DNA of 40,756 bases from a virus. Below, piece by piece: positions 1-40,756 of the stretch. Under the pieces are notes generated by a model. The model made no database searches, had not been told where the DNA came from, and saw only the letters and a program-made list of their open reading frames with translations. The stretch covers positions 1 through 40,756 of IMG/VR virus record IMGVR_UViG_3300036791_000915; one strand, given 5' to 3'. The first letter of the stretch is position 1. Each line of letters begins with the position of its first letter. Position numbers and translations under genes: made by a program.

Positions 1-354
1 CAGCCTTACCGGCACGAGAGCGGCGTCTATTTCAACGATTGCGATCTGCCCTGGGCGGACACTTTTTCGCTCAACCTGTCGAGCGGCGGTAATTTGACGA
101 CACTGAAGCAGATGCTGGTCGACCTCGACGGCGATCCGACCAATCTGCACTATCAGCTCTATACTCGAATGACGCGGCTGGGTCGGGAGGTCGAACAGAT
201 CACGACGCCGAAGGTGATCCGGCCTGACGGGTTCGTCGATTTCCGCACCACCGCGCGCGACATCCGCCTGAGGTGCGCCGTGATCGGTCCAGCCGTGCCC
301 GCCTTCACATTAGGCCAACATCTAATTGACGTTGCGCAAAGGGGACAAAGATGA
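1..354 (+). CDS. Tail protein, C-terminal part (nozzle-like), cut by the window start
   Basis: The frame is open from base 1, so only the last 117 residues are visible. The pattern (a YTRMT segment, then a charged stretch, then RDIRLRCAV and a C-terminal basic QRGQR) resembles the end of podovirus tail nozzle / DNA-stabilisation proteins (P22 gp10-like) as I recall them; this is an inference from topology and from position, because adaptor and fibre genes lie at the other end of the window and this gene is followed by virion proteins. It overlaps the next gene by four bases (ATGA). No cysteine motif or membrane segment stands out. Confidence 0.55.
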   Translation, partial: QPYRHESGVYFNDCDLPWADTFSLNLSSGGNLTTLKQMLVDLDGDPTNLHYQLYTRMTRLGREVEQITTPKVIRPDGFVDFRTTARDIRLRCAVIGPAVPAFTLGQHLIDVAQRGQR

Positions 355-827
355 GACCCCTCAATCCGATGGTGTTTTTTGAGGCCAGCTATATCCCAGA
401 ACCAAATTCAGGATGCTGGTTGTGGACCAGGGCGACCGAGGTCAGCGGCTATGGCTCGATAACCGTCGGACGCGGTCCAACTAAGAACGGAAATGAAAAA
501 GCGCATCGTTTTTCATGGCGACTGCATAAGGGCGAAATTCCAGCAGGAATGCAGGTTCTTCATCGATGCGATGTTCGTTCTTGCGTGAACCCTGATCATC
601 TTTTCCTCGGAACCCCCAAGGACAATTATGACGACATGGTCGCAAAAGGGAGAAAGGCGCGTTTCGATTATTCGAGACTATCGCCATTGACGCGCGATGC
701 GGTTGACAACATCAGGCGTGACCGAGATCACGGATTGAGCTTTAGCAAACTCGCAAAGCGATACGGCATCTCCATAGCTGCGGCTTGGAAGATCGCTCGT
801 TTTCGTTCATGGCGGGGACAACGCTGA
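351..827 (+). CDS. Free-standing HNH homing endonuclease
   Basis: This 158-residue protein is predicted to nick or cut DNA near its own insertion site. An N-terminal PEPNSGCWLW block (16-25) is followed by AHRFSW, then the HNH core H71-x-C73-D74...C78-x-N80...H83 and the typical LGT(P)xxN..DM..KGR tail. The last 45 residues look like a helix-turn-helix that would give target recognition. It overlaps both neighbours by a few bases (ATGA type), so it is inserted without an intron and is translated with the tail operon. It is a clear paralogue of the gene at 1087-1557. Base composition is visibly lower in GC than the flanking structural genes, as expected of a mobile gene. Confidence 0.9.
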   Translation: MRPLNPMVFFEASYIPEPNSGCWLWTRATEVSGYGSITVGRGPTKNGNEKAHRFSWRLHKGEIPAGMQVLHRCDVRSCVNPDHLFLGTPKDNYDDMVAKGRKARFDYSRLSPLTRDAVDNIRRDRDHGLSFSKLAKRYGISIAAAWKIARFRSWRGQR

Positions 828-1090
828 TGCCAACCCAGTCCAGCCGTCCCGCCCTCCAAACGCCGCCGCAGCTCCCGGCGATCAAGGGCCTGGACGAGGC
901 GCTGGCCGACTATCTGCGCCGCTTCTCGCTGTGGTCATTCGCCAACTTCAACGCGAGCCTGCAGAAGAACACCGCGACCGGCGCGCTCTACCTGCAGAGC
1001 ACGAGCGGGAGCACGGTCTGGTCGCTCACCATCGACGACACGGGGGCGCTGCATACGACAGCGCTTCCTCCGGGGACGACGCATCCATGA
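827..1090 (+). CDS. Small conserved-looking virion-operon protein, unknown function
   Basis: An 87-residue product. The ATG at 827 overlaps the TGA of the HNH gene and fits better than an upstream start inside that gene. The N-terminus is Pro/Gln-rich, then a helical segment (LDEALADYLRRF), then a short beta-like region (ALYLQSTSG, VWSLTIDDTG). It sits between two HNH genes and overlaps both, in the tail part of the late operon, so a minor virion or assembly role is likely. I do not recognise a named family. Confidence 0.65.
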   Translation: MPTQSSRPALQTPPQLPAIKGLDEALADYLRRFSLWSFANFNASLQKNTATGALYLQSTSGSTVWSLTIDDTGALHTTALPPGTTHP

Positions 1091-1557
1091 CCAAACGCAA
1101 AGGCACGCCAGAGCAATATTTAATGGACAACTTTATTCCAGAGCCAAACTCTGGGTGCTGGTTATGGCTTCGCTCTATTCTCAACGGCGGCTATGGACAG
1201 ATAAAGATTGAAGGCAAGCTTTGGCAAGCTCATAGGTTCGCGTGGAAGGTTTTTCGAGGAGAGATCCCAAGAGGGGCTTTGGTGCTTCATCATTGTGACG
1301 TTCCCAGTTGCGTAAATCCAGATCATTTGTTTCTTGGAACAAACATCGAAAATATGAATGATATGCGTCAAAAGGGCAGAGCGAGCCAAGGGGAGCGACA
1401 TGCACGAGCCAAACTAACCAAGGCGAATGTTTTGGCTATTAGGAGGCGTTGGACTGCTGGGGAAACGATGTCATCTTTGGCCGAAGTTTATGGCGTGACT
1501 AAAGGGTGTATTCAATTTGCGGCCAAGGGATGGACATGGAAGAGGGTGGTATCGTGA
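1087..1557 (+). CDS. Second free-standing HNH homing endonuclease
   Basis: A 156-residue paralogue of the gene at 351-827. It has the same IPEPNSGCWLW block, an AHRFAW motif, and the HNH core H68-H69-C70-D71...C75-x-N77...H80 followed by LGT...N..DM..KGR. A C-terminal helix-turn-helix-like part (LAEVYGVTKGC) probably recognises DNA. The ATG at 1087 overlaps the TGA of the preceding small gene; an apparent longer frame upstream is only out-of-frame read-through. GC is lower and codon use more relaxed than in its neighbours. The stop overlaps the start of the next gene (GTGA). Confidence 0.9.
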   Translation: MTKRKGTPEQYLMDNFIPEPNSGCWLWLRSILNGGYGQIKIEGKLWQAHRFAWKVFRGEIPRGALVLHHCDVPSCVNPDHLFLGTNIENMNDMRQKGRASQGERHARAKLTKANVLAIRRRWTAGETMSSLAEVYGVTKGCIQFAAKGWTWKRVVS

Positions 1558-1913
1558 CCATGCACCCATATTACAAAAAATTAGCGCGCGTTTTGGACAG
1601 AATGGGCGACATTTACGCGCTTGACGACATCCTGGCGCGGCTTGGCGACGGGCGGATGCAGAGTTTTGCACGCGGCAATTCATTTGCCGTGACCGAGGTC
1701 GCCTCATTCCCGCGCCGCAAGGTCCTCGACATCCTGCTCGCGGTTGGCGACCTCGACGACTGCGTCCGGCTGCATGACGATATCGTTGACTTTGCCGACG
1801 CGCAGAGCGCTTCGCTGGTGCGCGCCTATGGCCGGCGCGGCTGGATGCCTTGGATGGCGGATCGGGGCTGGCGCTGCCTGACCAAGAACTTCGTCTATCA
1901 GAAGGATATGTAA
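1554..1913 (+). CDS. Putative minor virion protein (T7 gp13-like position), unknown function
   Basis: Starts at the GTG overlapping the HNH stop (an ATG two codons on is also possible; a GAAGAGGGTGG ribosome site suits both). The 119-residue product has no membrane segment or metal motif. Helical stretches alternate with short strands (SFAVTEVASFPRRKVLDIL, VRAYGRRGWMPWMADRGW), giving the look of small GNAT-fold-like phage proteins found among internal virion genes; that comparison is recall only. It lies directly before the S74 tail protein, with two bases between stop and the next start. Confidence 0.6.
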   Translation: MTMHPYYKKLARVLDRMGDIYALDDILARLGDGRMQSFARGNSFAVTEVASFPRRKVLDILLAVGDLDDCVRLHDDIVDFADAQSASLVRAYGRRGWMPWMADRGWRCLTKNFVYQKDM

Positions 1914-1915
1914 CG

Positions 1916-3328
1916 ATGGGCAGCGGCGGCGGAAGCAGCAGCAGTCAGAACCAACAAAGCATCAGCCAAGTGCAACTCCCGCCTTGGATCAACCAAGCCG
2001 CGCAACAGAATTACGGTCTGGCTCAAAACGTCTCTCAGATGCCGTTGACTCAGTATCAAGGCCAACAGGTCGCTGATGTTGGGCCACAAATGCAGCAAGC
2101 CTGGAATTTAGCTGCTGGTTCTGGCGGCGCGGGACAGGATCAATACAATGCCGCGCAAGCCGGTCTCCTGACGGCGGCCGGTACGCCAGCAACGCAAGTC
2201 ACGCCGCAGACTTTGGCCGGCACTAATCTGCAGCCATACATGAACCCCTACACACAGTCGGTAATCAATACTACGTTACCGATAATGCAACAACAGTTGG
2301 ATCAGCAACAGGCAGCTAATCAGGGGCAGGCTGTACAGGCCAATGCTTTCGGCGGCTCGCGGCTCGGCGTCCAACAAGGCGTCACCGGAGCGCAAGGCGC
2401 CTTGAACATGGCCAACATGGCGGCCGGGCTCAATCAGACGAATTTCCAGCAGGCCCAGGCGGCGGCGACCGGCGACATCACCCGCAATTTGACCGCGCAG
2501 CAGGCCAACCAGGGGGCCAACCAGGCCAACATCAATTCGCTGATCCAGGCCGCGACCGGCCTCGGCGGGCTCGGCTCGCAGGCGCAGCAAAACCAGCGGC
2601 AGCAATTCCTGGAGCTGTCGACCGCGGGCGCCCAGCAACAGCAGCAAGCCCAAAATCAGATCCAGGCGCAGATTGGGCAATTTAACCAGATGCAGCAGTA
2701 CCCCGGCACACAATTGGGAGTGTTGCAGTCGGCCCTCGGCATGACGCCCTACGGCTCGACCACCATGGGCGCGAGCACAGGGCAGAGCCAGACGCAGACG
2801 AACCCGTCGCTCACCAGCGACATCTTCGGCGGCCTCCAAAGCTTGGGCGGGATGTTCGGCGCGGGCGGGCCGTTCGGGGCCGGCGGCGCGGGCGCGGCGT
2901 TGTTCAGCTCAGACCAGCATCTCAAGACCGACATCCAGCAAGTCGGCGTGCATCCGCCGACCGGCCTGCCGCTCTATTCCTACCGCTACAAGGGTGACCC
3001 GAAGTCTTTCCCCAAAGTCACCGGCCCGATGGCCGAGGACGCGATGCAGGTTGCGCCGCATGCGGTCAAGACGATCGGCGTGCATGGCCCGACCGGCCAG
3101 GCGATCCACGGCGTCGACATGAACGCGCTCAACGCCACGCCTGCCTTGCGTCCGCGCTCGATGCCGGGCTCGGCCGGCCCGCTGAACCGCGTGCCTGGCG
3201 CGCTCTCCCCGGTCGCGCCAAGCGGCCTGACCGGGGCGCTCGGGGCCAACCTGCGCCCGCCGCGCCTTAGGCCGAGGGCGACCATGCCGAAGGTTCCCGG
3301 CGTGATGACGTCGGCGTTGGGAGGCTAG
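1916..3328 (+). CDS. Gln-rich tail protein with S74-type intramolecular chaperone domain
   Basis: A 470-residue virion protein. Residues 1-300 are rich in Gln, Asn and Ala with long helical stretches, then a Gly-rich linker (about 305-330). From about residue 331 comes a pattern typical of the peptidase S74 / endosialidase chaperone domain: SSDQHLKTDIQQVG, then GLPLYSYRYKGD and MAEDAMQ. In that family the Ser-Asp pair at the start is the self-cleavage site and the domain trimerises fibre stalks. A Pro/Arg-rich tail of about 80 residues follows. The start at 1916 has an AAGGA ribosome site. Probably a fibre or spike component. Confidence 0.75.
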   Translation: MGSGGGSSSSQNQQSISQVQLPPWINQAAQQNYGLAQNVSQMPLTQYQGQQVADVGPQMQQAWNLAAGSGGAGQDQYNAAQAGLLTAAGTPATQVTPQTLAGTNLQPYMNPYTQSVINTTLPIMQQQLDQQQAANQGQAVQANAFGGSRLGVQQGVTGAQGALNMANMAAGLNQTNFQQAQAAATGDITRNLTAQQANQGANQANINSLIQAATGLGGLGSQAQQNQRQQFLELSTAGAQQQQQAQNQIQAQIGQFNQMQQYPGTQLGVLQSALGMTPYGSTTMGASTGQSQTQTNPSLTSDIFGGLQSLGGMFGAGGPFGAGGAGAALFSSDQHLKTDIQQVGVHPPTGLPLYSYRYKGDPKSFPKVTGPMAEDAMQVAPHAVKTIGVHGPTGQAIHGVDMNALNATPALRPRSMPGSAGPLNRVPGALSPVAPSGLTGALGANLRPPRLRPRATMPKVPGVMTSALGG

Positions 3329-3330
3329 CC

Positions 3331-4416
3331 ATGCCGCAGTATGGCTTTGGCGCGCCTCCTGGGACGGGCGGCATAGGCGGCAACTTTGGCGGCGCCTTCG
3401 GCAACAGCTTCGGCAACTTCACTCCGAACGCGAACCTCGCTTACCAGTGGGGCGGCCCGACTGGTCCCGGCATGTACGACGCAGCGGGCGCATACATTAA
3501 TCAAGCAGCGGCATTCAAGCCGCCGGTCTACACCAACAGCATGGGCGGGGGTGACTGGGGAACGCCGTCGTCTCCGGTTGCGGGGTCGCCATACACCAAC
3601 ACCATGTCTCCAGGAAGTTGGGATAAGATCGCCGCTGGCGTCCGGGCGTCGCAGCCGACGCAGGCGGCCTCCTCAGGCTCTGCTCCGTCGACGGGCGGTT
3701 GGCAATTTCCCGGCGGAAGCGCGGGCGCCGCGCTCATGGGGATGCAGGCCTATTACGGCGGCGGCGGCTCGGCAGGCGGCGGCGGGGCGACCGGCGGCTA
3801 TGGCGGGCCCGGCATCAGCCCATCGTATTTTGATCAGTTCTCGCCCATGGGCTCCAACGCCGGGGCGATGGGCGGCGGGATGGGCTATCCAGGCCAGGGC
3901 CAGGGCAACGTCAACTATCCGTTGGGTTCGGCGACTCAATCGCGTCTTGGCCAGCTTGTTTCCGGCGCAGAGTCGCGTTACGGCGCGACCGCTGCAGATC
4001 AGCCGCCGACCATGGCCAACCAGTATTATGGTCAATACCCGGCTTTCGTCCAGCAATATGGCGGCGTTCAGGGCGAGCCTGCCGTCACCAACTATGCCAA
4101 CGCAATTTTGAAGAGCAGACCTGATGCTACTCTGGGCGATTATTACGGCGGCTATTTTAGCGGAGGCCCGCCAAGCGCTGCTTCGCCGGCTCTTTACAAC
4201 AGGTGGGGACAGTCAGGGGCGCAGGCTCAGCAGAACTGGGGCGGCGTGCTTGCTGCCAACAATCTGTCGCCGTCGACGCCGCTGTCCTCGGTGATGGGGC
4301 AAAGGGTGGGAGCAACGACTTATCCGACTCAGGCCATCCCCGGTGCAGGTGGAGTGACGCCTTGGCAGGTGGCGCAAGCAGGCGGGATGACTCTTAACAA
4401 CTCGGGCCGGTTCTAG
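3331..4416 (+). CDS. Gly-rich virion protein, unknown function
   Basis: A 361-residue protein two bases after the S74 gene, with a GGGAGG ribosome site. It is dominated by Gly, Ala, Ser, Tyr and Pro, with short GG and YGG repeats and almost no charged residues in the first half. No enzyme motif is visible. It ends in GMTLNNSGRF, one of five copies of a short GMTLNS-like peptide found in virion proteins of this window. Position and composition suggest a structural or ejected protein; the exact role cannot be read. Confidence 0.65.
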   Translation: MPQYGFGAPPGTGGIGGNFGGAFGNSFGNFTPNANLAYQWGGPTGPGMYDAAGAYINQAAAFKPPVYTNSMGGGDWGTPSSPVAGSPYTNTMSPGSWDKIAAGVRASQPTQAASSGSAPSTGGWQFPGGSAGAALMGMQAYYGGGGSAGGGGATGGYGGPGISPSYFDQFSPMGSNAGAMGGGMGYPGQGQGNVNYPLGSATQSRLGQLVSGAESRYGATAADQPPTMANQYYGQYPAFVQQYGGVQGEPAVTNYANAILKSRPDATLGDYYGGYFSGGPPSAASPALYNRWGQSGAQAQQNWGGVLAANNLSPSTPLSSVMGQRVGATTYPTQAIPGAGGVTPWQVAQAGGMTLNNSGRF

Positions 4417-4425
4417 GGGAGAGAC

Positions 4426-5988
4426 GTGGCTGACATAGCACGCGGATCGTCAGACGGCGTTGACATTGCGGACCTCAACCCGGCCTTCGCGCCGAGGCTC
4501 GCTGCTTTCCGTGCTGGGCTCGCCCAGGCGGGCATTCAGACCAACATTGTCTCCGGCTATCGCTCGCCTGAATTGCAAGCGCGGCTGTACGCCAACTATC
4601 AAGCCAAGCAGCAGGGGCGCCCCCTGCCCTACCCGCAGGAGAACAATGGCGGGATTGCCGCGTCGCCCTGGCGTTCGTTCCACAACTATGGGCTTGCCGC
4701 CGACGTCATGCCCGCAAATCCGGCGGATTACAAGCGGATGTGGGCCATGGCGTCCCAGTACGGGTTGACGGCGCTGGGGCCAAAAGACATCGACCATTTT
4801 CAACTGGCCGGCAATCTTCCTGATCTCATCGGCCAGTACAGACTCGCGAACTGGCGGCCGGATAGCCAGCCTGCCCCAACTCAGGGGGCAATCGCCTATG
4901 CCGGCCCGGCCGGCGGCGCTCCCACCGCGGTCGCCTCAAATGCGCCAATTGCGCCGGCAGGCACGGTCGCCTCGGCCGCCCCGGCCGCGAGCGGCGGCTC
5001 TGGCGGCTATCTCAGCCAGCGCGATCAGCATATCCAGTTCATCCGCGACTACGCCAAGAAGATCGGGGTCAATCCCGATCTGGCGCTCGGCATCGCCCAA
5101 GCGGAGGGCCTCAACGCCTGGAGCGCCAAGAACCCGGCGGCCGGCAGCTACATCGACCGCGATGCTCAGGGACGCCCGTTCAGCTTCGGCGACTTCCAGC
5201 TCAATACGAACCGCGGCCTCGGCGTCACCGCCCGCTCGCAGGGCATCGATCCCAGCGACCCGAACCAATGGCAGGCGGCCGACAGGTTCGCCCTCGACCA
5301 GATGAAGGCCGGCGGCGTCGGACCGTGGCGCGGCGATCCGGTCGCCAAAGCGTATCTCGCCAGCGGCAAGGTCGCGCCGTTCACGGCCGGGTCCACCCTG
5401 AACACGACCGGCGGCCCGGCGGTGGGCTCGCAGACTGGCGACGCCTCAGGCGGGGCAGGGACGGGCGCTAGCGGGGTTGCAGCCACTCCCGGCACGGCGA
5501 GCACAAGCCAGCCGGCAGGCGGCCTGGCGGCCTCCCTGCCGGGCTTCGCGCCCGACTCGCCCGGCGCGAAAATGACCGCGACCGGATTGAAGACCCTGAC
5601 GGGCGACCAGGGTGGCGGGGGCGGCGGCGGCGGGGGCAGTCAGCCGTCGATGCCGCCGCTGCCGATGCCGCAGCCGCCGATGGCCGCGGGCGGCCCGATG
5701 ATGATGCTGGGCGGGCAGAACACGATGGGCCAGCGGGCGGCAGAGCAGGCGCTGGGCCAGCGGTTCATGACCCAGCCGACATTGGCGGCGAACGCCATCA
5801 ACCCAACCGTCTCGCCGATCGGCGCCCTGCCGCCTGGCGGCATGGCGGCAGGCCAGGCGAGCGGCTTCCCCGGCATGCCGGGCACGACGCTGAATAGCCC
5901 GTCGCAGTTGCAGATGGCGCTGATGACCGGGAATATTAACCCGTATGACGTGTACGCCAATGCCGGTTTCGGCGGCGTAGGGAGTTAA
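4426..5988 (+). CDS. Bifunctional virion peptidoglycan hydrolase (M15-like peptidase plus transglycosylase-like domain)
   Basis: A 520-residue protein starting at GTG with a GGGGAGAG ribosome site. Residues about 10-135 match the M15 (L,D-peptidase/VanY-like) zinc fold: SGYRS at 43-47, SFHNYGLAAD with H86 and D93, and DIDHF with H124. Residues about 195-315 resemble a soluble lytic transglycosylase/lysozyme-like domain: a candidate catalytic Glu in AQAEGLN (E227) and the SFGDFQLN segment (253-260). A long Gly/Ala/Pro/Met-rich tail follows (325-520), including a poly-Gly run and MPGTTLNSPSQ. Likely packaged in the virion and used to open the cell wall at infection, cutting both peptide and glycan bonds. 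Domain calls are by motif; activity is inferred. Confidence 0.75.
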   Translation: MADIARGSSDGVDIADLNPAFAPRLAAFRAGLAQAGIQTNIVSGYRSPELQARLYANYQAKQQGRPLPYPQENNGGIAASPWRSFHNYGLAADVMPANPADYKRMWAMASQYGLTALGPKDIDHFQLAGNLPDLIGQYRLANWRPDSQPAPTQGAIAYAGPAGGAPTAVASNAPIAPAGTVASAAPAASGGSGGYLSQRDQHIQFIRDYAKKIGVNPDLALGIAQAEGLNAWSAKNPAAGSYIDRDAQGRPFSFGDFQLNTNRGLGVTARSQGIDPSDPNQWQAADRFALDQMKAGGVGPWRGDPVAKAYLASGKVAPFTAGSTLNTTGGPAVGSQTGDASGGAGTGASGVAATPGTASTSQPAGGLAASLPGFAPDSPGAKMTATGLKTLTGDQGGGGGGGGGSQPSMPPLPMPQPPMAAGGPMMMLGGQNTMGQRAAEQALGQRFMTQPTLAANAINPTVSPIGALPPGGMAAGQASGFPGMPGTTLNSPSQLQMALMTGNINPYDVYANAGFGGVGS

Positions 5989-5992
5989 GGAC

Positions 5993-6715
5993 ATGGCGCA
6001 GGACCTCGGCGCGTTCACCAATGCCTGGATGTCAAACCCGTACATGTTCGAGCCGGGCCAGCAATCGAACCAGTTTTCGAACTATAACAATGCGCCTATA
6101 CCTTGGCCTCCAAGCTACAATGTTGGCAACGTCGGAGCGCCAACCAATGCGATGGGCCAGCCGATCCAGAGTTACCTCGACTGGGCGAAGGCTAACCCTG
6201 CCGGCATGACGATCAACAATACCCCCCAGCAGCCGCAGCAGCAGGCGGCGCTTCGGTCGCCGCAATATCAAGGCTATCCTGCGCTGCAAGCCGGTCTACT
6301 TACGCCCCAACAGCAGGGTTTATACAACTCAGCAACCGAAGCCGAGAACGCCGGGGCGGCGGCGGCGGCTCAAGGAAGTGGATTTGGCAGCCGTCAAGGC
6401 GCTGGCACTCCGGGGCAATCGCAAGTCGACTTCGGCCTGGGGCAAATGTATCGGAACATGGCCGCTCAAGCGGGCGGCCCCACCGGCACGCCGGCCGCAG
6501 CGCCGCAAGCCGCCGGTCCTCCCAACAACTGGATGGCGGCGCTCAACGCCAGGGCCAATCCGGGCAATCCCGTGACGCCGGGCGCGACCGTGCCGATGGT
6601 GCAGGGCTATCAGCCCGGCGGCGGCGTCAACCAGGCCTTCCTGCAGCAGGCGGGGGCGGGCGCAGGCATGAACCAGAATTTCTTGAATAACCTGCGAGCC
6701 ATCCAAGGGAGGTGA
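5993..6715 (+). CDS. Gln/Pro/Gly-rich virion protein, unknown function
   Basis: A 240-residue protein with an AAGGA ribosome site four bases after the hydrolase stop. It is low in charge and rich in Gln, Asn, Ala, Pro and Gly. Near residue 70 it carries GMTINNTPQQPQQQ, a variant of the GMTLNS peptide shared with four other virion proteins. The tail (MNQNFLNNLRAIQGR) looks helical. No catalytic motif or membrane segment is visible. Placed in the run of ejected or internal virion proteins by context only. Confidence 0.6.
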   Translation: MAQDLGAFTNAWMSNPYMFEPGQQSNQFSNYNNAPIPWPPSYNVGNVGAPTNAMGQPIQSYLDWAKANPAGMTINNTPQQPQQQAALRSPQYQGYPALQAGLLTPQQQGLYNSATEAENAGAAAAAQGSGFGSRQGAGTPGQSQVDFGLGQMYRNMAAQAGGPTGTPAAAPQAAGPPNNWMAALNARANPGNPVTPGATVPMVQGYQPGGGVNQAFLQQAGAGAGMNQNFLNNLRAIQGR

Positions 6716-6719
6716 ACCC

Positions 6720-8300
6720 ATGCCTGGTATCGCCGATATCATGTACATGCTTTCGGGCCAGCCTGATCCAGCTCGACAGCTTGCGGGGATGCTCTCGGGA
6801 CAGCAACAGCCCCCAGGTCCCGGAGCGCCATCGCAGGGTGCAGCCCCACCGGGAGGTCCCGCTCCCGGTGGGGCTGCTGCCGCTCCCGGTGGTGGAGCGG
6901 CTCCGGGCGGCGCGGCCGTAGCTCCCGGCAATCCTGGACCGGGTCAGCCTCAGGCCTTGGCCTCGACGCCTGATCAGGCGGCGGCCAATCAGACGCTCGC
7001 CAACCCGCCCAACATCATGAGCCTCTATCTCCAGCTCCAGCAGCGGCAGTCGGCGAGCGATCAGATCAATCGCGGCTTGGCGCTGATCGCCGCCAACCAT
7101 TCCGGCTCGCCCGAGATGGCGCGCGCCATCATGGGGTCCGTCGGCGGCGGGCCGGACGCCGGCTCGACCGTCCAGAACCTGATGAGCCTCTATAGCGCCC
7201 AGCAGGGGATGGCGGCGCAGCAGCAAATGCTCGGCCAGTCGGGCGCGATCGCGAAGAGGCTCAACATGGACGAAGGCGTCGTGCGCGCCGAGATCATGGC
7301 TGGCCGCGGCCCCGACCTAGTCCGGTCGCTGGAGCCGGGCGAGCAGCAGAAGAACATCATCTTCCAGCATGACCAGTTCATCGCCCATGGCGGCACCGAG
7401 GATGACTGGAACAAGAACATCCTGCCGACGGTGATGATGGGCTCCCTGCCCGGCATGACGCCGGACTACATGAGCTATCTGCAAGAGAGGAACAACTGGC
7501 CGCAGACCCATCCCGGTCAGCCCGTCCCCGACTTCGTCCAATGGAAGAACATCGTTCAACAAGAGCAGGTGACGACGAAAGACAAACAGGACATGGTCAC
7601 CAACGCGCAAGGGCAGATGCATACCTTGCTCGGACCGCTGACCTCGATGGAGGGCAAGGTCAACGGTCTCCAGACTGCGCTCGACGCCGGCAAGCTCGAC
7701 AAGCTTTTCCAGTTGCCGCCAGCGGCCATCAAGGCCATCGCCACCAGCGACAACGTTTCAACGGCCAACAACGTCCTGAACGGCATTACCCGCACCCTCG
7801 GTTTTGGCGATATCTCGCTTAGCCCGGAGGAATTGAACTACGCCAAGGACATCTACGAACTCAGCCAAAACCAGCAAAACATGCACGCCTTGGGCGCGAC
7901 CAGTTCGCGCACCATCGCGCCGCAGTTTGAAACGATCGGCTCTTTCCTCGGCCCGGTGGGAGATCTCTCCCGCGGCAAGCAAGGCTGGAGCGACAACCTC
8001 GGCAAGCTGCGCGACAACATCCTGAACGGCGAGGCGAGCATCTACGGCGAGGCCAACATCACGCCAACCGGCGATCCGGCGCATGTCGACGAGCTTCTGA
8101 AGCGCACGCCCCCGCAATATGTCGCGGGCGGCGCGATGAACTTGCGTCCGCCGACGCCGATCCCGCCCGACGAAATGGCCAAAGTGGTAGCTCACCTCAA
8201 GCAGAACCCGTCCGATCTTGGCGACGTTGTCCAGTACCTGAGGGCGGAAAACCATGACCCCACGGACTTGGTGCGCCGCGTCCAGCAAGGACTGACATAA
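6720..8300 (+). CDS. Large putative internal virion (ejection) protein
   Basis: A 526-residue protein with a strong GGGAGG site. Residues about 30-80 are a Pro/Gly/Ala linker; from about 95 onward it becomes mostly helical with Gln, Asn and Leu (SLYLQLQQRQSASDQINR, later NAQGQMHTLLGPLTSMEGKV). Such an architecture is common in internal head proteins of podoviruses, but no specific family can be named from sequence. No enzymatic motif was seen. It overlaps the next gene at TAATG, suggesting coupled translation and matched amounts. Confidence 0.6.
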   Translation: MPGIADIMYMLSGQPDPARQLAGMLSGQQQPPGPGAPSQGAAPPGGPAPGGAAAAPGGGAAPGGAAVAPGNPGPGQPQALASTPDQAAANQTLANPPNIMSLYLQLQQRQSASDQINRGLALIAANHSGSPEMARAIMGSVGGGPDAGSTVQNLMSLYSAQQGMAAQQQMLGQSGAIAKRLNMDEGVVRAEIMAGRGPDLVRSLEPGEQQKNIIFQHDQFIAHGGTEDDWNKNILPTVMMGSLPGMTPDYMSYLQERNNWPQTHPGQPVPDFVQWKNIVQQEQVTTKDKQDMVTNAQGQMHTLLGPLTSMEGKVNGLQTALDAGKLDKLFQLPPAAIKAIATSDNVSTANNVLNGITRTLGFGDISLSPEELNYAKDIYELSQNQQNMHALGATSSRTIAPQFETIGSFLGPVGDLSRGKQGWSDNLGKLRDNILNGEASIYGEANITPTGDPAHVDELLKRTPPQYVAGGAMNLRPPTPIPPDEMAKVVAHLKQNPSDLGDVVQYLRAENHDPTDLVRRVQQGLT

Positions 8301-9196
8301 TGTCGATCGACACTTTCCTTGGCGGGTTGAACCAGCAGCGGCAACCCGCGCCTGCGCCGGCCGCGGCGGTTCCTGCGCCTGCACCCGCTCCCGCTCCTGC
8401 GCCGACGTCGGCAGCGGCGGCCGGCGCCCCGCCAATTTCCGCCAACCCGCCGCAGCCTGCTAGTCAATCATGGTTCAGGAAGGACCCGCAAACTGGCGAA
8501 TGGGGCGTCTCTTTTCCAGGCGCGCAGACCGCTCACAACATCATTGACCGCTTCACTAACAATGTCCTCCTGGGCGCCGCCGATCCGATCACGGCGAAGG
8601 TCCAAGACCTGTCCAATCCCAATGTTCCGCTCGGGCAGGCTCTGAACCCCACAGTTTCGGGGACCGGCCTGCCGGCCTTGCGGGCGCAGCGGGAGCAGAT
8701 GAACCAGCAGATGGGACCGGGGGCCAGGCTGGGCGCTGACGTTGCCGCGCAATTTTCTCCCACCGGGCAAGTCCTCAACCGAGTGCCTTATCTAGGTCCA
8801 GCGCTCCAAGGCGCGGGTCAGGCAGGGATTACCGCCTATAACGAGGGGAAGGATTGGCCGACCATCGGTCAGGATACAGCTTTGGGCCTGTTAACCGGGG
8901 TGGGGAGCCAGGCCGCCAGTCAGGCAGTGCGCCCTTCGGTGGTTCGGAACGTAGCCGGCTATGGGCTGGAGACGGCGCCTGGCGCGGTCCTCGGAACCCA
9001 CCTTGGCGGATTGGAGCATGGGCTTATCGGCGCAGCGTTGGGGCCGATGACGCCGCTACACAAGGTAGGCGAGGCAATCAGAGGACTGTGGCCCGACGCC
9101 GACTGGACTTCTGCTCGAAAGGCTTTCCAGAACCTACTCATGGGGACCGGCTCATCCGCTATCGAGCAGCGAGACCAGAACCAATTCGGTCCTTGA
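8300..9196 (+). CDS. Putative internal virion protein with Gly/Ala-rich amphipathic part
   Basis: A 298-residue protein whose ATG overlaps the TAA of the preceding gene. A Pro-Ala repeat region (about 18-36) leads into a folded part. Residues 170-265 are rich in Gly, Ala, Leu and Val with few charges (ALGLLTGVGSQAASQAV, HGLIGAALGPMTP), as seen in ejected proteins that insert in membranes; this role is inferred. It is the last gene of the late + strand block, and its final 38 bases are antisense to the end of the - strand gene at 9159-9404. Confidence 0.6.
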   Translation: MSIDTFLGGLNQQRQPAPAPAAAVPAPAPAPAPAPTSAAAAGAPPISANPPQPASQSWFRKDPQTGEWGVSFPGAQTAHNIIDRFTNNVLLGAADPITAKVQDLSNPNVPLGQALNPTVSGTGLPALRAQREQMNQQMGPGARLGADVAAQFSPTGQVLNRVPYLGPALQGAGQAGITAYNEGKDWPTIGQDTALGLLTGVGSQAASQAVRPSVVRNVAGYGLETAPGAVLGTHLGGLEHGLIGAALGPMTPLHKVGEAIRGLWPDADWTSARKAFQNLLMGTGSSAIEQRDQNQFGP

Positions 9197-9404
9197 TCGC
9201 TCGGATGATGATGTATGCGGCGATCATCGTCAGGCCGATGGCGGTCCAGACGGTTCCAGCGTTGGGCGCCTGATAAGCGAACACCCAAGAAAGCAGAACC
9301 AGGGCGGCGCCGACGCTGCGTCGGAACGACTGCGAGGTGGCCAGCGCCCAGAACAGCCCATAACCGGCGCCGAAGATGCAAACGGTCCAAAACACGAAAC
9401 TCAT
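9159..9404 (-). CDS. Small membrane protein with three predicted membrane segments
   Basis: An 81-residue hydrophobic protein on the - strand. Segments at about 3-22, 30-46 and 51-69 are each long enough to cross the membrane, and a basic tail follows (IKDRIG). ATG at 9404 is preferred to the TTG one codon upstream because AAGGA lies at a suitable distance. It could be a holin-like or superinfection-related protein; size and three segments fit but do not prove this, and a separate holin candidate lies at 38132. It is downstream of, and probably co-transcribed with, 9426-9617. Its 3' end is antisense to the last virion gene. Confidence 0.6.
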   Translation of the reverse strand: MSFVFWTVCIFGAGYGLFWALATSQSFRRSVGAALVLLSWVFAYQAPNAGTVWTAIGLTMIAAYIIIRAIKDRIGSGLAAR

Positions 9405-9425
9405 CAAAGCGCGGTCCTTCTGCTT

Positions 9426-9617
9426 TTATGGATCACGGTCGCGCGCCATGCGCTCGCCAAGGGCGTCGCTCTCGCGATAGCCTTCAACTCGACGTCGTGA
9501 GTTGATCCGGTGGACTTGTTCCCACGTCATGCCCTTGCGTGGGCCTCGCGGCAAATTTTTTGCCTGGGGCTTTTTCGTCCGTTTCGGCGGGTTCCAAAAT
9601 GGGTTTTTGCTGACCAT
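9426..9617 (-). CDS. Small basic protein, unknown function
   Basis: A 63-residue, very basic protein (many Lys, Arg and Pro in KNPFWNPPKRTKKPQ, later NSRRRVEGYRESD). ATG at 9617 is chosen; a longer version starting at 9647 would read through a 21-base palindrome that in two of its other three sites is non-coding. It heads a two-gene - strand unit with the membrane protein at 9159-9404. Basic charge suggests nucleic-acid binding, but no fold is recognised. Confidence 0.5.
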   Translation of the reverse strand: MVSKNPFWNPPKRTKKPQAKNLPRGPRKGMTWEQVHRINSRRRVEGYRESDALGERMARDRDP

Positions 9618-9626
9618 CGTCGTCGC

Positions 9627-9647
9627 ATGTTGGCATTTGGCCAACAC
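9627..9647. promoter_or_regulatory. 21-base palindrome, copy 1 (upstream of 9426-9617)
   Basis: Left arm ATGTTGGC, spacer ATTTG, right arm GCCAACAC. It lies ten bases upstream of the - strand start at 9617. One of four copies (also 13187, 16985, 32797) with an invariant right arm and a spacer always beginning AT. Most likely an operator; a hairpin acting in RNA is the alternative. Confidence 0.7.
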
Positions 9648-9778
9648 CTTCTTCCGTCGTCTTCTTCCGCTTCCCCCTACCTACCGTGGTGTTGTACTCT
9701 CCCGGCAGATATTCGCGCGATTAAGGGGACCCTGCGAACGTCAATTTCCCACAGATGCTCAGTATGGCTGAGCCTCAC

Positions 9779-9806
9779 CCCCAAGCCCACCGTGATGGGC
9801 TTGGGG
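9779..9806. repeat. Perfect 11-base stem, 6-base loop
   Basis: CCCCAAGCCCA pairs with TGGGCTTGGGG around the loop CCGTGA. No T-run follows on either strand, so it is not a standard intrinsic terminator. It may protect or pause a transcript coming from the late operon. Confidence 0.7.
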
Positions 9807-10041
9807 ATGGGGGCGTGGGCCTCGCAGCCGACGCCGTCTGCACTTCACCGGCCTCAGGGTTGAGGTTGTCCGGTCGGTCGGAAGAGCCCTTAACTTCGAT
9901 GATCCGAGGCGTGGGCGGTGGAAGGCCGCGTCCCAGAACGCCGTTTTGCGGGCAGAAGTTACCCCGTGACGTTTCTTCGGCTTAACGATGCCGACGCCGT
10001 CTACTGGAGATTTGGGGGGGGTTCGGGCTTTTGGCTCAATC

Positions 10042-10163
10042 GGCTTGAAAGCCGGGCTTTAAGCCTATATTGCTTCTCGCAAGCATTGGGTGAGAGGTCT
10101 CCAATCTCTCTGGCATCCAATGGGCCGGGGAGCGCGACTACGCTGCCCCGGCATTTCTTTTTT
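10042..10163 (+). ncRNA. Candidate small structured RNA ending in a terminator
   Basis: Consecutive stems can be drawn: GGCTTGAAAGC (10042) with GCTTTAAGCC (10056); TGCTT (10071) with AAGCA (10081); CATTGG (10084) with CCAATG (10117) enclosing GAGAG/CTCTC; then a GC-rich terminator stem with a T-run. About 120 bases, no start codon with a ribosome site, and no resemblance to a tRNA (no acceptor stem or T-arm). No good promoter was found just upstream, so it may instead be the processed 3' end of the late transcript. Confidence 0.45.
10124..10163 (+). terminator. Intrinsic terminator, + strand
   Basis: GCCGGGGAGCG pairs with CGCTGCCCCGGC (one bulged G at 10145) around the loop CGACTA, followed by ATTTCTTTTTT. 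It would stop + strand transcripts, most likely the late operon that ends at 9196, before they run antisense into the early operon. Confidence 0.85.
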
Positions 10164-10247
10164 GGCCCAGTTTCGGCGGCGTGGCAAGAGGGTCATTTCG
10201 GCGACGGCGGCACGCATGTACGTCATCCCAGCGCTCTCACTCCTCTT

Positions 10248-10309
10248 AGGTGCGGGATGGACGTCAAGAAAGGCTAATGGCCTCAAAGGGGGCCCAAAAT
10301 CCCGCACCT
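10248..10309. repeat. Distant inverted repeat sharing arms with the next terminator
   Basis: AGGTGCGGGAT (10248-10258) is the exact complement of ATCCCGCACCT (10299-10309), 40 bases apart. The same GTGCGGGA sequence forms the terminator arms at 10407-10430, so the second arm could also pair with GGTGCGGGAT at 10422. Alternative pairings of this kind are typical of switches, but here no + strand gene follows. Confidence 0.55.
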
Positions 10310-10379
10310 CCCCGGAAAGGCCCGGTTTTCCTCGTTTCATGGCTACCGGATCGAAATTCGAGGCGCATTTTCATCCCTT

Positions 10380-10436
10380 GATTTCAGGGGCGTTTCCGCC
10401 CCTCAGTCCCGCACTGAAATCGGTGCGGGATTTTTT
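10380..10436 (+). terminator. Intrinsic terminator with possible loop pseudoknot, + strand
   Basis: Terminator stem TCCCGCAC (10407-10414) with GTGCGGGA (10423-10430), then six T. Its loop holds TGAAATC, complementary to GATTTCA at 10380-10386, and between them lies a second stem, AGGGGCG (10386) with CGCCCCT (10397). Loop pairing would give a pseudoknot. It is the last barrier before the convergent end of the early operon. Confidence 0.8.
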
Positions 10437-10441
10437 GTGGC

Positions 10442-10479
10442 GGGCCAAGATGGGCCAGCCAGGGCCAAGATGGGCCAGC
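10442..10479. repeat. Two-copy 18-base direct repeat
   Basis: GGGCCAAGATGGGCCAGC occurs at 10442-10459 and 10462-10479, separated by CA, just outside the 3' end of the early operon. Each copy also has an internal GGGCC repeat. Use is unknown; it could be a protein-binding site or a slippage product. Confidence 0.7.
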
Positions 10480-10509
10480 GGGGGTCAAAAAATCTGAAAG
10501 GGGAAAATT

Positions 10510-10851
10510 CTATTTCACAGTCACGTCACGCTCGATAGGGCCTTCGAACTTGGCCCGCTGCGCCTTCGCGATGGCCAACAGCTCAGGCCCGCGCGAGGCG
10601 CAGATCGCTGCGACGGCTTGGTGGCGATCATATTCGATAGTGTGTCCTGCCCGATGCATCCGGTCGAGCGCCGCCATCACCCGCGCGATCTCGTCGGCGA
10701 TCCCCTTCGGGTTCATGCGCGTCTCCAGGACGACCTCGTTGCAGGCGTCGCAGCAGCGTCCTGCCATCGACAGCGGCATCGGGTTGTTGCCGATCCGCTC
10801 GTAGTCGAGACCGCACAGGCAGCAGGGGCCGTTTTCAATGGGCTTGCGCAT
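10510..10851 (-). CDS. Small zinc-finger-like protein, tandem paralogue 1
   Basis: A 113-residue protein with a GPCCLCG motif near residue 10 and GRCCDACNE near 32-40, a probable four-cysteine zinc site of the CxxC...CxxC kind. The remainder is helical (ADEIARVMAALDRM, QAVAAICASRGPELLA). It shares spacing and motifs with the next gene upstream (10835-11158), so the two arose by duplication. It is the last gene of the - strand early operon, with an AGGGAAAAG ribosome site. Function unknown; a small nucleic-acid- or protein-binding adaptor is possible. Confidence 0.75.
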   Translation of the reverse strand: MRKPIENGPCCLCGLDYERIGNNPMPLSMAGRCCDACNEVVLETRMNPKGIADEIARVMAALDRMHRAGHTIEYDRHQAVAAICASRGPELLAIAKAQRAKFEGPIERDVTVK

Positions 10852-11158
10852 CGGTCTTTTCCCTCTCCGACATGACCCTCAGACGCTCGACTTGCCATTG
10901 CCGCTCGGCCAGGAGTTCGGGCCCGTGGACGACGCAGACCGCCGCCAGGGCCTTGCTGCGCTGGTCTCGGGTGGCCATGCGCGCGAGCGCCTTCTCGACT
11001 CGCGTCACTTCCTCCATCACCGTCGCCGGCTGGATCTGCGCCTCGACCACCAGCTCGTGGCAGGCGTCGCAGCAGCGCCCGCTGTCGGCGAGGGGATAGG
11101 GGTTGTGGCCGATCTGCTGGAAACTGAGGCCGCACAGGCAGCAGACGGTCTTGCTCAT
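10835..11158 (-). CDS. Small zinc-finger-like protein, tandem paralogue 2
   Basis: A 107-residue paralogue of 10510-10851: VCCLCGLSFQQIGHNPYPL, then GRCCDACHE, then helices (VTRVEKALARM, ALAAVCVVHGPELLA). The pairs of cysteines are conserved between the two copies while the linkers differ. The genes overlap by 17 bases, and an AGGGA site precedes this start. It belongs to the leftward early operon. No annotated family comes to mind. Confidence 0.75.
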   Translation of the reverse strand: MSKTVCCLCGLSFQQIGHNPYPLADSGRCCDACHELVVEAQIQPATVMEEVTRVEKALARMATRDQRSKALAAVCVVHGPELLAERQWQVERLRVMSEREKTDAQAH

Positions 11159-11163
11159 AATCC

Positions 11164-11454
11164 CTACTCCTCGGTGAGCTTGGCCTCGCAGCCAAATTTG
11201 TGCAGGGTTTCGACGATCTTGGCGGCGCGGCGGCGAAGGTCGCGCGCGACGACGTCGCCGATTTCCCGCGACGCCTCCAGGCTCAAACCGTCAAAATAAA
11301 GCTGCAGTACGCCGCTCGTCCCTTGCTTGGCTGTAGCATTGAGGTTGAGGTCTTCCAGGACTGCGTCCTTGATTTCCTTGCGCTGCTTATGGAGAGCCTC
11401 CAACCTGCGGTAGAGGTCCTGGATTTTCTTGATGTCGGCGGGGGTTAAGGTCAC
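11164..11454 (-). CDS. Small coiled-coil-like early protein, unknown function
   Basis: A 96-residue helical protein (IKKIQDLYRRLEALHKQRKEI at the N-terminus would form a coiled coil). It starts at GTG at 11454, overlapping the stop of the DUF3846-like gene by four bases. Only one cysteine, no metal motif and no membrane segment. Called on operon position and tight coupling rather than on similarity. Confidence 0.65.
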   Translation of the reverse strand: MTLTPADIKKIQDLYRRLEALHKQRKEIKDAVLEDLNLNATAKQGTSGVLQLYFDGLSLEASREIGDVVARDLRRRAAKIVETLHKFGCEAKLTEE

Positions 11455-11765
11455 AGCTCCTCCAACAGCTCACGGTCCCCTGTGATGATCACCACCGGGC
11501 CGACGAGGACGTCGCGGCCGATGAACTCTGGGCGCATCGCGTGCCAGAGCAGGGTGGCGCGCTGGTTTACCGGCATCTGCTTGCGCTTGCCGTCTTCGTC
11601 GCAGAAGGCGACGCAGCGTTCGCCCTGGTAAGCCTTGAAGGATGGCACGGCCTCGACGTAGCCGCCGCCGATCCCGTCCTTGAGGTCCTTCAATGCGACA
11701 GGGGCCGCCAGCTCTTTCGAACTGACGGCCCCTTGCACCGGGATGATGGTGAGGACGCCCCTCAT
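11451..11765 (-). CDS. DUF3846-like phage protein
   Basis: A 104-residue protein. The opening MRGVLTIIPVQG, the ALKDLKDGIGGGYVEAVP segment and the later CVAFCDEDGKRKQMPVNQRAT stretch with DVLVGPVVII near the end follow the pattern of DUF3846 proteins, common in phages and plasmids: a short sheet, a helix, a G-G-Y-(I/V)-E motif, then a region that faces the active-looking loop. Function in the family is unknown. Overlaps both neighbours (ATGA and GTGA). Confidence 0.65.
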   Translation of the reverse strand: MRGVLTIIPVQGAVSSKELAAPVALKDLKDGIGGGYVEAVPSFKAYQGERCVAFCDEDGKRKQMPVNQRATLLWHAMRPEFIGRDVLVGPVVIITGDRELLEEL

Positions 11766-11998
11766 TGGTTCTCTGGATCGGTTGGTGGGATCGGCCGGTC
11801 AGCCGGCGGGACGGGAGCGGCAGGCTCGTCGTCGCCGTCGTCAACACAGTACTCGCACAGGCGCTGTTTGCGGGAAGAGCGCGCCTCCCAATACTCGGGG
11901 TCGCGCAGGAGGCCACACTTCTCGCAGCCGATAGCGCGACGTTCCCATCTCGCTGTGGCGATGTGAAGCCGCTCTAGTCTACTGGTGATCCTCATCAT
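11762..11998 (-). CDS. Small zinc-ribbon protein downstream of integrase
   Basis: A 78-residue protein starting at ATG 11998 inside the integrase stop (ATGA overlap). It has CEKC near residue 26 and CEYC near 48, a four-cysteine zinc ribbon, with a basic N-terminus (RITSRLERLHIATARWERR) and an acidic Pro-rich tail. Coupled to the integrase in the same message; a small DNA-binding accessory protein is possible, but it is not a recognised excisionase. Confidence 0.65.
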   Translation of the reverse strand: MMRITSRLERLHIATARWERRAIGCEKCGLLRDPEYWEARSSRKQRLCEYCVDDGDDEPAAPVPPADRPIPPTDPENQ

Positions 11999-13122
11999 GC
12001 CGCCTCCACCAGTCTGAGGGCCGGGCGCTCCAGGAGATGCCGGCCGCGCTTGGCGCTTCGCTTGCCGTCGAACTTGGCGACGTATTTGGCCGCGACCGGC
12101 AACGTGTAGCCGAACCAGGCCATCAACTGATCCGCCGTCGCGCCGTTCTCCAGCGCGCGGGTGGAGGCGGTGGACCTCAGGCCGTGCGCGGTGCAGTCTA
12201 CGAGGTCTATCTTCTTGCAGGCCTTGTTCAACCATATGCTGAGGTAGCCCTCGGTGATCGGCGAGCCGTCATGCTCGGAGCAGAGGAAGGTCTCTTTGCC
12301 GCACGGGCCGGCGGCGATCGCCGCCTTCAGCCCCGATGTCATCGGGACGGTGACGTTCTTGTGGTTTTTCTTGGTCTCGATGATGAGGTCGCCGTCCTGG
12401 TCGAGATGCTGCGGACCCATGCGGACGATGTCGCTGCACCTCAAGCCGCATTGGCCCAGCTCGTAGCCGAGGCGCTCGCGCGTGCCGAGGGGATAGGCCT
12501 CTTCAAAGGCCCGCTGCTGGCCTGCCGTCCAAGGCTCATGGCTCTCTTTGTCGTAGTCGACCAGGGTGATGCCGACAGCCGGGTTGCGGCTGACCAGCTT
12601 CCTCGGCGGCTCGGCGGCCCAGGCGAATAGCGCCCGCAAGACCGAGACGACGCGGTTGGCGTTGGCCGGGGCCGGGCCCGGCTTCTCGGGATCGAGGCCA
12701 TGCGCGGCGACATGGTCGCGCAGCCTGCTGATGCTGACGTCGTCGATGCCGAGATAGGGCTTGCCGCCGTTCTTCCGCGCGATGGCGCGCAAGATGCTGG
12801 TATGCTGCTTCCTGGTGTTCGCGGCGGCGAAGTGCGCGGTCGCGAGATACTGATCGATCAGCCACCCGAGGCTCGTCGGATCGCTGTGCGACAAGTGCCG
12901 TTCCTTCTTGTCCGGGGCGGGGGAGATCGAGCGCACGCCCCACTTGGCCGCCTTGAAAGCCTCGACGAAGGCGGGCGATCCGAACTCGCCATGAATGCGG
13001 ATGCGGGGCTCATGGCCAACGCGGTAGTACCAGACCTCGCGGCCATGGCGGGTCATCTCGCCCAGGAGACCTTTCTCAGGGCGATGGCCGGCAAAGAGCG
13101 GCCGTCTCTCCAGCTGTTTCAT
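11995..13122 (-). CDS. int: Phage integrase, tyrosine recombinase
   Basis: A 375-residue site-specific recombinase that would join phage and host attachment sites. An N-terminal arm-binding part (about 1-80), a core-binding helical domain (about 82-175, SLGWLIDQYLATAH) and the catalytic domain follow the usual order. Catalytic residues can be read: R228 in GLRCSDI, Lys near 251-255 in ETKKNHK, H313-x-x-R316 in AHGLRS, W336 in AWFGYT and nucleophile Y347 in AKYVAK. Length is normal. Unusually it sits inside the long early operon. A 21-base palindrome lies 65 bases upstream of its start. Confidence 0.93.
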   Translation of the reverse strand: MKQLERRPLFAGHRPEKGLLGEMTRHGREVWYYRVGHEPRIRIHGEFGSPAFVEAFKAAKWGVRSISPAPDKKERHLSHSDPTSLGWLIDQYLATAHFAAANTRKQHTSILRAIARKNGGKPYLGIDDVSISRLRDHVAAHGLDPEKPGPAPANANRVVSVLRALFAWAAEPPRKLVSRNPAVGITLVDYDKESHEPWTAGQQRAFEEAYPLGTRERLGYELGQCGLRCSDIVRMGPQHLDQDGDLIIETKKNHKNVTVPMTSGLKAAIAAGPCGKETFLCSEHDGSPITEGYLSIWLNKACKKIDLVDCTAHGLRSTASTRALENGATADQLMAWFGYTLPVAAKYVAKFDGKRSAKRGRHLLERPALRLVEAA

Positions 13123-13135
13123 TTTCCCTTACCAG

Positions 13136-13351
13136 TCAGATTTCGAGTTTCACCCGCTCCTCTTTTGCCTCGGCATTCGGTGCGGGATATTGGCATTGTG
13201 CCAACACTTCTACATAAGCATCGTCGAGCGGGATCACAACCGCAACGCCGCCTCTCTCGATCCTGACCGCCTTCGCGCCGGCTTGCCTGGCGACCTTGAT
13301 CGCCCGGCGCACGTCTTCGAACAGCGGTCCTTCCGATCGTCTCGGCATCAT
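13136..13351 (-). CDS. Small protein upstream of integrase, unknown function
   Basis: A 71-residue protein with the pattern of small alphaproteobacterial prophage proteins that precede integrases: an N-terminal helix (FEDVRRAIKVARQAGAKAV), then strand-like RIERGGVAVVIPLDD, then a charged tail. Two ATG codons occur at the start (13351 and 13348). Its 3' part contains the second copy of the 21-base palindrome, read as VLAQCQY. A role as recombination directionality factor is only a positional guess. Confidence 0.6.
   Translation of the reverse strand: MMPRRSEGPLFEDVRRAIKVARQAGAKAVRIERGGVAVVIPLDDAYVEVLAQCQYPAPNAEAKEERVKLEI
13187..13207. promoter_or_regulatory. 21-base palindrome, copy 2 (upstream of integrase)
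   Basis: Left arm ATATTGGC (one mismatch to the consensus GTGTTGGC apart from the first base), spacer ATTGT, right arm GCCAACAC. Lies inside the end of the preceding gene, 65 bases upstream of the integrase start. Directly adjacent on the left is GGTGCGGGAT, the motif repeated at 10248-10430 and 23249. Confidence 0.65.
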
Positions 13352-13713
13352 TGAGGCCCTATGATCGAGCGCAGGATGAGCCGCCCGCGCGCGGCATCGT
13401 CGGCCGGCGCCCCGCCAGCGAAGTCGAGCGCCGGGAGGGGCAGCGGGTCAGGGTGGCCCTCAGGAGGCCCAGGGACGGGCTTGGGAGGCTCAGGCTGGGT
13501 AAGCGCCGGGGAAAGCGCCGATGGGGTTCCTGGGGCTTCCAGGGCCGTCACCAATGTCGGGAGTGACGGGTGTGACGGGTGTGACGGGTGTGACGGGTGC
13601 GCCCCGCACCGCTGCGTCCATGGGTAATGCCAAATGGCATGAAGATGGCACGCCGCGGCTGGCGTCGGAAAGGACGCCCAGAACGCCATGGCGAGCCCAA
13701 GCTTCCTATCCAT
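13348..13713 (-). CDS. Exported Pro-rich small protein with SHP repeat
   Basis: A 121-residue protein with a signal-peptide-like start (MDRKLGLAMAFWASFPTPAAA) and a mature start CHLHAIWHYPWTQRC, a Cys/His/Trp-rich motif I recall from small exported phage proteins. Residues about 39-50 are a His-Pro-Ser repeat encoded by a four-copy 9-base tandem repeat. The remainder is Pro-rich. If the Cys after AAA were lipidated it would be a lipoprotein; no classical lipobox is clear. Function unknown. Overlaps the next gene by four bases. Confidence 0.55.
   Translation of the reverse strand: MDRKLGLAMAFWASFPTPAAACHLHAIWHYPWTQRCGAHPSHPSHPSHPSLPTLVTALEAPGTPSALSPALTQPEPPKPVPGPPEGHPDPLPLPALDFAGGAPADDAARGRLILRSIIGPQ
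13563..13598. repeat. Four-copy 9-base tandem repeat in coding sequence
   Basis: GTGACGGGT is repeated four times exactly (13563, 13572, 13581, 13590). On the - strand it encodes His-Pro-Ser units of the exported protein. Because the unit is a multiple of three, changes in copy number keep the frame. Confidence 0.9.
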
Positions 13714-13888
13714 TGTCCTCCTCCAGGAGCCGGCGCACCGCGACGACGATCTCGTTGACCCGGCCAGGGTTGACGCCCATCAAGCTCGCCACCTTATGCT
13801 GATCGATCCCGTCGACCAGAACGGCCACGACGACCCGCAATTTCTCCTGCGCGGAGAGCGCGGTCTTCCGCTCGGCGAAGTCCTTCAT
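13706..13888 (-). CDS. Small helix-turn-helix protein
   Basis: A 60-residue protein starting at ATG 13888, overlapping the stop of the HNH gene upstream. The segment DQHKVASLMGVNPGRVNEIVVAV has the spacing of a helix-turn-helix of the replication-initiator/sigma-like kind: a helix, Gly at the turn, and a recognition helix. It overlaps the exported-protein gene by eight bases. Probably a small DNA-binding regulator or adaptor in the early operon. Confidence 0.65.
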   Translation of the reverse strand: MKDFAERKTALSAQEKLRVVVAVLVDGIDQHKVASLMGVNPGRVNEIVVAVRRLLEEDNG

Positions 13889-14226
13889 CGGTTGGTCTCC
13901 TGCTTCAGGCCGTACCGCCTGGCGATCTCCGTCGGGCCGGCGCCGATCACCCGGTGGCGTCCCTCCAGGCGCTTGGCGCGAGCGATCTCGGCGACGTCGC
14001 GCCTGGTCTTTCTGTCGTGGCATTTTATGCACAGCAATTTTCCGTCTTCGGCGCTGAGCGGTTCGCGCTCGCCCATGCGAACGCCCTCGGGGACGATATG
14101 GTCGATCTCATAGTCGGCGCGCGACCGGCATCCGGCGCCGCAGCCCTCGCAGTAAACGCGACCGCCTTCGGTGGCGCGCTCGACAATGGCGCGCTCGACG
14201 GCGCGCGGGAACGGGACGCGGATCAT
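13885..14226 (-). CDS. HNH endonuclease (early operon)
   Basis: A 113-residue HNH nuclease of the classical zinc-stabilised type: CEGCGAGC, then YEIDHIVPE with the catalytic Asp-His pair, then GKLLCIKCHDRKTRRD with the third motif. Unlike the late-operon HNH genes it has no target-recognition extension, and its tail IARRYGLKQE resembles those of small phage HNH proteins found beside recombination genes, where they may assist packaging or recombination. Overlaps both neighbours by four bases. Confidence 0.85.
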   Translation of the reverse strand: MIRVPFPRAVERAIVERATEGGRVYCEGCGAGCRSRADYEIDHIVPEGVRMGEREPLSAEDGKLLCIKCHDRKTRRDVAEIARAKRLEGRHRVIGAGPTEIARRYGLKQETNR

Positions 14227-14543
14227 TCCAGCTCCAGAAAGGCGTTGATCTGGTCGCGCAAGGCCTTCGCCTGTGTTTGGTTGAAGACGGCGCTGACCTC
14301 GATGCAGTGGGCGCCGCCGTATGGCCGCTCCTCGGTTTTCTCCCTGGCCTCCCCAGACCAGCTCAGTTCAAGGTCGAGCAGAGGGCCTTCACCGGGTTCA
14401 GTCGCGTGCGAATTATAGGCGTGAACGTCCAGCGCAACCTCGACCAGATCCATGGTATCGTCGATCCCCTCGACGATCTGCGAGGCGGCGCGGCGACCGG
14501 GCACATTGTAGATGCTTGTTTCGATGGTGATGTTCGTTTTCAT
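14223..14543 (-). CDS. Early-operon protein of unknown function
   Basis: A 106-residue acidic protein with alternating strands (MKTNITIETSIYNVPG, DLVEVALDVHAYN, LLDLELSWSG, HCIEVSAVFN) and a C-terminal helix (QTQAKALRDQINAFLELE). No motif for catalysis or metal binding. Coupled to both neighbours by four-base overlaps. Position among recombination genes suggests a part in phage DNA metabolism, but this is inference. Confidence 0.65.
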   Translation of the reverse strand: MKTNITIETSIYNVPGRRAASQIVEGIDDTMDLVEVALDVHAYNSHATEPGEGPLLDLELSWSGEAREKTEERPYGGAHCIEVSAVFNQTQAKALRDQINAFLELE

Positions 14544-15037
14544 GCCGCTCCCCGCATCAGTTCGTCAGGCTTGACCCCGATGAGCTGGGCGATCCAGCCC
14601 ATGATCGCGTCCTTCGATTGCTGGAACTCGGTCTTGTCCATCCTGTCCGCCCCATGCATTCGCTGGCTCCGCGCCTTCCGCACCACTACGGTTAAGCCCC
14701 GCGCCACGACATGGGCGAACGCATCCTCGCCCCGCGCGTAGGCCGCGACCCGTAGCGCCGCCGCCCTGGAGCCGGCGTCGATGATCACCTCGCGCCGCCA
14801 GCCGGTGGCGATCAGCGCCGCTTTTCGCAAATGCTCGGGCGTCGGGTAGAGGTCCGCCAACGCCTCGGGCAGATTGTTCCACGCCTCGGCGATCCAGGCG
14901 AACTGATGCTCGTGAGAAATCCAGCTCCGCTCGGAGACCTCGTCGAGCCAGTAGCGGCGGCCGGCGACGAACGCCTTCTCGGCGTCTCGCGGCCTCGCCG
15001 GGATCATCGCAGAGCCGTTCCAAGTGAATTGCTGCAT
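14540..15037 (-). CDS. Conserved phage protein near recombination genes, unknown function
   Basis: A 165-residue protein. The sequence of motifs (an opening FTWNGSAMIPARP, GRRYWLDEVSERSWISHEHQFA, EAWNNLPE, YPTPEHLRKAALIATGW, then MDKTEFQQSKDAIMGWIAQLIGV) matches a protein type I recall as widespread in proteobacterial prophages close to recombination and NinB-like genes. Its biochemical role is not known to me. Overlaps the next gene by four bases. Confidence 0.7.
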   Translation of the reverse strand: MQQFTWNGSAMIPARPRDAEKAFVAGRRYWLDEVSERSWISHEHQFAWIAEAWNNLPEALADLYPTPEHLRKAALIATGWRREVIIDAGSRAAALRVAAYARGEDAFAHVVARGLTVVVRKARSQRMHGADRMDKTEFQQSKDAIMGWIAQLIGVKPDELMRGAA

Positions 15038-15379
15038 TTACGCCATCCTGTGGTGGTCGGCGTGATGCTTCCGACAAAGCCATTCGACTTTGAGCGGCTG
15101 GCCATAATCGGGATGGTGCATCTCGGCGAAGCCGCCGCAGACGCGACAGGGTTCGCGCGTCAACTTGCCGCGCTTCAGATATTGGTGGGCGTAGGACCGG
15201 CAATTATCTTTGCGTCTTTGCTCGACAGTGGGCCGGTGCGTTTTTCGCCACTGGCGCATGTACTCCCGACTGTAGGCGGCGCGTTTCGCCTTCCGCTCAC
15301 GCGTGTCTTCCGGCCCTATTTCACGTGAAATAGGCAGCGGCTTCCATGATCCTTGCGCTGTGAACATAAAACATTGCAT
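15038..15379 (-). CDS. HNH/zinc-type small endonuclease-like protein
   Basis: About 113 residues. C-terminal PCRVCGG, MHHPDY and WLCRKHHADHH form a compact Cys2-His zinc/HNH-like site; the middle is strongly basic (KAKRAAYSREYMRQWRKTHRP). ATG at 15379 is chosen because GAGG lies at a usable distance; TTG at 15388 and ATG at 15367 are alternatives. The YMR-type basic helix recurs in the small zinc proteins at 23559 and 24486. DNA cleavage or binding is likely. Confidence 0.7.
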   Translation of the reverse strand: MQCFMFTAQGSWKPLPISREIGPEDTRERKAKRAAYSREYMRQWRKTHRPTVEQRRKDNCRSYAHQYLKRGKLTREPCRVCGGFAEMHHPDYGQPLKVEWLCRKHHADHHRMA

Positions 15380-15422
15380 GGGCGTCAAGCCTCGTCAGTG
15401 GGCGTCAGCCAGGGTTAAGGGG

Positions 15423-16049
15423 TTAGGCCGCCTTCTGGTACGAGCGCCAGAGCCGGTCGAGCTTCTGCTCCAGCTCCTTGATGAAGGCGGCGATCTCGCG
15501 CTCCAGCTCGGCGATCAGCTTCGCGTCGCGGTGGACGCGCCTGTCCCAGAACTGCATTCTCGGCGGAAAGTCCGGGTTGAACGAGACGTAGTCGCACCAC
15601 TGGCGCTCGGGACAGCACGCCATTTGCCATTGCATCTGGACGAGGTGATCGCTGCTGATGACCCCGTTAATGAGTGTATCGAGATGCGCGGCGGCGAGAG
15701 GAGCTTTGATCTCGACCAGGCCGGCCGCTCCGATCAGCCCATCGGGCGAGGCGTGCGAACCAACGACGAACGGATGGGGAACCAAGCCGACTTCTTCGAC
15801 CTCGACGCCCTTGATCAGTGCATAGGTCAGCCGGGCGTCCGGCTCGCGCGCCGTTCCTTGCTGCATTGCGAAGGTCTTCGGGATCTCGACCGGCTTCATG
15901 GTCAGGCGCTCCAGGACCTTGTTGGCCATCAGGGTGGAGCGATCGGCGCTATAGCCGCCGCTCTTGATCTTGCGCACGACGCTGGGAGCGTCGGACGCCC
16001 CGATCGAGCCGCATCTTGCCAGCCTCCATTCTTCAGTTCCCTGGAGCAT
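15423..16049 (-). CDS. YqaJ-type (lambda-exonuclease-like) phage exonuclease
   Basis: A 208-residue nuclease that would resect double-stranded DNA 5' to 3' to give single strands for the annealase. Motifs: an N-terminal QGTEEWRLARCGSIGASD block, E69 in GTAREP, D103 in SPDGLIG and E113-I-K115, the metal-binding set of this fold, followed by a downstream helix with Gln (QMQWQMACC). Slightly short but complete. The gene overlaps ERF by 17 bases, the usual pairing of exonuclease and annealase. Confidence 0.88.
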   Translation of the reverse strand: MLQGTEEWRLARCGSIGASDAPSVVRKIKSGGYSADRSTLMANKVLERLTMKPVEIPKTFAMQQGTAREPDARLTYALIKGVEVEEVGLVPHPFVVGSHASPDGLIGAAGLVEIKAPLAAAHLDTLINGVISSDHLVQMQWQMACCPERQWCDYVSFNPDFPPRMQFWDRRVHRDAKLIAELEREIAAFIKELEQKLDRLWRSYQKAA

Positions 16050-16842
16050 GCTTGCGCGCCTTCTCTGCTTTTGCCAGGACCAGGACTTCCTTAGCCCGCG
16101 TGAACTGGTCGAGGTTCATGTCGCTGACGGCGTTGACGCCGACGAGTCGCATGAGCGTCGATTGGCTGCGGCCGGTCGCCTCGATCAGATCCTCCAGTTC
16201 GGCGGCCTGGGCTTCGCTGATCCTGGCCGAGGTCCCGCCAGCCGCGCGCCCATCGTCGTCGACGCCCGCGGCGAGACCGACCGCGGCGCGGAGCGAATAG
16301 CGCTGCAGGTAGGTCAAGGCCGATCCCAGGGCCTGCACCATCGACATGCCGGTCGAGCCCTGATCGACGGCGCCGACCAGGCGGGTGCGCTCGCTGTGGC
16401 CGCCATTGTGGCTGACGATGCAGGTGACGGCGATCTCGGCGCCGGTCTGCTCGATCGAGAAGCGGTAGGAAAGCCCGTGCTCGGCGAACACCGGATCGAT
16501 AGTCCTGGCGACGTCGGCGAAGGTTTCGTATTTGTAGCGGGTGCGTCCTTTGGCGCTGGTGAAATCGACGTCGCGGGTCTTCAGAACCGGCTCGATCTGA
16601 CCCTTGGCCAGGCTGATGGCGGCATTGAAGGCGCGCTCGGCGGCGCGATCCTCCTCGCTGCGGCGGGCCGCGAGCAGCCGGTCGAACACGTCCATGTTGA
16701 GTTGCGGATTGGCGGCGAGCCGCTCGATCATGGCGAGCAGGCCGCCCCCGGCCTCGGCAGGGGGAACACTTGGCGGGGCCGGGGGCGCAGCGACCGACTG
16801 GTGAGGGACCTCGGCCGCTGATTGATTGTCGCTCAATTTCAT
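16033..16842 (-). CDS. erf: ERF-family single-strand annealing protein
   Basis: A 269-residue recombinase-mediator. After a Pro/Ala-rich leader (1-35), residues 62-205 follow the ERF pattern: AFNAAISLAKGQI, YKYETFADVARTIDP, GLSYRFSIEQ, then GSALTYLQRYSLRAAVGL (173-190) and the acidic DDDG (195-198). In the family it anneals single strands and helps circularise phage DNA. First gene of the leftward operon. AGGAGG directly touches the ATG; TTG at codon 3 would have normal spacing, so the true start could be two codons later. Confidence 0.88.
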   Translation of the reverse strand: MKLSDNQSAAEVPHQSVAAPPAPPSVPPAEAGGGLLAMIERLAANPQLNMDVFDRLLAARRSEEDRAAERAFNAAISLAKGQIEPVLKTRDVDFTSAKGRTRYKYETFADVARTIDPVFAEHGLSYRFSIEQTGAEIAVTCIVSHNGGHSERTRLVGAVDQGSTGMSMVQALGSALTYLQRYSLRAAVGLAAGVDDDGRAAGGTSARISEAQAAELEDLIEATGRSQSTLMRLVGVNAVSDMNLDQFTRAKEVLVLAKAEKARKHAPGN

Positions 16843-16928
16843 CCTCCTGCAAAGGGCAGATGTTGGCCGCGCGCCATCGGCCTGTCAACCACCCAGGACT
16901 TTCATCCACAAGTATTCGCATGTCTGGC

Positions 16929-16982
16929 TGTTAAACGTTTTACCAGATTGCAGCAGGGACAATGGTTGTTAAATGTTTAACA
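16929..16982. promoter_or_regulatory. Two operator-like palindromes before the early operon
   Basis: TGTTAAACGTTTTACC at 16929-16944 and the perfect 7+2+7 palindrome TGTTAAATGTTTAACA at 16967-16982, 38 bases apart centre to centre. Both belong to the family found at 24256-24355 beside the XRE repressor. They lie in the divergent region between ERF (-) and the HTH gene (+), where a repressor could block both promoters. Confidence 0.75.
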
Positions 16983-16984
16983 AG

Positions 16985-17005
16985 GTGTTGGCATGTTGCC
17001 AACAC
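16985..17005. promoter_or_regulatory. 21-base palindrome, copy 3 (divergent early region)
   Basis: Perfect arms GTGTTGGC and GCCAACAC around the spacer ATGTT. It starts two bases after the second TGTTAAA-type operator, so two different palindromic sites abut in this control region. It is 82 bases upstream of the HTH gene start. Confidence 0.75.
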
Positions 17006-17086
17006 TTTGGCCCGTCGCGCCGTCATCTTGTGGATAGCGCAACTATTCGCTTGACGCGCGGGCGCACTGCCCTCAATTATAGTCAG

Positions 17087-17398
17087 ATGCCAAGAGCCCC
17101 CTATAAAGCCCCGCCTCGCGGACCACGACTCGATGAGTTGATCGCGCTCAGAAAGGCGCGCCATCCGAACCTCAAGACCAGCGGTTTCGCCCATGTCCTC
17201 GGCGTCACCAGGCTGCACCTGACCTCGATCGAGTCCGGCCGTCGCAAGCCCTCGATGCAATTGGCGCTGCGCTGGCTGACGGCGCTCGGCCCAGGGGCGC
17301 GAATGAGCATGTTCGGGCCGCTGCCGCTGGTCGAAGAGCGCATTCGCGCCATCAAGCATCTCCAACGCAATTTGCCGGAAATCTGGAAAGCAGCCTGA
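17087..17398 (+). CDS. XRE-like helix-turn-helix regulator
   Basis: A 103-residue protein. RLDELIALRKARHP, then SGFAHVLGVTRLHLTSIESGRRKPS has the spacing of a Cro/CI-type helix-turn-helix, with the IESGRRKPS loop typical of XRE proteins. It faces the early operon across a region holding two kinds of palindromes and so is a candidate Cro- or activator-like partner of the repressor at 23866. ATG at 17087 begins the first recognisable segment; no clear ribosome site. TTGACG at 17051 and TATAGT at 17078 are too far apart for a standard promoter. Confidence 0.72.
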   Translation: MPRAPYKAPPRGPRLDELIALRKARHPNLKTSGFAHVLGVTRLHLTSIESGRRKPSMQLALRWLTALGPGARMSMFGPLPLVEERIRAIKHLQRNLPEIWKAA

Positions 17399-17400
17399 GG

Positions 17401-17847
17401 ATGGGCGTCGTGCGGCGACAGGAAAATATTGCGCCGTGTCAAGACATCGAGCCCGCTCGTCCAGATCTGTTCAGCCGCCGGCCGCGCGACGGCAATGCCG
17501 AGGCCCGGCGTCAGGCGGCGATTGTCGATTATGTCCGCTGGGTCGCGCCTGACGTCGTCATCTGGGCGGTCCCCAATGGAGGCTGGCGCACCAAGGCCGA
17601 GGCTGCGAGGCTCAAGTGGGTTGGCGTTCTGGCCGGCGTGCTCGATCTTTCCTTGGCGCTGCCCAACGGCCGCTCGGCCTATTGGGAGACCAAGACCGCC
17701 CATGGCCGCCTGAGCAGCGACCAGTTCGCCTTCATCAGGCGGCTTGAGGGCATCGGCCATACCTGGGCAGTGGTGCGCGGAATTGAAGACGCGCGCTTCG
17801 AACTCGCCCGCCTCGGCGTCAAGACGAAGGAGGTGCTAATGAAGTGA
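17401..17847 (+). CDS. VRR-NUC domain nuclease
   Basis: A 148-residue PD-(D/E)XK-type nuclease. The conserved core runs from VPNGGWRT (57-64) and GVLAGVLDLSLAL with D82, to YWETKTAHGRLSSDQ with E96, K98 and Q108, the expected metal-binding and catalytic residues. Stand-alone phage VRR-NUC proteins cut branched or flap DNA, probably Holliday-junction-like structures. Two bases separate it from the HTH gene. A strong hairpin directly follows its stop. Confidence 0.85.
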   Translation: MGVVRRQENIAPCQDIEPARPDLFSRRPRDGNAEARRQAAIVDYVRWVAPDVVIWAVPNGGWRTKAEAARLKWVGVLAGVLDLSLALPNGRSAYWETKTAHGRLSSDQFAFIRRLEGIGHTWAVVRGIEDARFELARLGVKTKEVLMK

Positions 17848-17848
17848 A

Positions 17849-17882
17849 CCTGGGCGGCGCGTATGGCCGAACGCCGCCCAGG
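17849..17882 (+). terminator. Strong hairpin after the VRR-NUC gene
   Basis: CCTGGGCGGCG (17849-17859) and CGCCGCCCAGG (17872-17882) form an 11-base perfect GC-rich stem with a 12-base loop, one base after the TGA. There is no T-run, so it may act as a Rho-dependent or transcript-protecting structure rather than a classic terminator. Confidence 0.6.
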
Positions 17883-17960
17883 CCCAGATGGTGAGGAAGC
17901 TTTAGGCAGCACAACCTCTCCCCGGCCATAGCAGATATTCGTGAAAACTCCAAGACGCCT

Positions 17961-18346
17961 GTTCCTGGAGAACGAAGACATGCAGGTTTCGTCCCCTTGC
18001 ACGGCAGGGCCTACGGGTTGTGCTCAAGTACTCGGCGAAACCCCAGCGCATGGTGCGCCAATCAGTCGCCGTCGGTTTGTGAGACAGCGGGGCGATCTGG
18101 TCAACAAGTCGGTACCGTGGGGCCTCTGCAACCGACAGCGTGGTGCGAAATCCCGGAGCGCCAGGCAGAGCGGGGGGCGGCAATCCCTCCGAAACAGTAG
18201 CGGGAAACCTTGGTGGCGTAACCCGGCTGGCCAAGGGCTCGAATGCAGGGAAATGCAGTCGGGCAGCGCGACAACCCTGGCTAACCGCCGGGGCTATGTC
18301 GTGCTCTGCCCGCAGCAGGGGAGTTTCGGTGGCCGTTGGCCACCGA
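17961..18346 (+). ncRNA. Candidate large structured RNA (about 390 bases)
   Basis: The 552 bases between 17848 and 18399 hold no credible gene, but many stems: GTTC/GAAC (17961/17970), GCGCA/TGCGC (18046/18054), GTCGGTT/AACCGAC (18071/18130), CCTTGG/CCAAGG near 18208, a compound stem CGGGCAG/CTGCCCG (18260/18306) enclosing CGACA/TGTCG and CCC/GGG, and a perfect 9-base stem TCGGTGGCC/GGCCACCGA (18326/18338). Short GAAA and GGAAA loops occur between. It is flanked by genes on the + strand. It does not match tRNA, tmRNA, RNase P RNA or 6S as I know them. Function unknown; folding support is by eye only. Confidence 0.4.
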
Positions 18347-18399
18347 TCTGGTGGCTAGTGATCAGAGTCGCGCGAGGCGAAAATATAGGAACCCAGAAG

Positions 18400-18603
18400 A
18401 TGTTTTTGAACATTCCGAAGACGGTTCTCGATCGCATGACCAAGGACGAGGTGCGGCGCCTGTTGGCTGAGATGAGAGATGAACTGGAGGTCTTCGAGGG
18501 CTGGAACGAGGACCGGCGTGAGATCGTTGCGGCGGCGCCGCCATGGCAGGAGTCGCCGCCCCCGAAGTCATTGGACGATTACGGCAAGATGCGCGTGCGG
18601 TGA
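18400..18603 (+). CDS. Small acidic helical protein, unknown function
   Basis: A 67-residue protein with AGGA upstream of the ATG. It is made of helices (PKTVLDRMTKDEVRRLLAEMRDEL) with an acidic face and a Pro-rich tail. A much longer frame continues upstream through the structured non-coding stretch, but its composition is not protein-like, so the start at 18400 is preferred. Overlaps the next gene at TGATG. Confidence 0.6.
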   Translation: MFLNIPKTVLDRMTKDEVRRLLAEMRDELEVFEGWNEDRREIVAAAPPWQESPPPKSLDDYGKMRVR

Positions 18604-18842
18604 TGGCGAAATGCCAATACTGCGGTGAGGACAACGCCAGCCCGCATACCTGTCCCTGGAACAAGGATGAGACGGCTTTGAGGTCGCGACAGTTGTCCCT
18701 CTGGGGCGCGCCGCGAAAACGGTGGCGGAAGCGGCAAAGGCGCGTGACTCACAAGCCGTCTTCGCGCGGGCTCCCGACGGTTGGCGTGGACGTAAAGGCG
18801 CTGGGGCCGCTTTATGACGGTCTCGAGCCGCCGTGGCTTTGA
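18603..18842 (+). CDS. Small basic zinc-finger protein
   Basis: A 79-residue protein with MAKCQYCGEDNASPHTC at the N-terminus (CxxC, then His and Cys, a small zinc knuckle) and a strongly basic middle (APRKRWRKRQRRVTHK). ATG overlaps the preceding TGA. Likely binds nucleic acid. Part of the rightward group of small genes 18400-19444. Confidence 0.65.
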   Translation: MAKCQYCGEDNASPHTCPWNKDETALRSRQLSLWGAPRKRWRKRQRRVTHKPSSRGLPTVGVDVKALGPLYDGLEPPWL

Positions 18843-18845
18843 CCC

Positions 18846-19151
18846 ATGCCTGAGGTCCGCTCGGTCCTGCGCGATGGCGCATTCGAGGCGATCGTGGAGA
18901 CCGCGAGCATGGCCGAGAGCTACGTGCGTTCATTGTCGGAGGCGGCGTTTCGCGGCGACCAGGCGACCGTCCGCGGCCACCTCGAGCAATTGCGCCTGTG
19001 CTGCATTGCGATGATCCAGACATACAACGTTTATTTGGAGGGAAAGACGGATGATGAAAACGCCCGACGAGCGGACGGTCATGGAAACTCTGGCGCACCT
19101 CATCCGCCTCAAAGAGCGCTACGTGCGTCAGCCGGTGAGATTGAGCGCTGA
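18846..19151 (+). CDS. Small helical protein, unknown function
   Basis: A 101-residue protein four bases after the zinc gene. Residues 1-70 are clearly helical and amphipathic (EAIVETASMAESYVRSLSEAAFRG, VRGHLEQLRLCCIAMIQTYNVY). The last 30 residues are less protein-like and overlap the next gene in another frame by about 100 bases, so a true end closer to 19050 with a frameshift cannot be excluded. No family recognised. Confidence 0.55.
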   Translation: MPEVRSVLRDGAFEAIVETASMAESYVRSLSEAAFRGDQATVRGHLEQLRLCCIAMIQTYNVYLEGKTDDENARRADGHGNSGAPHPPQRALRASAGEIER

Positions 19152-19257
19152 GGCCCTGAGATCGATGGGGAGGCGAAGGGATGGTCAAGACGTGGCCGGA
19201 ACCAAATCTTCGAACGACAACGGTCAGGATCAGCGACCCGGCGATGGAGTGGCATGA
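19051..19257 (+). CDS. Small protein overlapping both neighbours, unknown function
   Basis: A 68-residue product with a strong GGAGGG ribosome site and two ATG codons in a row. The first half is helical and basic (VMETLAHLIRLKERYVRQPVRL); the second half is hydrophilic. It overlaps the previous gene by about 100 bases and the next by 77, each in a different frame, a dense arrangement of three staggered genes. Confidence 0.55.
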   Translation: MMKTPDERTVMETLAHLIRLKERYVRQPVRLSAEALRSMGRRRDGQDVAGTKSSNDNGQDQRPGDGVA

Positions 19258-19444
19258 GGTCGATCTGAATGACCTGCTGGGCTGCTGCAAGCGCGAACTG
19301 GCCTTCCGTCAGCGCTGTTATCCGCGCTGGATCGAAAAGGGGACGATCAGTCCGGCGAAGGCGGCGAGGGAGATCGAGCAGATGGGCTCGGTCTGCGACT
19401 TTCTCATTCACTGTGTGTTCAAGGCTGTCACGCGGGCGCGCTAA
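19181..19444 (+). CDS. Small phage protein with RYPRW-type helix motif
   Basis: An 87-residue protein with a GGAGG site. The segment ELAFRQRCYPRWIEKGTISPAKAAREIEQM is a pattern I recall from many small alphaproteobacterial phage proteins (a helix of about 12, then YPRWV, a Gly turn, then a second helix ending in EI..M). Function unknown. It ends the rightward group; the next genes are on the opposite strand and converge on it. Confidence 0.7.
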   Translation: MVKTWPEPNLRTTTVRISDPAMEWHEVDLNDLLGCCKRELAFRQRCYPRWIEKGTISPAKAAREIEQMGSVCDFLIHCVFKAVTRAR

Positions 19445-19457
19445 AGCACGCGCGGAC

Positions 19458-19655
19458 CTACTTGGCCTTGGGCGGATTAGCCTGGCGCTGCGTCTCGGTC
19501 ATCGCGCCGCGCTTCACGCCCTGCTTGGTCGCTTGCAGAGTGCCGGCCTTGAGATTTCCCGACTTTTGCATGGCGCTGACCGCTACGGCCCAGGGGTTGC
19601 TCACGCCGCCCCGCGCCTTGATCTTGCTCACCGCTCTGTCGAGGATCTTCGGCAT
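19458..19655 (-). CDS. Small basic phage protein (DUF6496-like), likely virion-associated
   Basis: A 65-residue protein with GAGG before ATG 19655. It reads MPKILDRAVSKIKARGG, then NPWAVAVSAMQKSGNLKAGT, then TKQGVKRGAMT: a pattern known from short phage proteins (compare DUF6496-like), in which a Lys/Arg-rich helix is followed by an A.A.LQKSG motif. Placed last in the leftward virion-like cassette 19458-21716. Confidence 0.65.
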   Translation of the reverse strand: MPKILDRAVSKIKARGGVSNPWAVAVSAMQKSGNLKAGTLQATKQGVKRGAMTETQRQANPPKAK

Positions 19656-19665
19656 GTTCAAAACC

Positions 19666-20697
19666 TCATGTCCAGCGGCCACCAGCTATGGTTCGCGTCC
19701 AATCTGGTCGATGGACCGCGCTGGCGAGCTGGGCGCCACTAAGCTGGAGCGGATCTTTGCCAAGCGGCGCGTTGACGCCCGCCACGGGATACCCGGTGAT
19801 GTCAAATGGCATGAACGGCCCGCCAGGAGTTGTGGACTTGCCATACGGGAACTGGCCGGGGCGCATGCCGCCGCCCCGCGCCATCGGCCCAGGCACCGGC
19901 TGGCGCATGTAGCCCTGCGGCGCCAGCATCGCCGCAGTCTGAGGCCCGCCGAAATTCGCGGCGGTGTAAATCGGCGCATTGCGCCCTGCCATGCCGCCGC
20001 CGGTCTGATACTGGATCGGAATGAAGCGATCGCTGTTGGCGGTCACGCCCTCCATGCTCTGGCCGCCGACGCTGCGCGGATTGACGGCAGGCGTTCGCGC
20101 GCTGACTGGCTGGACGTTGGCGGCAGGGGCGTTGGCATCGATCGGCGTGCCGCCAGCGTTGCCGACACTGGGTCCTGGATTGCGCGGGAAGGCCATCGCG
20201 CCTGTCCCGACATACTGACTCGGTGGCGCTGGAGGATTGCGTGGGAAGCCCATTGCGCCGCTGCCGACATAGCCGGGCTGGCCATTGCCCACCATCGGGC
20301 CAGGCGGGATGTCGCTGGCGCCGGTCAGGGGTCCGGCCGGCTGGGCGTTGGCGAAACGGCTTACCGGCTGCACCGAGGCGTTCCGGCCCAGGGGATCGGG
20401 GCCGTCGGTCTGAGGCATGACCGTGCCGACTGGCGCGGCTGGCGCATTGCCGGGGAGCTGCATCGGCGCGCCTGTCGCCTGATTTGCCCCCAGTGTTCCG
20501 GCGATTGCATCGCCGATGCTGGACTGCGCCTGCTGCATCGCGGCCTGCTGCACCGCCTGCGGGCCGAACATCGAAGAGAGATACTGCAGCCAGCCCATGC
20601 CGGCCGATCCGGGCGCAGGCGGTCCTGGCGGCGCTCCCGGCTGAGGCTGGCCGCCGCGCAGCCAGGGCAAAACGTCGTTGATGTCGGTGTAAGCCAT
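19666..20697 (-). CDS. Pro/Gly/Gln-rich virion-like protein on the reverse strand
   Basis: A 343-residue protein of the same low-charge Gly/Pro/Ala/Asn style as the late virion proteins at 3331-8300. Within residues 140-190 a short repeat appears: YVGSGAMGFPRNP and YVGTGAMAFPRNP. No catalytic motif. A longer open frame on the + strand covers the same bases but is Arg-rich and has no ribosome site. Although virion-like, it is transcribed opposite to the late operon, with the Ig-like gene directly upstream. Confidence 0.65.
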   Translation of the reverse strand: MAYTDINDVLPWLRGGQPQPGAPPGPPAPGSAGMGWLQYLSSMFGPQAVQQAAMQQAQSSIGDAIAGTLGANQATGAPMQLPGNAPAAPVGTVMPQTDGPDPLGRNASVQPVSRFANAQPAGPLTGASDIPPGPMVGNGQPGYVGSGAMGFPRNPPAPPSQYVGTGAMAFPRNPGPSVGNAGGTPIDANAPAANVQPVSARTPAVNPRSVGGQSMEGVTANSDRFIPIQYQTGGGMAGRNAPIYTAANFGGPQTAAMLAPQGYMRQPVPGPMARGGGMRPGQFPYGKSTTPGGPFMPFDITGYPVAGVNAPLGKDPLQLSGAQLASAVHRPDWTRTIAGGRWT

Positions 20698-20709
20698 GAA
20701 GCCGCTCCG

Positions 20710-21297
20710 TTAAGGCACCGGACCAACCGGGGCCGCGCCGGCCTGCGTGTCGCCATACGGGTTCTGGGCGTTGATCATGCAGCCGATCAAGAACGTATGG
20801 TCAGCGGCGGTGAGGACATAGGTCGAGGCGGTCGCGCCGAAGATCGGCGCGCTGGCGCGCAGCCACTGGTAGCTGTAGCTGATCGGCGCAACGCCGGTCC
20901 AGGTTCCGGTGGTGACGGTCAGTGTCGATCCAACCGTGACCGTGCCGCTTATTGCCGGAGCCGCGGTCACCTGCGGCGGCAGCGGCATCGCGCCCGCCAG
21001 CGTCGACAGGGCCGCGCCCATCTGCGCCGCAGTTAGCGCATGGCCGCCATAGCCCTTGTTGACCACCAGCGCGATCTCGAGACTGAGCTGGGCGCTCGGC
21101 GTGGAGGCTTGCTTCTTGCCGGGATGATTGGCTGCCGCCGGCTCCATCAGCCGCACCGGCTGGCTCACCGTGTCGGCGGCGACCGAGGTCGCCATCGAGG
21201 AAAGCACGCCATTGATCGCGCTCGCGCTCATTCCGCCGTAGGCCTGCTTGCAGCGCAACGCCACCTGGCCGGAAAAGTCGGTGATCGTCATCGGCAT
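20710..21297 (-). CDS. Virion-like protein with Ig-like C-terminal domain
   Basis: A 195-residue protein from ATG 21297 (GGGAG at a good distance). The N-terminal two thirds hold two related helical motifs, FSGQVALRCKQAYGGMSASAIN and LSLEIALVVNKGYGGHALTAAQ, an internal repeat. From about residue 115 comes a typical phage/bacterial Ig-like fold: SGTVTVGSTLTVTTGTWTG, SYSYQWLR, and YVLTAADHTFLIGCMINAQN. Such domains decorate capsids or tails and can bind cell surface sugars. Confidence 0.7.
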   Translation of the reverse strand: MPMTITDFSGQVALRCKQAYGGMSASAINGVLSSMATSVAADTVSQPVRLMEPAAANHPGKKQASTPSAQLSLEIALVVNKGYGGHALTAAQMGAALSTLAGAMPLPPQVTAAPAISGTVTVGSTLTVTTGTWTGVAPISYSYQWLRASAPIFGATASTYVLTAADHTFLIGCMINAQNPYGDTQAGAAPVGPVP

Positions 21298-21302
21298 CGG
21301 CG

Positions 21303-21716
21303 TCACTCCCGCTTGGTTGGCGGGGCGACTCCAGGCACCTGCTTCTTCTCGCCGCTCTTGACAAATGCGCCGCCCCCAGCCAGCGCGGCCTTCTCGAACT
21401 TCGGCCGCTCGGCCGCGGGACGCTCGTCGACGGCCTCGTCCCATTTCTCCAGCCCGTGCGCCTCGATCCAGGCGGAACGCGCCCGCTGCTCGACCGCGAT
21501 CGGCATGCTGTCGGCATAGACGCCCTCGGGCGCTTTTTCGGAGCGCGGATCGAGCGAAGGCTCAGGGCTCCAGTCAGGGGCAGGCTTGGCCTCGGGAGGC
21601 GGCGGCTCCCATCGCGGCGGAACCGCGCCTGGCGCAAGGCCGGCCTCGGGCTCGGCTGGAGGCGCAGCAGGGGGCGGCGTCGTGGGTTTGGAAGGGGTAT
21701 GCGGCGTCGTGGCCAT
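21303..21716 (-). CDS. Pro-rich protein of the reverse-strand virion cassette
   Basis: A 137-residue protein. Residues 1-60 are almost wholly Pro, Ala, Glu and Thr, a flexible arm; the second half contains AVEQRARSAWIEAHGLEKWDEAVDERPA, a likely folded helical part. It ends six bases before the Ig-like gene. First gene of the cassette after a - strand terminator. Function unknown. Confidence 0.6.
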   Translation of the reverse strand: MATTPHTPSKPTTPPPAAPPAEPEAGLAPGAVPPRWEPPPPEAKPAPDWSPEPSLDPRSEKAPEGVYADSMPIAVEQRARSAWIEAHGLEKWDEAVDERPAAERPKFEKAALAGGGAFVKSGEKKQVPGVAPPTKRE

Positions 21717-21755
21717 GTCAGTTCCTCATGGATGCTGACCGGGTTTACTAGCACG

Positions 21756-21785
21756 AAAAAAGGCCGGGTGGGAATGAACCCGGCC
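21756..21785 (-). terminator. Intrinsic terminator, - strand
   Basis: GGCCGGGT (21762-21769) pairs with ACCCGGCC (21778-21785) around an 8-base loop; read on the - strand the stem is followed by six T. It separates 21842-22078 from the leftward virion cassette. Confidence 0.85.
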
Positions 21786-21841
21786 TCAGTCTTCATCACA
21801 CACACGATGCGAGGGTCCCTGGGCGGGACACAAGCCGAAGC

Positions 21842-22078
21842 TTACTCGCTCCTGTCGGGTTTGTCTGCTTCGTTCTCAGGCGTAGCCTCAGATGGCTCAG
21901 GTTGGCCCAGGAGCTGGGCATATTGATCCTGGGCGGTGGATAGCGCCTCCGCAAGCTTTGCCCATCTGGCGCCCTTCCTGAGGGCTGCAGCGCGCTTCAT
22001 GGTTTCCAGAAGCGCCTCGGGCTCGTCCAGCTCGATCAAGGTCTCGACCGTCAGCTCCAGCTCGCCGGTTCTGCTCAT
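21842..22078 (-). CDS. Small acidic helical protein, unknown function
   Basis: A 78-residue protein with a strong GGAGG ribosome site. The helical body (ETLIELDEPEALLETMKRAAALRKGARWAKLAEALSTA in two segments) is followed by an acidic tail. It is a single-gene unit between its own terminator and the divergent gene at 22147. No motif identifies it. Confidence 0.65.
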   Translation of the reverse strand: MSRTGELELTVETLIELDEPEALLETMKRAAALRKGARWAKLAEALSTAQDQYAQLLGQPEPSEATPENEADKPDRSE

Positions 22079-22108
22079 TATCGCCTCCTATAAATCGCCC
22101 GATCCGCT

Positions 22109-22136
22109 TTCACCAAGCGCACGGTTCTGCTATGCT
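22109..22136 (+). promoter_or_regulatory. Candidate sigma-70 promoter for the 22147 gene
   Basis: TTCACC (22109-22114), 16-base spacer, TATGCT (22131-22136): four of six matches in each box. The predicted start of transcription is only a few bases before ATG 22147, and no ribosome site is present, so the message could be leaderless. Confidence 0.4.
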
Positions 22137-22146
22137 CTCAATAGCC

Positions 22147-22896
22147 ATGGAACGCCTCATCGACGCAGATAGCCGACGCTTCTTCGACGAGTTCGAAAGC
22201 GTGCGCGTCTCGCGCTTCCGCGCGGCCGGCGTCATCGATCCGGCCAAGCGCCACGCCGTCATCCCGTTCCCCGGCGGCAAGCAGAAGCTCATCGGCGTCG
22301 CCCACACCAAGCTCAAGTACGGCGGCGGCTGGAGCTACTTCATCTGCCCCAAATGCGCCAAGATGGCTCAAACGCTGTACCTCGTCGAGAATGCAGCGCG
22401 ATGCGCGAAATGCTGCGCTGCATTTAACGTCAGGCACCGCAGCCAATACGGCCTCGGCCGTTACGCCAGGAGACAAGCCACAGACCAGGCTCTCGATCGA
22501 CTCGTCGCCAAACTCGAGACCAAAGAGCCGCTCAGGCTCAGGACGCCCAGAACCTGGTATGGCAAAGCAAAGCTGGTCGCACGCAGCCACACACTTACCA
22601 ACAGCATGCGCCGCGCCATGATCAGGCTCAGGCTCAATCAGCTCGCAAGCAACCTAACCCTGACCAAAGACGCCACAGTCAAATCCTTCGGCCCGCGCTC
22701 AGACGCCATCGCCGTCATCCCGGAACTGCAGCAAATCTGGAAAACCCAATCCTGCGAACGTCTCGAGCAAGCCCTGGACCAAGCCCAAATCACTATCCTC
22801 AACGCACTGGATAGCAATGATCCACAACTCAGACTCGCCGCAGCCAAACTCATGCTCAACACCAAACAAGCCAGAGAACGCGGCCTTCAGACATAA
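22147..22896 (+). CDS. Zinc-ribbon protein in a single-gene unit, unknown function
   Basis: A 249-residue protein. After a beta-rich start (ERLIDADSRRFFDEFESVRV), a zinc ribbon is clear: YFICPKCAKM with C-x-x-C, then RCAKCCAAFNVRHRSQYG. This resembles phage proteins of the FxCP.CGRRV...C..C...Y.SQ type. The C-terminal half is helical and basic with repeats of Arg-Leu; the last 45 residues (ALDSNDPQLRLAAAKLMLNTKQARERG) look like small-terminase-type helices, a weak hint only. An ATG five codons upstream lies within the putative -10 box. The second half has fewer GC-ending codons than neighbours, suggesting recent arrival. Confidence 0.65.
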   Translation: MERLIDADSRRFFDEFESVRVSRFRAAGVIDPAKRHAVIPFPGGKQKLIGVAHTKLKYGGGWSYFICPKCAKMAQTLYLVENAARCAKCCAAFNVRHRSQYGLGRYARRQATDQALDRLVAKLETKEPLRLRTPRTWYGKAKLVARSHTLTNSMRRAMIRLRLNQLASNLTLTKDATVKSFGPRSDAIAVIPELQQIWKTQSCERLEQALDQAQITILNALDSNDPQLRLAAAKLMLNTKQARERGLQT

Positions 22897-23540
22897 TTAA
22901 TCTATGATAACAGATACGTGCGCTAGGGGCATGCGCCCCGCCTTGCCAAGCCGGAAAATCAGAAAATTTAATCCTAAATTTCTCAACGATCCCAATAACT
23001 TAGCCGGAGGTACGTGCAATCGCCGTTATAATTGGCGGTAGGTGCAAGATACACATAATCTGTCAAGATGGCGGATAATCAGAAGAAATCGGCGACGTCG
23101 GTCAGCCGCATAGGCGGCGGCAGCAACTCGGCGCACTCAGCCCGGCGATCCAGCGTAGGCAAGCACAACCAAAGAGCAACCGAGATGCAACCGCGAGCCA
23201 GGCTAGCGCGGCCGATCTGCTTTCGGTCTATCCAAAGCGTGCGGCAAATCCCGCACGTGCGGGAATACAACCTAATGATATCAATGTGTTGCACGGCGTA
23301 TCGAATGCCAGTGTGGAATGCGATGCGTAACTCATTGATGTTTGGTTGACGTTGGGCGATCATCAATCGTTAACGCTGTGTGCGCAACCCATGTTTGGGG
23401 CCCACCTACACTGTTCTGAGATCCAGAAATGACCCCCCTATAGGAGGTCGTTCGGGGGGGGCTCCCGGAGGGAGGGTCCCATCCTACCAACCGCCTCGTT
23501 CCCAGACCACAGACCCCGCGCGTGTTGACTTACCGGCTAC
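22897..23540. other. About 640 bases without a convincing gene
   Basis: Two overlapping frames (23068-23349 on +, 23079-23366 on -) have no ribosome site and no recognisable motif, so neither is called. The stretch contains GGGGC/GCCCC (near 22927), an inverted pair CGCC/GGCG flanking TTATAAT (near 23022-23038), hairpin arms GTGCGG/CCGCAC (23239/23251), a perfect 16-base palindrome at 23249 and an eight-G run near 23453. Local AT content around 22955-22995 is the highest in the window. An attachment site could lie here but no core can be identified. Confidence 0.5.
23249..23264. promoter_or_regulatory. Perfect 16-base palindrome
   Basis: TCCCGCAC followed directly by its complement GTGCGGGA. 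The same 8-base half-site recurs at 10248, 10299, 10407, 10423 and 13181. As a spacerless palindrome it suits a dimeric DNA-binding protein. Confidence 0.6.
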
Positions 23541-23559
23541 TGTAAATAATGTATTTACA
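23525..23559 (+). promoter_or_regulatory. Promoter with perfect palindrome over the start codon
   Basis: TTGACT (23525-23530) lies 16 bases before TAATGT (23547-23552). The region 23541-23559 is a perfect palindrome, TGTAAATA and TATTTACA around ATG, and its last base is the A of the start codon at 23559. A protein bound here would cover the -10 box and the start of the message. Confidence 0.6.
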
Positions 23560-23873
23560 TGGCGATCAAGCTTCGATGTCCCGACTGTGGGGCGGGTTAT
23601 TTTGGGTGGGAGGATCATACATGCGCGGGCGTCTCCATCAGGCCGAGTGTGATTGCGGCAGAAACCCCGAAAGGAAGTTCTGGCTCTATTTCCATGACGA
23701 GGAAGTTATCCACATTTGCCCCGGCTGCGGGCGCAGCGGATGGGTTATCATGGCGGGCTGGGAAGGGCCGCCCAAAGACGCCGGGGCTGAAGCCGTGGAA
23801 GGAGAGGAACCGGGAGCGGCTTAGGGCATACATGCGGGATTACATGCGGCGGCGGCGGGGGAAGGTCATTTAG
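23559..23873 (+). CDS. Small zinc protein with YMR tail; overlaps a nested gene
   Basis: A 104-residue protein. The N-terminus LRCPDCGAGYFGWEDHTC (zinc knuckle with C-x-x-C, His and Cys) and the C-terminus RNRERLRAYMRDYMRRRR are both shared with the gene at 24486, so the frame is real at both ends. The middle 50 residues are Ser/Ala/Pro-rich and overlap, in another frame, the gene at 23621-23824. No clear ribosome site; a palindrome sits directly on its start. A small DNA-binding early protein is likely. Confidence 0.6.
   Translation: MAIKLRCPDCGAGYFGWEDHTCAGVSIRPSVIAAETPKGSSGSISMTRKLSTFAPAAGAADGLSWRAGKGRPKTPGLKPWKERNRERLRAYMRDYMRRRRGKVI
23621..23824 (+). CDS. Nested small zinc protein
   Basis: A 67-residue product lying wholly inside 23559-23873 in another frame. 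It has a strong GGGAGG ribosome site seven bases before the ATG. The sequence has four cysteines, AECDCGRNPERKFWLYF and HICPGCGRSGWVIM, a plausible zinc ribbon around strands, then an acidic tail (EAVEGEEPG). Both frames having sensible features makes this a likely case of dual coding. Confidence 0.55.
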   Translation: MRGRLHQAECDCGRNPERKFWLYFHDEEVIHICPGCGRSGWVIMAGWEGPPKDAGAEAVEGEEPGAA

Positions 23874-24093
23874 GCCTGAGTTTGGCGCCGTTTGGGATGA
23901 ATTCGACGCCTTCTTGTTCGAGGACGGCCTGGATGGCTCGGAGGGTTACGGGTCTGGCTGGGGCGGTTTCGGCTCGGGTGATGGTTGAGAGGGAGACGCC
24001 GGTTTTTTTAGCGAGTTTGGGTCTGGACCAGTTGAGGAGGGCTCGGCCGGCGCGGATTTGGTGTGGGGTGAGGGGCATATGGCGACGTTTCAT
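23866..24093 (-). CDS. XRE-family repressor, candidate lysogeny repressor
   Basis: About 75 residues. HQIRAGRALLNWSRPKLAKKTGVSLSTITRAE is a canonical XRE helix-turn-helix, followed by TLRAIQAVLEQEGVEFIPNG, the ending typical of short alphaproteobacterial XRE regulators. Starts at 24123, 24093 or 24078 are possible; none has a good ribosome site, so a leaderless message from the repressor-maintenance promoter is conceivable. It faces an array of palindromes at 24135-24355 and a rightward operon, the arrangement of a lysogeny switch. It lacks a cleavable C-terminal domain, so induction would differ from CI. Confidence 0.75.
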   Translation of the reverse strand: MKRRHMPLTPHQIRAGRALLNWSRPKLAKKTGVSLSTITRAETAPARPVTLRAIQAVLEQEGVEFIPNGAKLRPK

Positions 24094-24134
24094 GGGCGTT
24101 AGCCATGGGGTCAACCTCGGCATGGGGCCGATGG

Positions 24135-24160
24135 TGTCATGTTGACACGGTTCGTGTCAA
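24135..24160. promoter_or_regulatory. Overlapping palindromes directly upstream of the XRE gene
   Basis: TTGACACG (24142-24149) and CGTGTCAA (24153-24160) around GTT form a perfect 19-base palindrome; TGTCA at 24135 adds a second palindrome with TGACA at 24143. The three TGTCA-type half-sites are spaced evenly. This differs from the TGTTAAA family and sits where an autoregulatory site would be. Confidence 0.6.
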
Positions 24161-24169
24161 AAAGGCGCG

Positions 24170-24191
24170 ATCTGGGTAGAACCACCCAGAT
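24170..24191. repeat. Inverted repeat, 8-base arms
   Basis: ATCTGGGT (24170-24177) and ACCCAGAT (24184-24191) with a six-base spacer. Ten bases from the previous palindrome. It may be a hairpin or a further binding site in the control region. Confidence 0.6.
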
Positions 24192-24255
24192 TTCAGCGAC
24201 TTAGGCTGATTGGAAGCAAGCGTCAGTTTAGGCTGTCCACAATTTCGTGTTGAAC

Positions 24256-24355
24256 TGTTAGACATTTGACCCTTGACAGGGTTAGACAGTTAACCGTTAA
24301 ATGTTGGGACCCCGGTTGTTAACCATTTAACATGCCATCTGTTAGACATTTACAG
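24256..24355. promoter_or_regulatory. Operator array, at least four related 16-base sites
   Basis: TGTTAGACATTTGACC (24256), GGTTAGACAGTTAACC (24280), TGTTAACCATTTAACA (24317) and TGTTAGACATTTACAG (24340); an overlapping partial site lies at 24290-24303. All share TGTTA...CA/CG...TTTAACA symmetry with the two sites at 16929-16982. The array lies between the XRE repressor (-) and the rightward genes (+), and covers a promoter at 24273. Confidence 0.75.
24273..24302 (+). promoter_or_regulatory. Candidate rightward promoter overlapped by operators
   Basis: A perfect TTGACA (24273-24278) with TTAAAT 18 bases later (24297-24302). Operator sites at 24256 and 24280 flank and cover it, so a bound repressor would exclude RNA polymerase. 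Confidence 0.5.
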
Positions 24356-24485
24356 CGTCAATTGTGAGCCTTGGCAATTATAAGCTTGCTAATATGGCGA
24401 TACGACCAGGGCGCGCATGGTGTGGTTGAGTGAGGCGTTTGGGTTGTGAAGCGATGACTGGCCGCGCTCGCTGGAGGGAAGGCCT

Positions 24486-24680
24486 TTGACCTTGGTGAAG
24501 TGTGCGAAGTGCGGCGAGAGTTATGCTGTGGGGGTCAGGCATCGCTGTTCTCAGGGGGGCAATTCCCGGCCTGGGTGGATTGACGGCAAGTTCAATGAGA
24601 AGGCGTATCGGCGCCATTACATGCGGGAGTACATGCGGCGGAAGCGGGAGCGGCTGAAAGAGAAGGGTGCGGCTGAGTGA
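24486..24680 (+). CDS. Small zinc protein with YMR tail, first rightward gene
   Basis: A 64-residue paralogue of 23559-23873: VKCAKCGESYAVGVRHRC (zinc knuckle) and RRHYMREYMRRKRERLKEKG (basic helix). Starts at TTG 24486, seven bases after GGAGGG. It is the first gene after the operator array, in the position of an early regulator. DNA binding is likely; the function is not known. Confidence 0.7.
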   Translation: MTLVKCAKCGESYAVGVRHRCSQGGNSRPGWIDGKFNEKAYRRHYMREYMRRKRERLKEKGAAE

Positions 24681-24701
24681 GGGCTTGCGGCGGGTGGTGT
24701 G

Positions 24702-24779
24702 ATGGAAGCGATTGACCTTCTGGCGGCGCTATTTCTCATCGTCTGCGTCATATTATTTCTGGCTGGCGCCTGGGCTTGA
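24702..24779 (+). CDS. 25-residue single-span membrane peptide
   Basis: ATG 24702 opens a 25-codon frame: MEAIDLLAALFLIVCVILFL, then AGAWA and TGA. Nearly the whole peptide is one membrane-spanning helix. No strong ribosome site, but it fills an otherwise empty gap of 100 bases between two coupled genes. It could be a small toxin-like or regulatory membrane peptide, or an accidental frame. Confidence 0.4.
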   Translation: MEAIDLLAALFLIVCVILFLAGAWA

Positions 24780-24782
24780 GCG

Positions 24783-24974
24783 ATGACGCCTCGGATGGCG
24801 GAGGAACTGGACGGGATGGCGATTGAGGCGGCGCTGAAGCTTGGCCTCGATGACGAGCAGGACCGCCTGGGGGCGGCGCTGGTGATCCTGGGGGCGCTGC
24901 GGGAGGCATTCCGGCTGGGTCATGAGGCGGCCGAGGCCGGGATGGAGGAGGAGGGGCAATGGAACTCAGGCTGA
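24783..24974 (+). CDS. Small acidic helical protein, unknown function
   Basis: A 63-residue protein made of helices (AEELDGMAIEAALKLGLDDEQDRLGAAL in two segments), acidic at both ends. Three bases after the membrane peptide; overlaps the next gene by 16 bases. No ribosome site is clear. Seen only from operon position and composition. Confidence 0.55.
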   Translation: MTPRMAEELDGMAIEAALKLGLDDEQDRLGAALVILGALREAFRLGHEAAEAGMEEEGQWNSG

Positions 24975-25168
24975 CGCTGGCTCTGGAGCGCGAAACCAGA
25001 AGCATGGTGAAATATATTGAGAGGGGCGCGGCGCCAATTGTTTCCGGGCGGGGAGGCCTTTACGTCTACAAGGCCTTTTTAGGCCAGGCTCCGTACCCCA
25101 GGGAACTGAAGGTCACCATCGCGGCGTCGCGGCATCCGTCAGCGAGGATCGGCAATGACCGGCGCTGA
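24959..25168 (+). CDS. Small protein, unknown function
   Basis: A 69-residue basic protein with a strong GAGGAGG ribosome site within the end of the preceding gene. It has strands (ELRLTLALERET, GLYVYKAFLG) and an amphipathic middle. It overlaps the next gene by 14 bases. No family recognised. Confidence 0.6.
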   Translation: MELRLTLALERETRSMVKYIERGAAPIVSGRGGLYVYKAFLGQAPYPRELKVTIAASRHPSARIGNDRR

Positions 25169-25343
25169 CGCCGTCACCCTGGCCGAGTTGAACATGGCTT
25201 TTGCGGCGCTCGACGACGCTCTGATGGCGTTTCGGGCCGCGGCGGCCGGGGTCGACCATGGGTCGCGGGAGCGGTTCATGCGGCATCTGAGGTTTGCGCT
25301 TCGGCTGCTCATGCGGATCGAGCAGCGGGTCTGCGGCAGGTGA
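25155..25343 (+). CDS. Small helical protein, unknown function
   Basis: A 62-residue all-helix protein (TLAELNMAFAALDDALMAFRAAAAG, then RFMRHLRFALRLLMRIEQRV) with GAGG before the ATG. The second helix is amphipathic and basic. It overlaps the start of the methyltransferase remnant by four bases. Confidence 0.6.
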   Translation: MTGADAVTLAELNMAFAALDDALMAFRAAAAGVDHGSRERFMRHLRFALRLLMRIEQRVCGR

Positions 25344-25724
25344 GCGTCTCCTTTCTGCATGGCGACTGCCTTGAGGTGATGGCGAGCATGGCGGAAGCGA
25401 GCATCGATGCGGTAGTGACCGACCCGCCGTACCACCTGACCGCTGGCAAGAAAGGCGGCACAGGGTTTGCGTCGCTCAACCTGGACAGTCCGGCTGGCCG
25501 TTCCGTTATCGGGACCGGCTTCATGGGCAAGGCATGGGACGGCGGCGACATCGCCTTCCGGCGGGACGGCGCTCGATCCATTCGCCGGCAGCGGGACGAC
25601 CGGCGAGGCCGCCCACACCCAAGGCTTCAACGCCATCCTCATCGAGCGCGAGAAGGAATACCAGGTCGACATGAAGCGGCGTCTTGCCGATGGACCGCTG
25701 TTTCTCACACTGATGGATGAGTGA
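25340..25724 (+). pseudogene. DNA adenine/N4-cytosine methyltransferase with core deleted and frame broken
   Basis: From GTG 25340 the frame reads SFLHGDCLEVMASM...DAVVTDPPYHLTAGKKGG (motif IV DPPY, target recognition side) to MGKAWDGGDIAF near 25558. The next recognisable part, LDPFAGSGTTGEAAHTQGFNAILIERE (motif I, SAM site), is in another frame and starts near 25570. Full-length phage enzymes of this group have about 150-200 residues between these two motifs. So a central part is missing and the junction shifts frame. The catalytic loop and SAM site survive only as separate pieces. Almost certainly inactive, unless frameshifting joins them. Confidence 0.85.
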
Positions 25725-26253
25725 ATTGGCTAGACGATGTGGCGACTGCCAGCTCTGCTGCAAATTGCTGCCGGTTGAGTCGGTGCCGAAGTTTGCCGGC
25801 GAGCGCTGCCCTCATCAAAGGCATCATAAAGGTTGTGCCGTCTATTCCTTTCTCTTGCGGGCTTCGCCCGAGTGCTCGATGTGGTCCTGCCGCTGGCTCA
25901 TTGAGGACGACACTGACGGGATGAGCCGGCCGGATCGGGTTCATTACGTGATCGACATCATGCCCGATTATGTCACCATTTCCTCGGACGGGCACGAGCC
26001 CGAGACCTTTGAGGTGGTGCAGATCTGGGTTGACCCCGACTATCCTGACGCCCATCGCGATCCTGACTTGAGGGCCTTTCTCGAGCGGCGGGCCAGGGAT
26101 CGGATCATCGGCCTCATCCGCTGGTCCAGGATGAAGGCTGCGGCGCTCATTCCGCCCTCGCTGACCGAAGACGGCAGATGGAACCTGGTCGACTGCGGCG
26201 GCGTCGATCCGAAGCCCCATACCCTGGCCGAGGTCATCCGGGTGCTTGCCTGA
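25717..26253 (+). CDS. YkgJ-like metal-cluster protein
   Basis: A 178-residue protein whose ATG lies inside the end of the methyltransferase remnant. CGDCQLCCKLLPV (C-x-x-C-x-x-C-C) and later ERCPHQRHHKGCAVY match the YkgJ/CxxCxxCC family, thought to bind zinc or an iron-sulphur cluster. Residues 60-170 form a mixed domain with several Asp/Tyr. Function in phages is not established. The gene is read in the same direction as all of the packaging module downstream. Confidence 0.75.
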   Translation: MSELARRCGDCQLCCKLLPVESVPKFAGERCPHQRHHKGCAVYSFLLRASPECSMWSCRWLIEDDTDGMSRPDRVHYVIDIMPDYVTISSDGHEPETFEVVQIWVDPDYPDAHRDPDLRAFLERRARDRIIGLIRWSRMKAAALIPPSLTEDGRWNLVDCGGVDPKPHTLAEVIRVLA

Positions 26254-26277
26254 TATATGAAGAGAGGAGAACGGGCG

Positions 26278-26763
26278 ATGTCGTTGATTGGCGCATTGAT
26301 GGCGGTTCTGCCGGCAGCGAAGCGGTTCGCAGACGGAAATAGACGGACCTGGGCGGACGCGGGCGGAAATCGGCGGACTTTGGCGGACGTCCCGGATTTC
26401 CCGTCGGGAACTTCGGGAACATCGGTCGAGGTCGAGAAGCTCAGGCGGTCGCAAGTCCATCTGATTGACCGGATCGCGGAACTGGAGGGCGAACTCAAGG
26501 CCGAACGCCAGTACGTCAAGGTGCTGCGTGAGGCCATTCAGGACGCCAACGCCGAGATTGCCCGGCTCCTCCTGGCCTCGCACCGCTGCCAGCATCAGGC
26601 CGACCTCAACCGGGCGATGGCGCAGCAGCAGCTCGCACAGGCGCCAGGAGCCGGGCAGATCGGCGGCCTCGGCCAGTGCCAACTCGCTCTTCACGACTGC
26701 AACATGCATCAGGCCGATCTCAGCGAGGTGATGAGCCGATTTATTGGCCTTGCGCCCTCATGA
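26278..26763 (+). CDS. Coiled-coil protein, unknown function
   Basis: A 161-residue protein; ATG 26278 with GAGAGGAGAA upstream (an earlier ATG at 26257 would sit on the ribosome site). The start MSLIGALMAVLPAAKRFADG may be a weak membrane anchor. A short repeat NRRTWADAGG / NRRTLADVPD follows, then a clear coiled coil (VEKLRRSQVHLIDRIAELEG). The C-terminal part is rich in His, Gln and Cys. It overlaps the TerS candidate at ATGA. Confidence 0.6.
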   Translation: MSLIGALMAVLPAAKRFADGNRRTWADAGGNRRTLADVPDFPSGTSGTSVEVEKLRRSQVHLIDRIAELEGELKAERQYVKVLREAIQDANAEIARLLLASHRCQHQADLNRAMAQQQLAQAPGAGQIGGLGQCQLALHDCNMHQADLSEVMSRFIGLAPS

Positions 26764-27176
26764 GCTCTCGAATGACCCGTTTCGATCCCGACGAATTGAG
26801 GCCGTTGATCCTGGCGATGAATGGCAGCGTCAAGGCGGTCGCCAGGAAGGTGAAGGCCGACAGCGAGGAGCTCAGGGCCTTCATCATGTCGACGCCCAGC
26901 TTGAGGCGCGCGATGGACGAGGTGGTGGCCCGCGCGGTCGACCAGTCGGTCGAGGTCCTGTTCAAGGGCCTCGCCGACGACGGGCATCTCAGTAACCAGA
27001 TCGCCGCCGCCAAGGTGTTCGTGAAGAGCCGGGCGGGCCAGCGGAGGGGCTTCCATCACGCGGGCGACCTGGAATTGAAGGTCCCGCAAGGGCGCGGCGC
27101 GCTGACCCTGACCTGGCTCCCGCCGGGCTCGCCGAAAGAGCCGCCATTGATCGAGGGCGAGATCGAGGATGAATGA
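26760..27176 (+). CDS. Candidate terminase small subunit
   Basis: A 138-residue protein. The N-terminal part (LRPLILAMNGSVKAVARKVKADSEELRAFI) has the look of the helix-turn-helix DNA-binding domain of TerS, followed by an oligomerisation-like helix (AMDEVVARAVDQSVEVLFKGL) and a tail with basic and then beta-like residues (FHHAGDLELKVPQGRGALTLTWLPP). It lies about 1.5 kb upstream of the large subunit with the same direction. Identification rests on architecture and position. Confidence 0.6.
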   Translation: MSSRMTRFDPDELRPLILAMNGSVKAVARKVKADSEELRAFIMSTPSLRRAMDEVVARAVDQSVEVLFKGLADDGHLSNQIAAAKVFVKSRAGQRRGFHHAGDLELKVPQGRGALTLTWLPPGSPKEPPLIEGEIEDE

Positions 27177-27197
27177 GAAGGAGAAGGAGAAGACGAA

Positions 27198-27749
27198 ATG
27201 AATGTTGTCGCTCTTCAAACCCCAGCAAGGGAACCGCCCCGGTCGCCGCTCGAACAGAAAGCCGAAGAGATCAAGGCCGCGCTCGCCGAGATGGAGCGGG
27301 CCGAACAACGGGAGGACAAGGCCTGGACAGGCGCGATGAACGCCCGCGTCGCTTTCGGCCTCATCCTGATCGAGGCGCGCGATCTCCTCAGAGAGGAAGA
27401 GCCGGGAACGGCTTTCGCGACATGGTGCGAGATCAACGTCCAACGCAGCATGGGGGATTGCTACGCCTGCATCAGGCTCGCCGAGAGCCATGACCGCCTC
27501 GGTCCCTGCACGGCGCCGCTGATCCAGCAAAAGATTTGGGACGAGCGGATCGCAGACGAGAGAAAGCGATGGCGGGAGGCCAAAGCGACTTCCAGGGCCG
27601 GGAGCAAATCACAAAGCGAGAGTGAAGGTGATGGACATGGTGACCCTGTCTCGCACGCCGTGAAGATCGTCATTGGCATGTGCCGCAACATGACCGTCGA
27701 GGAGCGCACCCAAGTTAAACAAGCCCTGGAGGAGATGAACCATGCCTGA
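27198..27749 (+). CDS. Phage protein between TerS and TerL, unknown function
   Basis: A 183-residue protein with a strong GAGAAGGAGAAG ribosome site, itself part of a short GA-rich repeat. It is mostly helical (KAEEIKAALAEMERAEQR, FGLILIEARDLLREEEPG, WCEINVQRSMGDCYACIRLAES), resembling DUF3102-type phage proteins that carry a short WCE...Y motif. The tail is Ser/Lys-rich. It overlaps the next gene by eight bases. Confidence 0.6.
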   Translation: MNVVALQTPAREPPRSPLEQKAEEIKAALAEMERAEQREDKAWTGAMNARVAFGLILIEARDLLREEEPGTAFATWCEINVQRSMGDCYACIRLAESHDRLGPCTAPLIQQKIWDERIADERKRWREAKATSRAGSKSQSESEGDGHGDPVSHAVKIVIGMCRNMTVEERTQVKQALEEMNHA

Positions 27750-28281
27750 GAAATTGCGACTGATGTTGAATAGCGCAGAGGCGCAAGAACGCCTCTCGAC
27801 ACTGGGAAGCGACGGCCTGTTCACTCGTCCCCTGAAGGTCACCGTCACGGCCGACGATTGTCGTGACAAGAACCGCGGCCATCCCTTGAGCTGCGCCATC
27901 TCGATGGCGGTTCGCCGTATTCTTTCAGACGCGAGCTATGCCTGCTCCAGGCATGACGGCCTGACTGTCACCGTCTCTGGCCATTACCTGCACTTCAAGG
28001 TGAACCGGAAGGCGTCACGCGCCATTCAGGACTTCGACGAGGGGAAACTGAAGACGCCGATCACGCTGACCTTCCCGCTCGAAGGCGTGTCGGAGGTGGC
28101 GAAGCTGACGCCTGAGCGCAAACAGCAGATCAACGCCGCGCGCCAGAAGCGCGCCGCCGAGGGACGCCCAGACAAAACATATTCGAAGCGTCCGCCATTG
28201 CGCATGCGGAACGTGAAGGCGGCCAAGGATGAACTGAGGGCCGCAATCGACAAAGCCAAGCGCGACGCCGAGGCCGCGTGA
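27742..28281 (+). CDS. Conserved-looking phage protein, unknown function
   Basis: A 179-residue protein. LKVTVTADDCRDKNRG, then HPLSCAISMAVRRIL, then HYLHFKVNRKASRAIQDFDEGK and KTPITLTFPL match a pattern I recall from a family with T.EDI..G......CP.A.AL, followed by a strand and the ..A..I..FD.G....P... motif; function is unknown. The C-terminal third is a basic helix (PERKQQINAARQKRA). Called here as a phage early/packaging neighbour. Confidence 0.65.
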   Translation: MPEKLRLMLNSAEAQERLSTLGSDGLFTRPLKVTVTADDCRDKNRGHPLSCAISMAVRRILSDASYACSRHDGLTVTVSGHYLHFKVNRKASRAIQDFDEGKLKTPITLTFPLEGVSEVAKLTPERKQQINAARQKRAAEGRPDKTYSKRPPLRMRNVKAAKDELRAAIDKAKRDAEAA

Positions 28282-28375
28282 CGAAGACGAGCCCGCTTCC
28301 GGATACGAAGCCCCGCCAAGACTTACGAGAGCCCGCTGTGAGGCTGCGCACGGCCAAGTCGGCGAACCTCGCCGC

Positions 28376-28745
28376 ATGAAGGACTTGACTGACCTCGACG
28401 CCTGTCGTCTGCGCGACAAGCTGGTCCTGGAAAGATACGGCTGGTTCGGCGACCATACCCGCGGGCTGCTTCGAACTGCCCTGTCCGAGGACCGGCGTCT
28501 TTCTCATCTGCGTCGCCTCGACCGGCCATGGCTGGGACCATGTCTCGGTCTCGCTGAAGCACAGGACGCCCAACTGGGCCGAGATGGAGCACGTGAAGCG
28601 GGCCTTCTTCAGAGACGACGAGACGGCGATGCAGTTGCACGTGCCGCCGACTGACCATATCAACGCGCATCCCTGCTGCCTGCACCTCTGGGCGCCCAAC
28701 GACGGCCGTCAGATCCCGAGGCCGCCAGGGGAGTTCGTCGGGTGA
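28376..28745 (+). pseudogene. DUF7694-like phage protein split by a +1 frameshift
   Basis: The first frame gives MKDLTDLDACRLRDKLVLER, then YGWFGDHTRG, to about 28465. The matching continuation is one base later: CFELPCPRTGVFLICVASTG, HGWDHVSVSL, NWAEMEHVKRAFFRDDETAM and HINAHPCCLHLW, ending at TGA 28743-28745. The second part is the hallmark of a common phage family (I recall DUF7694). One extra C near 28466 restores continuity if removed. It overlaps the TerL start by four bases. Either a disrupted gene, a sequencing error or, less likely, frameshifting. Confidence 0.8.
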
Positions 28746-30070
28746 CCTTCGTCAACGACAACGCCGCCGATGCGCCGCTCACCATCCCCTACCGGCCGCG
28801 GCGGCACTTCATTGCCCTGCACGCATCTGAAAAGCGGCTGATGTTCGTCTGCGCCCATAGAAGAGCCGGCAAGACGGTCGCCTTGGCCAACCATCTGATC
28901 AGGGCGGCCTATCTCAACGGCCGGCAATGGCCGCCGCCCCGCTATGGTTATGTCGGTCCAAGTTTTGAGCAAGCCAAAGATCTGGTCTGGAGTTATCTCA
29001 AGCAGTACACCGCGCCGATCGACGGCGTGCAGTTCCGGGAAGCGGAGTTGTCGATTGTGCTGCCGCACAATGGCGCGATCATCAAGCTGTACGGCGGCAT
29101 GAGCGCCTATGAACGGATGAGGGGCATGTATTTCGACGGGATTGTGCTCGACGAATATCCTCTTTTGCAGAAGACGGTGTTTTCGACTGTGGTCCGACCT
29201 TGCCTGGCCGACTATCATGGTTTCGCCATTGTGTCGGGGACCTCGAATGGCGATGACCATTTCAACGCGCTGAGATTGAGAGCGATGGAGGACGAGAGGT
29301 GGGATGTTTTTCTGATCCCGCTCTCCGAGACGGCTGAGGAGGCGCTCTCCTACTCCGAGGCGCGCGAATTGACCCAGGACATGAGCGCCGACGAGTACGC
29401 GCGCGAGATGGAGTGCTCGTTCGACGCTCCGGTCGAGGGCGCCTATTTCGCCGAGGGGCTGAACGCCTTGAGCCTGCAAGGCCGGGTCTGCCCGGTGCCG
29501 GCCGACCTCAGCCAGCCGGTGGTGACCGCCTGGGACCTCGGGGTGCACGATTATTGCAGCATCTGGTGGTGGCAGACGATCGGCAAGGAACTGCACTTTA
29601 TCGATTATGCCATGGGCGTCGGCCATGGGCTCGACCACTGGGCCCGGGTCTTGCGGGAGAAGAAGGCCGAAGGCGGCTACGACTATCGCTGCCACCTCCT
29701 GCCGCACGACATCGAGGCGCGCGAGATCTCGTCCGGGAGGTCACGGCGAGCCACCTTGGACGAATTGATCCCGAAGAACGAGCCGGTCATTACCGTGCCG
29801 CGGATCAAGATGAAGGATGACGCGATCCAGGCCGCCCGCAGCCTCCTGGGCTCGAGCTGGTTCGACGAGAAGCGATGCAAGACCGGCCTGGCGATGCTGC
29901 GCGGCTACCATAAGAGCGCGATGGGCCAGCCGGTGCATGGACCGGGCCCGCACAGCCACGGCGCCGACGCCTTCCAGACCGCCGCGGTTGGGTTTCATCT
30001 CGTCTCGGGCCTGTCGGCCTCGATGCTGAGGCGCGGCGCGATCAGAAGGCGGATCAGGGGGCTGATTTGA
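28742..30070 (+). CDS. terL: Terminase large subunit
   Basis: A 442-residue DNA-packaging motor. Walker A is CAHRRAGKTV (37-46), Walker B is GIVLDEYPL (133-141) with the catalytic acidic pair, and the coupling motif SGTS follows (165-168). The nuclease domain has TAWDLGVHD with D265 and the C-terminal HGADAF with D409, the expected metal ligands of the RNase-H-like fold. Length is normal. It begins with GTG overlapping the TGA of the frameshifted gene. Confidence 0.95.
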   Translation: MTFVNDNAADAPLTIPYRPRRHFIALHASEKRLMFVCAHRRAGKTVALANHLIRAAYLNGRQWPPPRYGYVGPSFEQAKDLVWSYLKQYTAPIDGVQFREAELSIVLPHNGAIIKLYGGMSAYERMRGMYFDGIVLDEYPLLQKTVFSTVVRPCLADYHGFAIVSGTSNGDDHFNALRLRAMEDERWDVFLIPLSETAEEALSYSEARELTQDMSADEYAREMECSFDAPVEGAYFAEGLNALSLQGRVCPVPADLSQPVVTAWDLGVHDYCSIWWWQTIGKELHFIDYAMGVGHGLDHWARVLREKKAEGGYDYRCHLLPHDIEAREISSGRSRRATLDELIPKNEPVITVPRIKMKDDAIQAARSLLGSSWFDEKRCKTGLAMLRGYHKSAMGQPVHGPGPHSHGADAFQTAAVGFHLVSGLSASMLRRGAIRRRIRGLI

Positions 30071-30270
30071 GAAAAAACACGAAATTGTCCTTCCGGGAGA
30101 TGATCACTCTCGGCGTCCTGATCAACGTCTGGCTGGAGGTGGAGGAGAACGAGGCCAGCCTTCGGGCAGCGGAGACGGCCTTTAATCAGGCGACTGGCGA
30201 ACCGCCGGTCAAGCTCCTGCAGCCGCTGGAGCTGCATCGCCTGGCGGACAGGCTTCTCGCCGAAGCTTGA
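30067..30270 (+). CDS. Small protein between TerL and portal, unknown function
   Basis: A 67-residue protein starting at TTG that overlaps the TerL stop (TTGA). It is a helical acidic protein (MITLGVLINVWLEVEENEASL, then FNQATGEPPVKLLQPLELHRLADRLLAE in parts). No recognised family. Short, tightly coupled to TerL, so possibly a packaging accessory. Confidence 0.6.
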   Translation: MRKNTKLSFREMITLGVLINVWLEVEENEASLRAAETAFNQATGEPPVKLLQPLELHRLADRLLAEA

Positions 30271-30286
30271 GGGGTCCGCATCCCGG

Positions 30287-30520
30287 ATGGACTATTATAA
30301 TGAGATCGACCCGTTCGCCGTTCGCTGGCTCAGGAGCCTGATCGCGGCGGGGCTTATTCCTGGAGGGGACGTTGATGAACGGTCAATACTGGCTCATGGG
30401 GTACCCGGCCGAGTGGGTCGCCTGCGGGGCTTCGGCAACGCCATCGTCCCCCAGGTCGCGGCCGAGTTCGTCCGCGCCGCCCGCGAAGCCCGTCTAGCCT
30501 TCACGATGTCAAACAGCTAA
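30287..30520 (+). pseudogene. Cytosine-C5 methyltransferase with core deleted in frame
   Basis: The 77-residue frame joins the typical start of phage C5-methyltransferases (YYNEIDPFAVRWLRSLIAAG, GDVDERSI) directly to their typical end (RVGRLRGFGNAIVPQVAAEF, motif X). In full-length enzymes about 200-300 residues lie between, including the FAGIGG and PCQPFS motifs. Both are absent. The deletion keeps the frame, so a mini-protein may still be made. A second open frame over the junction (from ATG 30374, LMGYPAEWVACG) also resembles methyltransferase tails. Catalysis is impossible without the missing core. Confidence 0.75.
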
Positions 30521-30535
30521 GGTCGCCAGATCGGT

Positions 30536-30582
30536 CAGCTCCAAGGGACCGGCAGACCGCCGGTCGGTCCTTCCTGGAGCTG
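30536..30582 (+). promoter_or_regulatory. Hairpin enclosing the portal ribosome site
   Basis: CAGCTCCA (30536-30543) pairs with TGGAGCTG (30575-30582) and GGACCG (30546-30551) with CGGTCC (30565-30570). The 3' arm contains the GGAG ribosome site of the portal gene (start 30590), so folding would hide it. Confidence 0.65.
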
Positions 30583-30589
30583 TTGGCAA

Positions 30590-32761
30590 GTGGCCATCGA
30601 ACGCCTCTTCACCTTCAAGGACGGCTCGGACACGCCGACGTCCTACGATCCCGGCGATCCCGATACCTATACCCAGTTCATCCACGCGCTCATTACCGAT
30701 GCACGTGACTACGAGAATAGCGTGCTCGCGCCGAAACGGGACGAGGCGCAGAAATATTATTATGGGCTCCTGCCCAGCCTCAACCCCGACGGCACGCCCT
30801 ATTCCGACACCTTGATCATCGAGGATCCCAACGCGACTTTCGAGCAGATCCTAGGCCCCGGCGGCGCGGTGTCGAAATCAAGCTTCGTCTCGACCGACGT
30901 GCGCGATGCGGTCCTGATGATGCTGCCCTCTCTCATCAGGATCTTCGCCGCGTCGGAGAACGTCATTTCGCTGGTGCCGCGCTCGCCGGCCGACGACCCG
31001 ATGGCGGAACAGGCGACCAATTACGTCAACTATGTATTCTGGCAGGATAATCCCGGTTTTTTGACATTATATGGCGCATTCAAGGATGCGTTGACGGTCA
31101 AGACTGGCTATATCAAGTGGTGGACCGACAATACCAAGGCGACCAAAAGAAAGCAATTCGTTAATATTACGATGGAGCAGCTCCAGACCTTGCTCGGCGA
31201 GGACCCCACCGCCAAGGTGCTGCCCGGCAGCTTGAAACAGAACCCCGATACCGGCGGCATCGACGTCACCATCGAGGGACAGGAAAATAAGCCCCTGACC
31301 AGGATCGAGGGCGTGCCGCCGGAAGAGATGCGGCTCGATCGCTACGCCAGAACCTTCGCCAAATCGCGGATCGTCGGCCATGAGCGGATCGTCTCGATCG
31401 ATGAACTGACCGCCATGGGTTACGACAGGGACCTCTGCGCCAATTTCCTGCAGACCCAGGACGTTCATAATTTCACCATGGAGTCGATGATCCGCAATCC
31501 TGGGCGGGGCATGTCGACCAGGGTCGGCGACGGGGTGCTCTACGGCGAGTGGTATATCCGCATCGACAGCGACGGCGATGGGATCGCGGAACTGCGCTAC
31601 GTCTGCACCATGGGCGAGGCGCACCAGATCGTCGCCGATCAGCCCGCCAACCGGATAAAATTCGCCCTCTTTTCCTGCGACCCGATCTCGCACACCCTGG
31701 TGGGCGACTCGATCGCCGATCTGACCACCGACGTCCAGCGGATCAAGACCAATATGACCAGGGGCGTGCTGGACAGCCTGGCCGAGAGCATCAATCCCAA
31801 GACGGTGGTGAACGAGCTGATCACCAATTTGGACGACGCGCTGAACGACGATCTCGGCGCGGTGATCAGGACCAGGGGCGACCCAGGCAACGCAGTGCAA
31901 TTCGCCGCCACGCCATTCGTCGGCCAGGCGGCCCTGCCGGTGCTCGAGTACCTCGATGCGGTCCTGCAGCGCCGCACCGGCCTCTCCGACGCCGCCAAGG
32001 GGCTCGATCCCAAGGCGCTGCAGTCGAGTACGATGATCGGCGTCGAGGCGGTGATTTCCGGCCAGCAGGAGCGCACCGAACTGGTCGCCAGGGTGCTCGC
32101 CGAGACCGGCTACCGCGATCTGTTTCATGGGCTCTTTAACGAAATTGTCGAGTGCGAAAACCAGTCGCGGACCCTTCGGGTCAACGGCCAGTGGCAGACC
32201 TACCACACCTCGATGTTCGACGCCGACATGAGCGTCGAGGTCAACCCGACGCTCGGCAAGGGCTCGGACACGGTCAGGATGATGACCCTGCAGCAGATCA
32301 AGCAGGACCAGCAGGCGGTATTTGCACAGTTCGGGCCGATGAACCCGGTGGTGGGAATACCGGAGATGCTCAATACGATCACCGACATGCTGGAACTGGC
32401 CAATATCAAGAACGTCAGTCGTTACTTCAAGACGCCATCCCCGCAAGTCCTGCAGCAGATCATGACTGCGCCGAAAGAACCGGACGCGATGACTATAGCC
32501 GCCAAGGCGAACTACGAGCGGGTCAAGATGCAGACCGCCAAGTCGATGGGCGACCAGCAATTCGCCGCCCAGAAGCAGGCCCAGGACGAAGCGTTCAGAA
32601 GGGACAAACTGGCGGCGCAGCAAGCCTACGAGGCCGACAAGATCCGGGTCGAAGAGACTGGCCTGGCGCTCGATCACGCGGTCGACATGGCGCAAGTAGT
32701 AGTCGACATGGCCAAGGCGACCGCGCCGCCGGACAGCGGAAATGGAGGGGGCTTGCCGTAG
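30590..32761 (+). CDS. Portal protein, P22-like
   Basis: A 723-residue protein forming the dodecameric ring through which DNA passes. Features seen in P22-type portals: an early LVPRSPADDPMAEQATNYVN, then PPEEMRLDRYARTF, the acidic DSDGDGIAELRYV, the clip and wing regions around HTLVGDSIADLTTDVQ, KTNMTRGVLD and MIGVEAVISGQQERTE, and a C-terminal coiled coil rich in Gln/Lys (barrel-like). Size fits the family. Starts at GTG with GGAG ten bases upstream, in the hairpin. TerL lies upstream and scaffold-like and capsid genes downstream, as expected. Confidence 0.9.
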   Translation: MAIERLFTFKDGSDTPTSYDPGDPDTYTQFIHALITDARDYENSVLAPKRDEAQKYYYGLLPSLNPDGTPYSDTLIIEDPNATFEQILGPGGAVSKSSFVSTDVRDAVLMMLPSLIRIFAASENVISLVPRSPADDPMAEQATNYVNYVFWQDNPGFLTLYGAFKDALTVKTGYIKWWTDNTKATKRKQFVNITMEQLQTLLGEDPTAKVLPGSLKQNPDTGGIDVTIEGQENKPLTRIEGVPPEEMRLDRYARTFAKSRIVGHERIVSIDELTAMGYDRDLCANFLQTQDVHNFTMESMIRNPGRGMSTRVGDGVLYGEWYIRIDSDGDGIAELRYVCTMGEAHQIVADQPANRIKFALFSCDPISHTLVGDSIADLTTDVQRIKTNMTRGVLDSLAESINPKTVVNELITNLDDALNDDLGAVIRTRGDPGNAVQFAATPFVGQAALPVLEYLDAVLQRRTGLSDAAKGLDPKALQSSTMIGVEAVISGQQERTELVARVLAETGYRDLFHGLFNEIVECENQSRTLRVNGQWQTYHTSMFDADMSVEVNPTLGKGSDTVRMMTLQQIKQDQQAVFAQFGPMNPVVGIPEMLNTITDMLELANIKNVSRYFKTPSPQVLQQIMTAPKEPDAMTIAAKANYERVKMQTAKSMGDQQFAAQKQAQDEAFRRDKLAAQQAYEADKIRVEETGLALDHAVDMAQVVVDMAKATAPPDSGNGGGLP

Positions 32762-32796
32762 CCACAGGAAAGGCAGTATTCATTGAGGCGCCGCAA

Positions 32797-32817
32797 GTGT
32801 TGGCATCCGGCCAACAC
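32797..32817. promoter_or_regulatory. 21-base palindrome, copy 4 (between portal and the next gene)
   Basis: Perfect arms GTGTTGGC and GCCAACAC around the spacer ATCCG. It lies in the 69-base gap between portal and the gene at 32831, 13 bases before that ATG and at the position of its ribosome site (none other is visible). Confidence 0.7.
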
Positions 32818-32830
32818 CTCGAGCGCCGCC

Positions 32831-33127
32831 ATGAATACCATGTCGGCCCTCGGCAGTACGGACAACATCGAGAACCTGAGCGAGCGGCGCGAACTCAGCG
32901 ACGCCGCCAGGGCTCTGCTTGCCGACAAGGCGTTCAACCACGCCTACCTGCGGTTGCGCCAGCTCTGGTTTGCCGAGGTGATGCTCCAGCCCCATGCCGG
33001 GCCGAAGCAGGACGAGCTGAACGCGAAGCTCAGGGCGCTCGGCGCCATCCGCGACGAACTTTCCGCCGAGATCGAGAACTACCGCCAGGACGCCCGCACC
33101 GCGGCCGAGAAGGCCCGTCATGCCTGA
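32831..33127 (+). CDS. Small helical protein between portal and scaffold
   Basis: A 98-residue protein, all helix (LSERRELSDAARALLADKAF, then LRQLWFAEVMLQPH, then a coiled coil DELNAKLRALGAIRDELSAEIE). This arrangement resembles small phage proteins of the portal-to-capsid interval. No family name. ATG 32831 or 32840 is possible. Overlapped upstream by a palindrome. Confidence 0.65.
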   Translation: MNTMSALGSTDNIENLSERRELSDAARALLADKAFNHAYLRLRQLWFAEVMLQPHAGPKQDELNAKLRALGAIRDELSAEIENYRQDARTAAEKARHA

Positions 33128-33141
33128 GGGGAGGACATAAG

Positions 33142-34323
33142 ATGCCCCCCGAAGGGCTCGACGAGGCTCGCGAGGCGTTCGCGGTAGAGATCCCGCAAGC
33201 CAGCCGGCAGCGCGACCAGGCGGGCCGGTTCGTCTCGACGAGCGGCAAACCGGAGCCGATCTTTCAGCCGCGCGAGGTCGAGGGCGACCCGCTGACCGGC
33301 GATACTTCCGACGGCGGGCCGGACGCTCGCCTGGTCGACCAGGAGAGGAGAGTCGCCGATGGCAGGTCTGAAGAAGGGGATGAAGATCGCGGGAGGAGGC
33401 CCGTATCGGACGAGCCCACGCGCTCCCGACAGGCCGCCCGCCGCCAAGGCGATGACGAGCCAGCCGATGGTCAGCCGCCAGAGCGCGTCGGGACCGAAGC
33501 CGACGATGCCGGTCAAGACCTCGAAAAATCAGACACTGGGGCCGGTCCCGAACCGGAACCAGTCGAAGACGCCGGCCCCCGGTACGAAATCGAGGTAGAC
33601 GGCCAGAAGCACGAGGTCACCCTCACCGAGGCGCTCAGGGGCTACCAGAGAGAAGAGACCTTCAACTCTCGCATGCGCCAGGTGATCGAGGTGGCGCGCG
33701 CCATCGATCAGCGCGGCGCCGAGGCGGCTCAGGCGCGCGACGCCTACATCCAGCTCTGCCAGCAGCAGGAGCAGGAGATCGCCGCCCTGATCCCGCCTGA
33801 GCCGAACTGGGACCAGCTCTACCAGACCGATCCGGCCGGCGCGCATCGGCTCGAGGCCAATTACAAGTCGGTCTACGGCACCATCAACTTGATCCGCCAG
33901 CGCCGGGCCCAGGTGCAGCACGAGGCCTGGCAGGCCAACGCCCAGCGCGCCGCCAACTACGCCACGGCCGAGTTCGAAAAGTTCAAGTCGAAGAACAAGC
34001 TTTCCGATCAGCAGAGCGTCGACCGGGCCATTTCCTACATGCGCCGCACCGCCACCGAGGCCGGGTTCAGCGAGGACGAGATCGGCACCACCTACGACGA
34101 GCGGATGCTTTCTGTTTTGCACAAGGCGGCAAAATACGACAACATGATGCGCAATCGTCCGATCCCGGTCCAGCCGGAACGCAACGGCGCGCTCATGCCG
34201 GGCTCGGCCCCGCGGATCGGCAATAGCGCCGCCCGCTCGATGAACGACGCCCAGAAACGTCTCGCGGCCACCGGCCGCGTCGACGACGCTGCGCTGGTGA
34301 TGGCGCAGTTCCTCAGGCGCTAG
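33142..34323 (+). CDS. Scaffold-like protein
   Basis: A 393-residue acidic, highly charged protein with GGGGAGGAC before the ATG. Residues 1-130 are disordered-looking (Asp, Glu, Arg, Gln, Pro); YEIEVDGQKHEVTLTEALRGYQRE (about 147-170) starts a helical region with long coiled coils (QARDAYIQLCQQQEQEI). The C-terminus SAARSMNDAQKRLAATGRVDDAALVMAQFLRR is a compact helix-turn-helix, the usual coat-binding end of scaffolds. Lies between portal and major capsid. A longer open frame upstream inside portal is only out-of-frame read-through. Confidence 0.75.
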   Translation: MPPEGLDEAREAFAVEIPQASRQRDQAGRFVSTSGKPEPIFQPREVEGDPLTGDTSDGGPDARLVDQERRVADGRSEEGDEDRGRRPVSDEPTRSRQAARRQGDDEPADGQPPERVGTEADDAGQDLEKSDTGAGPEPEPVEDAGPRYEIEVDGQKHEVTLTEALRGYQREETFNSRMRQVIEVARAIDQRGAEAAQARDAYIQLCQQQEQEIAALIPPEPNWDQLYQTDPAGAHRLEANYKSVYGTINLIRQRRAQVQHEAWQANAQRAANYATAEFEKFKSKNKLSDQQSVDRAISYMRRTATEAGFSEDEIGTTYDERMLSVLHKAAKYDNMMRNRPIPVQPERNGALMPGSAPRIGNSAARSMNDAQKRLAATGRVDDAALVMAQFLRR

Positions 34324-34340
34324 GAGCGCCCAATGAACAA

Positions 34341-34435
34341 GTCCGGGTTCAACCGGAGACCCGCTGGCTGAGGCCAGAGCCCCATAGTCTAGCCGTTCGG
34401 GCTAGAGCGCATTGTCCAGCATTGCTGGAGACAAT
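34341..34435 (+). promoter_or_regulatory. Four tandem hairpins in the major capsid leader
   Basis: TCCGG/CCGGA (34342/34353), CTGGC/GCCAG (34364/34373), TCTAGCC/GGCTAGA (34388/34400) and ATTGTC-CAGC/GCTG-GA-GACAAT (34411/34424) follow one another between the scaffold stop and the capsid start. None has a T-run. Probably a stable 5' leader for a strongly expressed gene, or an RNA processing site. Confidence 0.6.
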
Positions 34436-34462
34436 CCCTCTTTGCCCGAAAGGAACAGAACC

Positions 34463-35452
34463 GTGGCTAAAGTAACGAACGCTTTCACTACGTATAACGC
34501 GACAGCAAACCGAGAAGACCTGAGTAACGCCATCTACAATATCGACCCTTTCGACACTCCAGTGATGTCAGCGATCCGTAGACGCAATGTCAAGAACCGT
34601 ATCTTCGACTGGCAGACAGAATTTCTGCCGCTGGTGAACTTGGCAAACGCGCAGTATGAAGGTTTCCAGCTCACTAATAGCCTGTCTCAGCCGACCATAC
34701 GTAGAAACAACTGTACACAAATCTCCGAACGAGACGCAACAGTATCGGGGAGCCAGGAAGAGAGCGATGCGGCGGGGAAGGGGAGCGAGATGGCTCACCA
34801 GATGGCCCTCGCCGCCAAAGTCCTGAAAAGCGACATGGAGTCGATCCTCTGCTCCAGGCAGCCGCGAAACGACGGCGACGTCGCCCAGACGACGACGCCG
34901 CGCACCACCGAGGCGTTCTCGCACTGGCTGGGGCGGGCGGTGGACAAGAATAGCGCCGTCAACGCCGCCATCGCCCCCGGCACCGTCACCACCGGCCTGC
35001 CGGTCCTCGCCACCGACGCCTTCGCGGCGGTCGCCGCCGGCTCGCAAGTCACTATTACCGAGGCCATGCTCGGTGACGCCATGCAACAGGCCTATACCAA
35101 CGGCGGAAGCCCAAGCATGTGGATAGTGCCGCCGGGGCCGAAGCGGACCATCAGCTCGTTCACCGGCCGCAGCACGACCCAGGTCCTTGTCGGAAAAACA
35201 GAAGTGGTCTCTACCATAGATGTCATCGCGACTGACTTCGGCAGGGTGAAGGTTGCCCCAAGTCGATGGATACCAGTCGATGTCGGGTTACTGCTTGATC
35301 CAGACTATGCTGCCGTCGCCTTCTTCAGAGCATTTCGTCAGTTTTTGATGGCAAGAATTGGCGATGCTGAAACCAGAATGATAGTATGTGAGTGGGGTCT
35401 AGAGATGAGAAACCCGCTGGCTCACATTCTTTTCAACGGCATTAAGAAGTGA
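34463..35452 (+). CDS. Major capsid protein, SU10-like HK97 fold
   Basis: A 329-residue protein. GTG 34463 with AAAGGAA upstream is chosen because KVTNAFTTYNATANREDLSN is the known start of the family; an upstream ATG would add 17 unrelated residues. Further motifs: YNIDPFDTPVMSAIRR, DWQTEFLPL, VSGSQE.SDAAGKGSEMAHQM, then a helix LKSDMESILCSR. The end FNGIKK is typical. The first and last thirds use AT-richer codons than the GC-rich middle (about 34780-35160). No cleaved prohead protein part is seen. Confidence 0.88.
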   Translation: MAKVTNAFTTYNATANREDLSNAIYNIDPFDTPVMSAIRRRNVKNRIFDWQTEFLPLVNLANAQYEGFQLTNSLSQPTIRRNNCTQISERDATVSGSQEESDAAGKGSEMAHQMALAAKVLKSDMESILCSRQPRNDGDVAQTTTPRTTEAFSHWLGRAVDKNSAVNAAIAPGTVTTGLPVLATDAFAAVAAGSQVTITEAMLGDAMQQAYTNGGSPSMWIVPPGPKRTISSFTGRSTTQVLVGKTEVVSTIDVIATDFGRVKVAPSRWIPVDVGLLLDPDYAAVAFFRAFRQFLMARIGDAETRMIVCEWGLEMRNPLAHILFNGIKK

Positions 35453-35455
35453 TAC

Positions 35456-35977
35456 ATGACTACACCTAAGAACGACTTGACAGCGGAGGCGGTGCGCCGC
35501 CTTTTTATCTATGACCCATATTCGGGACTTTGGCAATACCGAGAGCGCGGACCTCACCGTCCACGCGGCTGGTTTGCGGGCGCGAAGGAGCCGAAGAGCG
35601 GTTATCTGCGTGTTCAAGTCGGTCTTAGGAAATATCTCGTCGCGCGGCTCGCTTGGCTGTGGATGACTGGCCATTGGCCGAAGGACGATATCGACCATAT
35701 CGACCTCGACCGGACCAACAACCGCTGGGCGAACCTGCGCGAGGCGACCCGCTCGCAGAACGTGGTCAACAGCGGAAGGCGGACAACCAACAGGTCCGGC
35801 TTCAAGGGCGTCACCTTTAAGCAAGGCAGAGGCGACCTGCCAGCTTGGCGCGCGACAATCAGGGCTGGGGATCGATACCTGCATCTCGGTTACTTCGCGA
35901 CGCCTGAGGAAGCCTCAGTGGCTTATGAGGCGGCGGCCAGAGAAGCCTTCGGCGAATACTATCGGAGGCTCCAATGA
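35456..35977 (+). CDS. HNH homing endonuclease with AP2 domain
   Basis: A 173-residue protein three bases after the capsid stop. HNH part: DDIDHIDLDRTNNRWANLREAT, with D80-H81, N89 and the NLR segment (94-96). AP2 DNA-binding part from about 115 to the end: SGFKGVTFKQ, WRATIRAGDRYLHLGYFATPEEASVAYEAA. This fusion is a common phage homing endonuclease. Its insertion next to the essential capsid gene is typical of such elements. The stop overlaps the next small gene (ATGA). Confidence 0.9.
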   Translation: MTTPKNDLTAEAVRRLFIYDPYSGLWQYRERGPHRPRGWFAGAKEPKSGYLRVQVGLRKYLVARLAWLWMTGHWPKDDIDHIDLDRTNNRWANLREATRSQNVVNSGRRTTNRSGFKGVTFKQGRGDLPAWRATIRAGDRYLHLGYFATPEEASVAYEAAAREAFGEYYRRLQ

Positions 35978-36081
35978 CCCCAGAAGAAATCGCCGTCATT
36001 CTGACCCGGCTTGAGGAGCGCATCGGCCGCATCGAGCGTCTTCTTCAGGAGATCGCCCAGGGCATGGGGATCGAGACGTGA
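35974..36081 (+). CDS. 35-residue coiled-coil peptide
   Basis: ATG 35974 overlaps the HNH stop; the frame encodes 35 residues with an L/I heptad pattern (AVILTRLEERIGRIERLLQE). It overlaps the next gene by four bases (GTGA). A very short helical protein with perfect coupling on both sides, so probably translated; role unknown. Confidence 0.6.
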   Translation: MTPEEIAVILTRLEERIGRIERLLQEIAQGMGIET

Positions 36082-36374
36082 GTGAACATCGGTGGACGTA
36101 CCAGGACGCCGACGGGGTCCGCCGGACGCTGATCACCGACGATGAGCGCCCCGATGACGTCGTCGTCCACACTGAGCAGGCGCTCGACGAGATCCTGGCC
36201 TCGGTCGAGCGCGATCGGGAGGCGCCCAACGACGGCGTCAATAAGCTCCTCGCCCGCATACCCGTAGAGGTCTACGAGCGGGCGGTCATCCAGCAATGGG
36301 ACGAGGCCGACTGGGCGCGCTGGCTCAACTCCAGCGAGGCCGCGCCCTTTCGCATCTGGCGGGGTAAAGTCTGA
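36078..36374 (+). CDS. Small protein after capsid, unknown function
   Basis: A 98-residue protein starting with GTG. It is acidic and mixed in structure (HRWTYQDADGVRRTLITDDE, then TEQALDEILASVERDRE, then VYERAVIQQWDEADWARWLNSS). It is coupled on both sides by four-base overlaps. Likely a head-completion or morphogenesis protein, by position only. Confidence 0.6.
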   Translation: MSEHRWTYQDADGVRRTLITDDERPDDVVVHTEQALDEILASVERDREAPNDGVNKLLARIPVEVYERAVIQQWDEADWARWLNSSEAAPFRIWRGKV

Positions 36375-36727
36375 TGCCTGGCTGGCCGCCTGGAATGACG
36401 TTGAACTCGCTGCCGCAGCAGCCAGCGCGGCCTTACACGCCAACGCCTGGACTATGGCCAAGCTGGATACCGCAGAGCGCGCAGGATTACATCCGCAGTC
36501 AGCCTTCCTATGCGGAGGGTCAAATCCAGGCGCCGGGACAGTTTTCGAGACTCGATGAATTGAGAGCGCAGGTGCCGCCTGATCAGCCGCTCAATCCGCA
36601 GCCCGGCGATGTCGAACGGTTGTTCCAGAACCAGATCATGCGACAATTTCCCAATTCGATAGCCCCTGGGCCCGGACTGGCGGACTTTATCCGGCGCGGC
36701 CTGGCGACAGCCGGCGATAATATCTGA
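36374..36727 (+). CDS. Pro-rich virion protein with GMTLNS motif at the start
   Basis: A 117-residue protein with ATGA coupling. It begins MPGWPPGMTLNSLPQQP, a copy of the peptide shared by five virion proteins. It is low in charge, rich in Pro, Gln and Tyr, and ends with a helix (LADFIRRGLATAGDNI). No enzyme motif. Likely an ejected or minor structural protein. Confidence 0.6.
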   Translation: MPGWPPGMTLNSLPQQPARPYTPTPGLWPSWIPQSAQDYIRSQPSYAEGQIQAPGQFSRLDELRAQVPPDQPLNPQPGDVERLFQNQIMRQFPNSIAPGPGLADFIRRGLATAGDNI

Positions 36728-36738
36728 AAAGGAGGATC

Positions 36739-37665
36739 ATGGCCAACGGCGACGCCGACAGCATCTTCAATAACCTGCCCGGTTCTCCCAGGCGGCCGAA
36801 GCCGCCGCCTGGCCGTGGCCTGGGCCAGGAGCTGTTTCCGGTCGATCCGCGCGTCGTCATTGGCGGCGCCGCCGCCCCCTTGCAGCGGTTCAACTATGAC
36901 ATCGCGCAGGGCGCGCTGCACCCGTTCGAGGCCTTCGCCAACGCCCAGGAGCTGGGCTCGAACTGGGCTGGCCAGGGCGCCGCCTGGGCCGCTAACAAGA
37001 TCGGTCTGCCCAACCCGGAGCTGCTGGGCAACGACGTCACCGCGATGCTCCAGTCGCCTAGAACCGAGGGCGGCGCCGGGCCGCTGACGAAGAAGATCGT
37101 CGAGGGGACCGCGCGCGTCGCTCCGTTCGCCGTCGCTCCCGCTTTTGCGACCGGATGGGCGCCAGGCGCGTGGCGGAAGCTTTCTCAGTTGAAGCAAGAT
37201 AACCCCGGCAACGCTGATTTCATCGATGGACTGGCTAACCTGACGCCCGATCAGGCAAGGGTTATGCCGCCGTTCGGATCGGCGCAAAACAACAAGTTTC
37301 TCGACGCTGTCCTAAATGCCCATAACGACGATATCAGCCTGGTCAATCGCGTGCGCGAAGGCAGTCCGTATGCCTCGATCCCCTTACGCGAAATGCGCGG
37401 CCAGCCGTTCGACGATCCAGGGTCAATAGCAAGTCTCCCGCAGCCGCCGCCCATGACTGCGCAAGAATTTCTCTACGGAGATCAGCCGACTGCGATCCAG
37501 CCGGCATCGGCGCCCTGGAACACCTTCAGCTTGCATCAGCCCAGCATGCCGCCCTTCTCGGGCAATGATCCCCGCGCCGTTGCCCCATCCGCGACGCCAG
37601 CGCCATGGCCGCCGCCGCGCACAATCGGGATGACGCTGAACTCGCCGCCGCAGGGGGTGATCTGA
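36739..37665 (+). CDS. Putative internal virion protein with GMTLNS motif at the end
   Basis: A 308-residue protein with a strong AAGGAGG site. Residues 35-140 are Ala/Gly-rich and amphipathic (VVIGGAAAPLQRF, TARVAPFAVAPAFATGW), the second half Pro-rich. Its last residues are WPPPRTIGMTLNSPPQGVI, matching the start of the previous gene. No catalytic site. Composition and position suggest an ejected virion protein. Confidence 0.6.
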   Translation: MANGDADSIFNNLPGSPRRPKPPPGRGLGQELFPVDPRVVIGGAAAPLQRFNYDIAQGALHPFEAFANAQELGSNWAGQGAAWAANKIGLPNPELLGNDVTAMLQSPRTEGGAGPLTKKIVEGTARVAPFAVAPAFATGWAPGAWRKLSQLKQDNPGNADFIDGLANLTPDQARVMPPFGSAQNNKFLDAVLNAHNDDISLVNRVREGSPYASIPLREMRGQPFDDPGSIASLPQPPPMTAQEFLYGDQPTAIQPASAPWNTFSLHQPSMPPFSGNDPRAVAPSATPAPWPPPRTIGMTLNSPPQGVI

Positions 37666-38132
37666 TGCCAGCTCCAAAGGACATGCGCCTCAGCGAGGAG
37701 GGCTATCGCGTCCTGCACGAGCGCGAGGGCCTCAGGCTCAAAGCCTATGCCGACACGCGCGGCATTTGGACGATCGGCCTCGGCCATACCTCGGCCGCCG
37801 GCCCGCCCCAGGTGGTCAGAGGCATGACGATCAGCGCCGAGGAGGCCGAAGAGATCTTCAGACGTGATTGCCAGACGTTCCGCGAGGAGGTCATCGGCGC
37901 GGTCGCCGGCGAGCTGGAACAGCACCAATTCGACGCGCTCGCTTCGTTCATCTTTAACGTCGGGGCCAGCGCCTTTCGGAAAAGCACGGCCTTGAAGCGT
38001 CTCAATGCCGGGGACCTCGACGGCGCCGCCCAAGCATTGCTGATGTTCAATAAGCCGTCCGAGATCATGCCGCGCCGCCGCGGCGAACATCGTCAGTTCA
38101 AAGAGGGGCTCTATGTCGCCCGCGTGCCTTGA
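37665..38132 (+). CDS. Endolysin, T4/P22-type lysozyme (GH24)
   Basis: A 155-residue muramidase that cleaves the glycan strand of peptidoglycan. The catalytic triad of the family is visible: E21 in HEREGLRLKAY, D30 in YADTRG and T36 in WTIGLGH. Downstream, SFIFNVGASAFRKSTALKRLN and RRRGEHRQF match the usual end. No signal or membrane anchor at the N-terminus, so a holin is needed. The ATG overlaps the previous stop, and the TGA overlaps the holin start. Confidence 0.93.
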   Translation: MPAPKDMRLSEEGYRVLHEREGLRLKAYADTRGIWTIGLGHTSAAGPPQVVRGMTISAEEAEEIFRRDCQTFREEVIGAVAGELEQHQFDALASFIFNVGASAFRKSTALKRLNAGDLDGAAQALLMFNKPSEIMPRRRGEHRQFKEGLYVARVP

Positions 38133-38443
38133 TGGAAGGCGGGGCGCCGCTGCGCCTGTTCGCCTGGGGGCCGGTTGCGGTCGCCGCTCTCTTGATGATC
38201 AGCGCCTTCGTCGCGCTCGAGGCCTATCGGGCATGGCGGATGGGCGAGCGGTTCCGCCTGCCGACGCGCGACTTCATCGCGATCCTGGTTATTGTCTGCT
38301 TCCTGGGCGCGGTCCTCTACGAGCTGGCTGGCGGGGCCGATGCGGAAAAGAGCCTCGACCTTCTGCTTGGCGCGCTGATCGCCGCGGCATCGGCTATCGT
38401 GGCGTTCTATTTCAATCAGCCGCCGCCAGAGGATAAGCCATGA
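38132..38443 (+). CDS. Holin candidate, three membrane segments
   Basis: A 103-residue protein directly after the lysozyme (TGATG). Hydrophobic segments at about 10-35, 48-68 and 74-93 and a charged, Pro-rich tail fit a class I holin. Start at ATG 38132 rather than TTG 38129. The lysozyme-holin order is common in such phages. Confidence 0.7.
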   Translation: MEGGAPLRLFAWGPVAVAALLMISAFVALEAYRAWRMGERFRLPTRDFIAILVIVCFLGAVLYELAGGADAEKSLDLLLGALIAAASAIVAFYFNQPPPEDKP

Positions 38444-38670
38444 GCATCGCGGGTTTGTTGTTGGGCTTGATCAACATCGGGCTCGTCATCGTGATCCTGG
38501 TCCTGATCGGCGCGGTGGTCCGCTGGGTTCTCGCTTTGCTCCAGTGGCCAGTCCCGTCGGATATCGAGCGGCTCTATCTCGCGGTGGTGGCGCTCGTTGC
38601 TCTTTATATGCTGGTCGCCCTGCTGTTCGGTCTGCCGACGGTTCGTATCATCGGGAGTGAACTGAAATGA
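38440..38670 (+). CDS. Second small membrane protein of the lysis cassette
   Basis: A 76-residue protein, overlapping the holin candidate by four bases. Two membrane spans (about 4-30 and 45-66) and a WPVPSDIERLY linker match Thivi_2564-like small phage/bacterial membrane proteins. It may be an antiholin, a second holin or a spanin-like helper. The last 67 bases are antisense to the end of the gene at 38604-39152. Confidence 0.65.
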   Translation: MSIAGLLLGLINIGLVIVILVLIGAVVRWVLALLQWPVPSDIERLYLAVVALVALYMLVALLFGLPTVRIIGSELK

Positions 38671-39152
38671 CGCCGATTGTTGGCCTGTTCCTTCCATGTC
38701 GCCCAGCGGCAATTGCCGGGCTCGTAGTTGCCGCTGTTGTCTGGCCAGCGGTCGAGGGTGGTTCCGGCTGGGCGTTCGCCCATGTCGGCGAGGAAATTGT
38801 CAAAGGACAGCCAGCGATCACAGACGGTAACCCCGCGCTGGCTATACCACTTGGCTTGGCGGGCCTTGGGGTTGAAAGCCCGTTGCTTCATGGTCGCCCA
38901 CGACCAATAGGTTGGCGAGATTTTCCCCCACCGCGTGCGCGCATGGCCGTGACGCACCCGCCTCACAGCCTCGTCATGCTGACAGCCACAACTGACCGTA
39001 TGCCTGCGCCTGAGGTTGTTGCCGATGACGATGACTGTTTTTCCGCAGTCGCAAAGGCACCTCCAGCGGGCGTTGGTGGCCTGCATGTAGGCGAAATTTT
39101 CAACGGTCAGGCGGCCGAAACGTTGCCCTGTGAGATCGCGGAAGACGCCCAT
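38604..39152 (-). CDS. Reverse-strand endonuclease-like phage protein (mobile type)
   Basis: A 182-residue protein of a widespread phage type: DLTGQRFGRLTV start, a zinc segment CLCDCGKTV and VSCGCQHDE, then HGHARTRWG, YWSWATMKQRAFNP, YSQRGVTVCDRWLSFDNFLADMGERP, and DRWPDNSGNYEPGNCRWAT, with the conserved D...N.R pattern thought to belong to homing-like nucleases. It is the only - strand gene inside the late operon. Start ATG at 39152 shares its CATG with the ATG of the + strand gene at 39151. Confidence 0.8.
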   Translation of the reverse strand: MGVFRDLTGQRFGRLTVENFAYMQATNARWRCLCDCGKTVIVIGNNLRRRHTVSCGCQHDEAVRRVRHGHARTRWGKISPTYWSWATMKQRAFNPKARQAKWYSQRGVTVCDRWLSFDNFLADMGERPAGTTLDRWPDNSGNYEPGNCRWATWKEQANNRRHFSSLPMIRTVGRPNSRATSI

Positions 39153-39777
39153 GTCTGACTACTCAGATTTGAAATTACAGATAGCAGAGTGGAGTAATAG
39201 GACCGATTGGAGCGACGCGCTCATTACCAGTTTTGTTAAAATGGCGGAAGCCAAATTTAACTCGGAACTGCGCGTCGCCCAGATGATCCAGTTCGACGAC
39301 GGGATCATCACCTCGCGCTGCGCCGAGTTGCCCGACGACTGGCTGGCGATGGATCTCGTCAGGGTGGCCAATACGAGCGGGGCCGACGGTTTCCTCACCG
39401 CGAGATACAAATCGAGGGACGAGTTTTTCAATCAGCAGGACAGCTACACTTGGATGTATTACACCCTCGTCGGCACGACCATGTTCTTCGGCGGTACGCC
39501 GGTCGTGCCGGACGGGACCGAATATAAGCTGGTCTATTACGGCGAGGTCCCGGTGTTCTCCGACACGCAGGATAGCTGGATCTACACCAAATATCCGCAG
39601 CTTTATCTGTTCGCCTCGCTGATGCACGCCGATCTGCACGCCGTCGGCGAAGAGCAGCAGGCCGCCAATCTGAAGCAGCTCGCCGAGGACATGATCCAGA
39701 AGCTCAACACCGCCCATCTCGGGGCCAAGGCTTCCGGCTCGCGCGTCACCCGCTCTCGCCTGAGGACGTTCGGCTGA
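39151..39777 (+). CDS. Head-tail adaptor protein, SU10-like
   Basis: A 208-residue protein: YSDLKLQIAEWSNRTDWSD, ITSFVKMAEAKFNSELRV, then a core with FLTARYKSRDEFFN, KLVYYGEVPVFSD and a helix-rich end (LYLFASLMHADLHAVGEEQQAANLKQLAEDMIQKL). This is the pattern of podovirus adaptor proteins that attach the tail to the portal. ATG 39151 (not an earlier start at 39130) fits. No ribosome site is obvious; the overlapping divergent start is unusual. Confidence 0.8.
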   Translation: MSDYSDLKLQIAEWSNRTDWSDALITSFVKMAEAKFNSELRVAQMIQFDDGIITSRCAELPDDWLAMDLVRVANTSGADGFLTARYKSRDEFFNQQDSYTWMYYTLVGTTMFFGGTPVVPDGTEYKLVYYGEVPVFSDTQDSWIYTKYPQLYLFASLMHADLHAVGEEQQAANLKQLAEDMIQKLNTAHLGAKASGSRVTRSRLRTFG

Positions 39778-40049
39778 TGACGGAGCTCTGGAACCCCGAT
39801 CCTTGCAGCGGCGAGGCGAACTGGACGCCTGATCCCGGCGTGGGGCCCCCCTGGTCATCTGATCCCTGCCTCGGCGATGCTGGCTGGAAGCCCCTCACGA
39901 TCTGTCGCCGGCCCTATGGCTTAGGCCCCTACGGACTGGGGCCATACGGGCGCTGCGCCATCGTTGGCGGCGCGGACTGGGGCGAGGTGCAGATGACCAT
40001 CGTCAAGCCGGCGGCGCGTCGGACGTGGAGGCGAAGAGCCCGTGTCTGA
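39777..40049 (+). CDS. Cys/Trp/Pro-rich small virion protein with repeats
   Basis: A 90-residue protein, coupled by ATGA to the adaptor. [17 protein letters not shown] and [13 protein letters not shown] form an imperfect repeat, and [14 protein letters not shown] a short tandem repeat. Many Cys, Trp and Gly, few charges except at the tail ([10 protein letters not shown]). Possibly a tail component. It overlaps the fibre gene by eight bases. Confidence 0.6.
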
Positions 40050-40756
40050 CTCGTTCACCGCAAACTACAACCTGACGAAGCCCGACATCGCGGCCAGCGA
40101 TGACACCTGGGGCGATAAGATCAACGCCGATCTCGACATCATCGACACGCAGCTCAAGACCGCCACCGACGGCACACAGGGCCCACAGGGGACGCCGGGA
40201 CCGCCAGGGGTCCAGGGGCCGCCCGGCCCCGCCAGTACGGTCCCAGGCCCGCAGGGACCGCAGGGGCCGCAGGGCGGCATTGGCCCCGTCGGGCCGGCCG
40301 GCGCAACCGGAGCAACCGGCGCCGCGGGACCGCAGGGACCAACAGGACCGCCCGGTCCGGTTCCAGAGGCCCCCACCGATGGGCAACTCTACGGGCGCGA
40401 GAGTTCGGCCTGGTCCGTCGTTCCGGCCGCCCCTGCCGCCTCGAGCACAGTTCCGCTCATGGATGGAACGGCTGCAGTTGGGACCGGGGCGACTTTTGCC
40501 CGCGCCGATCACGTACATGCATCTGACACGTCGCGATTGCCCCTCTCAGGCGGGACCATGGTGGGGCCGATTGTCCTCCAAGGCAATCCGACGGCGGCGC
40601 TCCAGGCTGCGCCGAGGCAATATGTCGATGGGTTTCGTAATCGCAACAAGATCATCAATGGGGGGATGGTGATTGACCAAAGGAATGCTGGGGCGAGCGG
40701 GACGGCGAATGGGTATACCGTTGATCGATGGCAATATACTTCAACACAAACTGGTA
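40042..40756 (+). CDS. Collagen-like tail fibre protein, cut by the window end
   Basis: Starts at GTG 40042 and is still open at the last base (238 residues seen). The N-terminal virion-binding part reads [36 protein letters not shown]; then a collagen-like Gly-X-Y stretch of about 80 residues ([20 protein letters not shown]) and a beta-rich part with [14 protein letters not shown], a typical fibre repeat. The collagen part probably forms a trimeric stalk; the missing C-terminus would bind the receptor. No chaperone tail is seen in the visible part. Confidence 0.8.

Follow-up and report, generated by a model that had tools for sequence, protein, structure and literature searches.

Evidence for a folded RNA of uncultivated soil phages in which exchangeable cores follow a constant 5' domain

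A gene-free stretch in a phage genome appears to encode a real folded RNA that a group of uncultivated soil phages has in common, a conclusion that sequence comparison supports and in which transcription is presumed. Homologues of the stretch lie at the same locus in related phages, their stems carry compensating base changes, no coding signal is found, cores have been replaced, and one syntenic phage lacks the element. An earlier reading, made from the letters of this DNA alone (the sequence-only reading), had proposed an undescribed RNA element here, and the compensating changes, together with the failure of any known family to match, support that proposal. The two outcomes that it had named as refuting it were looked for and not found: covariation is present among the homologues, and none of them keeps a conserved intact frame. 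It missed the modularity of the element, in which a constant 5' domain is followed by exchangeable cores.

The phage and the locus

The window, that is, the whole stretch of DNA analysed, comprises the 40,756 bases of an IMG/VR virus record, which encodes an integrase, a portal and a major head protein, as well as ERF and YqaJ recombination genes. By TerL identity (53%; terminase gene at 28742-30070), the closest named relative is Ochrobactrum phage vB_OspP_OH. No tRNA or tmRNA was found in the window with ARAGORN. HNH-like ORFs recognised by eye are scattered through the genome, at 931-1557 and, on the minus strand, at 13885-14226, 15038-15388 and 38604-39152. The element lies in a gap of 552 bases that opens after a VRR-NUC-like gene (stop codon at 17845-17847) and closes at an ORF starting at 18400, and its surroundings are as follows.

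16973-17398, plus strand: HTH_3 regulator (Pfam HTH_3, E 6.8e-5), which opens the rightward operon
17401-17847, plus strand: upstream gene, 148 aa, VRR-NUC-like or Holliday-junction-resolvase-like nuclease (Pfam VRR_NUC, E 3.6e-4 and 21.0 bits, under the curated cut-off of 23.8; PHROGs resolvase match, 1.8e-7)
18400-18603, plus strand: short ORF immediately downstream of the element, with no homologue found among the related loci compared
19181-19444, plus strand: downstream marker gene of the locus, present in 18 related records

The rightward gene run is short, stopping at about 19444, after which minus-strand ORFs follow. No obvious promoter or intrinsic terminator was found flanking the element, which could thus simply belong to the operon mRNA.

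Stems and fold in the window

The stems named in the sequence-only reading are all present, namely the 11-bp GC stem (hp1), the perfect 9-bp stem and the compound hairpin, here measured at 53 nt. The features of the element are listed below.

17848-17975, plus strand: constant 5' domain of three hairpins, found in every family member (covariance model R1)
17849-17882, plus strand: hp1, 11-bp GC-rich stem CCTGGGCGGCG/CGCCGCCCAGG with the conserved loop CGUAUGGCCGAA
17888-17929, plus strand: hp2, from per-sequence folds
17929-17935, plus strand: conserved single-stranded linker UAGCAGA (UUUAACAGAA in relatives), from near-invariant alignment columns
17947-17970, plus strand: hp3, 10-nt arms, from the covariation count
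17985-18042, plus strand: P4 domain, GGUUUCG...CGAAACC, from sequence comparison
18060-18313, plus strand: type A core, ornate and multi-helix, from a four-sequence consensus
18208-18236, plus strand: covarying core hairpin CCUUGG/CCAAGG, from type A comparison
18260-18312, plus strand: long compound hairpin CGGGCAGCGCGACA/UGUCGUGCUCUGCCCG, 53 nt
18326-18346, plus strand: 3' perfect 9-bp hairpin, TCGGTGGCC-GTT-GGCCACCGA as DNA and UCGGUGGCC-GUU-GGCCACCGA as RNA

Folded as a single sequence, 17848-18399 gave a z of -2.1 against dinucleotide shuffles, 2 of 100 of which folded equally well; the 5' 130 nt gave a z of -1.6 and the remainder -2.9. The fold of the window by itself is thus only modestly better than chance, and the case for a structured RNA depends on its relatives. 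The hairpin at 18326-18346, which has a similar counterpart in type B members, lacks a U-run and so, judged by the consensus applied, does not qualify as an intrinsic terminator. A CGCGCG-like motif at 18367-18374 recurs just 5' of the downstream gene in several core types.

Homologues and synteny

Related contigs were gathered through the terminase (80 of 86 loci kept) and through ERF (12 loci). When 50 of the related records were searched at the DNA level, the element clearly matched about 15, the best being G040 with 77% identity over about 490 bases. A degenerate pattern of the first hairpin was found in 24 IMG/VR contigs and in none of the species genomes searched, 84,980 from bacteria and archaea. 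Model R1 of the 5' domain, built from 22 sequences including the window, added the distant members G006, G013 and G051 (E 1e-6) and G035 (E 2e-4), all four of which lie outside the model; strong scores on the 22 training sequences, such as that of 17848-17975 in the window (cmsearch, 95.6 bits, E 1.6e-22), are to be expected, since the model was made from them. Altogether, about 30 IMG/VR contigs from related phages carry the element, and 26 distinct sequences from them were compared.

In all members the element has the stop codon of an ORF upstream and the same set of small genes downstream. Sixteen of the 18 records with the marker gene carry it; G022 (locus L032) has the same gene order without the element, and G002 begins too near the marker gene for its presence to be judged. 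The element is thus widespread in this phage group without being present throughout. The upstream ORFs are of several unrelated types across members, and the ORF directly downstream also varies. In L096-L100, L102, L105, L107, L109, L110, L126, L128, L132 and L139 unrelated upstream proteins share an FAREVLK-like C-terminal end (nucleotides GGGAGGTGCTGAAGTAA), which looks like a recombination joint; a similar end is seen in L032, which is without the RNA. No TerL relative was confirmed in the bacterial and archaeal genomes that were searched for the hairpin, so that no host or prophage was found, and Ochrobactrum phage OH, the nearest named phage, gave no match to the 5' domain model.

The constant 5' domain

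We found the three-hairpin fold of the 5' domain in nearly all members. The z of the domain ranged from -1.6 to -6.0 across 26 of 26 members and hp1 and hp3 covary, which bears out the dense secondary structure described earlier. Covariation in these two stems was counted on 22 sequences with 500 shuffles and was strong: 89.0% of the cells were paired (81.4 +/- 0.9% when shuffled), 27 cells were changed on both sides (9.9 +/- 2.4 when shuffled), and the covariation score was 0.182 against 0.083 +/- 0.011, with 0 of 500 shuffles as high. Because the shuffle control leaves relatedness in, the spread of the changes matters, as does the slid control, in which moving the arms by 1-3 columns brought the score to 0.061 or less. 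In hp1, 94.2% of the cells were paired and three pairs had changes on both sides; in hp3, the respective figures were 83.2% and five (22 sequences each). Further hp1 pairs become A-U in L152 and L153, which belong to a 24-sequence set and lie outside the 22 counted.

The second hairpin rests on inspection by eye and per-sequence folds, and stands outside the statistical count, its arms not aligning column by column. Most relatives have AGGYUGG..GAGG paired with CCUC..CCAGCCU, whereas the window has a weaker AUGG/CCAU; the hp2 stem is a perfect 12 bp in L156, and it is 11 bp long in L157. G-U pairs are frequent in hp2 and hp3 on the plus strand, which, with the direction of the operon, favours that strand as the RNA, although one hp1 pair is C-A in 10 of 24 sequences and would favour the other.

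In most members only a few bases separate hp1 from the stop codon of the upstream gene, and in the window hp1 begins directly after it. Its loop (17860-17871 in the window) has the consensus U(A/U)UGGCCGA, with a self-complementary GGCC in nearly all members (GGAC in L153). The hp3 tetraloop is GCCU in the window and mostly GNRA (GCAA, GCGA, GUAA or GUGA) in relatives. The most conserved loop nucleotides are thus not especially purine-rich, contrary to the conserved-looking purine loops of the sequence-only reading. The UUUGGCCGAA form of the hp1 loop is self-complementary if G-U is allowed and could permit loop-loop dimers; kissing of hp1 loops through GGCC is suggestive, and covariation gives it no support. 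A possible pseudoknot, in which the hp1 loop would pair with the linker (in the window, UAUGGCC/GGCCAUA), was noticed only by eye and only in a few members.

Exchangeable cores

At least four unrelated cores, A (that of the window), B, C and D, occur behind the 5' domain, in addition to a short form, E. Types were assigned by sequence similarity and by eye, with the following members.

Type A: window, L096, L097, L142
Type B: L098-L101, L107, L110, L126 and the diverged L156
Type C: L102, L105, L106, L108, L128, L132, L138, L153
Type D: L109, L139, L152
Type E (short): L104, L133, perhaps L157

Pairs of loci with closely similar 5' domains and unmatched cores show that one core has taken the place of another downstream of a common 5' domain, at a joint that directly follows hp3. 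For example, L107 (type B) and L139 (type D) share 89% identity over nt 1-139 and have no match thereafter; L142 (A) and L105 (C) share 91% over nt 1-118, and L132 (C) and L100 (B) 88% over the first 111 nt, each again with no match beyond.

The structures of the A, B and D cores rest on four, seven and three aligned sequences, respectively, and no consensus fold was found for type C. The type A core is common to its four members only, and its pattern was found in three IMG/VR contigs, all at the same locus. Its consensus has 80 pairs, of which, in the four sequences, 10 show double changes and 22 have at least one non-pairing cell; counterparts of the hairpin at 18208-18236 in relatives read CUUCAGC/GCUGAAG, CUUCGGC/GCCGAGG and CCUUGGC/GUCAAGG. 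The P4 domain is common to the window, L096 and type B, but is missing in L097 and L142; one of its pairings is CUUG/CAAG in the window and CAUG/CAUG in most type B members. A tRNA-like T-loop (UUCGA) in P4 was considered and rejected, as it is not conserved. Within IMG/VR, the type B core pattern was likewise found only at the same locus, and a type B helix, CUAGCAG/CUGCUAG, becomes CUAGCGG/CCGCUGG in the diverged L156. Type D has a long-range helix of 9-12 bp whose strands differ between L139/L109 and L152 (UGUCUGCCCAGC/GUUGGGCAGAUG against UGGUGGAUC/GAUCCACUG) with the pairing kept. In types B and E the 3' part holds a G-rich motif, GGGGGUAAGGGGG, which L104, L133, L157 and type B members have in common.

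Two features were seen downstream of type C elements. A palindrome, TATAGTGCACTATACCG or near variants of it, is present in L102, L132, L138, L153 and L106 and is perhaps an operator. L102 and L132 have an ORF of about 113 aa that contains the HNH-like motif CFVCG...LHHRTY...CHEL and for which Pfam gave no match at E 0.05.

Comparison with known RNAs

The element matches no known RNA family. A search of the window against Rfam 15 found no family at the gathering threshold, and a permissive search with the element and ten homologous loci returned chance-level matches only (E 0.46-2.7), the best being Betaproteobacteria-1 at E 0.46. Searches with blastn found no match to the element or to type B, D and C loci among sequenced phages, nor to the element among plasmids. 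A group I or group II intron was rejected (no Rfam match, flanking ORFs complete), as was an IscB/TnpB guide RNA of the HEARO/omegaRNA kind (no RNA match, neighbouring ORFs without such domains).

Judging from literature searches, GOLLD and ROOL would be the RNAs most alike in kind, and for a mechanism in cis the closest would be put RNA. GOLLD RNAs are complex, exceed 800 nt in many members, are encoded by phages or prophages, have no known function, and have one end conserved and the other less so (PMC12286853). The element resembles them in its large size, complexity, phage encoding and single conserved end; however, the conserved region of GOLLD is 3', whereas the constant part of the element is its 5' end. 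GOLLD is often found near tRNA islands, whereas the window has no tRNA, and the element differs further in its whole-core replacement and in having no match to the GOLLD Rfam model. ROOL, 659 nt and pseudoknotted in the example studied, is also phage or prophage encoded and was non-essential in one strain (PMC12286853). The element is likewise a large RNA of phage origin, but it lacks an Rfam match and tRNA genes in the window, and its cores are exchanged in modular fashion. The likeness to large phage RNAs drawn in the sequence-only reading therefore holds for size and complexity, but not for family membership. For RNA-only assemblies of the GOLLD and ROOL kind, the feature to compare would be a homo-oligomeric cage; on this point, the element shows a self-complementary GGCC in the hp1 loop of nearly all members, with GGAC in L153.

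The put RNA of HK022 consists of about 70 nt in two stem-loops, acts without a dedicated protein, and is found downstream of early promoters, either immediately or at a distance of about 270 nt (PMC9378689). Compared by architecture only, put places, and the element would place, hairpins in an early phage transcript without a protein gene of their own, but the 5' domain of the element is about 130 nt long with three hairpins, lies about 870 nt into the operon if the promoter is where we place it, and is followed by a structured core of about 400 nt.

In many relatives, a (C)CUUUAACA linker followed by a GNRA-loop hairpin resembles the lambda nut or rrn boxA-boxB arrangement. The boxA consensus is GCTCTTTAACA, from which the best sites in the members differ at 1 to 5 of 11 positions, that of the window at 5. 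A boxA/nut site is not supported: no boxA-like sequence is present in the window, L106 or L152, and the motif is not wholly single-stranded, its 5' portion being paired within hp2.

Proposed function and alternatives

We tentatively favour the reading that the element is a plus-strand gene for a structured noncoding RNA, acting mainly in trans as an accessory RNA and made up of a constant 5' domain and an exchangeable core. The RNA would be read within the rightward operon that starts with the HTH gene at 16973, and its ends, made by cleavage or termination, would lie near hp1 and near the 3' hairpins. The 5' domain may help the RNA to fold, keep it stable or let a common partner recognise it, with the GGCCGA loop, the UA-N-CA linker and the GNRA loop as candidate conserved features, and the core may carry a specific activity against a variable target, for example a host defence or a competing phage. 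A trans-acting RNA is favoured by the exchange of whole cores, the variation of the neighbours and the one phage without the element; core exchange and dispensability argue for a variable target, and the variation of the upstream and immediate downstream genes argues against regulation of one particular gene. A bolder form, which we consider unlikely as it stands, is a modular class of phage RNA in which one 5' platform carries cassette-like unrelated cores as RNA effectors of counter-defence or immunity, the target differing by core type.

Large structured phage RNAs are few and their functions open, and this family adds cores that differ in fold and are swapped behind a conserved RNA domain. 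Because such cores have been exchanged in closely related phages, they are natural swap experiments, in which the constant part can be studied apart from the variable part, and phages that have the RNA can be set against phages that lack it.

The chief alternative is an antiterminator acting in cis, because the constant part consists of hairpins after a stop codon in an operon; in most members hp1 lies close to the stop codon of the gene before it, a placement that intercistronic cis elements also have, and this speaks against the trans-acting reading. In this explanation, which is possible although we rate it below an RNA acting in trans, the 5' domain would bind the elongating polymerase, as HK022 put RNA does, and make it resist Rho-dependent or intrinsic termination across the long, structured and untranslated stretch and the genes after it, and the cores would be cargo. 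The Bacillus EAR element is a comparable polymerase-binding antitermination RNA. The 5' domain is constant whatever flanks it up- or downstream, its hairpins stand mid-operon, Rho would probably have access to some 550 nt of untranslated RNA, and the two stem-loops of the roughly 70-nt put RNA need no dedicated protein (PMC9378689). However, the gene run ends soon after the element, at about 19444, L032 has the same operon without it, large exchanged cores would be unnecessary for antitermination, and the boxA version was tested and failed.

The sharp boundaries of core exchange could also reflect a recombination or homing hot spot, in which conserved DNA (the GGGAGGTGCTGAAGTAA joint and hp1) would guide exchange and the cores would be remains of mobile ribozymes or introns. 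The AREVLK-like end common to unrelated upstream ORFs and the HNH-like ORFs after the element in some type C members (L102 and L132) are in keeping with this, but no ORF is interrupted, Rfam gave no group I or II intron match, and the HNH-like ORF is without a Pfam match. Moreover, the compensating changes indicate selection on structure, and hp2 and hp3 are rich in G-U on the plus strand, as expected for RNA. Such a hot spot accounts for the exchange, not for the covariation, and we regard it as improbable.

We give still less weight to RNA-based superinfection immunity or incompatibility, in which core types would be immunity groups. P4 CI RNA and P1 c4 provide RNA-based immunity and are short antisense-type RNAs. 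Close relatives do carry exchangeable core types, an HTH gene is nearby and the phage encodes an integrase, but the cores are far more elaborate than those short RNAs.

Coding potential

The sequence-only reading had found no protein-like frame. There is in fact an open stretch of 153 codons (17941-18399) that shares its reading frame with the ORF at 18400, but the claim stands in that the element is not coding: mismatches between the window and L096, its nearest relative, fall almost evenly on the three codon positions (34/31/27), most of the indels are not multiples of three (gaps of 1, 3, 4 and 5 nt), and no frame stays open in all members of the family. A gene for a small protein, or a fold arising by chance in GC-rich DNA, for which the 153-codon frame and the single-sequence z of only -2.1 might speak, is thus scarcely credible in the face of even codon-position mismatches, frame-breaking gaps, unconserved frames and covariation. 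Between the window and L096, the element has 77% DNA identity and other nearby stretches 69-75%, while the upstream HTH proteins are 50% identical and the products of the downstream ORF at 18846 are 37% identical.
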